From positions 186,001 through 250,000 of the forward strand of contig SADC01001324.1 in the NCBI GenBank assembly GCA_004194705.1: DNA of 64,000 bases. Reading direction: 5' to 3'. Below are positions 1-64,000 of the stretch, one piece after another. The stretch's first letter is position 1. Each line of letters opens with the position of its first letter. Under the pieces are notes generated by a model. That model did no database searches and was not told the origin of the DNA. It saw only the letters and a list, made by a program, of their open reading frames with translations. Source of the stretch: Ditylenchus dipsaci (taxonomy: Eukaryota > Nematoda > Chromadorea > Rhabditida > Anguinidae). Made by a program: the position numbers and the translations under genes.

Positions 1-19
1 AAACATGCCCAAACAGGCA

Positions 20-180
20 AATGGTCGAATTTAAAATGTCCAAAACTCAATTTTTATCAACCACCAGAACTCAAAAACAATGTCTTTTTCGAGCTTCTGA
101 GGCAATTTTAGGTCGATATAGGGTGTTTGGAAACACTTTAAAAAAAATTGATTTAGGGGGGGGGGTATATCCAAGTAGGG
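20..180. repeat. G-run dispersed repeat, copy 1
   Basis: The stretch reads 'aaaactcaatttttat', then 'gagcttctgagg', 'taggtcgatatagggtgt', a G-run of ten or more, and 'tatatccaagtagggtc'. Close copies lie at about 855-1000, 32585-32725 and 35785-35930, with a reverse-strand copy at 32040-32170. It codes for nothing recognisable. The poly-G run varies in length between copies. At 32-36 kb the repeat is part of larger inverted repeats, so it is probably a terminal module of a non-autonomous element. Between 180 and 420 I see only AT-rich sequence. Confidence 0.6.
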
Positions 181-419
181 TCTGTTTTTCTACTTTTTGT
201 GGTTTGATAAACATGTTTGAGTCCATCCTAACACACGCTGGTCTACCCTGCACCTAAGCGTTAACAAAAACAGGAAGAACTGGTCGTACACCTTCAATGA
301 AAAACAAAAAAAAAACAGACGAAATTGCATAGTGAGAACACCTTAGACTTCCACGGACATCGACCAACACCTGCACCTACACAGCCCATTGTAAGAAACC
401 TCATAGTATTTTAATATAA

Positions 420-570
420 ACTAGGAACAATTGTCCCTCTTATACTGGCCGGAAACTATCGGCGCCGGGAGCTATTGTTCATATCCGCTTGTATTTGGTG
501 GTATAAGTTGTGATGGCCGCAAGTTGGGATGGCCGCCAGTCGGGGCCGCCAGTTGGTATGGCCGCCAGTT
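420..570 (+). repeat. GC-rich repeat, inverted partner of 9595-9785
   Basis: It contains 'ctatcggcgccgggagctattg', 'atatccgcttg' and then two to three tandem 'atggccgccagttgg' units. The reverse complement of the same module, with more units, is at 9595-9785, and a shorter relative is at about 11720-11770. The units make open frames by chance; nothing resembles a protein family. From 570 to 1980 I find a half pogo-like end (about 720-853, ending 'tcgagttcgactgta'), another G-run repeat (855-1000), poly-C and poly-G stretches, and 'gattgatacgagttgg'-type short tandem repeats at about 1415-1500. Confidence 0.5.
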
Positions 571-1977
571 AGGATTTACCCCATACCGACCCACAATGGC
601 CTGAGAAGCTCAAAAAACATTTTTTTGTTCCGATCTATAAAATTTTTAAAAAATGTTAGTCATATAAAAGGTTCGTTGTACCAAGGTGAGTTTGTCTGCA
701 AAATTATGAAAAAATGTTCGTTATAATGTCGAGGTTCGTTACATCAACGTAAACTTGATATGTTTTAGTCAAATACAACCAAATTGAGCCGAGGGGTCGT
801 TATATCAAGGGTGTCGTTATATCGAGCGTTCTTTATATCGAGTTCGACTGTACTTCGGGTGATCTCAAAACTCAATTTTATTGACCAGAACTCAAAAATA
901 ATGCCTTTGTTGAGCTTCTGAGGCGATTTTAGGTCGATATAGGTGTCTGAGAACATTAAAAAAATGTTGATTGTGTGGGGGGGGGACGATACCCAACTCG
1001 TATCAATCCCAACTCGTCTAATTTTTTCTCGTTCTAATTTCAACTCGTCCTAATCCTATATCCTAAGTAGTACCAGTGAAAAGCATTTCGGCTAATCGCC
1101 TCCTCCCCTCCCCCAACGCACACCGGTTTAAGAAATGGTTGTGTAGTTGAGTCTCAATAAATCACCGCCCCCCCCCCCCCCGAAACTCTGATTTGATGAC
1201 ATTTATTGCTGATGACAATTTTTCGAGACCCGATTATAGGTCGAAAGGCACTAATTCAAGACCCTATTTTCTTTTATTACAAGCAAACAGATTGAATCAA
1301 CAACAAATCAAGAGACATATTCAACAAAAATTCAGCTGCATTCCTTTCTTCTTCTGAGCTGCTGACCACGTTCTGCTCTTCATTTGCGAGAAAAATGTGG
1401 ACGAGGTGAAATTGAGACGAGATGGATTGATACGATTGGGATTGATACGAGTTGGATTGAGACGAGTTGGGACATGCGAGTCGGGATTGATACCAGTTGG
1501 TTTTTACCGGGGGGGGGGGGGGTGGGTTTATATGCAAGTAACGCCGAAACTTTTTACTTAGTTTAAGCTTTCTCAATATATTATTGTCATAAATTGCGGT
1601 TTAGAAATGTCAGCAAGTTTTATAATTACGGTCACTGACGGCAGGACATAACTTAAATGGTATAACACCAACTTGATACAAGTTGTGACTTGATAAATCG
1701 ACTTGATAAATCAACTTGATACACTGTCGACTTGATTAATCAACATGATACACTCTTAGTATAACCTAATTTCCCAATTATATGGGATGGAAAGAAAAGC
1801 AAAAGAAGTTTATTTATGCAAAAAAGCGAGGTGTTAAACATAGTTTTGAATACTGGGGCCTACCGCATAAAAAAATCTGGTATGCATACATTTTCATGCA
1901 TCTAGAGTCACTTTCGGTGATTTATGTCCAAAGTATGTGGGTGTGCACATCTCAACTCCAAGCAACCAAGCACTTCT

Positions 1978-3062
1978 TTCCTACCGTACATGTTATATAC
2001 CAAACGACTCCAAATTTAATGCTGAGCATATGATCTCGGATGTCAACACCGATTTATGTTGAAATTTGAGATATGGCCTTTCATAGTGGGTGATTATTTT
2101 CAAACACCAAAAAAAGGCCTCTTTTTTTAATTGGATAGGAGTAGTCTGTTCGTGTATTCTCATATGCAAGTTTGGGCTCATACCACTCGACTTGAGCAGT
2201 TCTACAAGATGGCTGTAAAAAATCATTATATGTTGTAATTTTTTTAGACTTTCAGCCAATTCAACACGTCCAATACGGATGTAACAGGTGTTGAGCACTT
2301 TTCATGGTGATTACGAATGTGCGGATTTACTTATAAAACCCATATCTAAAATCGAACCTAACTGTCAAATTTTAAATTCCGCTTGAGACAATAAATATTC
2401 AAAGTTTAATTTTTCGACAATTCAAATGTTGTTGTCTTGGGCGAAATTAAAGGACGGTACTTTTTTCTGCCCCCAAATTACTTTTTCTGCCCCCAAATTT
2501 GAAATCCCCTAATTACTCTTTTTCGCCCCCAATTACTTTTTTCTGCCCCCAAATTACTTTTTTCTGCCCCCAAAATTTTCAAAAATGCCCCCAATTTTGT
2601 TCAGTGGTATAGGGCTAATTCAGTGTCCCTACTCAATTTTTCTCAAAAATAGGCTTACAAATATTGAAAATGACTAACCAAAATACTCACTAATGGTCAA
2701 TTTGTGAGACTAGCACACAACAAGATACTTAAAACACATGAAAACCATAAAACAATGAGAAAAATGAGTAGGGGACACTGAATTAGCCCATACCCACTGA
2801 ACAAAAATTTGGGGCAGAAAAAAGTAATTTGGGGCAGAAAAAAGTACCGTCCGAAATTAAATCGACCACGCTGCAGCGTGGTCGATTTTGATTTTTTGGG
2901 GGGGGGGGAGGTGCTTAGATTTATTACCGAGTGGCGTCAAATAATCCCTCACTATGAAAGGCCATAACTCAAAAATTTCAACATAAATCGGTGTTGACAT
3001 TTGAGAACATGTTGCTCGTATTAAATTCGCAGTCCTTTGTATATGACATGTAGGTAGGAAAA
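1978..3062. repeat. Nested foldback element upstream of H3-like ORF
   Basis: The outer arms are about 1978-2110 and 2935-3062. 'tgtcaacaccgatttatg' on the left is matched by 'cataaatcggtgttgaca' on the right, continuing outward through 'aggaaa'/'tttcct'-type matches. A second, independent palindrome sits inside at about 2437-2862; its arms carry repeated 'ttactttttctgcccccaa' units and end in 'ggacggtac'/'gtaccgtcc'. I see no coding capacity. This is a palindrome inserted in a palindrome. Confidence 0.75.
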
Positions 3063-3123
3063 AAGTCTAAAAAATAACGGTGCCAAATTTCATATAAAAA
3101 ACCTTTAAAATTATGTCTCTTAA

Positions 3124-3411
3124 ATGCACATAAAAAAATTAATTAAAAGTAGTATGAGGTCGTCTATATCAGATTTGATGCGAACGAATCAAAAATATGA
3201 TGCTTCAAAAAATTACCGGTCCCTGCTTTTACTTGTTGAAACGCGCTGGTATGCTCCTTCAACGCGGTTTCAGGAAGCGGCAGAGACTTATTTGGTCGGG
3301 CTGTTTCAGGACTCCGATCTTGCTGCAATTCATGCCAAGCGTGTAAAAATCATGGTGAGACATATCCAACTTGCTCGTCGCCTCAGAGGAGAAATTTACT
3401 CATTGTTGTGA
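3124..3411 (+). CDS. Histone H3-like protein (divergent; CenH3/H3 variant candidate)
   Basis: This is a 95-residue open frame with ATG and TGA. Residues about 53-92 are unmistakably the C-terminal half of the H3 histone fold. [14 protein letters not shown] matches alpha-2, [11 protein letters not shown] matches loop 2 (family CAIHAKRVTIM), and [11 protein letters not shown] matches alpha-3 (family DIQLARRIRGE). The N-terminal half is unlike canonical H3: there is no ARTKQTARKS tail and no LPFQRLVREI alpha-1, and about seven residues at the start of alpha-2 (RFQSSAVMAL) are missing. A 'tttcag' before EAAE could be a splice acceptor, so the true gene may have another upstream exon. A fast-evolving N-terminus with a conserved core recalls centromeric H3 (CENP-A), but a truncated or captured H3 copy fits equally well. 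The H3 homology is secure; whether the gene is functional is not. Confidence 0.68.
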
Positions 3412-3574
3412 AGCCCTTGAAAAGTTTGGTTGAATGAAACATCCTCTTATCTCTGTTGACAATTATCATCGTTGTACCATCGTTCTCGTTGTAGATAAAT
3501 ATATTTTTTGGGTTCGTCAAGTAATTATTCTGAAAGATGTGGCATCTTGATGCCAAATATCTAGTTGGCCTAGT

Positions 3575-3628
3575 TTTGGCCCAACGACAAAAGTGCCGTT
3601 TTGGCACTTTTGTCGTTGGGCCTTCCGC
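3575..3628. repeat. Perfect short hairpin
   Basis: 'ggcccaacgacaaaagtgcc' is followed, after a tiny loop, by its exact reverse complement 'ggcacttttgtcgttgggcc'. Such a tight perfect hairpin is most likely the centre of a MITE. The flanking 3412-3570 and 3630-4250 are AT-rich with no gene seen. 4010-4200 resembles the arms of the 43.1-44.0 kb foldback ('ggaggagataacctcatattcgtg'). Confidence 0.6.
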
Positions 3629-4255
3629 CCCTTAATTTTCGAAAGTAACCAAAACACTTTATAAACTGGGGTTTTTGTTTCATACGATAAAAGAAACATT
3701 TTCAACCAGTTGCTAATAAAAAAATACTAACTCTTTTTTTTAAATTGACTCAAAGTCATCTAGGTAGATGATCTTTTCAGGGTATTTTTGACTAAACTTC
3801 GGTCACATATGTAGATTAGGCTTAGGTTTTAGGCAAGGGTAGGCCAGCGTATGTTAGGACGGACTTAAAGATGTTTTTGTTACTTCTTTAGTGTTTAAAA
3901 GCATTTTTGAGCTCGTCCTAACCTACGCTTGTCTACCCTGGCTTAAGCCTGAATGCCTAAGCCTGAAAATTACCAAAAATATTCTACAAAGACAATCGGT
4001 TGCACTGTACAATTCACTCCCACGCGAGTGCTCGGATGGAGGAGATAACCTCATATTCGTGTTTCTCGACCCTAATTTCACGAGAGAGCCCGTGTGTTTT
4101 TATCCTGAGAAAAAAAATTCGAAACAGAGGGGGGGGGGGGTTATCATGATTTTTTAGTCAAAATTTGAAAATTTTAAATGGCACCTTTTGGATTTAAAGG
4201 GAATAAAGGCTGTATAGGGAGGGGAAGGGAATAAAAAGGGCCACTTTCATGGCAT

Positions 4256-5488
4256 TACAGTCGAACCTCTCATTAACATACTACCCCATTAACATACGCT
4301 CTCCCATTAACATACGGCTGGCTAAACTTCGGTTGGTTTGATAAAATTAAGGCAAAATGACCTCTACCATTAACATACACTACCATTAACATACACCTCT
4401 CATTAACATACGGCCAGGCCCGGTCCCGTTCTAACAATTAGCTCTCCCATTAACATACAGTCGAAGCTTTTTTCGAATTTTTTTCGAATTAAACGCTGTT
4501 TCTACAAAAACAATTTTACAAAATCTCAATTTTTATGAAAATTTCGAAAAAGCTTGGGGACCAAAGTAATTTTTTTTTAATTTTTATAAAAAAATTTGCC
4601 TTGGTCCTTTAAAGGGGCATGCCCGTGCCCGACACGGTGAAATTGCAATTTCCAAAAGACGGGGACCATTTTGATGCGTGAGATCAAAAAAGTTCAAATG
4701 AAATGTTTCATTTCAACTGTATTTGTTGTCGTGTATTAGACGTATGCTGTGCAATTATATTGTCTTGCTTGCCTAGCTTATATCTACTTTAGTGCCAACA
4801 TGGTTAATTTATACAGTGATCGGTTTTAGCTAAAGAAGTGGTGCAACGCGTGACATATCGCCGTCGACTGTGCTACAACGCGAAGTCGAAGAAGACCAAG
4901 ATTTCGAAGACACCCGTAGAAGAAATGTGGTGCTTTATCGCGAGAATATTGGAAGGGTGAACACATGTGGAGACACCAGAGTTCGCCTTCATGGGTAAGT
5001 GGCGCTTTATTCAGTTGAGTCTATTTATCTTTTTGGAGCATTACAGATTCAGCCAACGCTGGGGTTTCGAGAAGGACGGATGCATAATACTAATGCATAA
5101 ACACGACAACAAATACAGTTGAAATGAAACATTTCATTTGAATTTTTTTGGTCTCACGCATTAAAGCGGTCCCCGCCTTTTGAAAATTCAAATTTCACCG
5201 TGTCGGCACGGGCATGCCCCTCTAAGGTGTTCTAAATTTGTTATAAAAATTGCCTTGGTCTCCCAAGCTGATTAAACTGAGGAGTGTGTTCCGAAATCGA
5301 CTGAGAGGTGTTTCCGAGATTGACTGTGGGGTGTGTTACGAAATTTGGCCTTAAAATTGAACGGCCTCTCCTATTAACATACACTAAGCTTAATTATGGA
5401 ATCTGGCTGTCTCATTAACATACACCTCACATTAACATGCGGCAAGTCGCGGTCCCAAGGGTGTATGTTAATGAGAGGTTTGACTGTA
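4256..5488. mobile_element. TA-flanked foldback element with nested palindromes and RPL34 cargo
   Basis: The ends are 'TACAGTCGAACCTCTCATTA' and its complement 'taatgagaggtttgactgta', with TA at both borders, as in pogo/Tc1-type insertions. The subterminal zone repeats 'cattaacatac' many times. Nested inside, at about 4607-5227, is a second inverted repeat ('aaggggcatgcccgtgcc' against 'ggcacgggcatgcccctct'). Within that a third set of arms runs from about 4690-4750 to 5090-5165 ('gaaatgaaacatttcatttg' type). The innermost loop, about 4755-5085, is not repetitive and holds an RPL34 fragment. No transposase is seen. Confidence 0.8.
4838..4994 (+). pseudogene. RPL34: Ribosomal protein L34 (eL34) fragment captured in a foldback loop
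   Basis: From 4838 the frame reads VVQRVTYRRRLCYNAKSKK, then TKISKTP. This is the N-terminus of large-subunit ribosomal protein eL34, whose family starts MVQRLTYRRRLSYNT and continues to TPGNR. GTG stands where the initiator ATG is expected. After codon CCC (about 4916-4918) one base appears to be missing. In the next frame the protein continues RRNVVLYRENIGR and VNTCGDTRVRLHG, again like eL34, up to a 'gtaagt' donor at 4995. A weak acceptor at about 5048 leads to a short tail with a stop. The rest of eL34 is absent. Loss of ATG, the frameshift, truncation and position inside a palindromic element point to a dead captured copy, unless the one-base slip is a sequence error. Confidence 0.8.
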
Positions 5489-6620
5489 TGATAAAAAAAG
5501 TACATGATTGTATTTTTGGCTGTCTTACCATGTTTTTCAACTAGCCGAGGCAAAAAGACTCTATTTGCATTTCATGATCAACAGTACTTCTCGGAATCAT
5601 GTCTAAGTAAGTGAGTGCGCGCATCTCTAACTCTCAAGCCTCCTGCGCCACCGAAGGAGTGATGAAATAGCTTGAACATAGTAAATTTTCTGTCTTACGA
5701 CGAGGAGGACCCCCGCACGTTAGGAATTGCTCAAGTGTGCGCCCAAACATTCAAAAATATTAAATTTAAAGAAACGCAAATTAAAAATCTAAAAGGTAGT
5801 TTCTGGTTTCCTTGGCGCTCCCTGTCGTCTTTTCGGTTTGTGCCTAAGTACAGGCATGGATGTAACCAGAGACGGGGGGGGGGGAGATAAGGTGGTGATG
5901 GCTAACCGGGCTTCACCCCCCTACGATTTCTTTTCTGAAAAAAAAATTAGAATAAAAATAGTTTAAAAGTCGAAAATGATGTAGTCTAATGACCTCTTTG
6001 TTATAGAATAGTAGAACAACGGACTCGAACGTGCTTCCTCGCTGAAGTAGAGATAAGTTCGAGTTGGGTTAGAATTTCAAAGTTAAATAAAAAATAAGAG
6101 GGGGGGAGTCTAAGTTAGTCAGAGGAAATGAGTAGAAGCCGTTTTTACCATGCTTAAAGCGTTTAATTTGCAAAAAAACACCTTAACCTTTTCAGATTCG
6201 AATCTTCTTTTTCCGTACACAAACCATTTCATACCACCCTTAACACCTCAAGCCACCTAAAATCACTATAGGTTTCTAAAGTAACCCTAAACCACCTTAA
6301 ATTCCCTAAACACATGTTTGTAGCGACCGGAAATTCGGTTTGTCACAAAAGCTGACATGGATAATCAGATTCCATTTAGACGAGTACCTCAAATATTTTA
6401 AAAGTATTCAGAGAAGTAAGCAAATATTTAGGGCAGTTCAGGGTGGTTTGAAATGTTTTGAGATGGTTTATGTTGGTTTTGGAGTGGATTGGAGTATAAG
6501 GGTGGTTTCTGGTAGTTTAGGCTGTGTGTGGCGGTTGAAAGGCATTTGAAGAAGTTGGTGATAAAATATAAAATAAAAAATGCAGATGGAGATTGTGAAG
6601 CTAGGAAAAAACGAAAAGAA
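5489..6620. other. Gene-free repeat stretch
   Basis: It holds a partial copy of the recurrent palindromic core (about 5530-5660, 'aagtgagtgcgcgcatctc'), poly-G runs at about 5873-5885 and 6100, and loosely repeated 'ccacctaaa'/'ggtggttt' blocks (6230-6310 against 6435-6530) that form an imperfect inverted repeat. I recognise no gene. Confidence 0.5.
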
Positions 6621-6835
6621 TATTGTCCTGCAACCCCTTGTCCCGCTGGACAAAAATGGGTGTCTCGTGGCTTCGTCCCGCATCTCAACAAAGGTGACCC
6701 GCGGGACACTAGAATTGCGGTTCAATATTCGTCCCGTGATTCATGTCCCGCTACTCTGTCCGCGGTATAAAATTGTCGTCCCGGAAAATTGTCGTATGAG
6801 GGAAGCCTGATAAAAAAGTGTCCCGCGCGCATTCA
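6620..6835. repeat. Cluster of GTCCCG motifs
   Basis: The hexamer GTCCCG or a near match (cgtcccg, tgtcccgc, acccgcgggac) appears about seven times in about 210 bases, in locally GC-rich sequence unlike the AT-rich surroundings. The frames here are open on both strands but match nothing I know. From 6836 to 7190 there is one more partial palindromic core (about 6875-6945) and AT-rich sequence. Confidence 0.4.
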
Positions 6836-7189
6836 AGCGTTTGAAACCTCGTTGTCGGCAACGGCAGTGGTCCTTTAAGATGAGTGCGCGCATCTCCAAC
6901 CAACAAGTCCCTGCGCCCCGAAGGGGTTTGAAAAGTAACTTTTTTGAAAAGCAACTTAAAATCACATCACGAACTCATTTTTTCTCCACAACACGATAAA
7001 AGAAGCATATCTTAACACTTTCTGAATAAAGAAAAATAAAATTCATCAAAAAAATTGCCACCCACTATTTGGGGTAGATGTCTTTTCAGGGTATTTTTGA
7101 CCATAGTTTGTCTTTTTTCAAGCAAAGCCTAGGTAAAATGGTAGATTTTGAACAGGTTTTTACTTTATTGGGCCTACTTTATGGGCCTA

Positions 7190-7420
7190 GAAACTCTGGT
7201 ATGCATACATTTTTATGAATCCAAAATCACTTTCGAGTGATTTGCGTCTAAGGTATGTGGGTGTGCGCATCTCAACTCCAAGCCCCCTGCGCCCCCGAAG
7301 GGAGCTTGGTTGACTAGAGATGCGCTCACAGACTTACCTGTTACATGATAGGAGCAAGACTTTTGATCAAAAATGCATTGAGAGGGTCTTTTTGCCCAGC
7401 TCCAGCAAGAAAAATGTGGT
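7190..7420. repeat. Recurrent palindromic core repeat, copy at 7.2-7.4 kb
   Basis: This is one of about ten copies of a module built as left half 'ctggtatgcataca', 'gtatgtgggtgtgcgcatct', a GC-rich centre 'ccctgcgcccc...gaag', then right half 'agagatgcgc', 'acttacctta' and 'gagcaagact'. Other copies are at about 1855-1990 (partial), 5530-5660, 6875-6945, 10880-11145, 22220-22385, 29855-29975, 32295-32545, 35405-35675 and 43430-43700. The best copies have a perfect GC-rich hairpin at the centre. The module often sits in the middle of larger foldbacks. Confidence 0.7.
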
Positions 7421-7723
7421 AAATCACCGAAAAATGACCCTAAAATACCCTAAAAAGACCATTTACCCAGAGGGGTTAGTGGTAATTTTTTATTTCGAAA
7501 GAGTTTAGATATGCTTCTTTCATCGTGTTGTGCAGAAAAAATGAGTTCGGGAGGGAGGGGGTGACTTGTCGAAGAGTCCGAGTATGGGGTGAACTAAAGA
7601 AGTACCAAAGAAAGAAGATATTGAAAGAAAATAATAACCTGAAGCCTAGAGAGTGAATACCACCGTGTTCAGTGGGAAATTCTGAGTCAGAATCAACAGA
7701 AATTACAACCAACTGTTCTCCTG

Positions 7724-7962
7724 TTAAAGGGCCATTGTCGTCTCCGACAACGGTTGTCCCCGCCAATTCAAATTTTTTCTTTATCGTTGGATTTACGTAC
7801 GAATTTTTCAACTTGGTTTCTAATAAAACTATACCTGAAATTAAACTCTAGCCTTGTTTGTTAGAAACCAAGTCGAAAAATCCGTACAGAAGTTCGGTGA
7901 TTCGGCAAAAAAAAATTGAATTGGCGGGGACAATTCAAACAGTGGCAATGGCCTTTAAGATT
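7724..7962. repeat. Foldback (MITE-like) element
   Basis: 'ttaaagggccattgtcgtc...ccgccaattcaa' on the left is answered by 'ttgaattggcgggg...caatggcctttaa' on the right, with inner arms 'acttggtttctaa'/'ttagaaaccaagt'. A diverged relative with the same inner arms is at 37612-37830. Just left, minus strand about 7625-7750, is a short open stretch flanked by a possible acceptor (ttaacag) and a donor (about 7638), EQLVVISVDSDSEFPTEHGG; it could be an exon scrap, but I cannot place it. Confidence 0.65.
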
Positions 7963-8791
7963 AGCTGCCAGTAACCTCTCAGTTGTCTATCTGGTATCAA
8001 CAATCTTTGCCAAAGCTTTCTCTTCGAACTTTGACATTTTTCAAAGTTTTTTTTGTGTTTTTTATGCGCTTCTTGTGACGAATTCCACTTTTCTTCATTA
8101 TTTTATCCATGAAATACCGTAAATCAAATTAATTTGATTGAAGTTGCTTTTCTATGCTAAAGAAGACCCCGTTCATTGGTTGATTTGAATATGTCTGGCT
8201 TTTAGTTACGCTTTCCAGCTTTTGTTGTAGTAAACAAAGCCAAAGCTCCAGGTATTTTGCGTTATGGTTCTCACTTTCTTCAACAAAATCATTGTCACAT
8301 TTCACATTCTACTATCCGAAATGTTCACTTAGAAGCAATCCAATCCATTTACTTTTACTGTGTAGATTAAGCAGCAATCAACTATGCTATTTCTTCTAAA
8401 AGATTCACAAAGTAAGAAAAGTAAACATGGCAAATTCGACAAATCGACTCTTCCTTATTTACTCATCTTCATCGGCTTATTAGCTTTTTTGCCACACATT
8501 CCTAAAACAAAAAAGTGCAAGGATTTATCGGACATTCCGCATCGCGCGTAAAACCATTTTATGATCTTGTTCCCTTGTTGGTATTTTTAATTAAAAGTTC
8601 ACGTTGAGTTTTTCTGCTTGATTTCCCATTGCTTCCTCAATCTCCTCTCGCCTATCTGCTCCAGCTGTATCGCCAACAATTGTCATTCCCGCACGCTGTT
8701 ATCTGATGCATTGGGTTAGGAGCAGCAACACGACTTTATCTCATTTGCAATATTTTGGGTTATTTTGTCAAAAGAAAAAATGTGAATGTAT

Positions 8792-8898
8792 TACAGTCCA
8801 ACCTCGATATAACGCCATTCCTTGAGACTGGCTCCCAGGTGGCGTTCTATCGAGGGTGGCGTTATATTGGAGTGGCGTTACATCGAGGTTTGACTGTA
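8792..8898. mobile_element. 107-bp pogo-like MITE
   Basis: A TA dinucleotide at each end encloses 'CAGTCCAACCTCGATATAAC' and its complement 'ttacatcgaggtttgactg'. The TIR and TA target match pogo/Tigger-type (Tc1-mariner superfamily) ends. Relatives with diverged interiors are at 4256-5488, 38821-39122, about 46453-46583 and 63255-63337. It has no coding capacity. The flanking 7963-8790 holds nothing I recognise. Confidence 0.75.
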
Positions 8899-9010
8899 GC
8901 ATGAAGAACCAACTGCAGAGGAATTTTTTGATCTTACAGATTTAAAAATCTTAAATTTTTATTTTGCGTTTTAATATTTTTTTCATTTTCGCTAATAGGT
9001 AATTGTTAGT

Positions 9011-9253
9011 TACCGTATTCTCTCTAATAGACGGGTCCCCCCTGCGTTCAAATCGTGTTTGTGCATTGCGCTTTTGACAAAATTTTTGAAAACTATTCTC
9101 AGACAAGTTATACCTCAATTTGTAGCCAGTGAGATGAGCTACAAATTAAGGCATAACTTGCCCGAGAAAAGTCTTCAAAAAGTGGTTCAAAACGCAACGC
9201 CACAAACACAATTTTGAACGCAGGGGGACCCGTCTATCAGAGAGAATACGGTA
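9011..9253. mobile_element. TA-flanked MITE of the CCGTATT...CTCTAATA family
   Basis: The ends are 'TACCGTATTCTCTCTAATAG' and 'ctatcagagagaatacggta', with matching inner arms 'acgggtcccccctgcgttc' against 'gaacgcagggggacccgt'. Further members or halves start at about 20633-20877, 31725, 34291, 36229, 50755-50876, 51683-52080, 57289 and 60562-60966. They are non-coding. Confidence 0.75.
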
Positions 9254-9594
9254 GGTAAAAAACTCGTGTAATAAAATTTCTTGTGGCTTTAAATGAATAA
9301 GGATTCAATCGATTTCCGGACCAGTCAGTTACAAAAAAAAACAGTAAACAAAAACAAGTTTGTACTGGTACTTTATTAGGGCGTGGATTTACAAACTGGA
9401 TTAACAATAACAAGAGGACTAGGTACTAGAGTACTAGGTGAGCATTCTGGAGATTGGCTTTTATTTGAGCTATTATACAGAGTAAAACATAATATTTTGT
9501 CAGAGCTAAAATTAAAAACATTTCAAGATGTCCAATTCCATGCCATGCTTTATTTTAATGGTCATTTGCATAAATCCCAAAATTAGGTAAAATC

Positions 9595-9785
9595 TCAATT
9601 GGCGGCCATCCAAACTGGCGACCCCAACTGGCGGCCATCCCAACTGCGGCCATCCCAACTTGCGGCCATCACAACATATACCCACCAAATCCAAGCGGAT
9701 ATGAACAATAGCTGCCGGCGCCGATAATTCCCGGCGGCCGATAGTTTCCGGCCTGTATAAAAGGGACAATTTTTCCTGGTTCATA
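9595..9785 (-). repeat. Inverted copy of the 420-570 GC-rich repeat
   Basis: It holds four or five 'ggcggccatcccaactg' units, followed by 'aatccaagcggatatgaacaata' and 'ggcgccgat', the reverse complement of 420-570. The 9254-9594 interval has no recognisable gene. Confidence 0.55.
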
Positions 9786-10063
9786 TAAAAGATAATATAT
9801 TCGCCCTGCTTACATAATACCGTATTACTCTAATAGAGCCAGACTCCTTCGTTTTTTTACTAATATTTCAGAATTAATATTTCAGAGTTAGTAATTTAAC
9901 TTACTTATTCAACCTTCACTACTCGCCTGGTGTATGGCCAGTTCTCCCGGTTTTTGTTTCGGCTTAGGTGCAGGGTAGGCCAGCGTATGTTGGACGGATT
10001 CAACATGTTCCCCAAAACACAAAAAGGTAAGAAAAACATGTTTGGTGAAAAACAACCCCTTTT

Positions 10064-10655
10064 AAAAATGGATAAAGCTTTTTCTGGAGCAAAAAGACTT
10101 TTTTTTGGTCAAATTTAGCTGGAGCAAAAAGACTTTTTTTCGGCGCAAAAAGACCTTTTTTGGGTCAAAAAAGACTTTTTTTTGGGCCGAAAAGACTTTT
10201 GTTTGGGGCAAAAAAACTTTTTTTTTGAGCAAATTGGCTTTTTTGGAGCAAATTGGCTTTTTTGGTGCAAAATTTTTAGTTGTAATTCTGCATTCAGTTT
10301 ATTTTTCTAACACACAAAGTATGTTTTTGGTGCGAAACTGTTTAGGGGGTTTACTAAGAAGCGTTGAATTTTTGCGAGAAAAACCAATTGAGCAGATCAG
10401 AAATCCAGTCAGATGCAGTTTATCGCTCAGAATTGCACGTTATTCCACTCTGAACCATCCTAAGCTAAGTTTCTGAGCGATGAAGTCCATCTGACTGGAT
10501 TTCTGATCCGCTCAATCGATTTTTCTCGCAAAAATTTAACCGCTTCTTTAACGCTTCTTAGTAAACCCCCTAAAAACAGTTTTGCACCAAAACATACTTT
10601 ATGTGTAGGAAAAATTCTTTTTGCGTCAAATAAAAGCCTTTTTGCTCCAGGTAAT
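10064..10655. repeat. Foldback with poly-T/AGC tandem arms
   Basis: The left part is a degenerate tandem array of 'ggagcaaaaagactttttt' (about 10085-10265). The inner arms 'ttactaagaagcgttgaatt' (from about 10352) and 'agcagatcagaaatccagtc' pair with 'gactggatttctgatccgct' and 'cttcttagtaaa' at about 10485-10565. Open frames here are repeat translation only. Confidence 0.65.
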
Positions 10656-10659
10656 TTTG

Positions 10660-11425
10660 ACCCGAAAAAAAGTATTGGAACTTATTGGGTTGGGGGGGGG
10701 CGGGTTTTTCACTTATTTAAAAATAGTGTTTAAACGACTCCTAAGTAATATTATATGCTTAAAACGATAAGAAAGTCAATTTCTAACATTTTTCCACACA
10801 AAAAATGGTATTTTTGGAAAAAAAATTTGACTTTTTGCCTTGGGGACCAAGGCAAATTTCCTTGTATTAAGGTATTCTACCCCGTTTTGGTCACTGGAGC
10901 TGGGCAAAAGAGTCTCTTTATGCATTTTTAATCAAGAGTCTTGCTCGGAATTATGTCTAAGGTATGTGGGTGTGCGCATCTCTAACCAACCAAGCCCCTG
11001 CGCCCCCTTCGGGGCGCAGGGGGCTTGGTGCTTGGGTTGAGATGCGCACACCCACATACCTTAGACGCAAATCACTCGTAAGTGACTCTGGATGCATAAA
11101 AATGTATGCATACCAGAGTTTCTTTATGCGGTAGGCCCCAGTCAACAAAACTATGTTCAAATTCCATCTTTTTGTGGTATCCAGGTACCCTTTCAGGTTG
11201 GATTGCCTTGGGGAACCAAGGCAAAAAGTCGAATTTCAGTCAAAAAATTTTTTTTCTTAAAATCTATTTTTGTGTGGAAAATGTCAGAAAATAACTTTTT
11301 TATCGTTTTAAGCATATAAAAATTACTTAGGAGTCATTTAAACACTATTTTTATATAAGTGAAAAACCCGCCCCCCCCCCCCCAAACCCAATAAGTGCCA
11401 AGTATTTTTGCTCCAGAAAAAAGCT
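10660..11425. repeat. Foldback centred on the palindromic core
   Basis: Arms of about 340 bp include 'cttattgggttggggggg' against 'ccccccaaacccaataag' and 'cttaaaacgataa' against 'ttatcgttttaag'. They converge on a GC-rich perfect hairpin at about 10990-11030 ('gcgcccccttcggggcgc'). This is the most complete version of the recurrent palindromic core and its surroundings. From 11425 to 12085 I see no gene; a 'gccgccagttgac' unit cluster lies at about 11720-11770. Confidence 0.75.
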
Positions 11426-12084
11426 TTGTCCTTTAAAAATACCCTCACATAGATACTAAGGTGCTACTTTTTAGTACATAAGGTCCTAGACATTACCATC
11501 TCCAATTTAAATACCTGTGTCTTGATACCGCGACCTGGGCAATACTACCTAAATTCTTAACCTTTGCACTTCTGAGGTACAACAACCTAAGTACACAGAT
11601 TAAGAGTCTATGCGGCCACGCTGGCGCTGCTAGTTTGGTCAGAAGATTTGTGTTCGAATGTTGGGGTACTCTAACGGTGGTTCGTGTACCTTTAGATAGT
11701 TGGGTTACTAAATAGTAGTCATGGTAGTCGCCAGTCGGGGGCCGCCGGTTAAGATGGCCGCCAGTTGACCCTCGTTCCAAATTAGAGCATTTGCAGATAG
11801 TAAAGCATTGTATAGTTTATTTTTGACCAAGAATTCAGTGTATATGGGTTTTTGAAATCCGGTTTTCAGTTAACCGGCTGGTCCGCTTAATTTACTGAAG
11901 TTTAAAACTAGGTTTTTCTCGTGTACCGTATTTCTTCTAATACGAACACCCTCTCTAAAACAAACCACCGCCTCAGATTTGAGCACCTATGTTTCGGTCC
12001 AGACCAAACATTTTGCAAAGCTGTTTATTGCATTTTGTTAACTATCACGAGTTCTAGCCAGTGTAACGAATTTCAGGATTTTCT

Positions 12085-12240
12085 AGTATTCGTACTCGTA
12101 CTTCGTACTCGTACTATTATCATGGTACAAAATTCCGTCGTACTCGTAGTACGAGCAAAAAAGTGCTCGTATTCGTACTCGTATTTTGCTCATACTTAGC
12201 ACTTTTTCCGTACTTTCCTCGTACTTAGTCCATATTACAA
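12085..12240. repeat. TACTCG-rich short tandem/inverted repeat
   Basis: Many copies of 'gtactcgta' and 'cgtactcg' occur on the same strand, with some on the opposite strand ('gtagtacgag'). It is low-complexity and non-coding. From 12240 to 13690 I see AT-rich sequence with no recognisable gene. Confidence 0.55.
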
Positions 12241-13694
12241 ATCTAACTCACAACCATTTGACATTTTAACAGTGTAATGAAATTTCAATGTATTTTCTGT
12301 TGAACACATCTTCATTCAATCGTGCAATCTTTTGTCCCACTGTTCAACTTGTGCTCTGAACTATGTGGAGTTAACATTAGTTTTCGAGCTAAGAAGTCAA
12401 GCTGACATTATTCATGCAATGCGGTAAAGAGTGGCAAGGCGCTATCTGTATATGTTATGTTCTTAATGACAGCTTTAAAAGCTGGCGGTGCTATGGCTGG
12501 AAGTGATGAGCAGCGAGCCTAAGAAAATGTTTGAAAACTACGTTCAGCAAATCCGAACTAAAAAAAGACAGTAAAAACAATTCGAGATTTGAATATCATC
12601 ATATTTAAAAATAAATTTCATAAAGAAAATTTATTAAAAACCCAAAAAATTTCCCTAAAAATAAGCTTTTAAGGCTAAAAAATGCGTTTTGGAACACTTG
12701 TTTGTTTCGGAACACTTAATGAAAAGCAGCAATTAGCTGTAAAAATGATTCAGCTACTACCTAGATTTTTCACTAACTTTTTTTGTCGAAAAAAATCACA
12801 AATTGATATTAGTACTGCTTCTCCTGCTGTAATAATAACACCTGCTATACACCCTCACACCCTAAAAGGATGCTTTGAACAGCTTTTTGTCGCTTAATTG
12901 TGGTCTTGCTCTGCCTTCCCCTTTTTTTGATCCCAAAAGTTGTTTTTGTGCTGACAAAATTCTCCTTCCTGTTCCTTTTGCAAAATGTCTTCGCTTTACT
13001 TTACCAATAAAAGTTCGTGGCAAATTTCCTTATTCTTTCAAATAAATACCAATGTGGTTTTTGTTCATTGGAAATAGCAAAATAACATGGTATTTAAAAG
13101 TGGTGATCATTTAAAATATAACTGAATTTTTTAATTTTCTAAAAACCATGAATAAAGCATAAATTTAGAATTTTTCATAAGGGCACATCATAATTTGCCG
13201 TTAAATTAAAATCCAGCACCCAATTTCTGAAATCCGGCACTTAAATTCTTGTGTTTTCCCATCAAAAACTGGAAACACCATTTGCTGTATTTTTTCGTCA
13301 AAAATGTATAGAAAGGTCAAAAAATGTTACAAAAAATCGATAAAATACACCAATTTCCTGATTTTGCACACAAAATTGACGACAAATAAGTTTCGGGTGC
13401 AGTTATAGGTCGAATTCAAAAGATGTTTTTGATGAAAAATATGAAGTTGGCTAATACTTTTGAATAAAAAGTGTCACCTTTCCGTGAGAATGTGCCACTT
13501 TTTTTGTTTTACATAAATTAGCAAAAATTTGCCTTTTTTTAATTTTAACATTATTAGAATGCAATTCTAGTTTTCGAGGTAATATTTGTGAAGTATTATT
13601 TGTGGCAACATCTTTGCAAAATTTAGCACAAAAACGTAAAAGTATGAACCAAATCATTTTTCTGACTTCCTTTATGCTTTAAACTTTTTTGTGC

Positions 13695-13922
13695 TACAGG
13701 GTGGCCCGAAAAAAATCGGAAAATTTTAAAATTCCTTGATCATAAAATTCTTTTATTTTGCAACTTGTTCCCATTGTTTTCATGCACACATTTTCTGTTT
13801 CTTATCGAAAGCTCCCAGATACCTTAACTACTGTCATCGATTTTTCATGGGAAATCGATGGGGCAACGGGCTACCTACGTAATTTTATAAAATTTTGCAA
13901 AAAAATTGCGGGCCACCCTGTA
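13695..13922. mobile_element. Mariner-like MITE (CAGGGTGGCCCG ends)
   Basis: 'TACAGGGTGGCCCGaaaaaa' on the left and 'ttgcgggccaccctgta' on the right form about 15-bp terminal inverted repeats bounded by TA. The CAGGGTG-type end is typical of mariner/Tc1 relatives. The interior is AT-rich and non-coding. From 13923 to 15345 no gene is recognised. Confidence 0.7.
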
Positions 13923-15345
13923 CATTTTGCACAGATGTTGCTACAAATGATACCTGCTTATAGTATCTGAATTATGTTTATTCCATGTTGATCAGGTGTA
14001 GAAATGGCTCCAAATATTTATTCGTCCAATTATTCTTCTATAAATCCATATTCAACTATCAACTGTAATTCGAGCAGCAATTTATTTCTGAGGGATAGAA
14101 ATGGCTTGAACAACAAACAACCAGCTCCAGTCTGGAGGATAAATTCCATCTTACCACAATAATCAACAATAATAACTATTGTTATAATGGTGTTTCCAAG
14201 CAGTCTCAACAATTCAGTGCACAACCAGCGAGTAGTCAACAACCTGTCAAAGAAATGGATAAGGAGCTGGCCATTTAAGGGAGAGTCCGATTGAGGTGTG
14301 GTTAAAAATCAAACATACTGAATGGCCAGAAAAAAGTTCTGGGCTATGAAATCGAACGTTTGGGCGATTTTTAAAGCTGGAGAAACAAGTATGAGCCCGT
14401 TTTAACATGTGCAGGCCTACTCTGCTCCTAAGGCTTCGCCTAAGTAAGAAAAAAAGCTGAAAAATAGATTTTAAATCAAAAATAATTAAAGGAGCGAATC
14501 CAAAAATGTCACAAAAACACACCTCGGAAAAAAGAGGATTTTAGCGGTATTATATATCCCGGATTCCCTCTATTAGAAGCCTAGAGATTTCTAATCATTG
14601 TATGCCCTTCAGTTAAGAGAAAAGTAAGGCTGGCTTATAGTAAGAGAGGTTCCTATCTTGCAAAGTTGCACATCAAAGATACTACGAAAATTAGTTTTAA
14701 GTTTTAAAATAAGTTTTAAATCAATCTTCTGCTGCCCTTTAATCCTTTACAAAACATTGCATCTTTATTCCTCAATGAGTACCGACTTTTAAGCTTGGTG
14801 TCCCCTGTTTTTTTTCTAAATTTTTGCACAAAATAATAGACCACTTGCGGACCATTTTGAATTTCTGAATAAAGATATCCGGCGCTAGTATAAAAACCCA
14901 TTTTTTTATCTTTCCTTATAAAAGTTGCTGTAACTACCATTATTTTCAATTTTATTCTTAGGGTAGGCCAGAGTATGTTATCCTAGACTAAAAAAAGTCT
15001 TCCGCAGTTTTTTCCGGGGTCTAAGACATATATTTAGGTAGTTTTCACTAGTAAACGTAAAAAAGGGTGAAATTATTCTAGTATGCGAGGGACAGATATC
15101 CTAAATAAAATAAAAATTGTGTGCAAAAATTTAGCGAAAAACAAGGGGGGAGGTAGCAAGCTCAAAAATCGGTACCCATTCAGAACGAGTAGCGCCAGAC
15201 TTTTTCTTTGAAAAAGCTTTCCGAGATTTTTTCGGCATGGGCTTATATTAGAGCAGTGGCTTAAATTGTTTGAATGCTCTAGAAAAGGTGGATATAATAT
15301 CAGAGGGACTTCTAAACATGGAGATAACATGAAGTCAGTTTTTAG

Positions 15346-15612
15346 ACATTGATTAGTACCAGCAAATATACCTTGACCATTGACATGCACATATTCAAAG
15401 CAGAGGATATTCAGGTCAAAGATTTACAGATACAATTTCCTTTTTAACACTTTTGGTTTCAGGTCCTTATGCAAAAGGGCCAACTAACCATCCAAGCCGA
15501 ACAGGAAGTCAAACTCAACGAAAAAACATCTGTGGTCAGGAGGTTCGTGCGTCGATTGACCCTGCCTGAGGATGTTAATGTGGAGGTGTTCACAACAGAA
15601 ATGAACTCGTAA
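15346..15612 (+). CDS. Small heat-shock protein (alpha-crystallin domain), partial
   Basis: Two exons, 15346-15414 and 15463-15609, join in frame across a 48-nt GT-AG intron. Together they read KYTLTIDMHIFKAEDIQ, then VLMQKGQLTIQAEQEVK, then RRFVRRLTLPEDVNVEVF. These are the FKPEDI, G-x-L-x-I-x-A and R-x-L-P-E-D-V signatures of the alpha-crystallin domain of Hsp20-class ATP-independent chaperones, from about beta-2 to beta-7. After EMNS the frame meets TAA (15610-15612), but the same bases form a good donor (g|gtaagc from 15609), so the frame either ends or splices on. I found no downstream exon for beta-8/beta-9 (the 'DGVLTIEAP' region) or the C-terminal IXI tail, and no convincing N-terminal exon. 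A mariner-like MITE lies 40 bp downstream. It is either a gene with longer introns or a truncated copy. Confidence 0.7.
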
Positions 15613-15652
15613 GCATTTTTTAATATTGGTTATGTGAAAAAAAATTTTGAAG

Positions 15653-15868
15653 TATTAGGTCGTCCGAGAAGTCCGTGCGGTTTTTTTAAAAAGAACCTTT
15701 TGTGGAATTGTGTTTTTCTATACATTTTAATTAATTTTTCTTAGTTGACTACTCATTTTTAGATAAGATTATCATCTATAAAATCAGTGGTTAACTTTTA
15801 AATATAGTTATTTAATCTGTAAAAAAACACAATGCCACAAAAGCTTGGACTTTCCGGACGACCTAATA
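15653..15868. mobile_element. Mariner-like MITE downstream of the sHSP exon
   Basis: Terminal inverted repeats 'tattaggtcgtccgagaagtcc' and 'ggactttccggacgacctaata' are bounded by TA. The 'TTAGGTCGTCC' end resembles mariner ends. The interior has the matching pair 'cttttgtggaattgtgttttt'/'aacacaatgccacaaaag'. If the sHSP gene continues downstream, this MITE sits in its intron. From 15870 to 17080 I see no gene. Confidence 0.75.
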
Positions 15869-17079
15869 GTTCATAAAAAGAACGACTCTATATGCATTCG
15901 ACCACCTCTCCAGCCTGAGAAAAAATTCAGCTCGGGGAAACAAGGCGAAAAAATTTCAAATTGTTATTCCAAAGTTTTTGCCTGAAAATAATCGTTTGTG
16001 TAAGGAATACGTTTTTCAGAATATCAAAAAAAAAATTCCAAAAAAGGGGGACAAGTTGATTTTAGTAAAGATATCAAAATAAATGACCAGCATTTAAAAA
16101 AACCTATCATACATAGTTGTATCTTAAAATCTGATGAATAATTTTTTTAGAAAAGGAATGTTGATAATCACAGCGCTTAAAATAAGAAGATGACAAAACC
16201 TTAAAAATAACAAGCTCAAAGTATAAGTGAATGCTTTTAATAAATGTCTTTATGCCATGTCTCTCTGTATATACAAAAAGCACAGTTAACAAAACAATGG
16301 AATACATATATCGTATATTTTCTCATACACAGCCTTTCCAATAATGACAATAAATGTTCTAAGGTTATTTCTTATTTACCGTTATTTGTTGTATAAATCT
16401 GAAAAATCTTCGCTACTAGCTGAAATGTCTAGCTTTTGCCTCTCGGAAAGTCACCCTTTACACTAAAATATCTTCCTCGAATCCGAATCTGTTGAGATCT
16501 TATTGAAGTAATTGTTATGGGTTGAGATATTGCCAAAAATTTCGCACCGCTTACCTACTTTAATGGATATTTCGGAAGAGGTGACTTTTTGAAACGCAAA
16601 AGCGGAAACATTTCAGTCTTTAGAGACGAAATTTGTAAAATCGGAGACATTTCAGCGAAAACTGGAATTTCAGCGAAAACTTTATTTTTATTTATTCTGT
16701 CTTTTAGGTTAATTTTTTTTTAGTTATTTTTGTTTCACAGCTTTCACCCTGACTCGGGTTAAACACCAACTCGTCTTGAGTCAAAATAAGACCTGTCAAT
16801 GACAAATTTGTTTTCAACGGGGTTCATCTAGACTAAGGATAAATAGGTGTTCATCCTGCGTCAGAAATAATAAAACTTATTTGAGTTTATTTGAAAAAGT
16901 TTGTTTTTTATTTATTTATTATTAGGCGTCAATTTTCAAAACATTTTCTGATGAAAAATTGCATCCCCGATATTGGTTTTACTAACCCAACTTTTAATTC
17001 GGCACAAGTTTTGTTTACATCGCAACACCGGATTGTCAATAAAAGATACATGTTAGGTATTTTTTGTCACTTTCGAGAA

Positions 17080-17450
17080 TAGGGATTAAAGGGGGAAGCC
17101 ATTTAAAAAAGTTAAAAAAAGAAAGAAAAAGTGGCTTCCATGGCGCAATGCGTAAGCGTTTGTGTTTTTTGGCCCAAAATGGTGTTTTTTTTGGTGTTGC
17201 AGGTTCAATCCCACGTAGTGGCACACTATTTTTTGGCTTGTGTAACCATTTCTAGGGGTAATTTGGGTCGCTGATTCCGAATCTGGCATCGAAAAAGTCT
17301 AATTACCTATGAACTGGCCAAACAAGCTAGTGTGTGCCACTACGTGGGATTGAACCTGCAACACCAAAAAACACCATTTTGGGCCAAAAACACAAACGCT
17401 TACGCACTACGCCATGGAAGCCACTTTTTCAAACTTTAATGGCTTCCCCT
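17080..17450. repeat. Inverted pair of pol-III-box (tRNA-like) sequences
   Basis: The left copy, 17131-17225, has an A-box-like TGGCGCAATGCG (17141-17152) and a B-box-like GGTTCAATCCC (17202-17212). The right copy, 17336-17426, is its near-exact reverse complement. The outer arms 'gggggaagccatttaaa' and 'tttaatggcttcccc' complete the palindrome. The box spacing resembles a tRNA or tRNA-derived SINE head. However, the acceptor stem does not pair and no clean anticodon arm forms, so I do not call a tRNA gene. Confidence 0.5.
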
Positions 17451-17563
17451 CTTTAACAGAGTGAACACCTTTGGAGCATCAGCATCGATTATTTATACAT
17501 GATAAGTCATTTAAATATTTAAAGAATAATATGGCTGGATTAGGTGGGAATGAATATCGGAGA

Positions 17564-20500
17564 TTAGACTTGATCTCCATGCTGCTGGGCATATTGCTTG
17601 ATCACCTTTTCCTCGCGCAGTTTGACCACTTGCATAAAGTTGTTGACCTAAATTTTGTGTTATGACATGATTTTTGATTACAGTCAAAAATAGCTGGGTC
17701 AGAATTCAAGGGACGGCTCCAATTATTGAATGTAGCTCTTTTATATACCTTTTACAAAAATGGCCTAAAAAGAAAACGACACTCTAGGACCGCCCACCCA
17801 ATTAAGACTCCAGAGTGTCCACCCCCTTCCCCAAATCACTAGCCACAAGCTAAGTGACAACAATAGCGACAACCGGAAGTGGGAGACTTGGCAGCACCGC
17901 TTCTACAGGTAGGCTTCTAGCAAGTCAAATACTCACAAGTATAGCAATTGGAAGAGCCAAGACCAAGACACCACATACAATAGCACCACCTCCCACAACT
18001 TTGCCTGCTGCTGTTTGCGGCACCCATTTGGTTTGGGAAACTAAAAAATAAATTTTCCGAATACTGGTTACTCAACATGAAAAGTTGTCATTAACAACTC
18101 ACCAAACACCACCAAAACGCCTAAATTTTTTAAACAAAACATGAGAAATAGTTTGATTATCATACAAAGTTACCGCAGGGATCGATGTAAAAGTTGTGTT
18201 TGGTTCGTCTCTTTCCAGAAAGTAGCTAAACAATAATTTTTCATGCGATTAGTATGCAATTTAACGGAATTATTACACTAATGTGGAAAAGAAAATGATC
18301 ACAGTCAACAAAACAATCGCAACCATTTGCATCTGCTTTTTACTTTTTCTCAGAGTGAGTGCGAAATTGGCCAGACCTGAAAATTTTCAGCGTGTTATGA
18401 TATAATAAAGCTATGGTGTAAAGAAGGTCTTACCCGGGCTAAATCTCCCCAATTTGGCTATCCTGACCACCCTGAGTACACGAAGCAGTCGGACAGTAAG
18501 AAAGGCCCAGCGAACTAAAAAGAAAATATGTAATTAGGCTTGGCGAGTCGAGTACCGGAAATCGAGTAATTTCGAGTCATATTCGAAAATCTCGCGTGCT
18601 CGCCAAGCCTATACGTAATACTAAATTCTAGAAAAGAGGTTATATACCGTCCTCATACAGTTAACTATCTAGTTATGGTGCTAACCTAATTATCGGGTTC
18701 TTTCTAATTACCGGGATTACAGAAGGGTTAAAAATTATTGAGCCAGCTCACAAAATAGAGAATTTAAGACGCTGCTGGTTTATCCACCCACTTCCCAAAA
18801 GCTACTTGCTTATAACCTCCCCAGGCTGGAGCTACTCGGTTTTGAAATTCGCGAGACTTTCGAGCAGTTGCATAATACCTAATTTTTTGAAAGCACGAGC
18901 CCTTTTTTGCAAGTTTATATTCAATTTTTAGCTCAGCTCACAGGCTACGATTTGAACAATATTTGTCTGAGATCAGTCTTCAATAATTAGGCCAAAAACA
19001 CAATGCCGAGAACATAATTTTGGATGAGGGTGGTCTATTATTAAAGATTCTTTGGGAGTTGAGAGATTATAAACCAGTCTAATTATTGAGCCGACATTTT
19101 GTATTAGAAGTCATCTACAAGGTGTTTCAAAAAAAAAGACCACCTACACTTCAAAAGTGCAACTAGACCATTTTCATATTACAATTTTTTAACTTTTATC
19201 ACTTTGCAGCCTTCGAATTCTGTATCACATGGTATAAAATACTTGTTGGTGAAAAAATTATGGATAAACTAAAAAATAAAACTTAAAGTCTCAATTTCAA
19301 ATCCCGGAATTTTCAGTTTTGTTAAAGTATTTCATGGTCCGAAAATCCTTGAATTGTCTTAAAGCTGTAAGTTTTATGATGTAGCGCATATCAAGAGCTA
19401 CAAAATCCATTTTACAGAGATAAAAATTTAGATCTGCGTGTTGAGATATGGCCTTTTGAAAAGAAAATTAAATAAAAAAACCCAAGTTTTCGAAATGCCT
19501 ATCGACTTCCAAAATGACCCTAAAATGTGTTAGGAGCCAAATGGTGACTTTAAAAGAAATTGGAAACGTTTAAAAAAAAACGTTTGGTCACAAAAATTCA
19601 GAAAAAGTGTAAACTCTATGGTGTAGCGCATATCGAGAGCTACAAAAGTTGACAAAATTAAAAAAAATGTAATATAAAAATGGATTAGCGGCCCTTTGAA
19701 GTGTAGGGGTTTTTTGGACACCCCGCACTAAATTCACCAACCTTTGCGAACATTGTCTCCTCTAATTCCTATCTAAGAAATCGAAAATGGTATAAATCCT
19801 TGTATAAATAATTAAGTAAACAATCGACTTACAACACAAGAATAAGCTCAAATACAAAAGGGGCGATGGCCAATAGATCGATGACTGAAAATTGGGTTCG
19901 TAAATTTTTCGAAGTAAAAGAATTTATATTTGGGACTAACTATTTAAAAATTCCTTCACAAAAGTTAATTTCCTCGGCGCTACCCAAAACCTAAGCATAT
20001 ACTCTAAAGTGAAATAGATAACACATATGTTTTCCACATAGTTGAACACTGAAAATTTTCAAAAAAATGTTATTTTTTGAGCTAAAATCTGAAAAAATAC
20101 CAGGATGTTCCACCATTTCCGGTCTAGGCTCATCCACGTACTTTTTGACTATGGTTGTGTCCACAACATGGCCTTGCACTGAATGCAACTTCAATGATTT
20201 TTTACATTTATATCAGTTTTTTACCTTTAGGATATGTTGGATAGGTAACTGGAGGGCTGAAAAGCATTGTCGATAATAATAGGATATGGCATTATCTCAC
20301 TTCAGCCACTTTTCAGAACGAACAGCGTGAGTCGTAAAAATAGCACCATTTTCGGCAAAAATTCTCAAGAGCTGCCACGGATTATCAATGATTATATTGC
20401 TATAGAAAAAACGATGCGTCCAAAAAAGTTTGTTTTTTCAAAGAAAAAATTGATATTTAATTTTCAGCCAGAGTAGGGTATCCAAGAATAAGATTATTAT

Positions 20501-21752
20501 TGAGTTGGGTCCCAACTTATAAAAACACTGCATAAGCAAATTTATACGGTTTTTTTAAAAGCCACCTTTTTGAGCCTATTCTGACAGGTGATGGCTTGTC
20601 TTGTGACTAACACGGCATTTTAAAATGGACAGTACCGTATATTTTCTATCAATCCCCACCCTGTAATAATCCACCACCCTAGCGACCTCATATCTCAGTT
20701 TAGAGCAAACATTTCACAAATCTATTTTTTGCGTTTTCTTGATGATCACGAGCTCTCTGATTCCACTTTTGAGATCTTGCTCGATTGCCCAAAATCTCAA
20801 AATCGACCTCAAATTTTTCGATTTTTCAGGGGTTGAAAAATAATCCCTCATGGAGGATTAATAGAAAATATACGGTATGTAAGTTTACTACAAATTTAAT
20901 GGCGAAGTGGGTAAAGCGTTGGGTTTTGTTGGCAGGGCGATTTTTCCGAGCCAACTTTTTGTTTTGATCAAAGAGATGAATTTTTAGCACTTTTTCAGAA
21001 GTGAAAACACCAGCAGGTAGCCCCAAGATTCTAGTTTCTAATGAGGTGTCATTTGCTAAAACATGTTCGAAAAACGTGGCACAAAAAAAACGTTTATTTA
21101 CAAATCAAAAAATAACGTTTATTTCCTGATTCGTTTCATACTTTTACTTTTTGTGCCACATTTTGCGAACATGTTTCAGCAAATGACACCTCATTAGAAA
21201 CTAGAGTCTTGAGGCTACCTGATGGTGTTATCACTTCGGAAAAGGTGCTAAACGTTTATCTCTTTGATCAAAGAAAAAGTTGGCGCGGAGAAATCGGCCT
21301 GCCGTTTTGTTGCGTAAACACTAGAAAAAGGCTATTTTCCTCGAGGTCGCAAGATATTTGCTTACGTAAGTTTTTGCATTAAGAGTTTTAACAGGGCTTT
21401 TTGCCGAAAAAACGTTTATAGATTATAGAAACTCTCACAGATATGAATGGCCACTTCTGGTGGTTTCAGGCACTTGGAATTCTGATAAGAACTATTTTAG
21501 AACAAAATTGGCTTTGAGCAAAATTTTCATTAATATACCTGGATAGAGCCGAGTATAAGAGCGGTTATAGACAAGACGACAAAAGACGTAGAAGTAATTT
21601 CAAAAAGTTTCCACCACTTGGAATGGGAATGCCCTCCAATATTAGCCATAACCTTCTGCGCACCTACAAAGACATTAGTTGCAGTAGGATGTGTGCTAAC
21701 AAATTAAACAATAAACCTTTGCACATCGCAGACCGATGAAGTGGTCTTTCTC
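17564..21752 (-). CDS. Kv2-like voltage-gated K+ channel, transmembrane half (S1-S6)
   Basis: Exons (minus): 21752-21717 (weak), 21663-21539, 20178-20101 (start uncertain), 20048-19941, 19884-19833, 19761-19742, 18514-18434, 18376-18277, 18225-18174, 18120-18103, 18040-17937, 17647-17564. S1 is WWKLFEITSTSFVVLSITAL. S2 is FNYVENICVIYFTLEYMLRF. S3 is IIDLLAIAPFVFELILVL. S4 is the voltage sensor RLLRVLRVVRIAKLGR. S5 contains VAIVLLTVIIFFSTLVYFLE, followed by RDEPNTTFTSIPAAFWW. S6 is GKVVGGGAIVCGVLVLALP, then IAILVNNF and a 27-residue tail to TAA. Most junctions keep phase, and the best family match is Kv2/Shab and its silent relatives. Oddities: no TVGYGD selectivity filter between AFWWCL and VPQTAAGK; the 18-nt pore exon joins the S6 exon one base out of phase; the S1-S2 junction fits only with a poor acceptor. 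No T1 domain is attached (see 27069-28145). Confidence 0.8.
18534..18612. repeat. Short hairpin MITE in the channel intron
   Basis: 'taggcttggcgag' and 'ctcgccaagccta' flank about 50 bases with internal 'tcgag'/'ctcga' pairs. It lies in the intron just upstream (on the minus strand) of the S4 exon. Confidence 0.6.
19117..19725. mobile_element. About 0.6-kb MITE in the channel intron
   Basis: The ends 'aggtgtttcaaaaaaaaaga' and 'ttttttggacaccc' carry inner inverted repeats 'cctacacttcaaa' and 'tttgaagtgtagg'. The arms also repeat 'gtagcgcatatcaagagctac' and 'gtagcgcatatcgagagctac', each itself nearly palindromic. It is non-coding. Confidence 0.6.
20633..20877. mobile_element. MITE of the TACCGTAT family in the channel intron
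   Basis: 'TACCGTATATTTTCTATcaa' is answered by 'attaatagaaaatatacggta', and 'ccaccctgtaataat' partly by the right arm. TA borders. It lies between the S1 and S1-S2-linker exons of the channel gene. Confidence 0.65.
20895..21312. repeat. Long foldback in the channel intron
   Basis: Arms of about 190 bp share 'tctagtttctaatgaggtgt', 'catttgctaaaacatgttcg' and 'ttgatcaaagagat', and meet at about 21105 in 'aaacgtttatttac'/'aataacgtttattt'. Relatives with 'tttgtgccac...tttgc' motifs are at 13500-13650 and 44105-44250. It is non-coding. Confidence 0.75.
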
Positions 21753-23754
21753 CTAAAAAACACAACAAATTATAGCAACAAAAGGGCCAGATTCAAAGGG
21801 ACAGACCCAAATAAAGAGCTGCATTAAGTTAGGGTCGCATAAATTATACAACCGACTAGACTTCCAAAAAAAATTCGTATTTACAAATACTGTCTGTCCT
21901 CGAATTATCCGATTCCTTAAAGGTGACAAAATAATAGTCCCGATAGCGTGGAAATTTATTTCAAAAACTTAAATTTTGTATAAAAATCACTCTGAAGCAG
22001 AACACGTATAATTTTTTTTGGAAATTAGGACATTTGGTCAAAATAAAGACATTTTTACTTTATCAAAAAATGCTATTTTATCCAGTGCTTAGTGCTATTT
22101 TAGTCCTAAAAATAAGGTTTTGACGTTAAATTCTTCAAAAAAATAAGATTTGGAATCCCGAAATAAGAACAAATCGACGCTACTCGGTAATACCCCCCCC
22201 CCCCCCCCCAAAAAAAGCTACTTCGGGGCGCAGGGGGCTTGGGGGCTTGGAGTTGAGATGCGCACACCCACATACCTTAGACACAAATCACTCGAAAGCG
22301 ACTCTGGATGCATGAAAAACATGCATACCAGAGTTATTTATGCAGTAGGCCCCAGTATTCAAAACTATGTTCAACATCTTTGATTTTACGACCGAAAAGG
22401 TTTCCCCCTCTTCAGGCCTGGGGCTACGAGCCAGAGGCTCAGCCGTCCAAAATTTACACGACAACCATCAGGATTAGGGTTGGCAAGGGTAGTGCTAAAC
22501 GACTGATCGATGAAGTGATGGGTTTCGTTAGCATTTTTAAACAGTTTGTAAATCTTACTTTTTCGCGTTCCAGAAATTTTTTTTGAACCGTTGTAGGCAG
22601 AAAGACAAAATCTACAAAACAGTTCGAAAAAAATTCTGAAACGCCAAAAAGGAAGATTTTACAAACTGTTGAAAAATGCTAACGAAACCCATCACTTCAT
22701 CGATCAGTCGTTTTAGCACTACCCTTGCCAACCCTAATCAGGATCCACCCGGCTGATCGTCCGATCATTTCGAGTAGTTATACTTTACGTGCACCACAAG
22801 TGGCTGGGTTTGAAAGTGACTTCAACGCTGAGAGAATTAATACTCTTTGGTACTTATAGGCACTATAGAAGTGGCCCCTGTTTTGTCCCTTCCCCCAATA
22901 CAGCCTTGAACCCTATTTTAATTGCTTTTCTGGACCTTTTATGGCGAAATTATTGCTTAAAAATATGTTTTGACCACTCCTAAAAATCTTGATTTTTGGT
23001 GGGGGGGGGGGTATAACCGAGTAGCGCCAACAAATCTTAATAAGGACTTTGAAGCAGCTCTTGATTCAGATACAGCCCGCTGTGTGCCCTTGAAATAGCC
23101 ATATTCGCTAGTGACACCAGAAAAGGCAAGATGCAAGCAAACAAATTCGCAGTTTTGGGTATATACTAGGGTTGGGTAATGGCGAATCCACCGGTGAATT
23201 TGCCTTCCCTACAAGTTGTCGGAATAAATTGAAAGTAAATAAGTAAAAGTATTTTAAAAGACTTTTAAAAAAAATTTGGAAAAATTATAGTTTTCAAGAC
23301 TCAGAGTGTTTAGAAATGCTTATTTTATTGTGTTAAGCAGAAAAACTAGTCAAAGGAATCATTTCGCCTTATTTTTAAAAATTAGGCTTAGAGACACTTA
23401 TATAGATCCCTTATGTAGCAGCAGTTTTGGTGAATATAGGCGTAGGTTGATTCGCCGGCGAATTCACACGTGTGATTTCTGAGTTTTAGTTAGCTGGTGA
23501 ATCCGCCATTTTGATTATCAGCGGATATTCCTTTAGAAGAAGACGGCAGAAAGGGCTTTTTCGATTCAAATTTTTGAAAAAATAAGCATTTTAACCACAA
23601 TATTTTATGCCAAAGAGCTGATTCCCGAAATAAAATGTCCCTCTAAATGCGAATCATGAAAATCTGGTCTTAATTTGATAGGGTTTCTCAGATATGACCA
23701 AAACATGATAAGTAGTTACAATTCAAGGTTCGTCTACTCAAAATGGTCATATCT
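21753..23754. repeat. Repeat block incl. perfect foldback at 22471-22741
   Basis: Poly-C and a palindromic core copy lie at 22190-22390. A near-perfect palindrome at about 22471-22741 has 'gattagggttggcaagggta' answered by 'tacccttgccaaccctaatc', with the arms matching through 'gatcgatgaagtgatgggtt'. A G-run repeat is at about 22995-23030. Around 23170-23540 are loosely paired 'gaatccaccggtgaatt' and 'gattcgccggcgaattcac' blocks. I see no gene. Confidence 0.65.
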
Positions 23755-24168
23755 AGCAGCTGCCCACAACTTCGACTAGATCGCAGCCATAGTTGGAACG
23801 CCGCCGTTTCGGCGCCGATTCATGATATTTAGAAATAATGGATTGCAAGTGCAACATCATAAGGTCAATTTGAGTTGCTTTACAAGATAGGCCAGGACCG
23901 CCTGGTTTTTTTATGTGATAGAATTTTTCACCGCCGGGTCGGCGGCGAAAAATTTGCGAAAACTGGCTAAAATAGGCTTTTTTCTCCGCCGATCCGGCGG
24001 TCAAAAGTTCTATCACAAAAAAGTCCGGCGGTCCTGGCCTATCTTGTAGAGCAACTTAAATTGACCTCATAATGTGGCACTTGCGACCCATTATTTCTGA
24101 AAAATCATGAAGAAAATGCCCGGCGGCAATCGGCGCCGAAACGGCGGCGTTCTAACTATGATCACAGC
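23755..24168. repeat. GC-rich-armed foldback
   Basis: Arms pair 'cgccgccgtttcggcgccga' with 'tcggcgccgaaacggcggcg', and 'ttgtaagagcaact'-type inner sequence around 'aggccaggaccgcc' with 'ggcggtcctggcct'. The centre, about 23950-24000, carries 'gccgggtcggcggc'. The high GC of the arms contrasts with the AT-rich flanks. Confidence 0.7.
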
Positions 24169-24472
24169 ATATTTGATTTCAAAAGGATCAATTTTTTTAT
24201 TAAAAAAAGACATTTAAATTTTTAATTTTTTTTTTGCAAAAGTACTATAAAATTTTCAGTTTTGTTTATCACCTGTCTAGTGTCACGCTCGAATATTTTC
24301 TTTACTAAGAGGAAAAGAGGTTAATTTAGGAAAACTGCGGTTTTTACTTTGAAATCTACTACTAATGCTATTATTACTACACGCCACACTAAAAACAGCA
24401 ATAAAGACAGAAACCAGGATAAATATTGACTGAATGCAGTCCAATGTTATAAGGGCACATATTGACCAGGGG

Positions 24473-25354
24473 CCTATTCTACTAACATGAAAAGTGAAAA
24501 ATTACATGAAAAGTGTAAAGTGAAAATGAAAAATTGAAAAGTGAAAATTTTCTGTTCTACTAAGTGAAAAGTGAAAATGAAAAGTGAAAGTGAAAAGTGA
24601 AAATTTTCCACTTTTCTGTTCTACGAAACTTTTCATTTTTATTTTCACTTTTCAATTTCACTTTTTATCTTTGCGGTGTCGTTAATTAGAGGGGGTGGCG
24701 TTAATTACATGAGACATTAATTATTCAGTTTTCAATTTTTTTTTCACTTTTTATTTCGCCACAGATACTCAAATCAGCTTATTTGAAACCTTTCTTTATA
24801 TCATCAACACATAGCAACAATAACAGCGAGAATCGAGGACAATACGATAACAACCTAAAAATATTTCTCAAAAGATTCATCGCCCAATTCCTTCCCGATC
24901 AGCTTCATGAATTCGCTGTCATCCACATCCTCCTCATCGTAAGCCCCGGGAATGACCACACCTGGAAAGAGACCAAGACGCTTCTCCTTTTCGTAGTTGT
25001 TGGTTAATAAGTTAATAAAGGTTAATAAGCAGCGAAGCAAATATAACCGAGAGACAAGCAAGCTAGACAAACGGAAGCATTGGCAAAAAAATCGCATTTT
25101 TGAAAGTGTCGGCCAGTCGCTTAGGCGACAAATTTCGTGAAAAAATTTTCACTTTTCACTTTACATTTTTCAATTTTCAGTTTAGTAGAACAGCAAGTGA
25201 AAATTTACATGAAAATTTTTCATTTTTCAATTTCACTTTTCGCTTTTCATTTTTCACTTTTCAAAATCTTAGTAGAACAGAAAATGAGATTTCACTTTTC
25301 ATTTTTCATTTTCACTTTCAATTTCACTTTTCATGTTAGTAGAATAGGCCCCAG
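24473..25354. mobile_element. GAAAAGTG-armed foldback with coding-like cargo
   Basis: Both ends read 'ggggcctattctactaacatg' and its complement. The arms (24473-24770 and about 25130-25354) are arrays of 'aagtgaaaatgaaaagtgaa' and 'ttctgttctac' with 'cttagtagaacag'. The unique interior, 24780-25125, includes a short minus-strand ORF. A second, cargo-free palindrome of the same family follows directly at 25355-25652, sharing the end sequence. Confidence 0.75.
24855..24961 (-). CDS. Acidic terminal-exon candidate inside the foldback
   Basis: After a 'tttccag' acceptor the minus strand reads VVIPGAYDEEDVDDSEFMKL, then IGKELGDESFEKYF and a TAG stop (24857-24855). The frame is also open upstream (NNYEKEKRLGLFPG). 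Composition is strongly acidic and codon use is GC-richer than the flanks, as in a real exon. I do not recognise the family. It lies in the loop of the 24473-25354 palindrome, so it may be a captured exon, or a host terminal exon around which the repeat arms were deposited. Another open minus-strand stretch with acidic residues (SEEDDEYNNALPAFLRQ, about 25790-25860) lies upstream on the same strand and could belong with it. Confidence 0.4.
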
Positions 25355-25652
25355 GGGCTATTCTACTAACATGAAAAGTGAAAAATTACATGAAAAGTGT
25401 AAAGTGAAAATGAAAAATTGAAAAGTGAAAATTTTCTGTTCTACTAAGTGAAAATGAAAAGTGTAAAGTGAAAAGTGAAATTTTCCACTTTTCTGTTCTA
25501 CGAAACTTTTCATTTTTCATTTCACTTTTCGCTTTTCATTTTTCACTTTTCAAAATCTTAGTAGAACAGAAAATGAGATTTCACTTTTCATTTTTCATTT
25601 TCACTTTTCACTTTTCAATTTCACTTTTCATGTTAGTAGAATAGGCCCCAGG
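25355..25652. repeat. Second GAAAAGTG palindrome
   Basis: It begins 'ggggctattctactaacatg' and ends 'catgttagtagaataggcccc'. Arms of about 145 bp fold on each other at about 25500 ('ttttctgttctacgaaac'). It is tandem with the preceding cargo-bearing element. From 25653 to 26267 I see only the minor open stretch noted under the acidic candidate. Confidence 0.75.
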
Positions 25653-26267
25653 TAAAAAGTTTTTATTTTGTTAGTTATTTGCAAGGTAAATTTTTTGGGC
25701 AGTCCTGTTCAAAACGGTAGGAAAAATGAGGTTTACTATACTAATATTTTTGACTTCTGAAAAAAACTTATTGGGTCGAATTTTTCCTGTCGCAAAAACG
25801 CGGGGAGTGCGTTGTTATACTCATCATCTTCTTCACTCTGAAACTTTGAAGCTTTTTTTTTAAATTTGCTGAGTTTGTATGAATTACGAGGCAAAACAGT
25901 CCCATATTCTGGTCTCATATGTCATATCTTTCTCCAGTTTTGGGTTTTCTTCAGATTTCGGTGAAAGAAAGTCAAAATAGGTAAAATTTGCATAAGTTTT
26001 GCTTAAAAATTTAGCTGAAAATTTTCCTGCTGTCCAGGTCAGAAATAAGGACGAACCTTATTACTGTTATTCTTATTACCCTTATTTTATTACCTGGCCA
26101 AACCCTATCAAGGCGTAGTCTAAATCCGATCCCAAGACCAAAAAATAGTATCATATTAGAACCATGAGTCCTAAAAAGATCATTTTGGTACTTTTTAAAT
26201 CCCTGTCCCATGTAAATCCGCCGACTTTCGGCCTTGATTTTGGCGCGAAATCCCATTCCGGGTCCTA

Positions 26268-27011
26268 TTAAAGGGGGGGACTTTATATACGCATCGTCTT
26301 TTGTCGAAAGTTCTAGTCCCTCTGGGGTGTTTTAATTTACTTTTTTAGTAAGTTTTTTGACTTTCAGGTCCATAAAATCATCGAGTAATCGATTGCAACC
26401 ATTTCCAGCACTGCTTTGCTGTCAGCAACTGCCTCAATTTTGGGAATTTTGGCAAATTACCATCAAAATTAGAGGAAACCAGCCAAAATGATGCGTATTT
26501 AGTCTAATATAGCCTGAGCCTCCACCAATTTTATTTATTTGTCTACGCGTTTAGGCACTTTCTAGAGTCAGAATTTCATGGGGAACAAGATAGAACTTTT
26601 TTAACAACAAAATTAATTTAGAAAAAAAGGTAGCTAGCGAAGGTTTGACCAAGGAACAATAGAGTACTATTGAGGGGAGGATTTCGGTATTATTTAGGAA
26701 CTGACTTTTATTGCGATTTCAATTTACATGATTTATACAAATTGGGAAAAAACGTCAGTTCCAGGATACTACCGAAAAGTACTGGTCCTATAGTCCTATT
26801 GACGATTTCATCGAATTGGATTTTTTATATTTAGCCCTAACTTTTACCAACTTTTCATCTGTATGATGGCTTAAATGAAAGCCCAGAACTTTGGCTACAT
26901 TTTGACACTAAACTTGTGAATGAAAGGAGAAAAAAATAAGGTCTGCAGCCAGTGGTAGTCGAACCTGTGACCTAAAGCGATGCGTATATAAAGTCCCCCC
27001 CCCCTTTAAAA
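26268..27011. repeat. Foldback flanking the T1 gene's 3' end
   Basis: The ends 'taaaggggggggactttata' with 'tacgcatcg' and 'cgatgcgtatataaagtcc' with 'cccccccccttta' are inverted. The interior has 'gcagcactgctttgctgtcagc' and a B-box-like stretch on the minus strand (GGTTCGACTACC). A diverged relative is at about 42540-43035 ('gcagcactgctttactgtcagc', 'aggtcacaggttcga'). Confidence 0.65.
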
Positions 27012-27018
27012 ATAATTC

Positions 27019-27035
27019 TTTATTTCTAATTTATT
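27019..27035 (-). terminator. Two polyA signals of the T1 unit
   Basis: AATAAA occurs on the minus strand at 27035-27030 and 27024-27019, about 35-50 nt after the TGA at 27071-27069 and outside the neighbouring foldback. This supports a real transcript 3' end here. Confidence 0.55.
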
Positions 27036-27068
27036 AGTCTAGTTTAACTTTAGACAGTTTACGGCTGG

Positions 27069-28145
27069 TCAGTTGGCAATTTTCTCATCAAGCAGTATTG
27101 AGCAAAGGTGAGCAGCAGTCATCCATCTTGGCTTTAGAGACTGCCCAAACCTGAGTTCTGCCATGAATTTTTCAAAGCACAGGTCTTTGGGAACATGCAA
27201 CTTGCCGGCTGCATAGAAGTCGTAGATTGGGTCGAAATATCTGAATACATAAAAATGCCAATTTTTAAGTCACACTAAAAATTATAAAAGATTTGACGCT
27301 ACCGTAGTTTTTGCCCTATTCAAAAAATGGAAAAAATACCTAGGCACTCGTTCAAAAAAGTATTCATCACTTTCTTCAAAGAAGGCATCTGCCCAACTTC
27401 TCCTGTGTTCGTGGTCCATTCTGCAAAATCGACCAAGCAACTAAATATTGATAAATGTTAGCTCCAAATAAAGAAATGTGTAGCAGCACTTACAGTGGTT
27501 GGACCATACTTTAGAATGGATCTAGTTCTAATGCGGTAACTGGCGCCTCCTATATTAAGGCGAAGAATGGAATCCTAAAAGCCATAAAACAACAAATTCG
27601 GGACAAATAAAAAATATAAACGAACTTCGATTTTAAGACTGCTTTTCATGGACACCTTTTCAGGCGGCATTTTTGCCTGAAATAAAAGCAAATTTTAGTT
27701 TAAAAAAACAGAGTATTGTGGAGCTTAGGTGTATTCCGTGTATTGACGTTATGTTAACGTGATACAATTTTTGGTACTTTTTTAGTCCCCCATTATACTC
27801 GGTAGGTGATTTTCGGTCACTTTTCAAAAAATTCGAGTATGGGGAGACTAAAGAAGTGCCGACAGGCGGGGGTCAAAGCATTTTCAAGATAAAACCCAAT
27901 ACATGGAGTACCAAGCTGAAAATATTGCCCCGTAAAGGGGAAGGGACGATACAGATCTGGTCAATACAACTTTTCCCTCAATAACCCACCTCCAAATCGT
28001 CCAAGTCATACTGTTTGACAGTAGCTCCACCATCGTCACAGCCAATCATGACGTCTAGGCCTCCATTAGCACTCTCATCTACCAGGTGAATCACACTGTC
28101 TCTGTCCAATATTTGGGCGGAAAAGCCGGCTTCAGTATGGTGCAT
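27069..28145 (-). CDS. Kv-channel T1 (tetramerisation/BTB) domain protein
   Basis: Exons (minus): 28145-27990 (ATG), 27676-27626, 27574-27494, 27440-27340, 27240-27069. All five join in phase to a 186-residue frame. After an acidic N-terminus (about 70 residues) comes the T1 domain of Shab/Kv2-type channels: SILRLNIGGASYRIRTRSIL, LLGRFCRMDHEHRR, FFEESDEYFFERVPRYFDPI, YDFYAAGKLHVPKDL and CFEKFMAELRF. The expected continuation FW-x-I...CC is present, but one frame over: adding one T at 27147-27149 gives WAVSKAKMDDCCSPLLNTA and then a stop. In either frame the protein ends before S1, and two AATAAA signals follow. T1 normally directs subunit assembly; alone it could bind and suppress channels. 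It lies 5.3 kb upstream of, and on the same strand as, the T1-less channel half, so the two may be one gene broken apart or one with a long repeat-filled intron. Confidence 0.78.
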
Positions 28146-28376
28146 GCTAGAGCCTTGCTCTTTGCCACCACACAGTTGGAATTGTCACGCCTGCAAGCAG
28201 AATACCTGTATATACTCTATTATATAGCATATATAAACTTCAAAAGCATGAGAATTGTAATTTTGGTAGCAGGTGGCTTTTAAAGGCTAAATGCCAGAAA
28301 AAAGGGTTAGTCCCTTCCCTCTTCTGGTCTACCAGTCTCACCAAAGTAATCAAAAGATACATGATGCTCCTTCCAG

Positions 28377-28653
28377 TTAAAGGGGCATCCCCGTCGCCGA
28401 TGGGAATATTTTGAAAGGTGGGTAACAGTGAAATTCAAACGAGAATGAAATTGACGCAATTTGGTAAAACTCGAAGAAAAATAATGCACCCCAATCGGAA
28501 TCAAACCGACGATCGACTTTGACAATGCGCTTTTCTTTAAATTTATTCCCAAAACACTATTAACAAAAATGTATTTCAAAACAATTCTTTTTTGAATTGA
28601 CCTGGTACTTGCCTTTTCAAATATTCCCATCGGCGATGGGCGTTCCCTTTAAG
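28377..28653. repeat. Foldback MITE (TTAAAGGGGCATSCCC family)
   Basis: 'ttaaaggggcatccccgtcg' with 'gccgatgggaatattt' on the left is answered by 'aaatattcccatcggc' with 'gatgggcgttcccttta' on the right. Half copies or relatives are at 4607-5227, 37612-37830 and 38130-38180. It sits just upstream of the T1 gene. From 28654 to 28985 I see nothing. Confidence 0.7.
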
Positions 28654-28986
28654 TGAAAGCTTGCTTAACCCTTAAATGCGCACTGTGCCATACAGTCTGA
28701 CACAGAAAGACACCGAAATTTTTGAATTTGTTTTAATTCGGCTTACCAAGTTTTAGTATCAGGGAAGCATCCACTGTCAGAGACATATGCAGAATTATTT
28801 TTTCGGCAGATACTAAAATCGTTTAGGTCATTTACCTACACCGTTTTGATTCTTCCGTATTCTCAATTTTTTCAAAAAAAATATACCTTGGCTTTCTTTC
28901 CCCGTCTTATGTTACTTTCGGGGTTTTAAAAGGGTAGTAAAAAACCCGGTTCGGCCGTAGAGCTAAACAAGACCTGGGTCTGCTTT

Positions 28987-30732
28987 ACCATGGGATAAAT
29001 CTTTTTTCTGCCCGCTTCTGGCTTTTTCTGCCCGCTTTTAGCTTTTTTCTGCCCGCTTTTTTGAGTTTATGTTAGAAAAGATTTTTTCTGCCCGCTTTTG
29101 GCTTTTTTCTGCCCGCTTTTGCTCGAAAGTGCCCGTTTTTGCTCGAATGTGCCCGCTTTTGGCTTTTTTCTGCCCGCTTTTTCTCGAAAGTGCCCGCTTT
29201 GTTTAAATATGCCCGCTTTTTTATTTTTCTGCCCGCTTTTATTTGAAAGTGCCTTTTTTGCTACAAAGTGCCCGCTTTTGGATTTTTTCTGCCCGCTTTT
29301 GTTAAAAAGTGCCCGCTTTCGCTAAGAAGTGACCGTTTTTGTTAAATGTGAATGTTTCTCAGTTTTGAAACAGGAAAAACTTATTATTGTTGCCGAAAGA
29401 CTGATTTTTGTTGCCGAAAGACTGATTCTTGTTGCCAAAAAACTGATTCTTGTTGCCAAAAGTTGTTCTCGACACGAAATTACCAATTTTGAATTTTTTT
29501 GGTCACTTTCGTGTGAAATTCAGAGATGGGGAGAGACCAGATGGCTTGGTACCCATTCCGGAACGGCCAAAAAGGCTAAAATTATTGGTTTTTTGAGGGT
29601 TTACTAAAGGGGTAGTAAACTTTAAACTTCTTTAGTTCCCCCCCCATACTCGGATTTTTTAAAAAGTGACCCAAAACCACATCCCGAACTCATTTTTTCT
29701 GCACAAAAAGATACAAGAAGTATTTCTAAAGACTTTCTAAATAAAAAAAAGTTGAATTTTATTTTAAAAAAATTTGTCACCCACCCCTCGGGGGTAGATG
29801 GTCTTTTTCGGGTATTTTAGGGTCATTTTGGGTGATTCATCACATTTTTCTGCTCGAGCTGGGCAAAAAATACTCTCTAAATGCATTTTTAATCAAGAGT
29901 CTTGCTCTTAATTATGTCTAAGGTAAGTGAATGAGCGCATCTCTAACCAACCAAGCCCCTGCGCTCCCTTTGGGGACTTTTCAAAAAATTCGAGTATTGG
30001 GGAGGGGGGTGGAACTAAAGAAGTACCGATTGTGAGCGATTTAGCCAATCGGACCCGAAATCTGATCCGCTCAATCGATTTTTCTCGAAACGTTTACTCC
30101 CCTTTTAGTAAACCCCCAAAAAACCAATAATTTTAGCCTTTTTGGCCGTTCCGGAATGGGTACCAAGCCATCTGGTCTCTCCCCATCTCTGAATTTCACA
30201 CGAAAGTGACCAAAAAAATTCAAAAATTGGTAATTTCGTGTCGAGAACAACTTTTGGCAACAAGAATCAGTTTTTTGGCAACAAGAATCAGTCTTTCGGC
30301 AACAAAAATCAGTCTTTCGGCAACAACTTTTTTCGACGACAAAAATAAGTTTTCGGTTACAATAATCAGTCTTTCGGCAACAATAATAAGTTTTTCCTGT
30401 TTCAAAACTGAGAAACATTCACATTTAAACAAAAACGGTCACTTCTTAGCGAAAGCGGGCACTTTTTAACAAAAGCGGGCAGAAAAAAATCCAAAAGCGG
30501 GCACTTTGTAGCAAAAAAGGGCACTTTCAAATAAAAGCGGGCAGAAAAAATAAAAAAGCGGGCATATTTAAACAAAAGCGGGCACTTTCGAGAAAAAGCG
30601 GGCAGAAAAAAGCCAAAAGCGGCAGAAAAAATCTTTTCTAACATAAACTCAAAAAGCGGGCAGAAAAAAGCTAAAAGCGGGCAGAAAAAAGCCAGAAGCG
30701 GACAGAAAAAAGTCTCGTCCTTTACCATGCTG
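28987..30732. repeat. 1.75-kb foldback with CCCGCTTTT tandem-repeat arms
   Basis: The left arm (28987-29610) has about 14 units of 'tttttctgcccgcttttgg' and 'gaaagtgcccgctttt', then 'gttgccgaaagactgattct' units and a unique tail through 'ggcttggtacccattccgg'. The right arm (30100-30732) is its reverse complement. The centre (29611-30099) contains a second inverted pair ('cccatactcgg...' with '...cgagtattgggg') and half of the palindromic core. Long open frames here are translated repeats. Confidence 0.8.
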
Positions 30733-31386
30733 AGTAGCTTATGTCATCAGAGCTACAGTGCTTATACAAAATAGGTAGCTTGCTTTTTTTCTCCTTGCGT
30801 GTTACAAAAGAGTCAGGAGGTAGGAGCCCAGGTACATAGCATGCCCAGAGGGAGAATACCGAAGACCCCAAAAATTATAAATGGAAGATATGTAAAAACA
30901 ACGGACCACTTGTCTGTGCCCAAACAAATTCTGAATTATTCTGCGCCTAATAGAAATGTTTTGCTGAATTATTTCATTGTTTTCAGCAAAAACAATAAGT
31001 CTAGGAAGTAATTTTAGGCCATCTTTTCAAAAAATGAGGAAGGGTACCAACCTAATAAGTGCCCATAGAGGTTTGCAAAAATGGAGTGGCTAGAAAAATA
31101 TGATCAAAAATACCAATAACAAGAATAAAAAAATCATCGGCTAAATTTCTGAACACCAAATTCCAAAACATATAAATATCAAAATTTTAAATAAAAAAGG
31201 CAAGAAAACAGCAAAGAGAGGGCAATCAAAGGTATAAACACAAATTGAATTTGTTGGGTGGCTAGAGGCTCTTGACTTTGAAGCAGGCACACACACACCC
31301 ATAAATATATTTATACATTTATTTATGAGTGGCAATAAAAAAGCAGGAGGCCAGTAGCTAGCTAGCGTGTCTCCTCCACCAATGTA

Positions 31387-32819
31387 TGTATATATTATTG
31401 GAGCAGGAGTACATTAGCGGCATTAGTAAGGCAGTAAATGGAAACAAAGGTAACCTGCCACCCTTTTAAACTTTGCGCCACACACTCACACACAAAGAGG
31501 GTCCTGCCATTTAGGCCACTTGAAGGTGTGACTGACGACGATAGTTCAGTGACGATGGAGGATTAGATGATAGGAAACTGGAAGGCTAAACTACCTTATT
31601 CGGTAATCTGCCTGCATGACATACCGGTCCATTTTTTCGCCTTGGTCCCCTGTTGTTTTTTTTTTTGTGATTTATAAGCTTAGGCAAGGGTTGACTAGCG
31701 TAGGTTAGGATGGACTCAAACATACCGTATTTCCTCTAATAGAGCCACCGGTGACTTTATTTTTCGGATGCCTCAAACAAGGGCCTTAATCCACTACAAC
31801 ACGCCTTTTCTAAAATATCTCTGTGAGGAGAGCTAATTTAGAGATCTCATGCCTCAATTCACACCTGTTTGGAAGGTCATTGTAAATTATGTCACAGGTA
31901 AGAGTCCGTCTTAATCTACGCAGGTCTACTATGCGCCCAAACACAGGCTAGAAAAATGGGAGGAGACCAGAGTTGCTCGTGTATTTCAATATTAAAGTTG
32001 TAACTTGTGCGAGTCCTCCACCAATATATGGGCGCTACTTGGATATACCCCCCCCCCCTCCAAATCAACTTTTTTCAAAGTGTTTCCAAACACCCTATAT
32101 CGACCTAAAATGGCCTCAGGAGTTCAAAAAAGGCATTATTTTTGAGTTCTGGTCAATAAAAAACTGAGTTTTGGGACCACCTAAAATCACTCATTTTGAC
32201 CATTTTTAAAGGGATTTAGGTCTGTATTTGGGTAGAAATGGACCAGAAAGGTGCCAATTTCTAAACAAAAAGGAAGATAGTTTTGTTGGCTGGGGCCTAC
32301 CGCATAAATAAACTCTGGTATGCATACATTTTTCATGCATCCAGAGTCCCTTTCGAGTGATTTGCGTCTAAGTATGTGGGTGTGCGCATCTCAACCCCAA
32401 GCAACCAAGCCCCCTGCGCCCCGAAGGGGCGCAGGGGGCTTGGTTGGTTAGAGATGCGCGCACTCACTTACCTAAGACATAATTCCGAGCAAGACTCTTG
32501 AACAAAAATGCATTTAGAGACTATTTTTGCCCAGCTCCAGTGACAAAACATGGTAAAACAGGTAAAAAGTCAAAATTTAAAAGTGCCCAAAACTCTATTT
32601 TCATTGACCAGAAGTTAAAAATAATGTCTTTTTTGAACTTCTGAGGCCATTTGGGTCGATATAAGGTGTTTGGAAGCACTTTAAAAAAAGTTGATTTGGG
32701 GGGGGGGGGGGTATATCCAAGTAGGGTCAATATACGTATATTTATTGGAGCAGGAGTACATTAGCGGCATTAGTAAGGCAGTAAATGGAAACAAAGGTAA
32801 CCTGCCACCCTTTTAAACT
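31387..32819. repeat. About 85-bp direct repeats bracketing 1.3 kb
   Basis: 'ggagcaggagtacattagcg' through 'cctgccacccttttaaactt' occurs at about 31387-31475 and again at about 32737-32822. The enclosed segment holds a TACCGTATTTCCTCTAATAG end, a G-run repeat and a palindromic core. Such long flanking duplications suggest recombination rather than transposition. From 30733 to 31386 I see no gene. Confidence 0.6.
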
Positions 32820-35800
32820 TGGGACTTATTTAAGTCGGGGTATTCGAGTTTGGGTTATGCAAGTTAATTAATGTGAGCTAAGGCTTGTGCGAGTTGAGTT
32901 TTCACTCATTTTTTTCGTTATTAGTTTGTCAGGTGTTGTCATTTTTATGTGTCGAATGGACTCATTTATGAGTGGTTTGCAAAATACTAGTTTTCGACTA
33001 CAATCCCGACAGGATTCTAGTTTTTAAAATGTTGGCCTTGATCCGTTTGCAAAATACTGGTTCTTTTGACCATAATCCGATAGGATTCTAGCTTTTAAAA
33101 TGTAGCCTTGATCCTGGCCTCGTCATTTCGCAAAATCGGCTCTATTCCACAATGGGGTAGGGTTTTTTTCGAGTTGGTACCCCTGTTGTTTTTTTCAAGG
33201 GTTGGCTAGCCTATTAAACCGAGGGCTGAAAAAGAAGGAACAAAAGAGAGAAGATACCTAAGGCCAAAGTGAGGGATGACAGCTTTAGGAATCTTCCTTG
33301 GATAGTATATTTTAAACATAAGTTTAATTTATTTCAAAGTCCCTTTTAACTTAAGCTAGGTAAATTTTGCATAAGCCTAAAAATGACGTAAAAAGTCCAT
33401 AGGCGGGACCAAGGCTACTCCCCTCGCCATTGTGGAATAGGGCCCGAAAATCCTATCCTGAAAAATTGAAAAAGTCGGATGTCCACATCAAAAAGCAGGA
33501 TTTTTTTTATTTCAAGGTACCTTTGAATTCAGACGAAATGTTTGCATTTCTCTGACTTTTTTTCCAAAAACCATTTTTTTTAAAAATGGTTGGCTTTATT
33601 ATAGAGGGTAACTTTATTTTTTCGATGTTTACTAGGGAGTGGCCAATTGGCTTTATTAGAAGAAATACGGTATCTTGATCCAGGACATTTGTTAAAAAAA
33701 AGACATTTGACTCTTTTTGGAGAAAAGTCCAGTGCTATCCAGTGCTTATTCTAAATTTGAAGCAAAAAAAAAGATTTTGATCAAAATTTCACCAATAAAA
33801 AAAGGTTTGGGTTACCGAAAAAAGGACAAATCTTTTTAAAAAGGACGGATCGAAACCTGTCTTAGACTCATGTTTAAGTCCGTCCTAATATACGCTGGTC
33901 AACTTTTGCCTAAGCCTGAAAAATCACAAAAAGCAATAGGGGACAAGGCTAAAAATGGAACGGTATGTCATATAGGGTGTCATATCTGCTGTCCTCCCAA
34001 AGCACCCAAACACTTTTTAAACGTGTAGAATTTTTAGATTGCCGCCGACTATTTTAAAGATTTGCTTGAATTGATTTTTTTTCACTAAAGTAAACAGTAC
34101 TAGAAAGCGTGCCTGGATTCCCTACAAAGATGGATTTTGAACATAGTTTTGATAACTAAAATCTATCGTATAAAGAAACTTTGGTATTCATTAGAGCTGA
34201 AGATTCGCACTTTTGCAATATTGCAATGAAATATTTTGGACACTCCCGTTCTCAATGCAATATGCAATGTCTTCAATACTCAATGTGCAATACCGTATTT
34301 TCTCTAATAGAAGCCCACCCTCTGAATTTGACTGACAAGCTCTAGTCTTATCTCTAGTATTCATCCAGCGTCACGTCACTAAAAAGGAATTGTGGTACCC
34401 GCCAGTATTTTTTAGCTTAGTACCAAAGGCTAAAAGCCAATTTTCGGTCAAAATTTTAAAAAACACGCTCTAAAAACACGCGTTTCACGAAAAACATGAA
34501 AAATGCATTAGAATTTTGAAAAGGTTTGGAAAAACGAAAAACTTCAAAAATTTTGAATTGTCGTAAAATGAAAAAAGTTAACGAAACCTTGTTTACCAAA
34601 TGTTGTTTTTACGTTTGAATATTTGAACTGATCAAAATTACGATTCCAACGCCAACTACATAAATTAATTTTTATTTGGCTTGTGAAAAATAGAAAAATC
34701 AGAATTGCATATTCCTAGTCCAAACTTCAATAATCAAAGGCCTCATTGAGTGGTCAACCCTCAAATTTGGCCTCTTCCAATTGAGATATGTCATACTCAA
34801 GACACTTCAAAAAGAGTTTTGCTTGAGAATGTCAGGCCTACGTGTCACACACAAGCACAAAATCATCTTTTTTTGAGCAACAACAATAATATATTATTCC
34901 AGCCCTAAAAATGGCATTGCAAAACAAGTGTTTTGGAATAAGAGAAAAAAGAAAAGCGTCAGCTTTAGGTCCTTCACTAAATTAGAAGAGGCACTCAAGA
35001 TGAGGGCTGTTTATTATTTGGCTGGAGGGAGAGCCCCATTTTAGGGGTATTATTATTACTACTACTACTGCCAAATGAAATATGATGAATGAGTGGAGCA
35101 GCAAGTGATTTAGTGTAATTAATGAGCTGAGTATACTATTAGCTTACCGAGAAGTGGTTGTGTGTTCAGGAGGAGGAGATATCCTCATGTGTTGACCAAC
35201 TTATCACTTTGCACTCGATTGCCCACCACTCCGTCTTCATGGAACAAAAGGGCTGCAAATATAAATAGTTATCTATGGATATGCTACTATTTCAATTTTA
35301 ATAGATTGTGCATGTGATCCCGGCTCTAGGTAAATTCATCTGAAGGTAAATTCATCTGCAAAGTTCGTATCCCTGTGGCGGACATCAGTTTGATTTTATT
35401 ATCGTTTTGGTCACTGCAGCTGGGCAAAAAAAGTCACTAGATGCATTTTCGATCAAGAGTCTTGCTCGGAATTATGTCTAAGGTAAGTGAGTGCGCGCAT
35501 CTCTAACTCTCAAGCCCCATGCGCCCGCTTCGGGGGCGCAGGGGGCTTGGTTGCTTGGGGTTGAGATGCGCACACCCACATACCTTAGACGCAAATCACT
35601 CGAAAGGGACTCTGGATGCATGAAAAATGTATGCATACCAGAGTTTATTTATGCGGTAGGCCCCAGCCAACAAAACTATCTTCCTTTTTGTTAGAAATTG
35701 GCACCTTTCTGGTCCATTTCTACCCAAATACAGACCTAAATCCCTTTAAAAATGGTCAAAATGAGTGATTTAGGTGGTCCCAAAACTCAGTTTTTATTGA

Positions 35801-36447
35801 CCAGAACTCAAAAATAATGCCTTTTTTTGAACTCCTGAGGCCATTTTAGGTCGATATAGGGTGTTTGGAAACACTTTGAAAAAAGTTGATTTGGAGGGGG
35901 GGGGGTATATCCAAGTAGCGCCCATATATTGGTGGAGGACTCGCACAAGTTACAACTTTAATATTGAAATACACGAGCAACTCTTGGTCTCCTCCCATTT
36001 TTCTAGCCTGTGTTTGGGGCGCATAGTAGACCTGCGTAGATTAAGACGGACTCTTACCTGTGACATAATTTACAATGACCTTCCAAACAGGTGTGAATTG
36101 AGGCATGAGATCTCTAAATTAGCTCTCCTCACAGAGATATTTTAGAAAAGGCGTGTTGTAGTGGATTAAGGCCCTTGTTTGAGGCATCCGAAAAATAAAG
36201 TCACCGGTGGCTCTATTAGAGGAAATACGGTATGTTTGAGTCCATCCTAACCTACGCTAGTCAACCCTTGCCTAAGCTTATAAATCACAAAAAAAAAAAA
36301 AACAACAGGGGACCAAGGCGAAAAAATGGACCGGTATGTCATGCAGGCAGATTACCGAATAAGGTAGTTTAGCCTTCCAGTTTTCCTATCATCTAATCCT
36401 CCATCGTCACTGAACTATCGTCGTCAGTCACACCTTCAAGTGGCCTA
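31505..36447. repeat. Large inverted repeat, arms of about 0.9-1 kb
   Basis: Sequence 31505-32420, including 'ttcagtgacgatggaggatt', 'gacataccggtccatttttt' and 'gtggtgga'-side repeats, reappears inverted at about 35555-36447. The palindromic core (32295-32545 and 35405-35675) lies at each inner edge. The spacer, about 32.55-35.40 kb, contains TE scraps (a 'taccgtattttctctaatag' end at 34291) and no gene I can recognise. Confidence 0.7.
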
Positions 36448-36934
36448 GGAATCTAACAGTGGTCGGTTGTGCAAGTTCTGCAATGCTCGCTACAAGTCAG
36501 ATGCGAAAAAAATAGAGAAACACTTGGAGGTTAGTTCTTATAAAAGTATGAAGCGTTCTAATTTTCTGTTTTTGCTTTAGAATTGAGTCATAGTCGGAGC
36601 CGGGGAGACAATTATCACTTTCTAATTATGTAGGAATTACTTCCCGCTTGAGTCATGCTTTTCCTTCACACTACTGATCTCCTTTTCAATGTCAAAGGTT
36701 CGACTCCCAGCTGATACATTTTTTCATTATTTTATTTTTCTGCGATATCTTCTTCATTTTCATGCTGATATCTTTTGAATATTTTTATTTTACAAGTATA
36801 ATTGCTTTCTTCATAGAAAATTTATGGCAATTATGGTCGACAAATATCGCAATCGCCACTAACCATTCACTTTTTTAACATTATCTATTAACCAATCCAC
36901 CTACCCTACTCAGCCAGAATTTTTTGGTTTAGGT

Positions 36935-37290
36935 ATCATCCAGGTGGTTTAGGTACCATCCAGGTGTTTTAGGTGATATCCAGATGGTTCGGGTACTATC
37001 CAGGTGGTTTTGGTAACATCCAGGTGTTTCGGGTGATATCCAGATGGTTTGGGTACTATCCAGATGATTTGGGTACCATCCAGGTGTTTCGGAAACATCC
37101 AGATGGTTTGGACACTATCCAGGTGATTTGGGTACCATCCAGTGTTTCGGGAAACATCCAGATGGTTTGGACACTATCCAGGTGATTTGGTACCATACCG
37201 GTGGTTTGGGTACCATTCAGTTGGTTGGGTACCATTCAGTTGGTTGGGTACCATTCAGGTGGTTTGGGTACCATCCAGATGGTTTAAGTA
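36935..37290. repeat. Minisatellite of about 20 bp, GGTTTGGGTACCATCCAG
   Basis: About 16 tandem units of 'ggtttgggtaccatccaggt' and variants (gatatccagatgg, aacatccagatgg) occur, with a KpnI-type GGTACC in many. It is followed at about 37315-37360 by 'ggtaattaccggtaattacc' palindromic sequence. The open frames are repeat translation. From 36448 to 36934 I see no gene; a B-box-like 'ggttcgactccc' at 36698-36709 has no matching tRNA. Confidence 0.75.
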
Positions 37291-37611
37291 TGCAAATAGT
37301 ATTTCTCCGCTTTTCGGGTAATTACCGGTAATTACCCGGTAATTACCGGAAAGTATTTCTCCGGAGAATTACCCAACCCTAATTTTGAGTACTTTGCCTA
37401 AGTTAGAAAAATCACAAAATTTAGCTTTAAAATATAATTTCACATGTAGGACCAAATGAGATTAGGTCCAAGTGAGTGGACCCCACACAAGTGTCAACGA
37501 AAATTGGTGCTTCTCATGAGATTCGACCTTTCTGATGAAAGTGATGTCCACCTCAAGGATTTCAACTTTGCAGATGAATTTACCGCAGATGAATTTACGG
37601 TCGCCCTGTGA

Positions 37612-37830
37612 TCCCTCTTTAAAGGGCACGCCCACGTTAATAAGAGGTGTTGCCCGAGAATTAAATTTTTTCCCTAATCATTGAAGCTCTGTATGTTTAA
37701 CTTGGTTTCTAACAAAACCATAGCTAAAATTAAATTCTAATCCTTGTTTTGTTAGAAACCAAGTTGAAAAACCGTAAAGAAGTTCAATGATTAGGAAAAT
37801 TTTTTTCGCTAGCGTGGGCATGCCCCTTTG
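37612..37830. repeat. Foldback related to 7724-7962
   Basis: The ends are 'tttaaagggcacgcccacg' and 'cgtgggcatgcccctttga'. Inner arms 'aacttggtttctaacaaaac' and 'ttgttagaaaccaagttga' are shared with 7724-7962. It is non-coding. From 37831 to 38820 there is a half TTAAAGGGGCATGC end (38130) and a lone pogo-like right end (about 38640-38680). An open stretch at 38373-38618 matches nothing I know. Confidence 0.65.
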
Positions 37831-38820
37831 AAGGTGAAAGTCCGTCACCAGTGAGAAGATTTTTAAAGGCGGGCACAGTCGGATTTTCATTTAAGGAAAC
37901 CCAGGAGACCAACTAAAAGCTGTCCTTATATAAGGTGGAAGGTCTAAACAAATATTTGATGTCTTTGTAAGGATTCTTTATTTGCATATTTAATTGTTAT
38001 TCAATGACGAAAAAGTATTTGTTTGAAGTAACCATGTGGAGATCATATATATAGTGGACCTTGAATTTTTTCGACGGCTTGATAGTTTGCTTTTTTGCGA
38101 ATCAGCCGAAGAATTTGCGTTGGCTCAAGTTAAAGGGGCATGCTCGTCGTTGATGGGAATATTTCAAAAGGCGGGTAGCAAGTCAATTCAAAAAATAATT
38201 ATTTTGAAATAGAAATTTGTTGAGTACTCTCCTTTTCGTTTCTGTTTTCGTTTCTGTTTAAGTTCGTCCTATTGCGCGCTTGCCTACCTTTCGCCTCAGC
38301 ACAAGCCATATTTCCAAATTGAATAAGGTATGAAAAACAAAATGAAACCAGAAAATGATAGTATAAAGATTATTGCGGGATATTATGACCACGGATATTG
38401 TATCCGAGTACGACGCTGAAGCAGCCAAAAACAGAATTCAGGGTGAACTTAGAATTCAGGGTCGATCTACCGTTCATTTGGTATTTCATAGATACTTTGA
38501 AGAAACTGCAAAAAGGAATGGATCAGCCCTACTCAGAATGGCTTCGTTAAATATAAGTTCAATCCATTCAACATTAAATGATCCATTTTTGTCCGCATCC
38601 TCACCGCACACGCACTAATCAAATCTTAGCCAGTTGTATGTTAATGGGAGTGTATGTTAATAGGAGATTCGACTATACGGTATGAATATGACAATTCGAT
38701 TTTTTTCATGAGATTTTTAAAAAAAATATTTTGATTTTGACAACATTTTCAGATTCTGTGTGAAAAGTTGGCCATGGGATATGTTAACAGATGAGCTATG
38801 TATAGATGCAACCCAATCAG

Positions 38821-39122
38821 TACAGTCGACTCTCGATAAACCGTCACCCCCAAAAGTTCCTTCCCGCCTAGAGTCCGACACTTTTTTAGCTCAATTTTCG
38901 AAAGCTCAATTTGTAACTTAAAAAATGGTTTTTTTGCCAAAACTGATTTGTCAGTCTAGTCCGAAATATCGCAAAGATTCGGATTTTGCCGATCATTTCT
39001 CAAAAGCTAAAATTTTGACCATTAAGACCCGCGCCTCTCAATAAGCCGTCACTCTATTTTAAAATAGGGTGACGGCTTATCGAGAGAACTTTGGGGTGAC
39101 GGTTTATCGAGAGTCGACTGTA
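38821..39122. mobile_element. Pogo-like MITE, 302 bp
   Basis: TA borders enclose 'CAGTCGACTCTCGATAAACC' and 'ggtttatcgagagtcgactg'; inner 'taagccgtcaccctattt'-type pairs follow. The terminal repeat and TA target are those of pogo/Tigger-like elements. It is non-coding. From 39123 to 40372 I see no gene. Confidence 0.78.
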
Positions 39123-40882
39123 CCAAACTTCGAATTTCACCGTTTCTAAGTTCATCAAGTTTTATTAGGATTCACAAAAAAATAAAAACACTTGAAGTAC
39201 AACTTGAGTAAATTTCAAACAATACATGTCTAACCCACACTATTCCGCAATTTTACCTCTAAAATAAGGAAATGAAATTTTTTATTATATTAAACCAAAA
39301 GCACGCCATTTAATTGTATGTGTATGGAAGCCATCTGAGTATAGGGGGGCTCAATTTGTAGCTTAAAAAATTGGTTGTCGGATTAGAGGTAGTAGCCACA
39401 AAGTTTCTATGGGAACAAATACACACGCAATCTAATCCCCACCCCTCTGCTCCAAACTAACAGCACGCTCACAAAATCTACTTTTATACAAAAAATTGAG
39501 GATATAAATGGAATTATTTCAATCACGTATCCGGACTCGAAACCAGAAATTATCAAGTCGGATACTCGGTTCCCGGCTTAAGACCCCAAATTTTACTGGA
39601 TATAATTGCTCGGACAACCGACTCTACAAGCCTAAATGAAACTAAATCTTGAATAGGGGGAGAAGACCAAAAAATGAGCTACATTACACCGCTTACTTGA
39701 ATAATTATTTTGGTTACTTTTGGTCATTTTGAAGGACCATTGCTGTCTACGGACATGGAAAATTTGACTATTTTAAATTCGCATGGGCAGTTTTTTTCCC
39801 GAAAATGCCAAATTTAAATTTTACTTCTTATTCGTGGCAAATCTTAAATTTATTTAATGAAGTTATCATGCAGCGGAAATCCGCTGTCTTGTCCAATCTG
39901 GCATTGTCGACTAGTCGATGATTCAAGATTTTGAAAAAAATTAAAAGCTGTAAATAGGAAAAAAATTGTTAAATATTTCAGATTAATTTAGCTGTCCTCC
40001 GCGAGTTCAAAAAGTCGTAATTTCCTTTGCCGTAGACGGCAATGGTTTTTTAAGGGCGTCAAACTAATAGATAGTTTATTTTAAAAAAATCTAGCAAATA
40101 ATCATGCTCATCACAAAATGTACCCAACACATGGTGTGCAATTATTTCGTAATCCAACATTATTTACTCAAGCTAAAACAACAGCAAAAATATGAGCTAA
40201 TGAGCAAATTAATCATTGTTTATGATTGGGTGCTTGAAGTCATTCACATCCGACAATTCCTTTGCCGATTTGAAGCAAACAACATAAACAATCAATACTT
40301 CTCTCTAAGCTGACAAAAAGCGTCAAACACCTGTTTAATTCTAGATATGTGCGTTTTTTTTCTAAATGTATCTTAACACTAGAACGGTCGAGCGGCCACT
40401 TTGTGCAGTTGGAGTCAGTTTTCGACGCTGATTCCGAATATGGTCACAGAATTTGCTAATTCGTTGTTTTGAGGTGGTAAACACCCCTTTGAATTTTGGA
40501 CACCAAAAATCAGTAACAGCTCGATAGTTTTACTTGTTACTCGAGAAGTATTTAATCGTGAGTCAAGCTTGATAGCTTGTTTGAAAGCTGAAATTCCGGC
40601 CTTTCTAGCTGTATATTACACACGGGTTGGTTGCAATAAAAAGTGTGCTTTTTAAAGTCTTTCAAAAACATATTCAAATTTTCAAATTTTAAACATCTAG
40701 AAAAAGTGCTTGTATTTTATTATAGAGACACCACTCAAAAATCGGATACGATAGGAAGAAAGAGCAGACAAACTGGGTCTAGAACGTCTATTTAAAAAAA
40801 GTTCGTTAGTTATTTGCTTGGTAAATTACATCAAACAAAATTGTGCAAAATTCGAAAAAAATAAACCGCGATTTGATCGAAT

Positions 40883-41275
40883 TCAAATATTTTTATGCAT
40901 CACAAATTTCAAAATACACAACAAAATGCAACCAGAACATTTATTTGCAGTGATCACATTTAGAAACTTCTTTCTTTGACCGTGAAGTTCGCAGTAAGGC
41001 CTATGGCATTTTGAGCATTCTTTTTGGCATCTTTTGTCGCAGGCGTAGCATCGTCCTTGGCAAATATAAGCTTTGACTGACTTCTTGTCGTCATTGGTGT
41101 AGCGTCGGCGATCTTGACGAGCGGTCTCATCGCAGGATATACAAATGGTCTTCGTCACTGCATGCTTTTCACAAATTGGCTTTTGACAACTTCCACAGCT
41201 AATAATCTTTGACCCACGGATTGTTGATCTGCAGATGTAGCAATGCTCTTCTTCAAGCTTGGCGGATGGGACCAT
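40883..41275 (-). CDS. Tandem piggyBac-type cysteine-rich (zinc) domains, no transposase core
   Basis: The minus frame from ATG 41275 encodes 130 residues, mostly two Cys-rich modules. Module 1 is CYICRSTIRGSKIISCGSC, then QKPICEKH...ICISC. Module 2 is CYACDKRCQKECSKCH, then RPYCELH...KCSGC. Spacing C-x2-C / C-x2-C-x4-C-x2-H / C-x2-C matches the C-terminal cross-brace zinc domain of piggyBac transposases, which binds the element's terminal repeats. The DDD core that normally precedes it is absent, and the domain is duplicated. The right arm carries the mirror copy on the plus strand. A product of this kind could occupy element ends without catalysis, which is inference. Alternatively the ORF is just a remnant. 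Confidence 0.7.
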   Translation of the reverse strand: MVPSAKLEEEHCYICRSTIRGSKIISCGSCQKPICEKHAVTKTICISCDETARQDRRRYTNDDKKSVKAYICQGRCYACDKRCQKECSKCHRPYCELHGQRKKFLNVITANKCSGCILLCILKFVMHKNI

Positions 41276-41344
41276 TTTCGCGTGAACGCTATAATATAGA
41301 TGATAATTTATACACATTTGGTCTAAATATACCTGCATATAAGT

Positions 41345-41690
41345 TTGAGCATTGCTACATCTGCAGATCAACAATCCGTGGGTCAAAGATTATTAGCTGT
41401 GGAAGTTGTCAAAAGCCAATTTGTGAAAAGCATGCAGTGACGAAGACCATTTGTATATCCTGCGATGAGACCGCTCGTCAAGATCGCCCGACCTACACTC
41501 AATGACAACAAGAAGTCAGTCAAAGCTTATATTTGCCAGGGACGATGCTACGCCTGCGACAAAAGATGCCAAAAAGAATGCTCAAAATGCCATAGGCTTA
41601 CTGCGAACTTCACCGGTCAAAGAAAGAAGTTTCTAAATGTGATCACTGCAAATAAATGTTCTGGTTGCATTTTTGTTGTGTATTTGAAAT
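41345..41690 (+). pseudogene. Right-arm copy of the zinc-domain ORF, frameshifted
   Basis: It mirrors 40883-41275. EHCYICRSTIRGSKIISC to CDETARQDR is intact. Then 'cgcccgacctacactcaatg' replaces the left arm's 'cgccgacgctacaccaatga', breaking the frame. The second module resumes in another frame (NDNKKSVKAYICQGRCYACD to KCSGC), with RPYCELH replaced by RLTANFT owing to small changes. So one arm is open and the other has begun to decay. Confidence 0.65.
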
Positions 41691-42539
41691 TTGTGATGCA
41701 TAAAATATTTGAATTCGATCAAATCGCGGTTTTATTTTTTTCGAATTTTGCAACAATTTTGTTTGATGTAAATTTACCAAGCAAATAACTAACGAACTTT
41801 TTTTTAAATAGACGTTCTAGACCCAGTTTTGTCTGCTCTTTCTTCCTATCGTATCCGATTTTTGAGTGGTGTCTCTATAATAAAAATACAAGCACTTTTT
41901 TCTAGATGTTTAAATTTGAAAATTTGAATATGTTTTTGAAAGACTTTAAAAAGCACACTTTTTATTGCAACCAACCCGTGTGTAATATACAGCTAGAAAG
42001 GCCGGAATTTCAGCTTTCAAACAAGCTATCAAGCTTGACTCACGATTAAATACTTCTCGAGTAACAAGTAAAACTATCGAGCTGTTACTGATTTTTGGTG
42101 TCCAAAATTCAAAGGGTGTTTACCACCTCAAAACAACGAATTAGCAAATTCTGTGACCATATTCGGAATCAGCGTCGAAAACTGACTCCAACTGCACAAA
42201 GTGGCCGCTCGACCGTTCTAGTGTTAAGTTTCAAACATGTAATCTGACCTTTTTCATAAAAAAAACTGTCGAAACTGAAAAATGCCGTCTTTTGACTGGA
42301 AAGTGCCGTCTTTTTTCTTTTAGTCAAACAGGTAAATATCTAAACAACTTTTTAAAAGGTGATTGTTATATCGCAGGGATAGGACGGAAGAGTAAAAGAG
42401 TCGGAAAAAAAATCGGAACCGGAAGTGAAAAAAAATTAAAAATCGAAGAAATGGGAAGAAAAAAGTGCCGGGAATCGGAAGACGAAAATCAGAATAAAAT
42501 TGAAAGTTTTTTAGAAATTAAAAAAAAATTTTGAGTTAA

Positions 42540-43035
42540 AGGGGCGGTATGCACTTCATATATGTATCAGCTAGGTCACAGGTTCGAATAATTACAGGGT
42601 GCACATCTTATCTTTTATGCCATTTTCAGTGACTAAGTTCTGAGGCCAAAAAGTAATTAATAATCGATTAGAATCATCTGCAGCACTGCTTTACTGTCAG
42701 CAACTGCCTTAATTGCACAACTTGATCCAAATGATCGTCAAAATAAATGAAAGCCTAGAGTCTTAGTTACATATCGGTGTATAGAAGGATGTGCACTTGT
42801 ACAGAAAACTAAAAAATATTGATCAACCGGTGTGAAAAAACTAAAAATAATTAATTTTCAGATAAAATAGGTTTATGATAGGGTTCGGCTTATAAATCAG
42901 TTCCAGTAACTGTGAAACCCTGCACTGACGGTCTTATTGAATTGCTAACAGCTTAATAATCATTTTGACGACAAATTGATAAACAAAATATGAAGATGGG
43001 GTAAAAATATACACCCGTGGTATTCGAACTTGAAC
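42540..43035. repeat. Relative of the 26268-27011 foldback
   Basis: It shares 'gcagcactgctttactgtcagc', 'aactgcctt' and 'aggtcacaggttcga' with 26268-27011. The right end is less clear ('tattcgaacttgaacgatgacc'). No gene. 42228-42540 is AT-rich with no gene seen. Confidence 0.45.
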
Positions 43036-43136
43036 GATGACCAAGACCCTCTAGTTTGACTATTTTCTTCCGAAATTAGCCCCATTTTTAGAAATCGGAA
43101 AACGGAAGGAAAAAAGTAGCGTAAATAAAAAGATGG

Positions 43137-44012
43137 GGCTTGAGTTCAAATCAGACCCCCCCCCCCAAGGGGACTGATCAGGTGGAGGAGATAACTTCAT
43201 ATTCGTGTTTCCGACCACGATTTCATGAGGCAGCCGCGCGTTTTTTTGGTTTTGAGAAAAAAATTTTCGAACCACAGGGGGGGGTATCATGGTTTTTTAG
43301 TCAAAATTTGAAAAATTTAAATTGGCGCCTATTGAATTTAAAAGGGATTAAGGGCTGTATAGGGAGGGGAATAAAAGGGGGCTGCAAATAACACAGGCCC
43401 ACTAATAAGAAGATGTTGAACATAGTTTTGAATACTGGGCCTACCGCATAAATAAACTCTGGTATGCATGCTTTTCATGCATCCAGAGGCACTTTCGAGT
43501 GATTTGTGTCTAAGGTATGTGGGTGTGCGCATCTCAACTCCAAGCCCCCAAGCCTCTCAAGCCCCCACTCTCAAGCCCCCTGCGCCCCCTTCGGGGCGCA
43601 GGGGCTTGAGAGTTAGAGATGCGCGCACACACTTACCTTAGACATGATTCCGAGAAGTACTCTTGACCATAAAATGCATATAGAGTCTTTTTTGCCACAG
43701 CCCAGTTGAAAAAAATGGTGAGGCAGGCGAAGAATACAAAAATTTTGAATTTTTAACGTTCTGCCATAAAAGTGGCCCCCTTTTATTCCCTTCCCTCCCA
43801 ATACAGCCCTTAATCCCTTTAAAATTCAAAAGGCGCCAATTTGAATTTTTCAAATTTTGACTAAAAAACATGATACCCCCTGTGGTTCGAAAAATATTTT
43901 TTTCTCAGAACCAAAAAAACGCGCGCTTTCTCATGAAATCGGGGTCGAGAACACGAATATGAAGTTATCTCCTCCACCTGATCAGTCGCCGTGGGGGGGG
44001 GGGGTTGGATTC
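43137..44012. repeat. Foldback centred on the palindromic core
   Basis: Arms (43137-43420 and 43735-44012) pair 'gatcaggtggaggagataac' with 'gttatctcctccacctgatc', and 'ggttttttagtcaaaatttg' with its complement. The palindromic core, with 'cccccttcggggcgcagggg', forms the centre (43430-43700). A diverged single arm is at 4010-4250. 44013-44812 holds a 'tttctaatgatgcatcattg' repeat and no gene. Confidence 0.75.
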
Positions 44013-44812
44013 GTCACTGCAACCGAAGATGGAAATCTAAATTCCGTCCCATCCCTGTTATATCGGATTGATAGGAGACACAACAGTGATAACACTAGCC
44101 CTGCGAATCTAGTTTCTAATGATGCATCATTGTTACAATATCTTCGCAAAATGTAGCACAAAAAGATAAAAATGTGAATCAAATTATTTTTACGATTTCC
44201 TTCTTATGTGTTTTTGCGAAGATGTTGTAGCAAATAATACGCCGTTAGAACTTACGGTTACAGACCTCCCTAATAGTGTTATTATTTTAAAAAAAAAAAG
44301 TTGTATAGATATCTGGCAGTATTCAACTTTTCTCTCTAAGAATAAAAAAAGACGGCAATTTTCAGTTTCGACCAAAAAATTAACGCAACACAAAGAACAA
44401 ATTCTTAATCGGTTTTGATGAATTCATTGCAACTGGACATTTTGACCTCCTTAACAGCCGTTTAAGAACGCAAGCCATGAAAACTGATTTGGGTAGATAA
44501 AAGGCAACATTGAAATTCTGACGACGGCTTCTTTATCATATCTGCTAATTTTGAATTATAGACTTACCATCCGATTTCAAATTCCACTCGAAACAATAAA
44601 TATTTGAATCTTAAGTGCGCACACTATGATGCAGCTAAGTCGCAACCCCCTTCCCCCCCCCCACGTACACTACCGATTTAGTTTATTTCGATTTTGGTTA
44701 AACAACTGAAAAATACCAAGATCAACCAAAGTTTTTCCGGGTTTCAACAATTTGAAAAAAGTTAAAAAATAAAAACAATTTAATTTTGAAAATAAACCTT
44801 TTGCTTTTTAAA

Positions 44813-44920
44813 TCACTCACAATTTTGTTCGATCCTGCTCAACGGCGGCACATTCACATTTCTTCGGCTTTTAAGTGGCGGAAATACCACAGATTGATCA
44901 GTGGGCTTGGGTTGGTTCAT
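44813..44920 (-). CDS. Orphan coding-exon candidate
   Basis: The minus strand reads MNQPKPTDQSVVFPPLKSRR, then NVNVPPLSRIEQN, from ATG 44920. It ends in-frame at TGA (44815-44813), but a 'gtgagt' donor overlaps the last codons (44820-44815), so it may be a first coding exon. Proline/basic composition and GC-richer codons look exonic. I do not recognise the family and find no second exon with confidence. Confidence 0.35.
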   Translation of the reverse strand: MNQPKPTDQSVVFPPLKSRRNVNVPPLSRIEQNCE

Positions 44921-45427
44921 TAATAGACATTTAACAAATTTCAGCAATACAAAAAATAAAAATTTCGAAATCAATATGTGTGATTCTTACTTACAAGTTA
45001 TTGGCAGGGGGGGTATAGTGTCACTATTTTATGATGACACACTCACTCACACTCCTTCTAGCAGCAGCAGCAGATACTTGGAGATTTAAGTGGCTGGTTA
45101 GCTAATGATGTGAAAATTGTGTTGTTGTTTGTGAGGGCCCCCATTATCTGCCGCCTCTCACCTAGCATGTCACACAGATATCACCCAAAGTGATCTGCAA
45201 GACTTTTTAAATTTGCTTCGGAAAATAGACAGTGGTCTTTAAATTAAGCTGTAATGACATATAAGAAAATTATTAAAAAACTGAATTATAAACAGCAGAC
45301 AACACAATATTCTTTTTTATTAATTTAAATATATTTTTAATGTATTTTTTACTTACGGCTAATTAACTATGTTTTATAATAAAATGTAGCTAACAAGGAG
45401 AATATACAAGCACTCTTTCCAATGTGA

Positions 45428-45945
45428 TTTAGAGACCTATATAAAAATGTTCACCGTGGTCGGTTTAGTGGGTGAAATTTTAATATTGTCGGCAACAGCG
45501 AAAATAAATGATAAGTATAGGCAGCTAGGAAGTGCAGAAAAGTGCTTACTCTCTCATGTGGTTTTTAAAATTTTTAAGCAAAATTATCCAGCAAATTTTT
45601 AGTCTCACAGGGAATTTTTTCGTCTGTTTATTGCGCATATTGTGATAGTCTTTTTGCTATGTTAATTATATTGTACGTAAAAACGTGTGTAATTAGTCCT
45701 GAAATTAATTGGTAGTGTAATTAATATTGGTGGTGTAATCAATTTTTCGGTTTCATTAATTGTCGAAAATTGCGGGAGTTTGAAATTAAATTCATTTATA
45801 CTAAATAAATGGTTAAAATCAAAAGGGAACACTTTCTGGCTGCCTGTGCTCATCATTTTTCTCGCTGTCCGCCGACAATATTGGAACTTCACACACTAAA
45901 CCGACCATGGCGACCAATTTTTATATAGGTCTTGAAATCAAATCG
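45428..45945. repeat. Foldback, about 0.5 kb
   Basis: 'agacctatataaaaatg' and 'gtggtcggtttagtg' pair with 'cactaaaccgaccatgg' and 'ttttatataggtct'. Inner arms include 'aatattgtcgg'/'ccgacaatatt'. It is non-coding as far as I can tell. 44921-45427 shows a poly-G stretch and 'agcagcagcag', with no gene. Confidence 0.65.
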
Positions 45946-46131
45946 GAAAGACAGCTTGGTGGTTTCTTGTAAGAGTCTTACTAGACATTCTAAACTATCT
46001 TCAAGACTTACTAGAAGATTTTTCTAGACGCCCTAAGAAAAGGTAGGTTGATTTTCTATGGCACTTTAATTTTTAGGGCATTTTTGTGGTTCTGAAATTG
46101 TTTGAAATTAAAACTCGATTTCGAAAACTAG

Positions 46132-46251
46132 GTGGAAGGCCCTGGCAAAAGTGACAACGAAGATATGGATGTCAAAGAAATTAGGCCCGAGCAACCTGCA
46201 ATCAGTCATTTCCAGCACAAAGGCATTTACAATCCGGCTTTCAATATATAG
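46132..46251 (+). CDS. Terminal coding-exon candidate with polyA signal
   Basis: After an acceptor (actag) the plus strand reads VEGPGKSDNEDMDVKEIRPE, then QPAISHFQHKGIYNPAFNI and TAG (46249-46251). AATAAA follows at 46314-46319, 63 nt after the stop. A C-terminal NPAF motif after an acidic stretch is common in cytoplasmic tails of membrane proteins, which is suggestive only. I do not find the upstream exons in the preceding 2 kb, which is occupied by a foldback. It could be the last exon of a gene broken by insertions or a captured exon. Confidence 0.45.
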   Translation: MEGPGKSDNEDMDVKEIRPEQPAISHFQHKGIYNPAFNI

Positions 46252-46452
46252 AACAGAATCGTGCAGATCCTACTATACTCCATCTTACTGGATGACTTCT
46301 CCTACAAAGAGCGAATAAATAAGCAAGTGCAGCCGAGAATAATTGATTATTTTCAGTCTAACTGTTGAACAACGTTTGTCAAAACGAGTTTATGTTGTTA
46401 TTGCCAAAAATAAAAGAAAATTCAAGTCAAAATGCTGTGTTGCAAACTATTA

Positions 46453-46583
46453 TATGTTAGACCCTCGATTTAACGACACTCTACAATATTTTTGTTCCAG
46501 ATACCTCGATTCAACGGCACCTCGATTTAACGGCACCCCGAGCCCGGTCCCCAGGGGTGCCGTCAAATCGAGGGTTGACTGTA
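46453..46583. mobile_element. Pogo-like MITE, about 130 bp
   Basis: 'gaccctcgatttaacgac' on the left and 'gccgtcaaatcgagggttga' with 'ctgta' on the right form terminal inverted repeats. The right border has TA; the left border is eroded. Between 46584 and 47378 the plus strand has Cys-containing scraps (ECQGCSKIVMCDQW at about 46758) reminiscent of the piggyBac zinc domain, but broken. Confidence 0.6.
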
Positions 46584-47378
46584 TAAGATATTGAATTGTT
46601 CACGCAATGGTTCGATTTTTTTCTCGTAAACTTAGCAACTTTACCTTGTTTTTATCCAAAACACACTTTTGACAGCTTATTTTCTTGTTTTTCAGATAAA
46701 TATCACGTGCTTAAGTGAGAAGCAAGCTTCAACTTGGTGAAGGACTAATGACTTATTAGAATGTCAAGGATGTTCGAAAATCGTAATGTGTGACCAATGG
46801 CTGGCTGAATTTTTTTTATCTTTCGTAACTTCGAGCTCGTATTCGGCAAAACTTCTATTTATGATTTTCAGGTTTAGTAGCCAGGTAAAGATCATAAGAG
46901 TCTGTAACCATGTAGCATTCAAAAAAGACAGTTTTTACAACTATGCATATATTTTTTGTTGTGTAAGCAAATCGGTAAGAAATTTTTTATTTCGCAAGGA
47001 ATGTTTAAGGCCACATGTTTGAGTTGTTTATTGGTACCAGTTCATAAATTGGCCCTTGTAGACAAATATGCAAAGTGTTTTAATGAGTATCAACCATTTA
47101 ATTTTTGTAAAAAAAATTCTAGTTATTTTTTCGATCCAAAAACCGCTTTTCAATATGTTAAAATAGGATTTGAGCTTGCTCATCAAAAGCCATCCATAAA
47201 CCGGAGTCCAGACCACCAAAGGACTTAGCTAAAATTAAACTTTCAGCATAACATATTAACTGCATTATTTTCGAGTTCTGAATCTATCTGCAAAAAAAAA
47301 TTCTAAAAAAGATCTTGAAACTTGCGGCCAAAAAATGGCTGAAAAATTGAAACACCTTGTATATGTACACATTTACAA

Positions 47379-47796
47379 TTAACCCTAGGACGACCATGCT
47401 GACCACAAGTGGTCATGTCATACTTGTAAACCTTTCTTTGGCTCTCATAATAGAATTTAAGTAGATATTAATCTCAGCTTCAAAATAAGATACTTTGTGG
47501 GCTTATAGGATGATACCCAGCAGAAATATAACCTAATTTAAAGTGACATAGGACACTGACCATATTGTGGTCAATATGAATGACCAAAAATTTTATATGA
47601 TGACAGGTTGCACTGTTGCAGATTTTTTTCTATTTTCTTTTTTTTAATGGGTTTCACATTCAGAAGTATGAAACCCATTCCAACAGTATGTGTCTAACTG
47701 TGCGACCGTCATTATTTCGAAGCTGCTGACCAATATGACAACAAGTGGTCATATTGGTCAGCATTAACAATTTCAAAATGCTCGTCCTAGAGTTAA
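47379..47796. mobile_element. piggyBac-type MITE, 418 bp
   Basis: TTAA at both borders (47379-47382 and 47793-47796) with ends 'CCCTAGGACGACCATGC' and 'gctcgtcctagag'. Subterminal 'tgaccacaagtggtcat' and 'gaccaatatgacaacaagtggtcata' form further inverted repeats. The interior is AT-rich and non-coding. A different subfamily from 40373-42227, but the same superfamily by ends and target. Confidence 0.8.
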
Positions 47797-48693
47797 AAAG
47801 TAAATAAAGGAAATTAGCTGCTACCACAGAAAGGCGGAAAAGATTAGACCAAAATTAATAATAATCGTGTACGTGGATTACTACTAGACACCAATAGGAA
47901 AAGTAATTGGTAAAAAAGAAGACTTTTAAATTACCCGAAAACTATTTTTTTACAAATTTGGGGATTAGTTAAATACAATTGTAGTTATTGAGCATTACAC
48001 TAGAGCATCCATTTATCCACCCTTTTCCCTGAAAAATGTAAAATCAAGGCGTTCAAATTACGAAATTGGGGTATTTGAAAAAGGAAAAATGAAACCAGGA
48101 TCCTTGCAACTTTTCCACTTAGACTGCCCAAACAGAAATTGAAATATTTAAAATTTTTCGGATTGAAAATATAAAAAAGGAATTTTGACTTGCCGTAAAA
48201 CCTCTAATATTAGACCCAGGTATATTATTTTCCAACCCCTCAAACTCGGTAAATGTGGATCGATCTCGAGATTTTCGAGTTCTCAAGCGAAATTTAAAAA
48301 TCATAATCGGTAGTACTCGTGGAGTTAAAAACGCAGAAAAACAGATTTGAAAAATATTGCTTCAACCCTGAGATATAGGTCTTCAAAGTATTATTAGAAG
48401 AAGGGTCTGAAGAAAGGAGGTTATGCGGTAAACCCTCGATCCGAGGCATTGGTGGAAAGCAACTTCCTATTTTTAAAAAGGTGACTTAGCCAGCAACAGG
48501 TCAATTTTACGCGGCGGCCTTTAAAATAAATGCTCTAATGTTTAAAAAAGGCAAAATTATGATCACAAGTGGTATTACAAGTATATCAGATATGTTTTTG
48601 GTGACGCTGAACCCATGTGTCATTGTAGTAGTACTGTACATAGATCACATGAAAGAAGAATTTCTCTTTCGGTATTGTTCCTGAAAATATATT

Positions 48694-51600
48694 TTAACTT
48701 ATTGGTCCCAGTCGTAAAATCGACGGCCCGCACTCCTGATAACACCTTTAAAACTTTTAAAATTTTCAAACAACTCACCGCAATATCCTTGAGAGAAACA
48801 CGATAGTCGAAGAACTCGCCCAGAGTTGGCTCTGCCAAAACTGTTGCGATGATCTGTTCAAGGTTGAGGCGCCATTCGCCATCATTGATGCTGAAAAAAC
48901 ACTGGGTCAAACCAATCAACCAGCATAAGCCATCCTTAACTGCTTCAAACAATCAGTGCTTACGGTGGTAAAAGATTATTGAGAATGGTTCAGGTTGAAA
49001 TTCTGAGCGATTTAGCCTATCTGATTAGGATTCTGGTCCGCTCAATCGATTTTTTGCAAAAATTTTGTCTCTCCTCTAGTAAACCCTCAAAAAACCCATT
49101 ATTTTCAATTCAATTTTCAGTGGCTTCTGGCGACCCCGGGTAGGATTCTGGGCAATTCAAGTCATTTTATATCTATAAAATTTGGATTTTCGCAAAATTT
49201 TGGTTAATCTTGGACAAAAATTAGGTCTTGTACAGAAAAAAGTATCGGTCGTTTTTTCATCGTAAAATTTTTATTTTTGCATGAGCATGTAGCTCTGAGT
49301 ATCTAGTTTCGGAAGAGCCATTAACTAACTCCATGTAGTCAAAAAACCCTGACGGGGCTATAGCCTAGCTAGTCCTCCAAGCCCCCCCCCTAAGTGCGCC
49401 TATGCCCATGAGGGCTCTTATGAAAGGTCATTTACTCACCATGATTTCAAGTCCCAGGCTTGGTTGCACTACCAGATGCAGGTTGTTTGCTTTCTTCCTC
49501 GTCTTCAGAATAAAGTTGTATCTCATGAGTGTCAATGGCATCTTCAATTTCCTTCTCCACTTTACGCATGAAATTTTTTTGGGTTTCGCCTAATTGAAGC
49601 AGCAGTGTACCTGAGCGATTGGACTAAATTTTTCTTTCAAACTTTTTATAAGCTGGATTACCAGCCACAGCTAGAGCGTGGTACAGTTGCATATCCTCCT
49701 TGCGCACCCCAACAGGTCATAGAAACTTTTCCACAACTGGATGAATTGGATCTAAAATTGAAAAAGTTGTATTGCTTTTTTTTTGCTTTGCAGGAATTCA
49801 CCTGAGAGATTGAGTTACAATTCGATTTTTCGTTCAGCTCAGTTCTAGTACCCATGCCTTGGATATTGGCATCCTGCAACTTTTGTGACAAATTACGAAT
49901 AGCATCGTTGGTGTCATAGACGAGGAGTAGGAATCTGAAATGAGGGGTTGCAGATATTTAGGTAACTCTTTTTGTATCATGAATTTGATCAAATATGCTT
50001 TCGGACTGATGGAGATTTCTATGTGATTTTGTAGTCAAAGTAAAAAATCAAAAGCGAATAATACAAATTTTTTAATATACTTAATCTTGAAATTTCTCAT
50101 TACGCCTCAAATTAGCTACAAATTATTTTTTAACGGACTTTTTTAACACTCTAAAAATACAAATAAATTGTTTGAAACGATTAAAATCGGCCAGCGACAG
50201 ATTGAGACAATTCAAACTGAGACAATGACGATTGAGACAAAATCATCGGTCTTATTCGGCAAATATTTGGTGAATAAGACCGATTATTTTGTCTCAATCG
50301 TCATTGTCTCAGTTTGAATCGTTTCAATCTGTCGCTCCCTTAAAATCTATCTAATCAAAAATATTATGCAAAACTCCAAATTGAAACATAATTTTGTTTT
50401 TAGAGGAAATGGTGAACCCTCCCCATTGATTCTCATTTTTTGGGTTCGCGACTTTTTAAACTATATTTTCTGGCTGTGTATATCAGGCTGCATTCGAATT
50501 CCAAAAATTGGTAAATCTTGGATAAATCGGATAAGCAAATGCTATTTTAGAAAAAAAATTATCGAAACTATCGGCACTTTTTGACATGCGATATGAGATC
50601 CGATGTTTTTAATACCTAATGCAGCCGTGGTCTATGGCAAACGCTTGTGCTTGTTTTCAATTGCGGTAGCCTAGCCAGCATCTAAAGCTACACATAAGCT
50701 TGAAAACTTGAAAAAATATATACCAAAATTGCCAAAAGAAACTAAAACCCAAAAGGCGTGAGTGTATTTCTTCTAATTATGCACCGGCGCGTTTACTTTG
50801 GGGATGGCCTCCAGAGGTCACGTTTATTAGAGGGGCGCGTTAATTGAAGGGCGGGTTGATAAGGGGAATACGGTATGGAAAAAAACACTAAAACTAATTA
50901 AAAATGACATTTACATACCAGACACATCACTGGTCAAGTCACTGGGTGTCCTTCTGGAATGCTGAAATCTTCGGAGACTGGAGAGTCCATACATCCTCTG
51001 ACTCCTTCAGGGCTTGCAGTTGGATGGAGGAGGACAGCACACTAAATGAAGACTCATCACAAATAGTTGCATCTATACTCCCACTGATTTTTGGTGCTGC
51101 TGCTGCTTCCAAGAACTACACCACCTTCAACTGATGCAGTAGAGGTGGATAGTTTGGACTGGCTGTTGGTAGCTTCTTGTCCTTTTCCTTGCTCATTTGG
51201 AGGCGAAGCTTTGGCACTTCCGAGTATATCACCTGCTTCTACACCTAGTTCTGGCTCGCCTGCAAATGAATTGGTTGGAAATATTGTTAAAACAATTTTG
51301 GGACCAAATGGTAAAAGATGCTAGGTTTTTTCCCGGTAATCCTAAAGTTAACGAAAATATAGAGAGCCGAAATTGTGCGCTAACAAAATTTCGCACCCAG
51401 CTATAAGGAAAGCAGACATACAGCAGGAAAATAACATACAGGCCCAGGGCGACCTGATAGCTTCACTTGCTGGAGCACCGACTTCAGAAGAGCATATCGG
51501 GGTCGGATTTTTTGTAGGCTTATTCAAAAGCCGTGCGCGGCCACTGGCGTACGGCTTTTCTGTACTTAAGCAGCGGCTCTAATATTTTTATTTCCATCAT

Positions 51601-54600
51601 AGCCCCTCTCCGCGGGCCCTATTACGCCTTCCCCCCCCGCGTGTTTTTCACGCAATTTCCGATTACTTTTTTTAGGCAAGTTACCGTATTTCATCTAATT
51701 AGCACACATGTGGGTTTATTTTTCAACCCGCCAAAAATCTGAAAATTTAATTTTAATCTCGATATTTTCGTGTGCTTGACTAAAATCCCAAAAGCAAAAT
51801 CGATAGAGCTTGTGAGAGTTTAGAAAATGCATAAACAGCTTTGCAGAAAAGTTTCTCTGAGCTGAGACGTAGGTCCTCAAAGTAAAGGTTGTGGGTTTAT
51901 TAGAGGGTGTGGGCTAATTAGAAGAAATACGATATCCCTCATTTTGTAAGTCGTCTCACTGGCTACAAAATGGGTGTTAAGTTGCCTGAGCGTGGTATTT
52001 AAGAAATAGGTCAAAACACAATGACAAGAACACGATTCTGAATCAAAGGGAGGATGCCCTATTACAGGAAACACGGTAGATGGTCGACTGTAAACTACAG
52101 GTAGTAATTAACCTGTACCATCATTTGTAGGGTTCACAAGAATATCATCTAAGTCAGACATGTTAAAGGCGGGTGGGATGTGGCATTTGTCTGAAAATTA
52201 AGAAACCCGTAATATTTTTATAAAAATCAAAACCGAAAAAAAATATTTACAGAATAGAGTGACTTTTTCTGCTGGATCACCTTTCAACAAATTTCCAAGC
52301 AGGTAGCTGAGGTCTCGAAAAGTGAGTATACCAGTCTCGTTCACATCCATCAGCTGAACAATAGTGCATTTGTGATGTATGTACAAGTAATTGGTAAAAA
52401 ATGATACTCGAAATGCGCGAACGACAAAAATTTCGGCAGCTGGCCAGGGCAGGAGACGAGGAAATATCTGAGCGAACAAGTCAAAGTCGAGTCGGTATTG
52501 AGACTGGAGGCATGGATCGATGCGGGAACGCTCTTCCTGTGTAACTCCACATCTGTCCATGGTGTTCAGGCGGGAGCGCCAGTTCAGCAAGTGTTCGTCC
52601 TGAAAAAAAAACAAATTAAAAACTAAAAAATATATTTAGAGGTTTGCACGAAATTGTTCGGCACACCTTCGGAATACCCCAGCAGTCAACTTCGGAATAC
52701 CCCAGCAGTCAACTTTGGTATACCCCAGCACTTAATTAGGAACACACCCTCATGTTACCTCACAATTAAAAGCTGAGCATGTCAGCTACATGATGGTGTG
52801 AACATTTCTTGGTTTAGTTCACGAAAATGTATATTTTTCAATTAAAATAAAACTGAATATTTTTTGAGTATTCGATTTTCATTCGAAAAGATTCAATTTT
52901 TTTAAATCGAAAAATATACATTTTGTGAACTAAACCAGGAAATTTTACACCATTGTGTAGCTAACATCCTCAGCTTTTAATTGTGGGGTAACATGAGGGG
53001 TGTGTTCTGAATTAAGTGCTGGGATATACCAAAGTTGACTGCTGGGGTATTCCGAAGTTGACTGCTGGGGTATTCCGAAGTTTAGCCAATTGTTCAAATG
53101 AGAGGCCAAATTAGCCGGGTTGGTTACTCATCCATCTACTACCTGGAAACACCAAAGGAAGGAAATTTTTTTATAATTTTTAAAACCTGTTGTTATCAGT
53201 GTTTACTATTCAATTTTTTAGATTTTAAATATGTAGCCCTGTGATTTTAGTTTCCAATAAATTTTCAATTTATGAAACTTCATTTATTTATTTAATTGAG
53301 CCATTTTAATGCTTTTTAGGCTGTACACCGAAATATACGCGTCAATTTGGTACTTGGTCATTTTGGTACGTGGTCGTTTTGGTACGACATTTTTCGTGCT
53401 GTTACCAAAAATTACTTACCGAAATAACCGCGTATTAAAAAATCTCTTACCAAAATACCGTTTTTCGTGCTGTCACCGAAAAATTTCTTACTAAAAATCT
53501 CTTACCGAAACAATTCTCACTAAAAAACTTCGTACCAAAACGACCAAGTACCAAATATGCGCGTATATTTCGGTGTACAGCCGCTTTTTATCGTTAAACT
53601 TCAAATTTATTTTGTCTTCATAAGAAAATAGAAAGCCTGGCAATTCAAGCTTTTGATACTGGACTTATTGGCGTAGGAATTTCCCAGTAATTGTCTTTCA
53701 AGCAGGCCTACCTTGACTATATTGTAGAGAATGCCCAATTCTTCTATACTTAATTTGCAATCTCTACCCACACTCTTGATTATGCTCTTCATTTGGTTGT
53801 CCTCCAAGTTCTAAAATAAAATAATAATCAAAGTAAAATCAATATTTTATTCACCTACCTGGACAACTTTGAGGCGGTGCTGCAATCTCAACTTTTCCGT
53901 TTCCTCACTAGATAAAGATTCTCCAAAATTTCTATAGGAGTTGGAAATCAGATCACCAATGAAATCTAGAAAATCGATTATAATTCTCTTTATTTATAAC
54001 AAAAATATACCTGCGTTGAATTTTTGACCCGTGCATCAGTTATTGAATCGGTGTATCTGGACAGTGTCATCAAAGCCTCTCCTTCGTCTTTCGAGCTTGT
54101 GATTATTTCCGAGTTTTCTTTGAGCATTTCGAGGGCAAGTTGAAACATTAGCTGCAAAAAGCTTAAGTAAAAATTTATGCATGAGTTTCGCCAAATACCC
54201 GAAAAAAAAACTTCTGGAAGGAGAGCCATGGCTTCTTACCTCCGCTTTAGTTTGCGCCCATTTCATATCGGTTTTTTTCGAATTTTTCGATGCTTTTTCA
54301 AATGAAAGAACTTATTTAAACAGAATTTTCTTATGAATGCCCTTGGTGGTTAGATTTGGTCGAAAATCTGAACCTATAAACACTATTTCAAAAAATGCTT
54401 GAATGAAAAAGTCTCATATTTCAAAAAGGCGCAAATTCAAATAATGTCGGAAAATTGGAAAAAACGCGTACACACCAATATCTACCATTCAACTTTATGT
54501 CGTTTATCAGCAAGCACTTTATAAAATTCTCTTTTTTATTCAAATTTTTGACAAAATTTAAATTAGTAAAGTGTACCAGAGAAGAATTTCTCGTAAAAAA

Positions 54601-57600
54601 GAACTTTAATTAAAGAAACATTCGAAAGTTGCGAAAAAATACGGGACAAACTATCCAGTCCCTCTTCCCACCAAAGGTGAAAGGTTAAAGTTTTTGAGCA
54701 GCCTTGATTGATAAATAGCTGTAAGTACTTTCCCCCGTCAAATTATTTTTTTACCCCGTCAAATCGTGAAAATTTGTTTTTTTGAGTATTTCTTAAACTT
54801 TTTCTATAAATTTGTTCAAAGTTTTTATGCCAGCATGTAGCCCGGGATCTCAGATTTCCAACCAGCTATTAACTAACTCACTGAAATATTTAAAAGTTGG
54901 AGAAAAAAGTCATTTTATAGACCAAATTTTGTGAAATTATTTGTCCATACAAAGACTTTTTTCTCCAACTTTTTGAAATCTCAGAAATTCAGTCGATAGC
55001 TTGTTTGAAAGCCGAGATCCAGGGCTACATTTTGATGAAAAAATGTTGAAAAAAAATTAAAAACTTTTGGAGATAAAAACACATTTTTATGATTTGGCGG
55101 GGTAAAAGAATAATTTGACGGGGTAAGACAATTTGAGCCATTCATAAACTAATAAAGCACAAGTATTTACCTTGGATCCGTCATGAAAGAAAAGATCAAT
55201 AATGCGGACCGCAGCGTCAAATTTAATAGCATTTAAGAAGATAGTGAGGAACCATGACAGTGCAATCATATCATCCAAACCCAACTCAATCAGTTTGGAG
55301 TGAAGCTCTGGCAAGAACTGGCCCACAAGTTCCGAAAACACACCTAAAGCTTAGTCACATAAATTTTCTATAATAATAATTTTTGTCCACCCACCCTGGT
55401 CAACCAGTGCACCCACCACCTTCGTATTGTAATAGTCAGGCAAAAGGCGTTCACAAACAGCCACCTCAAACGGCTTTGGTAAGAAACAAGAATTCTTTGG
55501 AAACTTCTTACCAAAAGCCAAAAGGCCATTTCTTCGGGAGCAAAGAGCAGGAGCACAGAGCCTACAATGTTCATGGCCTGGCAATAACCTACAAATCAAT
55601 GTGGGATTAAATATAGAATTTACTTGAAGTCTGTTAACTAACCAATAGTGGGATTTCTCACTGCATAGGCTACCTGCAAAACACGAAGTTAGAGATAGAT
55701 ATTCTGTCATGTTTTTTATAGAAATTCAGGATTTTATTAGTTCTGTAGTACTTGACAAAGAGCCCTGTATTACAGAAATATAAAGTTAAATTTTGACTAC
55801 TAAGGAAGTCATTTGAAGTTTATGCTAAGATTTCCTCATTTTTTCATTTCTTATTAACGTTTTTCTATGTTTTTAGATGTATCGAATACGAAAAACATGC
55901 TAGATGCTATCCCTGTGGTTGACCATACAAATTTTCAGGTTCTTTTCATTTATCCCGACCCACTTTATTTTTTCGATAATTTTCATTTTGATTGTGAGAA
56001 TTTCGAACATCTGATTCAAATTTCAGGAAAACGATTTCTTTTTGCGTTTTGACAAATGAGAGCCACGGATGTTCACAATGTCGCCTGTTTAGAAGCTTGT
56101 ACAAAAAGCTCACAAGCATTCGTCTCAAGGAATCGATTCCCGGTCCTCCTTGGAAAGCTGGATGTTCTGGTAGAGATCTATAATTTGAGACTGTCAACAT
56201 ATCAACATGACTGGTAAAACCAGTAAATACCTGTGCAAATCTCGTTCAATCTCCTCCAAAGTAAACTGCGAACAGTCGGTCTTGTTGCCTTTTAGTAGCA
56301 GTGCTTGGTATTCTCCAGGGTTGAGTGCCATTTCTGCATAAGCGCCAGAACATATGGCCCACACTTTGCCTCGGTGTTCACTGGGAATTCCTAGAGAAGC
56401 CAGAAATTAGTTTTATAATTGTTTAGTGCAAGAATCATTTTGATGCGCTTTTGGAGTTTTTCCCTAAAAATACCATATTGGGCCTTTTTGCTAAAATATG
56501 ATTAGAGTTAGGCAGAAACCCCCTCTCCGCCAGTTTTTTATATTGGTTATTCAAATATTTCAGTCATTCTAAATGCTTTTTGCGGAATTTCTTTGGGCGA
56601 TTTCGGGTTAGTCCCGTAAAGTGCGTTCCTGCCATTGATCCTACGACACTTGTTATTAACGCACCGACCTAAAATGATAGTCATAGCATAAAAATTTAAA
56701 AATCCCGCCGAAAAATTAAAAATAACCGAACTTATTGAACAGTCCAATTATCTCAAAGTCAATTTACTTTTAAAAATTTGGTCTACAAATTAAGCCTAAG
56801 CCTGAAATATCTTTTTATCCCAAAGTAGGTCAGCAAAAACGCTCATAGAGCTGCTACGAAAAATTTCAAAATGACCACATTATAAGGTACATATCTAAAT
56901 GGTCTACCTTCAAGTAAAAGCCGGTGCAATTCCACTGTCCTATACATGGAATAATCGTCTCCATAATCCAGGAATATTTTGGTCCATCGAGCAGATGTTT
57001 TGGTGGAGGGTGAAGCACTACAGCTCATCGGGTATTTAGCGTACAAGGGATCTTTTTCAATCTTTTCCAGCAGACTGATTGATCCTCTTGATGCCGAACT
57101 TGTGATGGATTTCTGCAAATAAGTCATTTTTTTAGTGTTAGTGCGTGTAAAATGAGCTTGAGGCATACTTTTATTTGATCATTCTGCTCATTGTAGCCAA
57201 CTTTTTTGTGAAATTTGTTGATTCTGTCGATCACAGTGGTTCTCTCAGACAATGACGAGAAGACTATTTCTTTCTGAATGAAAACATACCGTATGTCCTG
57301 TAATAAGCCACTTCCCTCGACCTATAGAATCTAATCTCAACCCACAGCAAACATTTCACATCGCTGTAATTTGCTTTTTCTTAACTCCCACAAGCTCTAC
57401 TGGTTGGATTTTAGTTAAGCACCAAAAAATCTTGGAAATCATTTTCTTGGCTTAAGCTTATTCAGAATAAAAAAAGTGTTGAGAATCTCAGCTTAGACTA
57501 AGTCAATTGTCTTATTTATTCGCAAAAACAACCAACCCCATTTTCCAAAGACATTTTGATTGCACTTGTAATGCCTTCATCGTAATTGTGGTATTCTTCA

Positions 57601-58445
57601 ATAATTTTTATATCTTTCATCAAAACTGCAAAAGTGATTATTGCAAGGATGAAAAATGGTGAAATGCATTACCAATGAGAGTGACAAGACGGTCAGTCTA
57701 CAAAAATAAAATTTTATTTTATAAATAAATGGTTTGCTGTATTCACTTGTTTTTCTTGTTTAAAAGTGATAAAAGACGAACTCAAGAATGCATCGAAAGC
57801 CAACAAAAAGGCCGAGAGAAAATGAGAAAAGAAAGCCAACAGCAAAACTAAAGTAGCCAAGCATCCATGGTCGGAAGTTCTTATCGAATAAACGGTCACT
57901 ACAAGAAAAAAAATGTGTAAGATTGTGAAGTCCACACTGTGCACTACAGGAATATCAAGAAGTTGGAAGGGCGAGGTGTATGGCAAGAAGTGGTGTAAAG
58001 GTGCATCACTGACATTCACCTTTGCCTGAATTACTGTCTATAGAAGCATCGACAAGCTAGAAGAGCAAGGAAATTGCAGTTTGGCAAGAGATATGAAGCT
58101 GAAATAAATTTTTTGGGCATGCAAGTACGCAATGAAATTTAATGAAACTAAATGTTGCTTGAAGAAAAATTGGAAATTAAGTTATTTCGTATATATTTTG
58201 TCGCTTTTGCAAAGAGCAATTATTAGAGTGAGTAGAATAGGCAATTGCGAAATTACCCTGGAGGAAAAGCAGACAAAGTTGAGCGATACATACAGCCTCC
58301 CCAGAACATTCCGTTTGTCGTAAGGAGTGTGCAGACGTGCGGTTGTGTCACCTACAAGGTGCTGTGAAATTAAAAATGTTCAGGAAGCAGATAAAAAAGC
58401 AATCTACCGTCAAGACTTTCATTGTGGGGCAAGCAAAATCGCCTT
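48694..58445 (-). CDS. TBC1D9: TBC1D8/TBC1D9-type Rab GTPase-activating protein (5' exons missing)
   Basis: About 21 exons: 58445-58408, 58351-58257, 57697-57673, 57625-57537, 57273-57169, 57112-56908, 56390-56231, 56177-56114, 55673-55643, 55588-55512, 55464-55395, 55343-55171, 54151-54011, 53965-53859, 53810-53712, 52599-52408, 52353-52251, 52190-52113, 51259 to about 50920, 49934-49802, 49751-49662, 49610-49440, 48890-48779, 48735-48694. Domains in order: second GRAM ([20 protein letters not shown]), then TBC with [57 protein letters not shown] (YxQ finger), [20 protein letters not shown] and [19 protein letters not shown], then an EF-hand-like region ([12 protein letters not shown]) and C-terminal family blocks [12 protein letters not shown] and [18 protein letters not shown]. 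Oddities: IPSEHR keeps an R in place for the catalytic arginine finger, but W(K/R)-type flanks vary; single-base slips in three exons; the S/T-rich exon has unresolved frames. The first GRAM domain is not found. It acts on Rabs at membranes. Confidence 0.88.
50194..50338. repeat. Perfect hairpin in a TBC1D9 intron
   Basis: 'agcgacagattgagacaatt' through 'aatcatcggtcttatt' pairs almost perfectly with 'gaataagaccgattattttg' through 'tttcaatctgtcgct'. Total length is about 145 bp with a very short loop ('cggcaaatatttggt'). Confidence 0.8.
50755..50876. mobile_element. Partial MITE of the CCGTATT family
   Basis: 'gtgtatttcttctaattatg' with 'caccggcgcg' on the left, and 'cgcgttaattgaa...ggggaatacggta' on the right. 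A longer family member, 51683-52080 ('taccgtatttcatctaatta' to 'ggaaacacggta'), lies just beyond; both are in TBC1D9 introns. Confidence 0.55.
51683..52080. mobile_element. MITE of the CCGTATT...CTAATTA family
   Basis: Terminal 'TACCGTATTTCATCTAATTA' is answered by 'taatta(g)aagaaatacg' (about 51912) and by 'attacaggaaacacggta' (52060-52077). Two copies may be nested or overlapping. It lies in the intron between the S/T-rich exon and the 52190-52113 exon of TBC1D9. 51260-51682 is GC-richer with open plus-strand frames that I could not assign. Confidence 0.5.
52668..53085. repeat. Foldback with repeated GGAATACCCCAGCAGTCAAC ends
   Basis: Three tandem 'ataccccagcagtcaacttc' units on the left (52672-52725) and two or three inverted 'gttgactgctggggtattcc' units on the right (53030-53083), with inner arms 'acaccctcatgttac'/'gtaacatgaggggtgt'. 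A short relative is at 5265-5340. In a TBC1D9 intron. Confidence 0.75.
53319..53584. repeat. Perfect-ended foldback in a TBC1D9 intron
   Basis: 'ggctgtacaccgaaatatac' with 'gcgtcaatttggtacttggtc' pairs with 'gaccaagtaccaaatatgcg' with 'cgtatatttcggtgtacagc'. Inner repeats alternate 'cttaccgaaat' and 'cttaccaaaat' units. Confidence 0.8.
54722..55128. repeat. Foldback in a TBC1D9 intron
   Basis: 'cccccgtcaaattatttttt' with 'taccccgtcaaat' pairs with 'gcggggtaaaagaataattt' with 'gacggggtaa'. Inner 'agtttttatgccagcatgtag' mirrors 'ctacattttgatg'-type arms. Non-coding. Confidence 0.7.
57713..57718 (-). terminator. PolyA signal of the nested membrane-protein gene
   Basis: AATAAA on the minus strand, about 42 nt after the TAA of the 57760-58015 unit and just upstream of the 57697-57673 exon of TBC1D9. 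Confidence 0.4.
57760..58015 (-). CDS. Small single-pass membrane protein nested in a TBC1D9 intron
   Basis: Two exons, 58015-57948 and 57898-57760, join in phase across a 49-nt GT-AG intron typical of this window. They give 68 residues: [57 protein letters not shown], ending [11 protein letters not shown] and TAA. One clear hydrophobic helix (about residues 42-58) with glycine spacing follows a basic/proline N-terminus. An AATAAA follows the stop. It lies, same strand, in the intron between the two GRAM exons of TBC1D9. I do not recognise a family. It may instead be an alternative 3' end, but reading on from the GRAM exon gives an early stop. Confidence 0.45.
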
Positions 58446-58787
58446 CTGAAAATAGTTGTTTAATATAAATAAAAATTATTTTTTCAATCATTTTTGTCAT
58501 ATTTGTTGATACTTCTTTTTTTCAATTTTAATCAATCTTCCGATGTGATAAAAATACGCACTCTTTCCAATTTACACAATAAAATCAAATTTTTGACAAA
58601 AAATCTTTAAAAAATTTTAAAAAGTTTTAGGACCTATTTATGGAAGTTTCTGTTTTCGCTTTTCTTTGTTTTCTGTTCCTTTTTAAATATGTGTTTATGT
58701 TTTTTTTTCAAAAACCGACTCTAGCCCCGTGCAAACCCACACGAAGCACCAATCAAAAATCGTATTTTTGACATCACATCCCAACAA

Positions 58788-58914
58788 GGGCGTACGCAGA
58801 AGGGGGGGCACGTTCCCCCCCCCCGTCAGATTTTTTTCAAAACAGTGTAAAATGGCCTAAAAATGGCCTGGCGCCCCTCCGTCAGAAATTCCTGCGTACG
58901 CCACTGCACAATTT
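58788..58914. mobile_element. MITE with GGCGTACGCAG ends
   Basis: 'gggcgtacgcagaagg' and 'aattcctgcgtacgccact' are inverted, with inner 'gggggcacgttcc' and 'aaatggcctggcgccc'. It is 127 bp. From 58446 to 58787 and 58915 to 59467 I see no gene, although the missing TBC1D9 5' exons would be expected in this direction. Confidence 0.65.
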
Positions 58915-59467
58915 GGCTCAAGGAAAAGCAGCGTATGAAAAAAATAATTTAGATATCTCGTCAGATAAAATTTATGGACATTCAAAATCAGCCGAATTTT
59001 TTGGCCTATTATGCATTACAATCCCCGACTTTAGATCTTTTTCAATTTGCCTATACTAAATCATATATGTTTTTTTCTTTCCTCCCATCAACTTGAATGC
59101 CTTTTGAAGAAGTGCACAACAATTTTATTTACCTTCTTTTTTTCTTACTTACCACCCTTTACCACATAAAGACGATTGATCTGTCTGCTGTTTGTAAGAC
59201 TAAAAAAAGAAGTGTCCCAGCGACAATACTTTTGTGCTGGAAACTTTGGTTTTCACTACCTACTCAATAAGTAAACCGATTAAAAGACGAGTCAATTCCC
59301 TCTTTTATTTGTTTTCTCTCATAAATTTGCCAGATTTCCAATTAATTGGTCGTAGTTAGTGGATGCTATAATATGTAAATGGTTAAAAATAGCTTCAAAA
59401 TAAATTTTGGCAGGAATTGACATGGCCCGGTCCATAGTTGTTTGAAAACTCATGAAAGGCTCAAATT

Positions 59468-59872
59468 GAATTTACCCCTTAAAAGTCTGAATTTTCCCCT
59501 CTAATTACTGAAATTCCCCCTCTAATTTTATATCTCAATTTTTATCGGCATTTTTATTGTAACTTTTTTAAAGGTTTTGCATTAGCTTGGGAGCCCTGGA
59601 TCTTGGCTTTCTAATAAGCCATACAACTCTGCTGAATTATTAATGGAACGTAGGGGTCTAACGGTTTTGAAAAAATTGACGTTTTTTTTTTCAAAATTCT
59701 TAGATTCCTGTGTTCCTCAAATTATTCAGCACAGTTTTATATTAAAAAGCCAAGATACAGGGCTACAAGCTGATGCAAAACCCTTGAAAAAGATAAATAA
59801 AGATAATGATTGAAATATAAAATTAGAGGGGAATTTCAGCAATTAGAGGAGGAAATTCAGACTTTTTAGGGT
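59468..59872. repeat. Foldback with CCCCTCTAATT arms
   Basis: 'aaaagtctgaattttcccct' with 'ctaattactgaaattccccc' pairs with 'ggggaatttcagcaattaga' with 'ggaggaaattcagacttttt'. Inner arms 'ttgcattagcttgggagccctg' and 'cagggctacaagctgatgcaaa' meet near 59670. Non-coding. From 59873 to 60370 no gene. Confidence 0.7.
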
Positions 59873-60374
59873 CCATTTCAGTTACAGCCCTCATGAAATA
59901 ACTCACGAAAACGCATACTAAAACCTTATATTATTTTTGCACTCGAAAATACCTCTAATTTTTTTTGGGAGATGTAACTTTTTTTCAAAAAATTTTAGGG
60001 TTAAAACCACTGTTTTTGTAATTTTTTCTCTCGAAAAAGCTGATATCAGTACTGGCCAGGCCCTGAGCCTAAATTATTGGGGATGCTTCCAATTCCTATT
60101 TTTGGGTCTTTACATGAAAAAACATAAATCTCGGTCATTAAAAACATATAACGAAAGTTCGTTGACTTCACACTTGGCACTTCGACTTCACACTTCACCC
60201 CTCCATTATGGCCAAGGCATTAATTCAGACAATAGTTGGGATCATGATCACTTGTAATATTTTAAAATCATTTTTCTCACCTATTTTTGTTTCGAAAGAT
60301 TTTTTTTGGGTCATATTGAAGCTAAACCCCCAAATGTCTTCATTTTGCTAATAGCAATCGAAAAGCCTAGGATA

Positions 60375-61272
60375 CATTTGGCAAAAACGAAACTTGGCAA
60401 AAGCGAAAGTCGTCAAAACGAAAGTTGGGCAAACGAAACTTGGCAAAACGATATCTGGCAAAACCATGTTTGGCAAACGAAACTTGGAAAAAACAAAAGT
60501 TGGCAAAAAATTGCCTTGGTCCCCCTGTTGTCAAAAAAATCTAAAAATCATAAAAAAAAGGTACCGTAATTCGGCAACCAGACATTTTCTAATATTTTTA
60601 GAATTTGTCGCGCGACATTTTCTAATATTTTTCGGTAAATTCGGTTGTTTTGTCCCGAATTACCGAAAATATTAGAAATGTCGCGCGACAAATTCTAAAA
60701 ATATTAGAAATTGTCTGGTTGCCCGTAATTCCTCTAATAAGCCACCCCCCCCTAAATTCAAAAAACGGGTTTCTGGCATTGTGTTTTTGACCTATGTTTT
60801 GAAAACCACTGTTAGGCAAGTCACCATCTATTTTGTAGCTCATCTCACTGGCTACAAATTGAGGGGTAACTTGCCAAAGAGGAGTCTTCAAAAATGGGTC
60901 AAAAGCACAATGCCAAGAACACGATTTTGAACCAGAGGGGGGGCGGCTTATTAGAGGAATTACGGTATGCACCCATGTGGATTAGAACCAGCAACTCTAC
61001 CTCACCCCTTAGAATCGCATAGAACCCCATCTCAACCAGAATTCCGGTCCGATGGGCTTAATCGCTCAAATCATGTGTTTTGGGTAGTTTGAGGTGGGTT
61101 AGACTAGGTAGGGAGGAATTCTGAGCGAGTAAGCCTATCGGACCGGAATTCTGATCCGCTCGATCGAACTTTCGCAAAAAGTTTACGAAATTAGTTTTGC
61201 CGAATTTCGTTATGCCAAATTTCGTTTTGCCATTTTTAGATTTTGCCAAGTTTCGTTTTTCCCAATGTATCC
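60375..61272. repeat. Nested foldback with TTGGCAAAACGAAA arms and an inner MITE
   Basis: Outer arms: 'aggatacatttggcaaaaac' with repeated 'gaaacttggcaaaa' units (60368-60510), and 'ttttgccaagtttcg...caatgtatcct' (61200-61272). Inside are a hairpin at about 60580-60715 ('atattagaatttgtcgcgcg'-type arms) and a CCGTAATTCCTCTAATA-family MITE ending at 60966 ('ttattagaggaattacggta'). Confidence 0.7.
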
Positions 61273-61517
61273 TAGCCGAATTGGAATTAATTATTAGGGG
61301 GACGTGTTTATATTTCAGTAGTGTTTTTTGGGGGGAGGGGGTTTATATTCCAGTAGCGCCAAAAATTTTATAAAACAATAAACAAGAAGTTGAAAGCTTT
61401 GATTCCGTATTTTCGAGCCAAAATGAGCTTGCTCTGGCTATTCAAAGACTTCCCACTTCGACATCACACCTATATTGTGGCCACTGGCCACCGCATAAAA
61501 TCACAAAAAATTTAGAA

Positions 61518-64000
61518 ATGTCAATAGAAAGGTCTCCAGTTGCTACATTGAAGGCAACATTCACTAAAATGGAGGCTGTAGATGAAAATGAAAACCAATT
61601 AGGCGCTGCAAGCTCAAGTAACCGAGTATTAATAAAGATAATGTCGAAAAAAGCTCAATCAATTCCAGATGTGGGTGAGCCGGAGTGGGTACCCCAGGAG
61701 TACGACAAACTGGTACATCAAATGAGGAAAGCTGGACTAATCCAGGACAATCCAATTGGTCGTTCCAAAATACTCAAAAATTCCTTTAAAGGCGAAGATT
61801 TCGTGCAGTGGATCATGCAAAAAAGGAAATTGAGTGAGTAAAGAGTATAAAAAAGTATATATGCTCATGGCGGGAACTGAACTTGAGTGACTTTTAAATC
61901 TTCGTAAAATCGTCAATAATCAGTCCGTCGAACAAATAATGATTTTAGGAAGAGGAGAGGCTCTAAGTGCCGGACAAAAAGTAGTAGAACGATACTTCTC
62001 CACAGACTCTATTAATTCCAACTTTAGTTCTGACAGGTGGGTGAGCCAAATAGTTTATGAAAGAACAAGTACCGTATTTCTTGTAATTTCTTAATTCACA
62101 GAAAAATCTATTTGTTTGACCAAAGAGCTGTTTAGGTACTACCAATTGCCGGAAGAAGACCAAAGCCTACCTCTTAACGCTTCCACCCATGTCTCTTCTA
62201 AGAATTCCTGTCGCAGACCCACAAGTTCCAGTGTGTCTGAGTTCAATGCCACCTTATGCACCATCATTCAACCCATTTTCGATCAAATATTGTCAGAAAA
62301 CAGAAGAGTAAGTCAATTTAAGCAAGAAAATTGCTGAAGCCCCTTTTTCGACTTTCCTGCAATATCCGAGCTTAAAGAAGTTCAAAAGAGTCCTGTCTTT
62401 CAGCTTAAACAAAATATGTATATGGGTCACTTTGAAAATATTCCAGTATGGAAGACAAAATGGCAAAATTAAAATTTTTTCAAAAAATAATTCAATCTTT
62501 TTAGTTGAAAAGTATCTATATGCCACTTGAGATAGCACATTTTTTCATAACTCACTTCATTTTTGGTGCATTTTAGTGCATTTACTACGATCTACTGGAG
62601 GAAAACCAGGGTTTTCAAGAATATCTGTTCTTCATTAGAAATGCTGCCTATTTGGATGTTGAGAGGGCAAGCAGCTTGGAAAAACTAGCTTGGTTTGTGA
62701 ATTTACATAATATGATGGTGCTACACATCATCTACAAATATGGACTGGCCACAAACATATGGCAAAGGAGAAAAGTGAGTCCTTTTCTCCCAAAATCAGC
62801 TCTTTTTGTTTGTAATTGTTGTTTAGTACCAGAACAGCTTGTACTACCAAATCGGCAAATACACCTATTCTCTCCAGTCAATTTTCAATGGTATTTTGAG
62901 AGGCAATAAAAAAGGAATGGATATGCTATGGGAGCCTTTTGGAGCAGAGGATCCCAGAAAAGAAGTCAGTGAGCTTTGAAAAAATTATACAAGCCTTGAT
63001 TTTAAAATTATTTGCGATGGCGGATCTTGTGTTGCACAACAAAGAATTCTCCGGAAAAAGAGCTGGATGCTACCCGGGAATTTTTCAGAGATTTATCTAG
63101 TGAATTCTTGATTCTACAATCTTAGTTCGATAGCAATACGGAGTTGGCCAGCATTCTACTCATGAATAAGACCCCTAGGTAGAAGTGGGAGGTCGGAATA
63201 AACTGCTGTCTAGAAATCGTCATGTTTGTCCCATATTATATAGAAAACCCTATATACAGGTTAACCTCAGTTTTTCGGCATTAAAGTCACCCGAAAACCG
63301 GCCCCAAGGGGCGCCGGATTGCCGAAGTTCGACTGTAATCATATATTAATTATGGATGTATTTGGAGAAATAACATAACGATTACTAGGCAGCGCTTTAT
63401 TTCAGCCTCCCAGTGTGAACAAAGGATGAAAAGCAAAGAAATTAAATATAATGATAAGGTATACATCGATATTCTAGAAATTGATTATATTTAAAGTTTC
63501 AGTTTTCTATCAAAGATGGTGAACCATTAGTACACTTTGCTATTAATAACTGCGCCCAATCTTGTCCTCCGTTAAAGGCATATTCCACTGAGGTAGGAGA
63601 ATAATTTAAATTGTTCTTTAGCTCGTTTAGGTTACTGGAGCTGGAGTTGAAATTGGAGTGAAGGGAATTCATGATGCGAAAATCTCAAACTCCGACTTTA
63701 ACTCCAGCAACATAAGCGAGTCCTTTAAATCAAAATTCCTTAATAAAAAATATTAAGAAAGTGTTCAATGAGATGAAAGACAATGCAAGAAATTGCATTC
63801 AATCCGAAGATTTCTTGCAAATAGATCGAAAAAAGAAGCTAATAGCACTGGCACGATTGTTCAAGTAAACTTCTTTGAGCAAAACAAAAATTAGAGTCTA
63901 ATTTTTAGATGGTACGCATGGGATTTTGGCAATAGCCAGGAAGATGTAAATATGAAGAATATTAAAAGGCAGGAAACAGAATATGCATTTTGGGTTAAAG
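61518..64000 (+). CDS. DEP-domain + DUF547 protein (3' end beyond the window)
   Basis: Exons: 61518-61833 (ATG), 61949-62036, 62102-62307, 62577-62774, 62827-62964, 63503-63592, 63758-63864, 63909-64000+. The N-terminal 60 residues are unstructured. A DEP domain follows (GLIQDNPIGRSKILKNSFKG, EDFVQWIMQKRKL, GQKVVERYFST). Then comes DUF547: AWFVNLHNMMVLHIIYKYGL, YYQIGKYTYSLQSIFNGILR, PLVHFAINNCAQSCPPLKAY and LARLFKWYAWDFGNS. The last three are the family hallmarks: an IGG-like strand, HFA-x-N-C-x-SCP, and the kWY-x-x-DF end. DEP modules bind membranes or GPCR-linked partners; DUF547 has no settled activity, but its Cys motif recurs with glutaredoxin domains. No glutaredoxin domain is seen here. 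The 62102 exon needs one T fewer at 62115-62117 to keep frame. The window ends inside the DUF547 tail. Confidence 0.85.
63255..63337. mobile_element. Pogo-like 83-bp MITE in the DUF547 intron
   Basis: 'TACAGGTTAACCTCAGTTTT' with 'tcggca' and 'tgccgaagttcgactgta' are TIRs with TA borders. It lies in the intron between exons 62827-62964 and 63503-63592, without touching splice sites. A small inverted repeat ('ggagttgaaattggag' with 'ctccgactttaactcc') occupies the next intron, about 63620-63725. Confidence 0.65.

What the first reader, a model, noticed from the sequence alone, without database searches (positions are those of the whole stretch)
4607..5227. Ribosomal protein L34 fragment in the loop of three nested palindromes
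The innermost single-copy loop of a TA-flanked foldback encodes the N-terminal half of eL34 (VQRVTYRRRLCYNAKSKK and VNTCGDTRVRLHG), up to a splice donor. This shows foldback elements in this genome picking up host exons, including a piece of intron, at the DNA level. If more copies exist, the element is a gene-capturing non-autonomous transposon family.
Basis: partly seen in the sequence, partly recalled or inferred. Interest (0 to 1): 0.78.

Follow-up and report, generated by a model that had tools for sequence, protein, structure and literature searches.

The report
Nematode transposons carrying whole housekeeping genes
The ribosomal-protein fragment is the worn-out remnant of a jumping DNA element from a nematode family that picked up whole housekeeping genes and spread them through the genome in many copies.

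Summary
The loop holds eL34 exon 1, its intron and the start of exon 2 (4838-5059), with ATG changed to GTG and two 1-base deletions. It lies in a TTAA-flanked element (4609-5225) inserted in an unrelated TA-flanked MITE; 32 other copies of that MITE align end to end across the joined flanks with a single TTAA.

The element is one of at least 29 L34-bearing loci read here. In five of them both long TIRs (460-945 bp aligned, 97.7-99.7% identical) hold all or most of the eL34 gene with its intron. Same-arm elements carry three other housekeeping genes: uL1/RPL10A, SmD2 and PSMB3. TTAA ends with RR..YY termini fit the Kolobok superfamily; no transposase was found.

eL34 codon variants shared between copies are mostly synonymous (9:2 and 33:8); copy-specific ones are near neutral (11:12, 24:45). 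The spreading lineage seems to have kept a working protein while single copies, the window's included, decayed. Gene-capturing TIR elements are known; repeated capture of whole housekeeping genes with mass amplification and coding constraint appears to be a new variant.

The parts
4256..4608 (+). left half of an unrelated TA-flanked MITE (TIR TACAGTCGAACCTCTCATTAACATAC; repeated CATTAACATAC motif)
   Evidence: empty copies elsewhere
4609..4612 (.). left TTAA target site
4609..4760 (+). left arm (TIR) of the eL34-carrying element, starting TTAA-AGGGGCATGCCCGTGCC
4761..4837 (+). leader shared with other L34 elements, with an acceptor-like TTTTAG before the eL34 start
4838..4994 (+). eL34 exon 1, decayed (GTG for ATG; two 1-base deletions)
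4995..5046 (+). eL34 intron (GTAAGT...ACAG), same position as in the host gene on C98
5047..5059 (+). start of eL34 exon 2; the match to other copies ends here
5098..5225 (-). right arm (TIR), without a second L34 copy
5222..5225 (.). right target site, mutated to CTAA
5226..5488 (+). right half of the outer TA-flanked MITE

Best explanation
Window 4609-5225 is an internally deleted, dead copy of a non-autonomous, TTAA-targeting TIR transposon family (by its termini probably Kolobok) in a nematode, most likely Ditylenchus dipsaci. The family captured at least four complete host genes at the DNA level, introns included: eL34, uL1, SmD2 and PSMB3. In the elements read, the gene's 5' end sits just inside an arm and reads inward; in several eL34 elements the gene is present in both TIRs. 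SHOWN: structure, several captured genes, copy number, TTAA insertion with empty sites, an arm-free host eL34 gene. INFERRED: capture by template switching or gap repair inside a TIR, spread into the second arm by arm conversion, mobilisation in trans by an unseen transposase. The eL34 reading frame was under protein-level constraint in the spreading lineage, while individual copies, this one included, drift.
For: 29 of 29 L34-element loci read have a family arm on the expected side (in two, L025 and L041, with 1.2-1.9 kb between); C98, C134 and C919 have none in the DNA held. TIRs of 739-945 bp at 97.7-99.7% contain the gene; whole frames with a 53-nt intron. Other genes in same-arm elements: SmD2, uL1, PSMB3. 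TTAA at both ends in 24 of 28 elements; RR at 27 of 28 left, YY at 24 of 28 right ends. 32 end-to-end empty-site matches. No junction-adjacent shared flanks. Constraint: 25 of 28 C1044_L/C919 differences at codon position 3; shared variants 9S:2N and 33S:8N against copy-specific 11S:12N and 24S:45N.
Against: No autonomous element or transposase was recognised, and only five interior ORFs were scanned with Pfam. A TE survey that included D. dipsaci reports Kolobok-T2 only in B. xylophilus and Kolobok-H only in A. besseyi (PMC11118728, passages). piggyBac relatives exist in the genome. Junction letters of the empty sites could not be read, only the alignment spans. The tree does not settle whether arm-free C919 is donor, paralogue or escaped copy (AU p 0.23 for element monophyly), so part of the constraint may have acted in a host gene. 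Some frameshifts may be errors of the PacBio assembly.
Confidence: 0.9

Rival explanations
1. An ordinary host RPL34 gene (or processed pseudogene) with MITEs inserted on both sides by chance.
For: The outer palindrome is indeed an independent MITE.
Against: The same arm-leader-gene order recurs at 29 loci, several with inverted pairs; the intron is retained, so it is not a processed copy; an arm-free host gene exists on C98.
Confidence: 0.02
2. The element ORFs look conserved only because elements were repeatedly re-captured or gene-converted from host genes, so selection acted in the host and the element genes do nothing.
For: C919, an arm-free gene, groups with the older element clade (ultrafast bootstrap 81) and nesting cannot be excluded. 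Arm type and gene type are partly discordant, so modules were exchanged. C195, C1285 and C618 look relaxed.
Against: Old and young elements share a leader to which C919 shows no similarity above shuffled controls apart from the last ~20 nt by eye. Young copies are dS 0.37-0.47 from C919, yet variants shared among them are still 9S:2N.
Confidence: 0.3
3. The mobilising family is piggyBac-like or another TTAA superfamily rather than Kolobok.
For: 117 piggyBac-domain matches in this genome; a TE survey that included D. dipsaci lists Kolobok only in other species (PMC11118728, passages). I raised this from 0.25 to 0.3 on that account.
Against: RR..YY termini are given as the difference between Kolobok and piggyBac (PMC9587614, passage). 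By coordinates, no piggyBac match lies within 10 kb of an arm listed; those lists are truncated.
Confidence: 0.3
4. Segmental duplications and assembly haplotigs inflate one capture into apparent many copies.
For: The assembly is heterozygous and larger than the flow-cytometry size (PMC6929663).
Against: No pair shares junction-adjacent flanks among those with flanks long enough; L34 element copies differ by up to dS ~0.6.
Confidence: 0.03

Closest known systems
Pack-TIRs of animals (Tan et al. 2021, PMC8277862; abstract and passages read)
   Same: Host sequence captured between TIRs at the DNA level; multicopy cases attributed to transposition after capture.
   Different: They report 370 Pack-TIRs in 100 genomes, four multicopy ones, median captured size 224 bp, mostly hAT and TcMariner. 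Here one family carries at least four whole genes: eL34 in at least 29 loci, PSMB3 in about 17, uL1 in about 9, at TTAA.
Turmoil-1 of C. elegans (PMC2572040; part 1 of 2 of the text read)
   Same: Nematode TIR transposon with protein-coding host sequence inside both long ITRs.
   Different: Harbinger superfamily, gene fragments only, nine copies listed, one of them full length; the captured RRM is described as not under purifying selection.
hAT element with histone H3 in fungi (PMC6710886; abstract read)
   Same: A housekeeping gene captured and amplified by a DNA transposon, to hundreds of copies in P. fijiensis.
   Different: hAT, fungi, copies inactivated by RIP there; a single gene.
Tm1 Mutator/Foldback family of Meloidogyne (PMC3169594; passages read)
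   Same: Plant-parasitic nematode, foldback-like TIRs of variable length, possible uptake of host sequence.
   Different: 9-bp TSD, Phantom-like transposase, other termini, no whole housekeeping gene in the passages read.
Kolobok superfamily (PMC9587614; passages read)
   Same: TTAA target duplication with 5'-RR and YY-3' termini; reported from nematodes.
   Different: No Kolobok transposase seen here; gene cargo of this kind is not in the passages read.

Membership tests
Pack-TIR / Pack-TYPE element | host gene sequence bounded by TIRs of a DNA transposon | tested here: met
Pack-TIR / Pack-TYPE element | parental copy elsewhere, not flanked by the TIRs | tested here: met
   eL34 on C98, and C919. 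uL1 on C1256 by coordinates only. For PSMB3 (C1347) and SmD2 (C1244) only partial, unread matches.
Pack-TIR / Pack-TYPE element | mobilised after capture (many insertions, empty sites) | tested here: met
Kolobok superfamily | TTAA target site duplication | tested here: met
   24 of 28 elements with TTAA at both ends; 32 end-to-end empty-site matches with one TTAA for the window element; one diverged empty site for L065
Kolobok superfamily | termini 5'-RR..YY-3' | tested here: met
   RR 27 of 28, YY 24 of 28; rule from PMC9587614
Kolobok superfamily | Kolobok DDD/E transposase in a full-length relative | tested here: inconclusive
   none recognised by eye among printed ORFs; five ORFs scanned with Pfam; no Kolobok query used; most arms not read
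piggyBac superfamily | piggyBac transposase in an element with these arms | tested here: inconclusive
   117 domain matches, none within 10 kb of a listed arm, but arm lists are truncated
Mutator/Foldback (Tm1, FB) | 9-bp target site duplication | tested here: not met
   TTAA 4-bp pattern instead
Processed pseudogene | no introns | tested here: not met
   intron retained in copies long enough to show it

The most novel reading that the evidence does not exclude
The transposon-borne housekeeping genes are functional cargo. Elements whose eL34 (and PSMB3) copy still encodes the protein are the ones that persist and spread, because the copies supply a needed product or shield the element from silencing aimed at transposons. 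The element would then be a parasite carrying genes that its host cannot afford to silence.
Probability: 0.2. Interest if true: 0.92.

Novelty: new variant of a known kind. Interest (0 to 1): 0.72.

Why it matters
Multicopy gene-carrying TIR elements are reported as rare in animals (four in 100 genomes, PMC8277862, passages). Here one family in one nematode has taken up at least four complete housekeeping genes, spread them widely, and for eL34 seems to have kept the protein sequence while doing so. That makes two open questions testable: how whole genes enter the TIRs of animal transposons, and whether cargo genes help a transposon survive in a germline with strong small-RNA silencing.

Tried and rejected
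Transposase hunt: of five interior ORFs from L031 and L039 scanned with Pfam, one gave a FLYWCH domain (L039), one a sub-threshold DDE_1 tail (L031), two only insignificant hits and one none. I did not recognise either among the ORFs printed for other elements, but did not search for them. Rfam at gathering threshold found nothing in eight loci or in the window; ARAGORN found no tRNA in the window. piggyBac search: no match near listed arms. The codon-model runs showed likelihoods but no omega in the lines I extracted, so pairwise counts and codon-position tests were used. Element monophyly against C919 nested in the old clade could not be decided. C919 upstream against the element leader scored 36, against a shuffle mean of 33 and maximum of 54. 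Idea rejected: that PSMB3 survives only inside transposons; C1347 carries diverged exon matches with no arm listed, probably the host gene with long introns, not read. Literature searches; no paper on this family appeared in the listings, and only open-licence papers are held. In PMC8903248 (plant Pack-TYPE) a term search for animal, nematode and Kolobok returned no passage.

Full report
WHAT IS THERE. The window is G000:C1289:186001-250000 in a 226,978,389-base, 1,359-contig genome. It is a nematode: the SL1 sequence occurs 58 times exactly, with none for the reversed control; that this is nematode SL1 is recalled. The best listed relative of the element eL34 is from Ditylenchus destructor, 83%. 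Size and largest contig fit the D. dipsaci assembly (227,234,012 bp, 1,394 scaffolds, largest ~3.6 Mb; PMC6929663, passages); this identification is an inference. That assembly is PacBio/CANU, so isolated 1-base indels can be errors.

TWO NESTED ELEMENTS, NOT ONE. The outer palindrome (4256-5488) is a TA-flanked MITE. Joining its two halves with a single TTAA gave a 344-base query that aligns from position 1-9 to 339-344 at 32 other places, at 80-88% identity (62 matches in all, 40 of 239 candidates scored; eight further places match only in part). These are empty sites. The inner element (4609-5225) therefore inserted at a TTAA. Its right TTAA reads CTAA.

THE FAMILY. The inner element's DNA matched 106 stretches (40 of 508 candidates scored), and the arm alone gave 434 first-look candidates (40 scored). 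I read 29 distinct L34-bearing loci, the window's included; all 29 have an arm on the expected side, in L025 and L041 with 1.2-1.9 kb between. TIRs: 739 bp (C1208, 99.7%), 782 bp (C1044, 99.5%), 945 bp (C287, 97.7%), 929 bp (C1188, 98.2%), and a 460-bp stretch (C706, 98.3%). In these five, both arms hold all or most of the gene; in C146, C1138, C1225 and C1200 one arm holds only part. The full TIR contains leader, exon 1 (53 codons), a 53-nt intron, exon 2, stop and AATAAA. Of the 36 element gene copies aligned (arms counted apart), six have the complete frame open without indel or stop: C1044_L, C1044_R, C1208_R, C1138_R, C1255, C1188_R. The other 30 are truncated, frameshifted, stopped or carry a small insertion.

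NOT DUPLICATED SEGMENTS. In a flank comparison of 42 elements, one pair (L022, L044) matched at the set threshold, and not next to the insertion point. For 11 of the 42 (L063-L073) the flanks held were at most 150 bases, the threshold itself, so the test says little there; for about a third only one flank was compared.

ENDS. Of 28 elements with both ends read, 28 have TTAA at the left and 24 at the right, with RR at 27 left ends and YY at 24 right ends. Kolobok is described as TTAA with 5'-RR and YY-3', which separates it from piggyBac (PMC9587614, passage). No transposase was recognised, so this is a classification by termini only, and a survey of TEs in plant-parasitic nematodes that included D. 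dipsaci names Kolobok only in other species in the passages I saw (PMC11118728).

OTHER CAPTURED GENES. Same-arm elements hold SmD2 (five loci read, L063 and L065-L068; PDB match E 2e-17), uL1/RPL10A (four loci read, L064, L069, L072, L073; E 2.3e-23) and PSMB3 (two loci read in full, L070 and L071, and one exon of four more; E 1.2e-38). The 5' end of the gene lies just inside an arm and points inward. For uL1, 9 of 9 such places have an arm within about 3.5 kb, and two open copies on C1256 have none listed. For PSMB3, 17 of 20 places have arm or leader matches; C996 (two places) and C1347 do not, and C1347 shows a further exon match at 92316-92495, so it is probably the host gene. SmD2 has one match without the arm part, C1244:247632-247745, 76%, with a stop.

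HOST eL34. C98 (with a second, frameshifted copy on C134) has eL34 with the intron at the same position but ~2.6 kb long, and no arm in the DNA held. C919 has a closer, arm-free copy. Element copies differ from C98 by dS 1.3-2.9 and from C919 by 0.37-0.74.

SELECTION. Between the intact C1044 copy and C919, 25 of 28 differences are at codon position 3 (P 1e-9 against one third). Between C1044_L and six old element copies the figures are 22 of 34, 21 of 31, 29 of 39, 28 of 38, 27 of 44 and 20 of 39 (P from 2e-7 to 0.016 for the five tested; the pairs share C1044_L and are not independent). Among 15 young copies, one arm per element, codon variants shared by two or more copies are 9 synonymous to 2 nonsynonymous (P 6e-4), copy-specific ones 11:12 (P 0.05); among eight old copies, the window included, 33:8 (P 3e-11) and 24:45 (P 0.2); the no-selection share of synonymous changes is 0.24-0.30. 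Second arms and C195, C1285 and C618 were left out of that count; these three look relaxed against C1044_L (6-7-9, 7-6-10 and 3-9-10 over codon positions). So the lineage that gives new copies looks held to a working protein, and single copies decay. Against this: gene conversion from a host gene is not excluded, and C919 may nest among the elements, which bears most on the old-copy figures. For PSMB3, 15 pairs of six copies give dN/dS 0-0.30 at dS up to 0.095, on few changes. The uL1 copies read are too alike to test.

MECHANISM. Likely steps: template switching or gap repair places a whole gene inside one TIR; conversion between arms copies it to the other; a TTAA-specific transposase acting in trans spreads the unit; internal deletions such as the window's give short relics. 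Capture and spread are shown by the outcome; the steps themselves are inferred. The convergent gene pairs could also make double-stranded RNA against eL34, a point for the small-RNA test.

NOVELTY. Closest cases are listed in Closest known systems. What stands out is whole housekeeping genes, at least four in one family, many copies, and signs of coding constraint in the spreading lineage. I saw no report of it in the listings, a search of open-licence papers only.

Noticed in passing
G000:C1289:399312-401972 (L070) and C1289:480021-482094: Two further elements of the family with PSMB3 lie on the same contig as the window.
   Followed up: partly
window 4256-5488: The outer MITE with repeated CATTAACATAC motifs is a high-copy family of its own (239 first-look candidates) with a partly self-complementary centre.
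   Followed up: partly
window 3829-3946 and 3578-3622: Two more foldbacks just upstream: 50-nt arms 80% complementary, and a perfect 20-nt hairpin.
   Followed up: no
L039:5799-6077: FLYWCH zinc-finger ORF inside the longest eL34 element, perhaps from a nested element.
   Followed up: no
L031:3778-4212 (-): ORF weakly resembling the end of a DDE_1 transposase, just under Pfam's cut-off, inside another eL34 element.
   Followed up: no
L009 (C919:230176-233343): A second, arm-free eL34 gene with an open frame, nearly identical in protein to the element copies: donor, paralogue or escaped copy.
   Followed up: partly
L072:1839-3036: A 1.2-kb palindrome (96.7% self-complementary) inserted in a uL1 element.
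   Followed up: no
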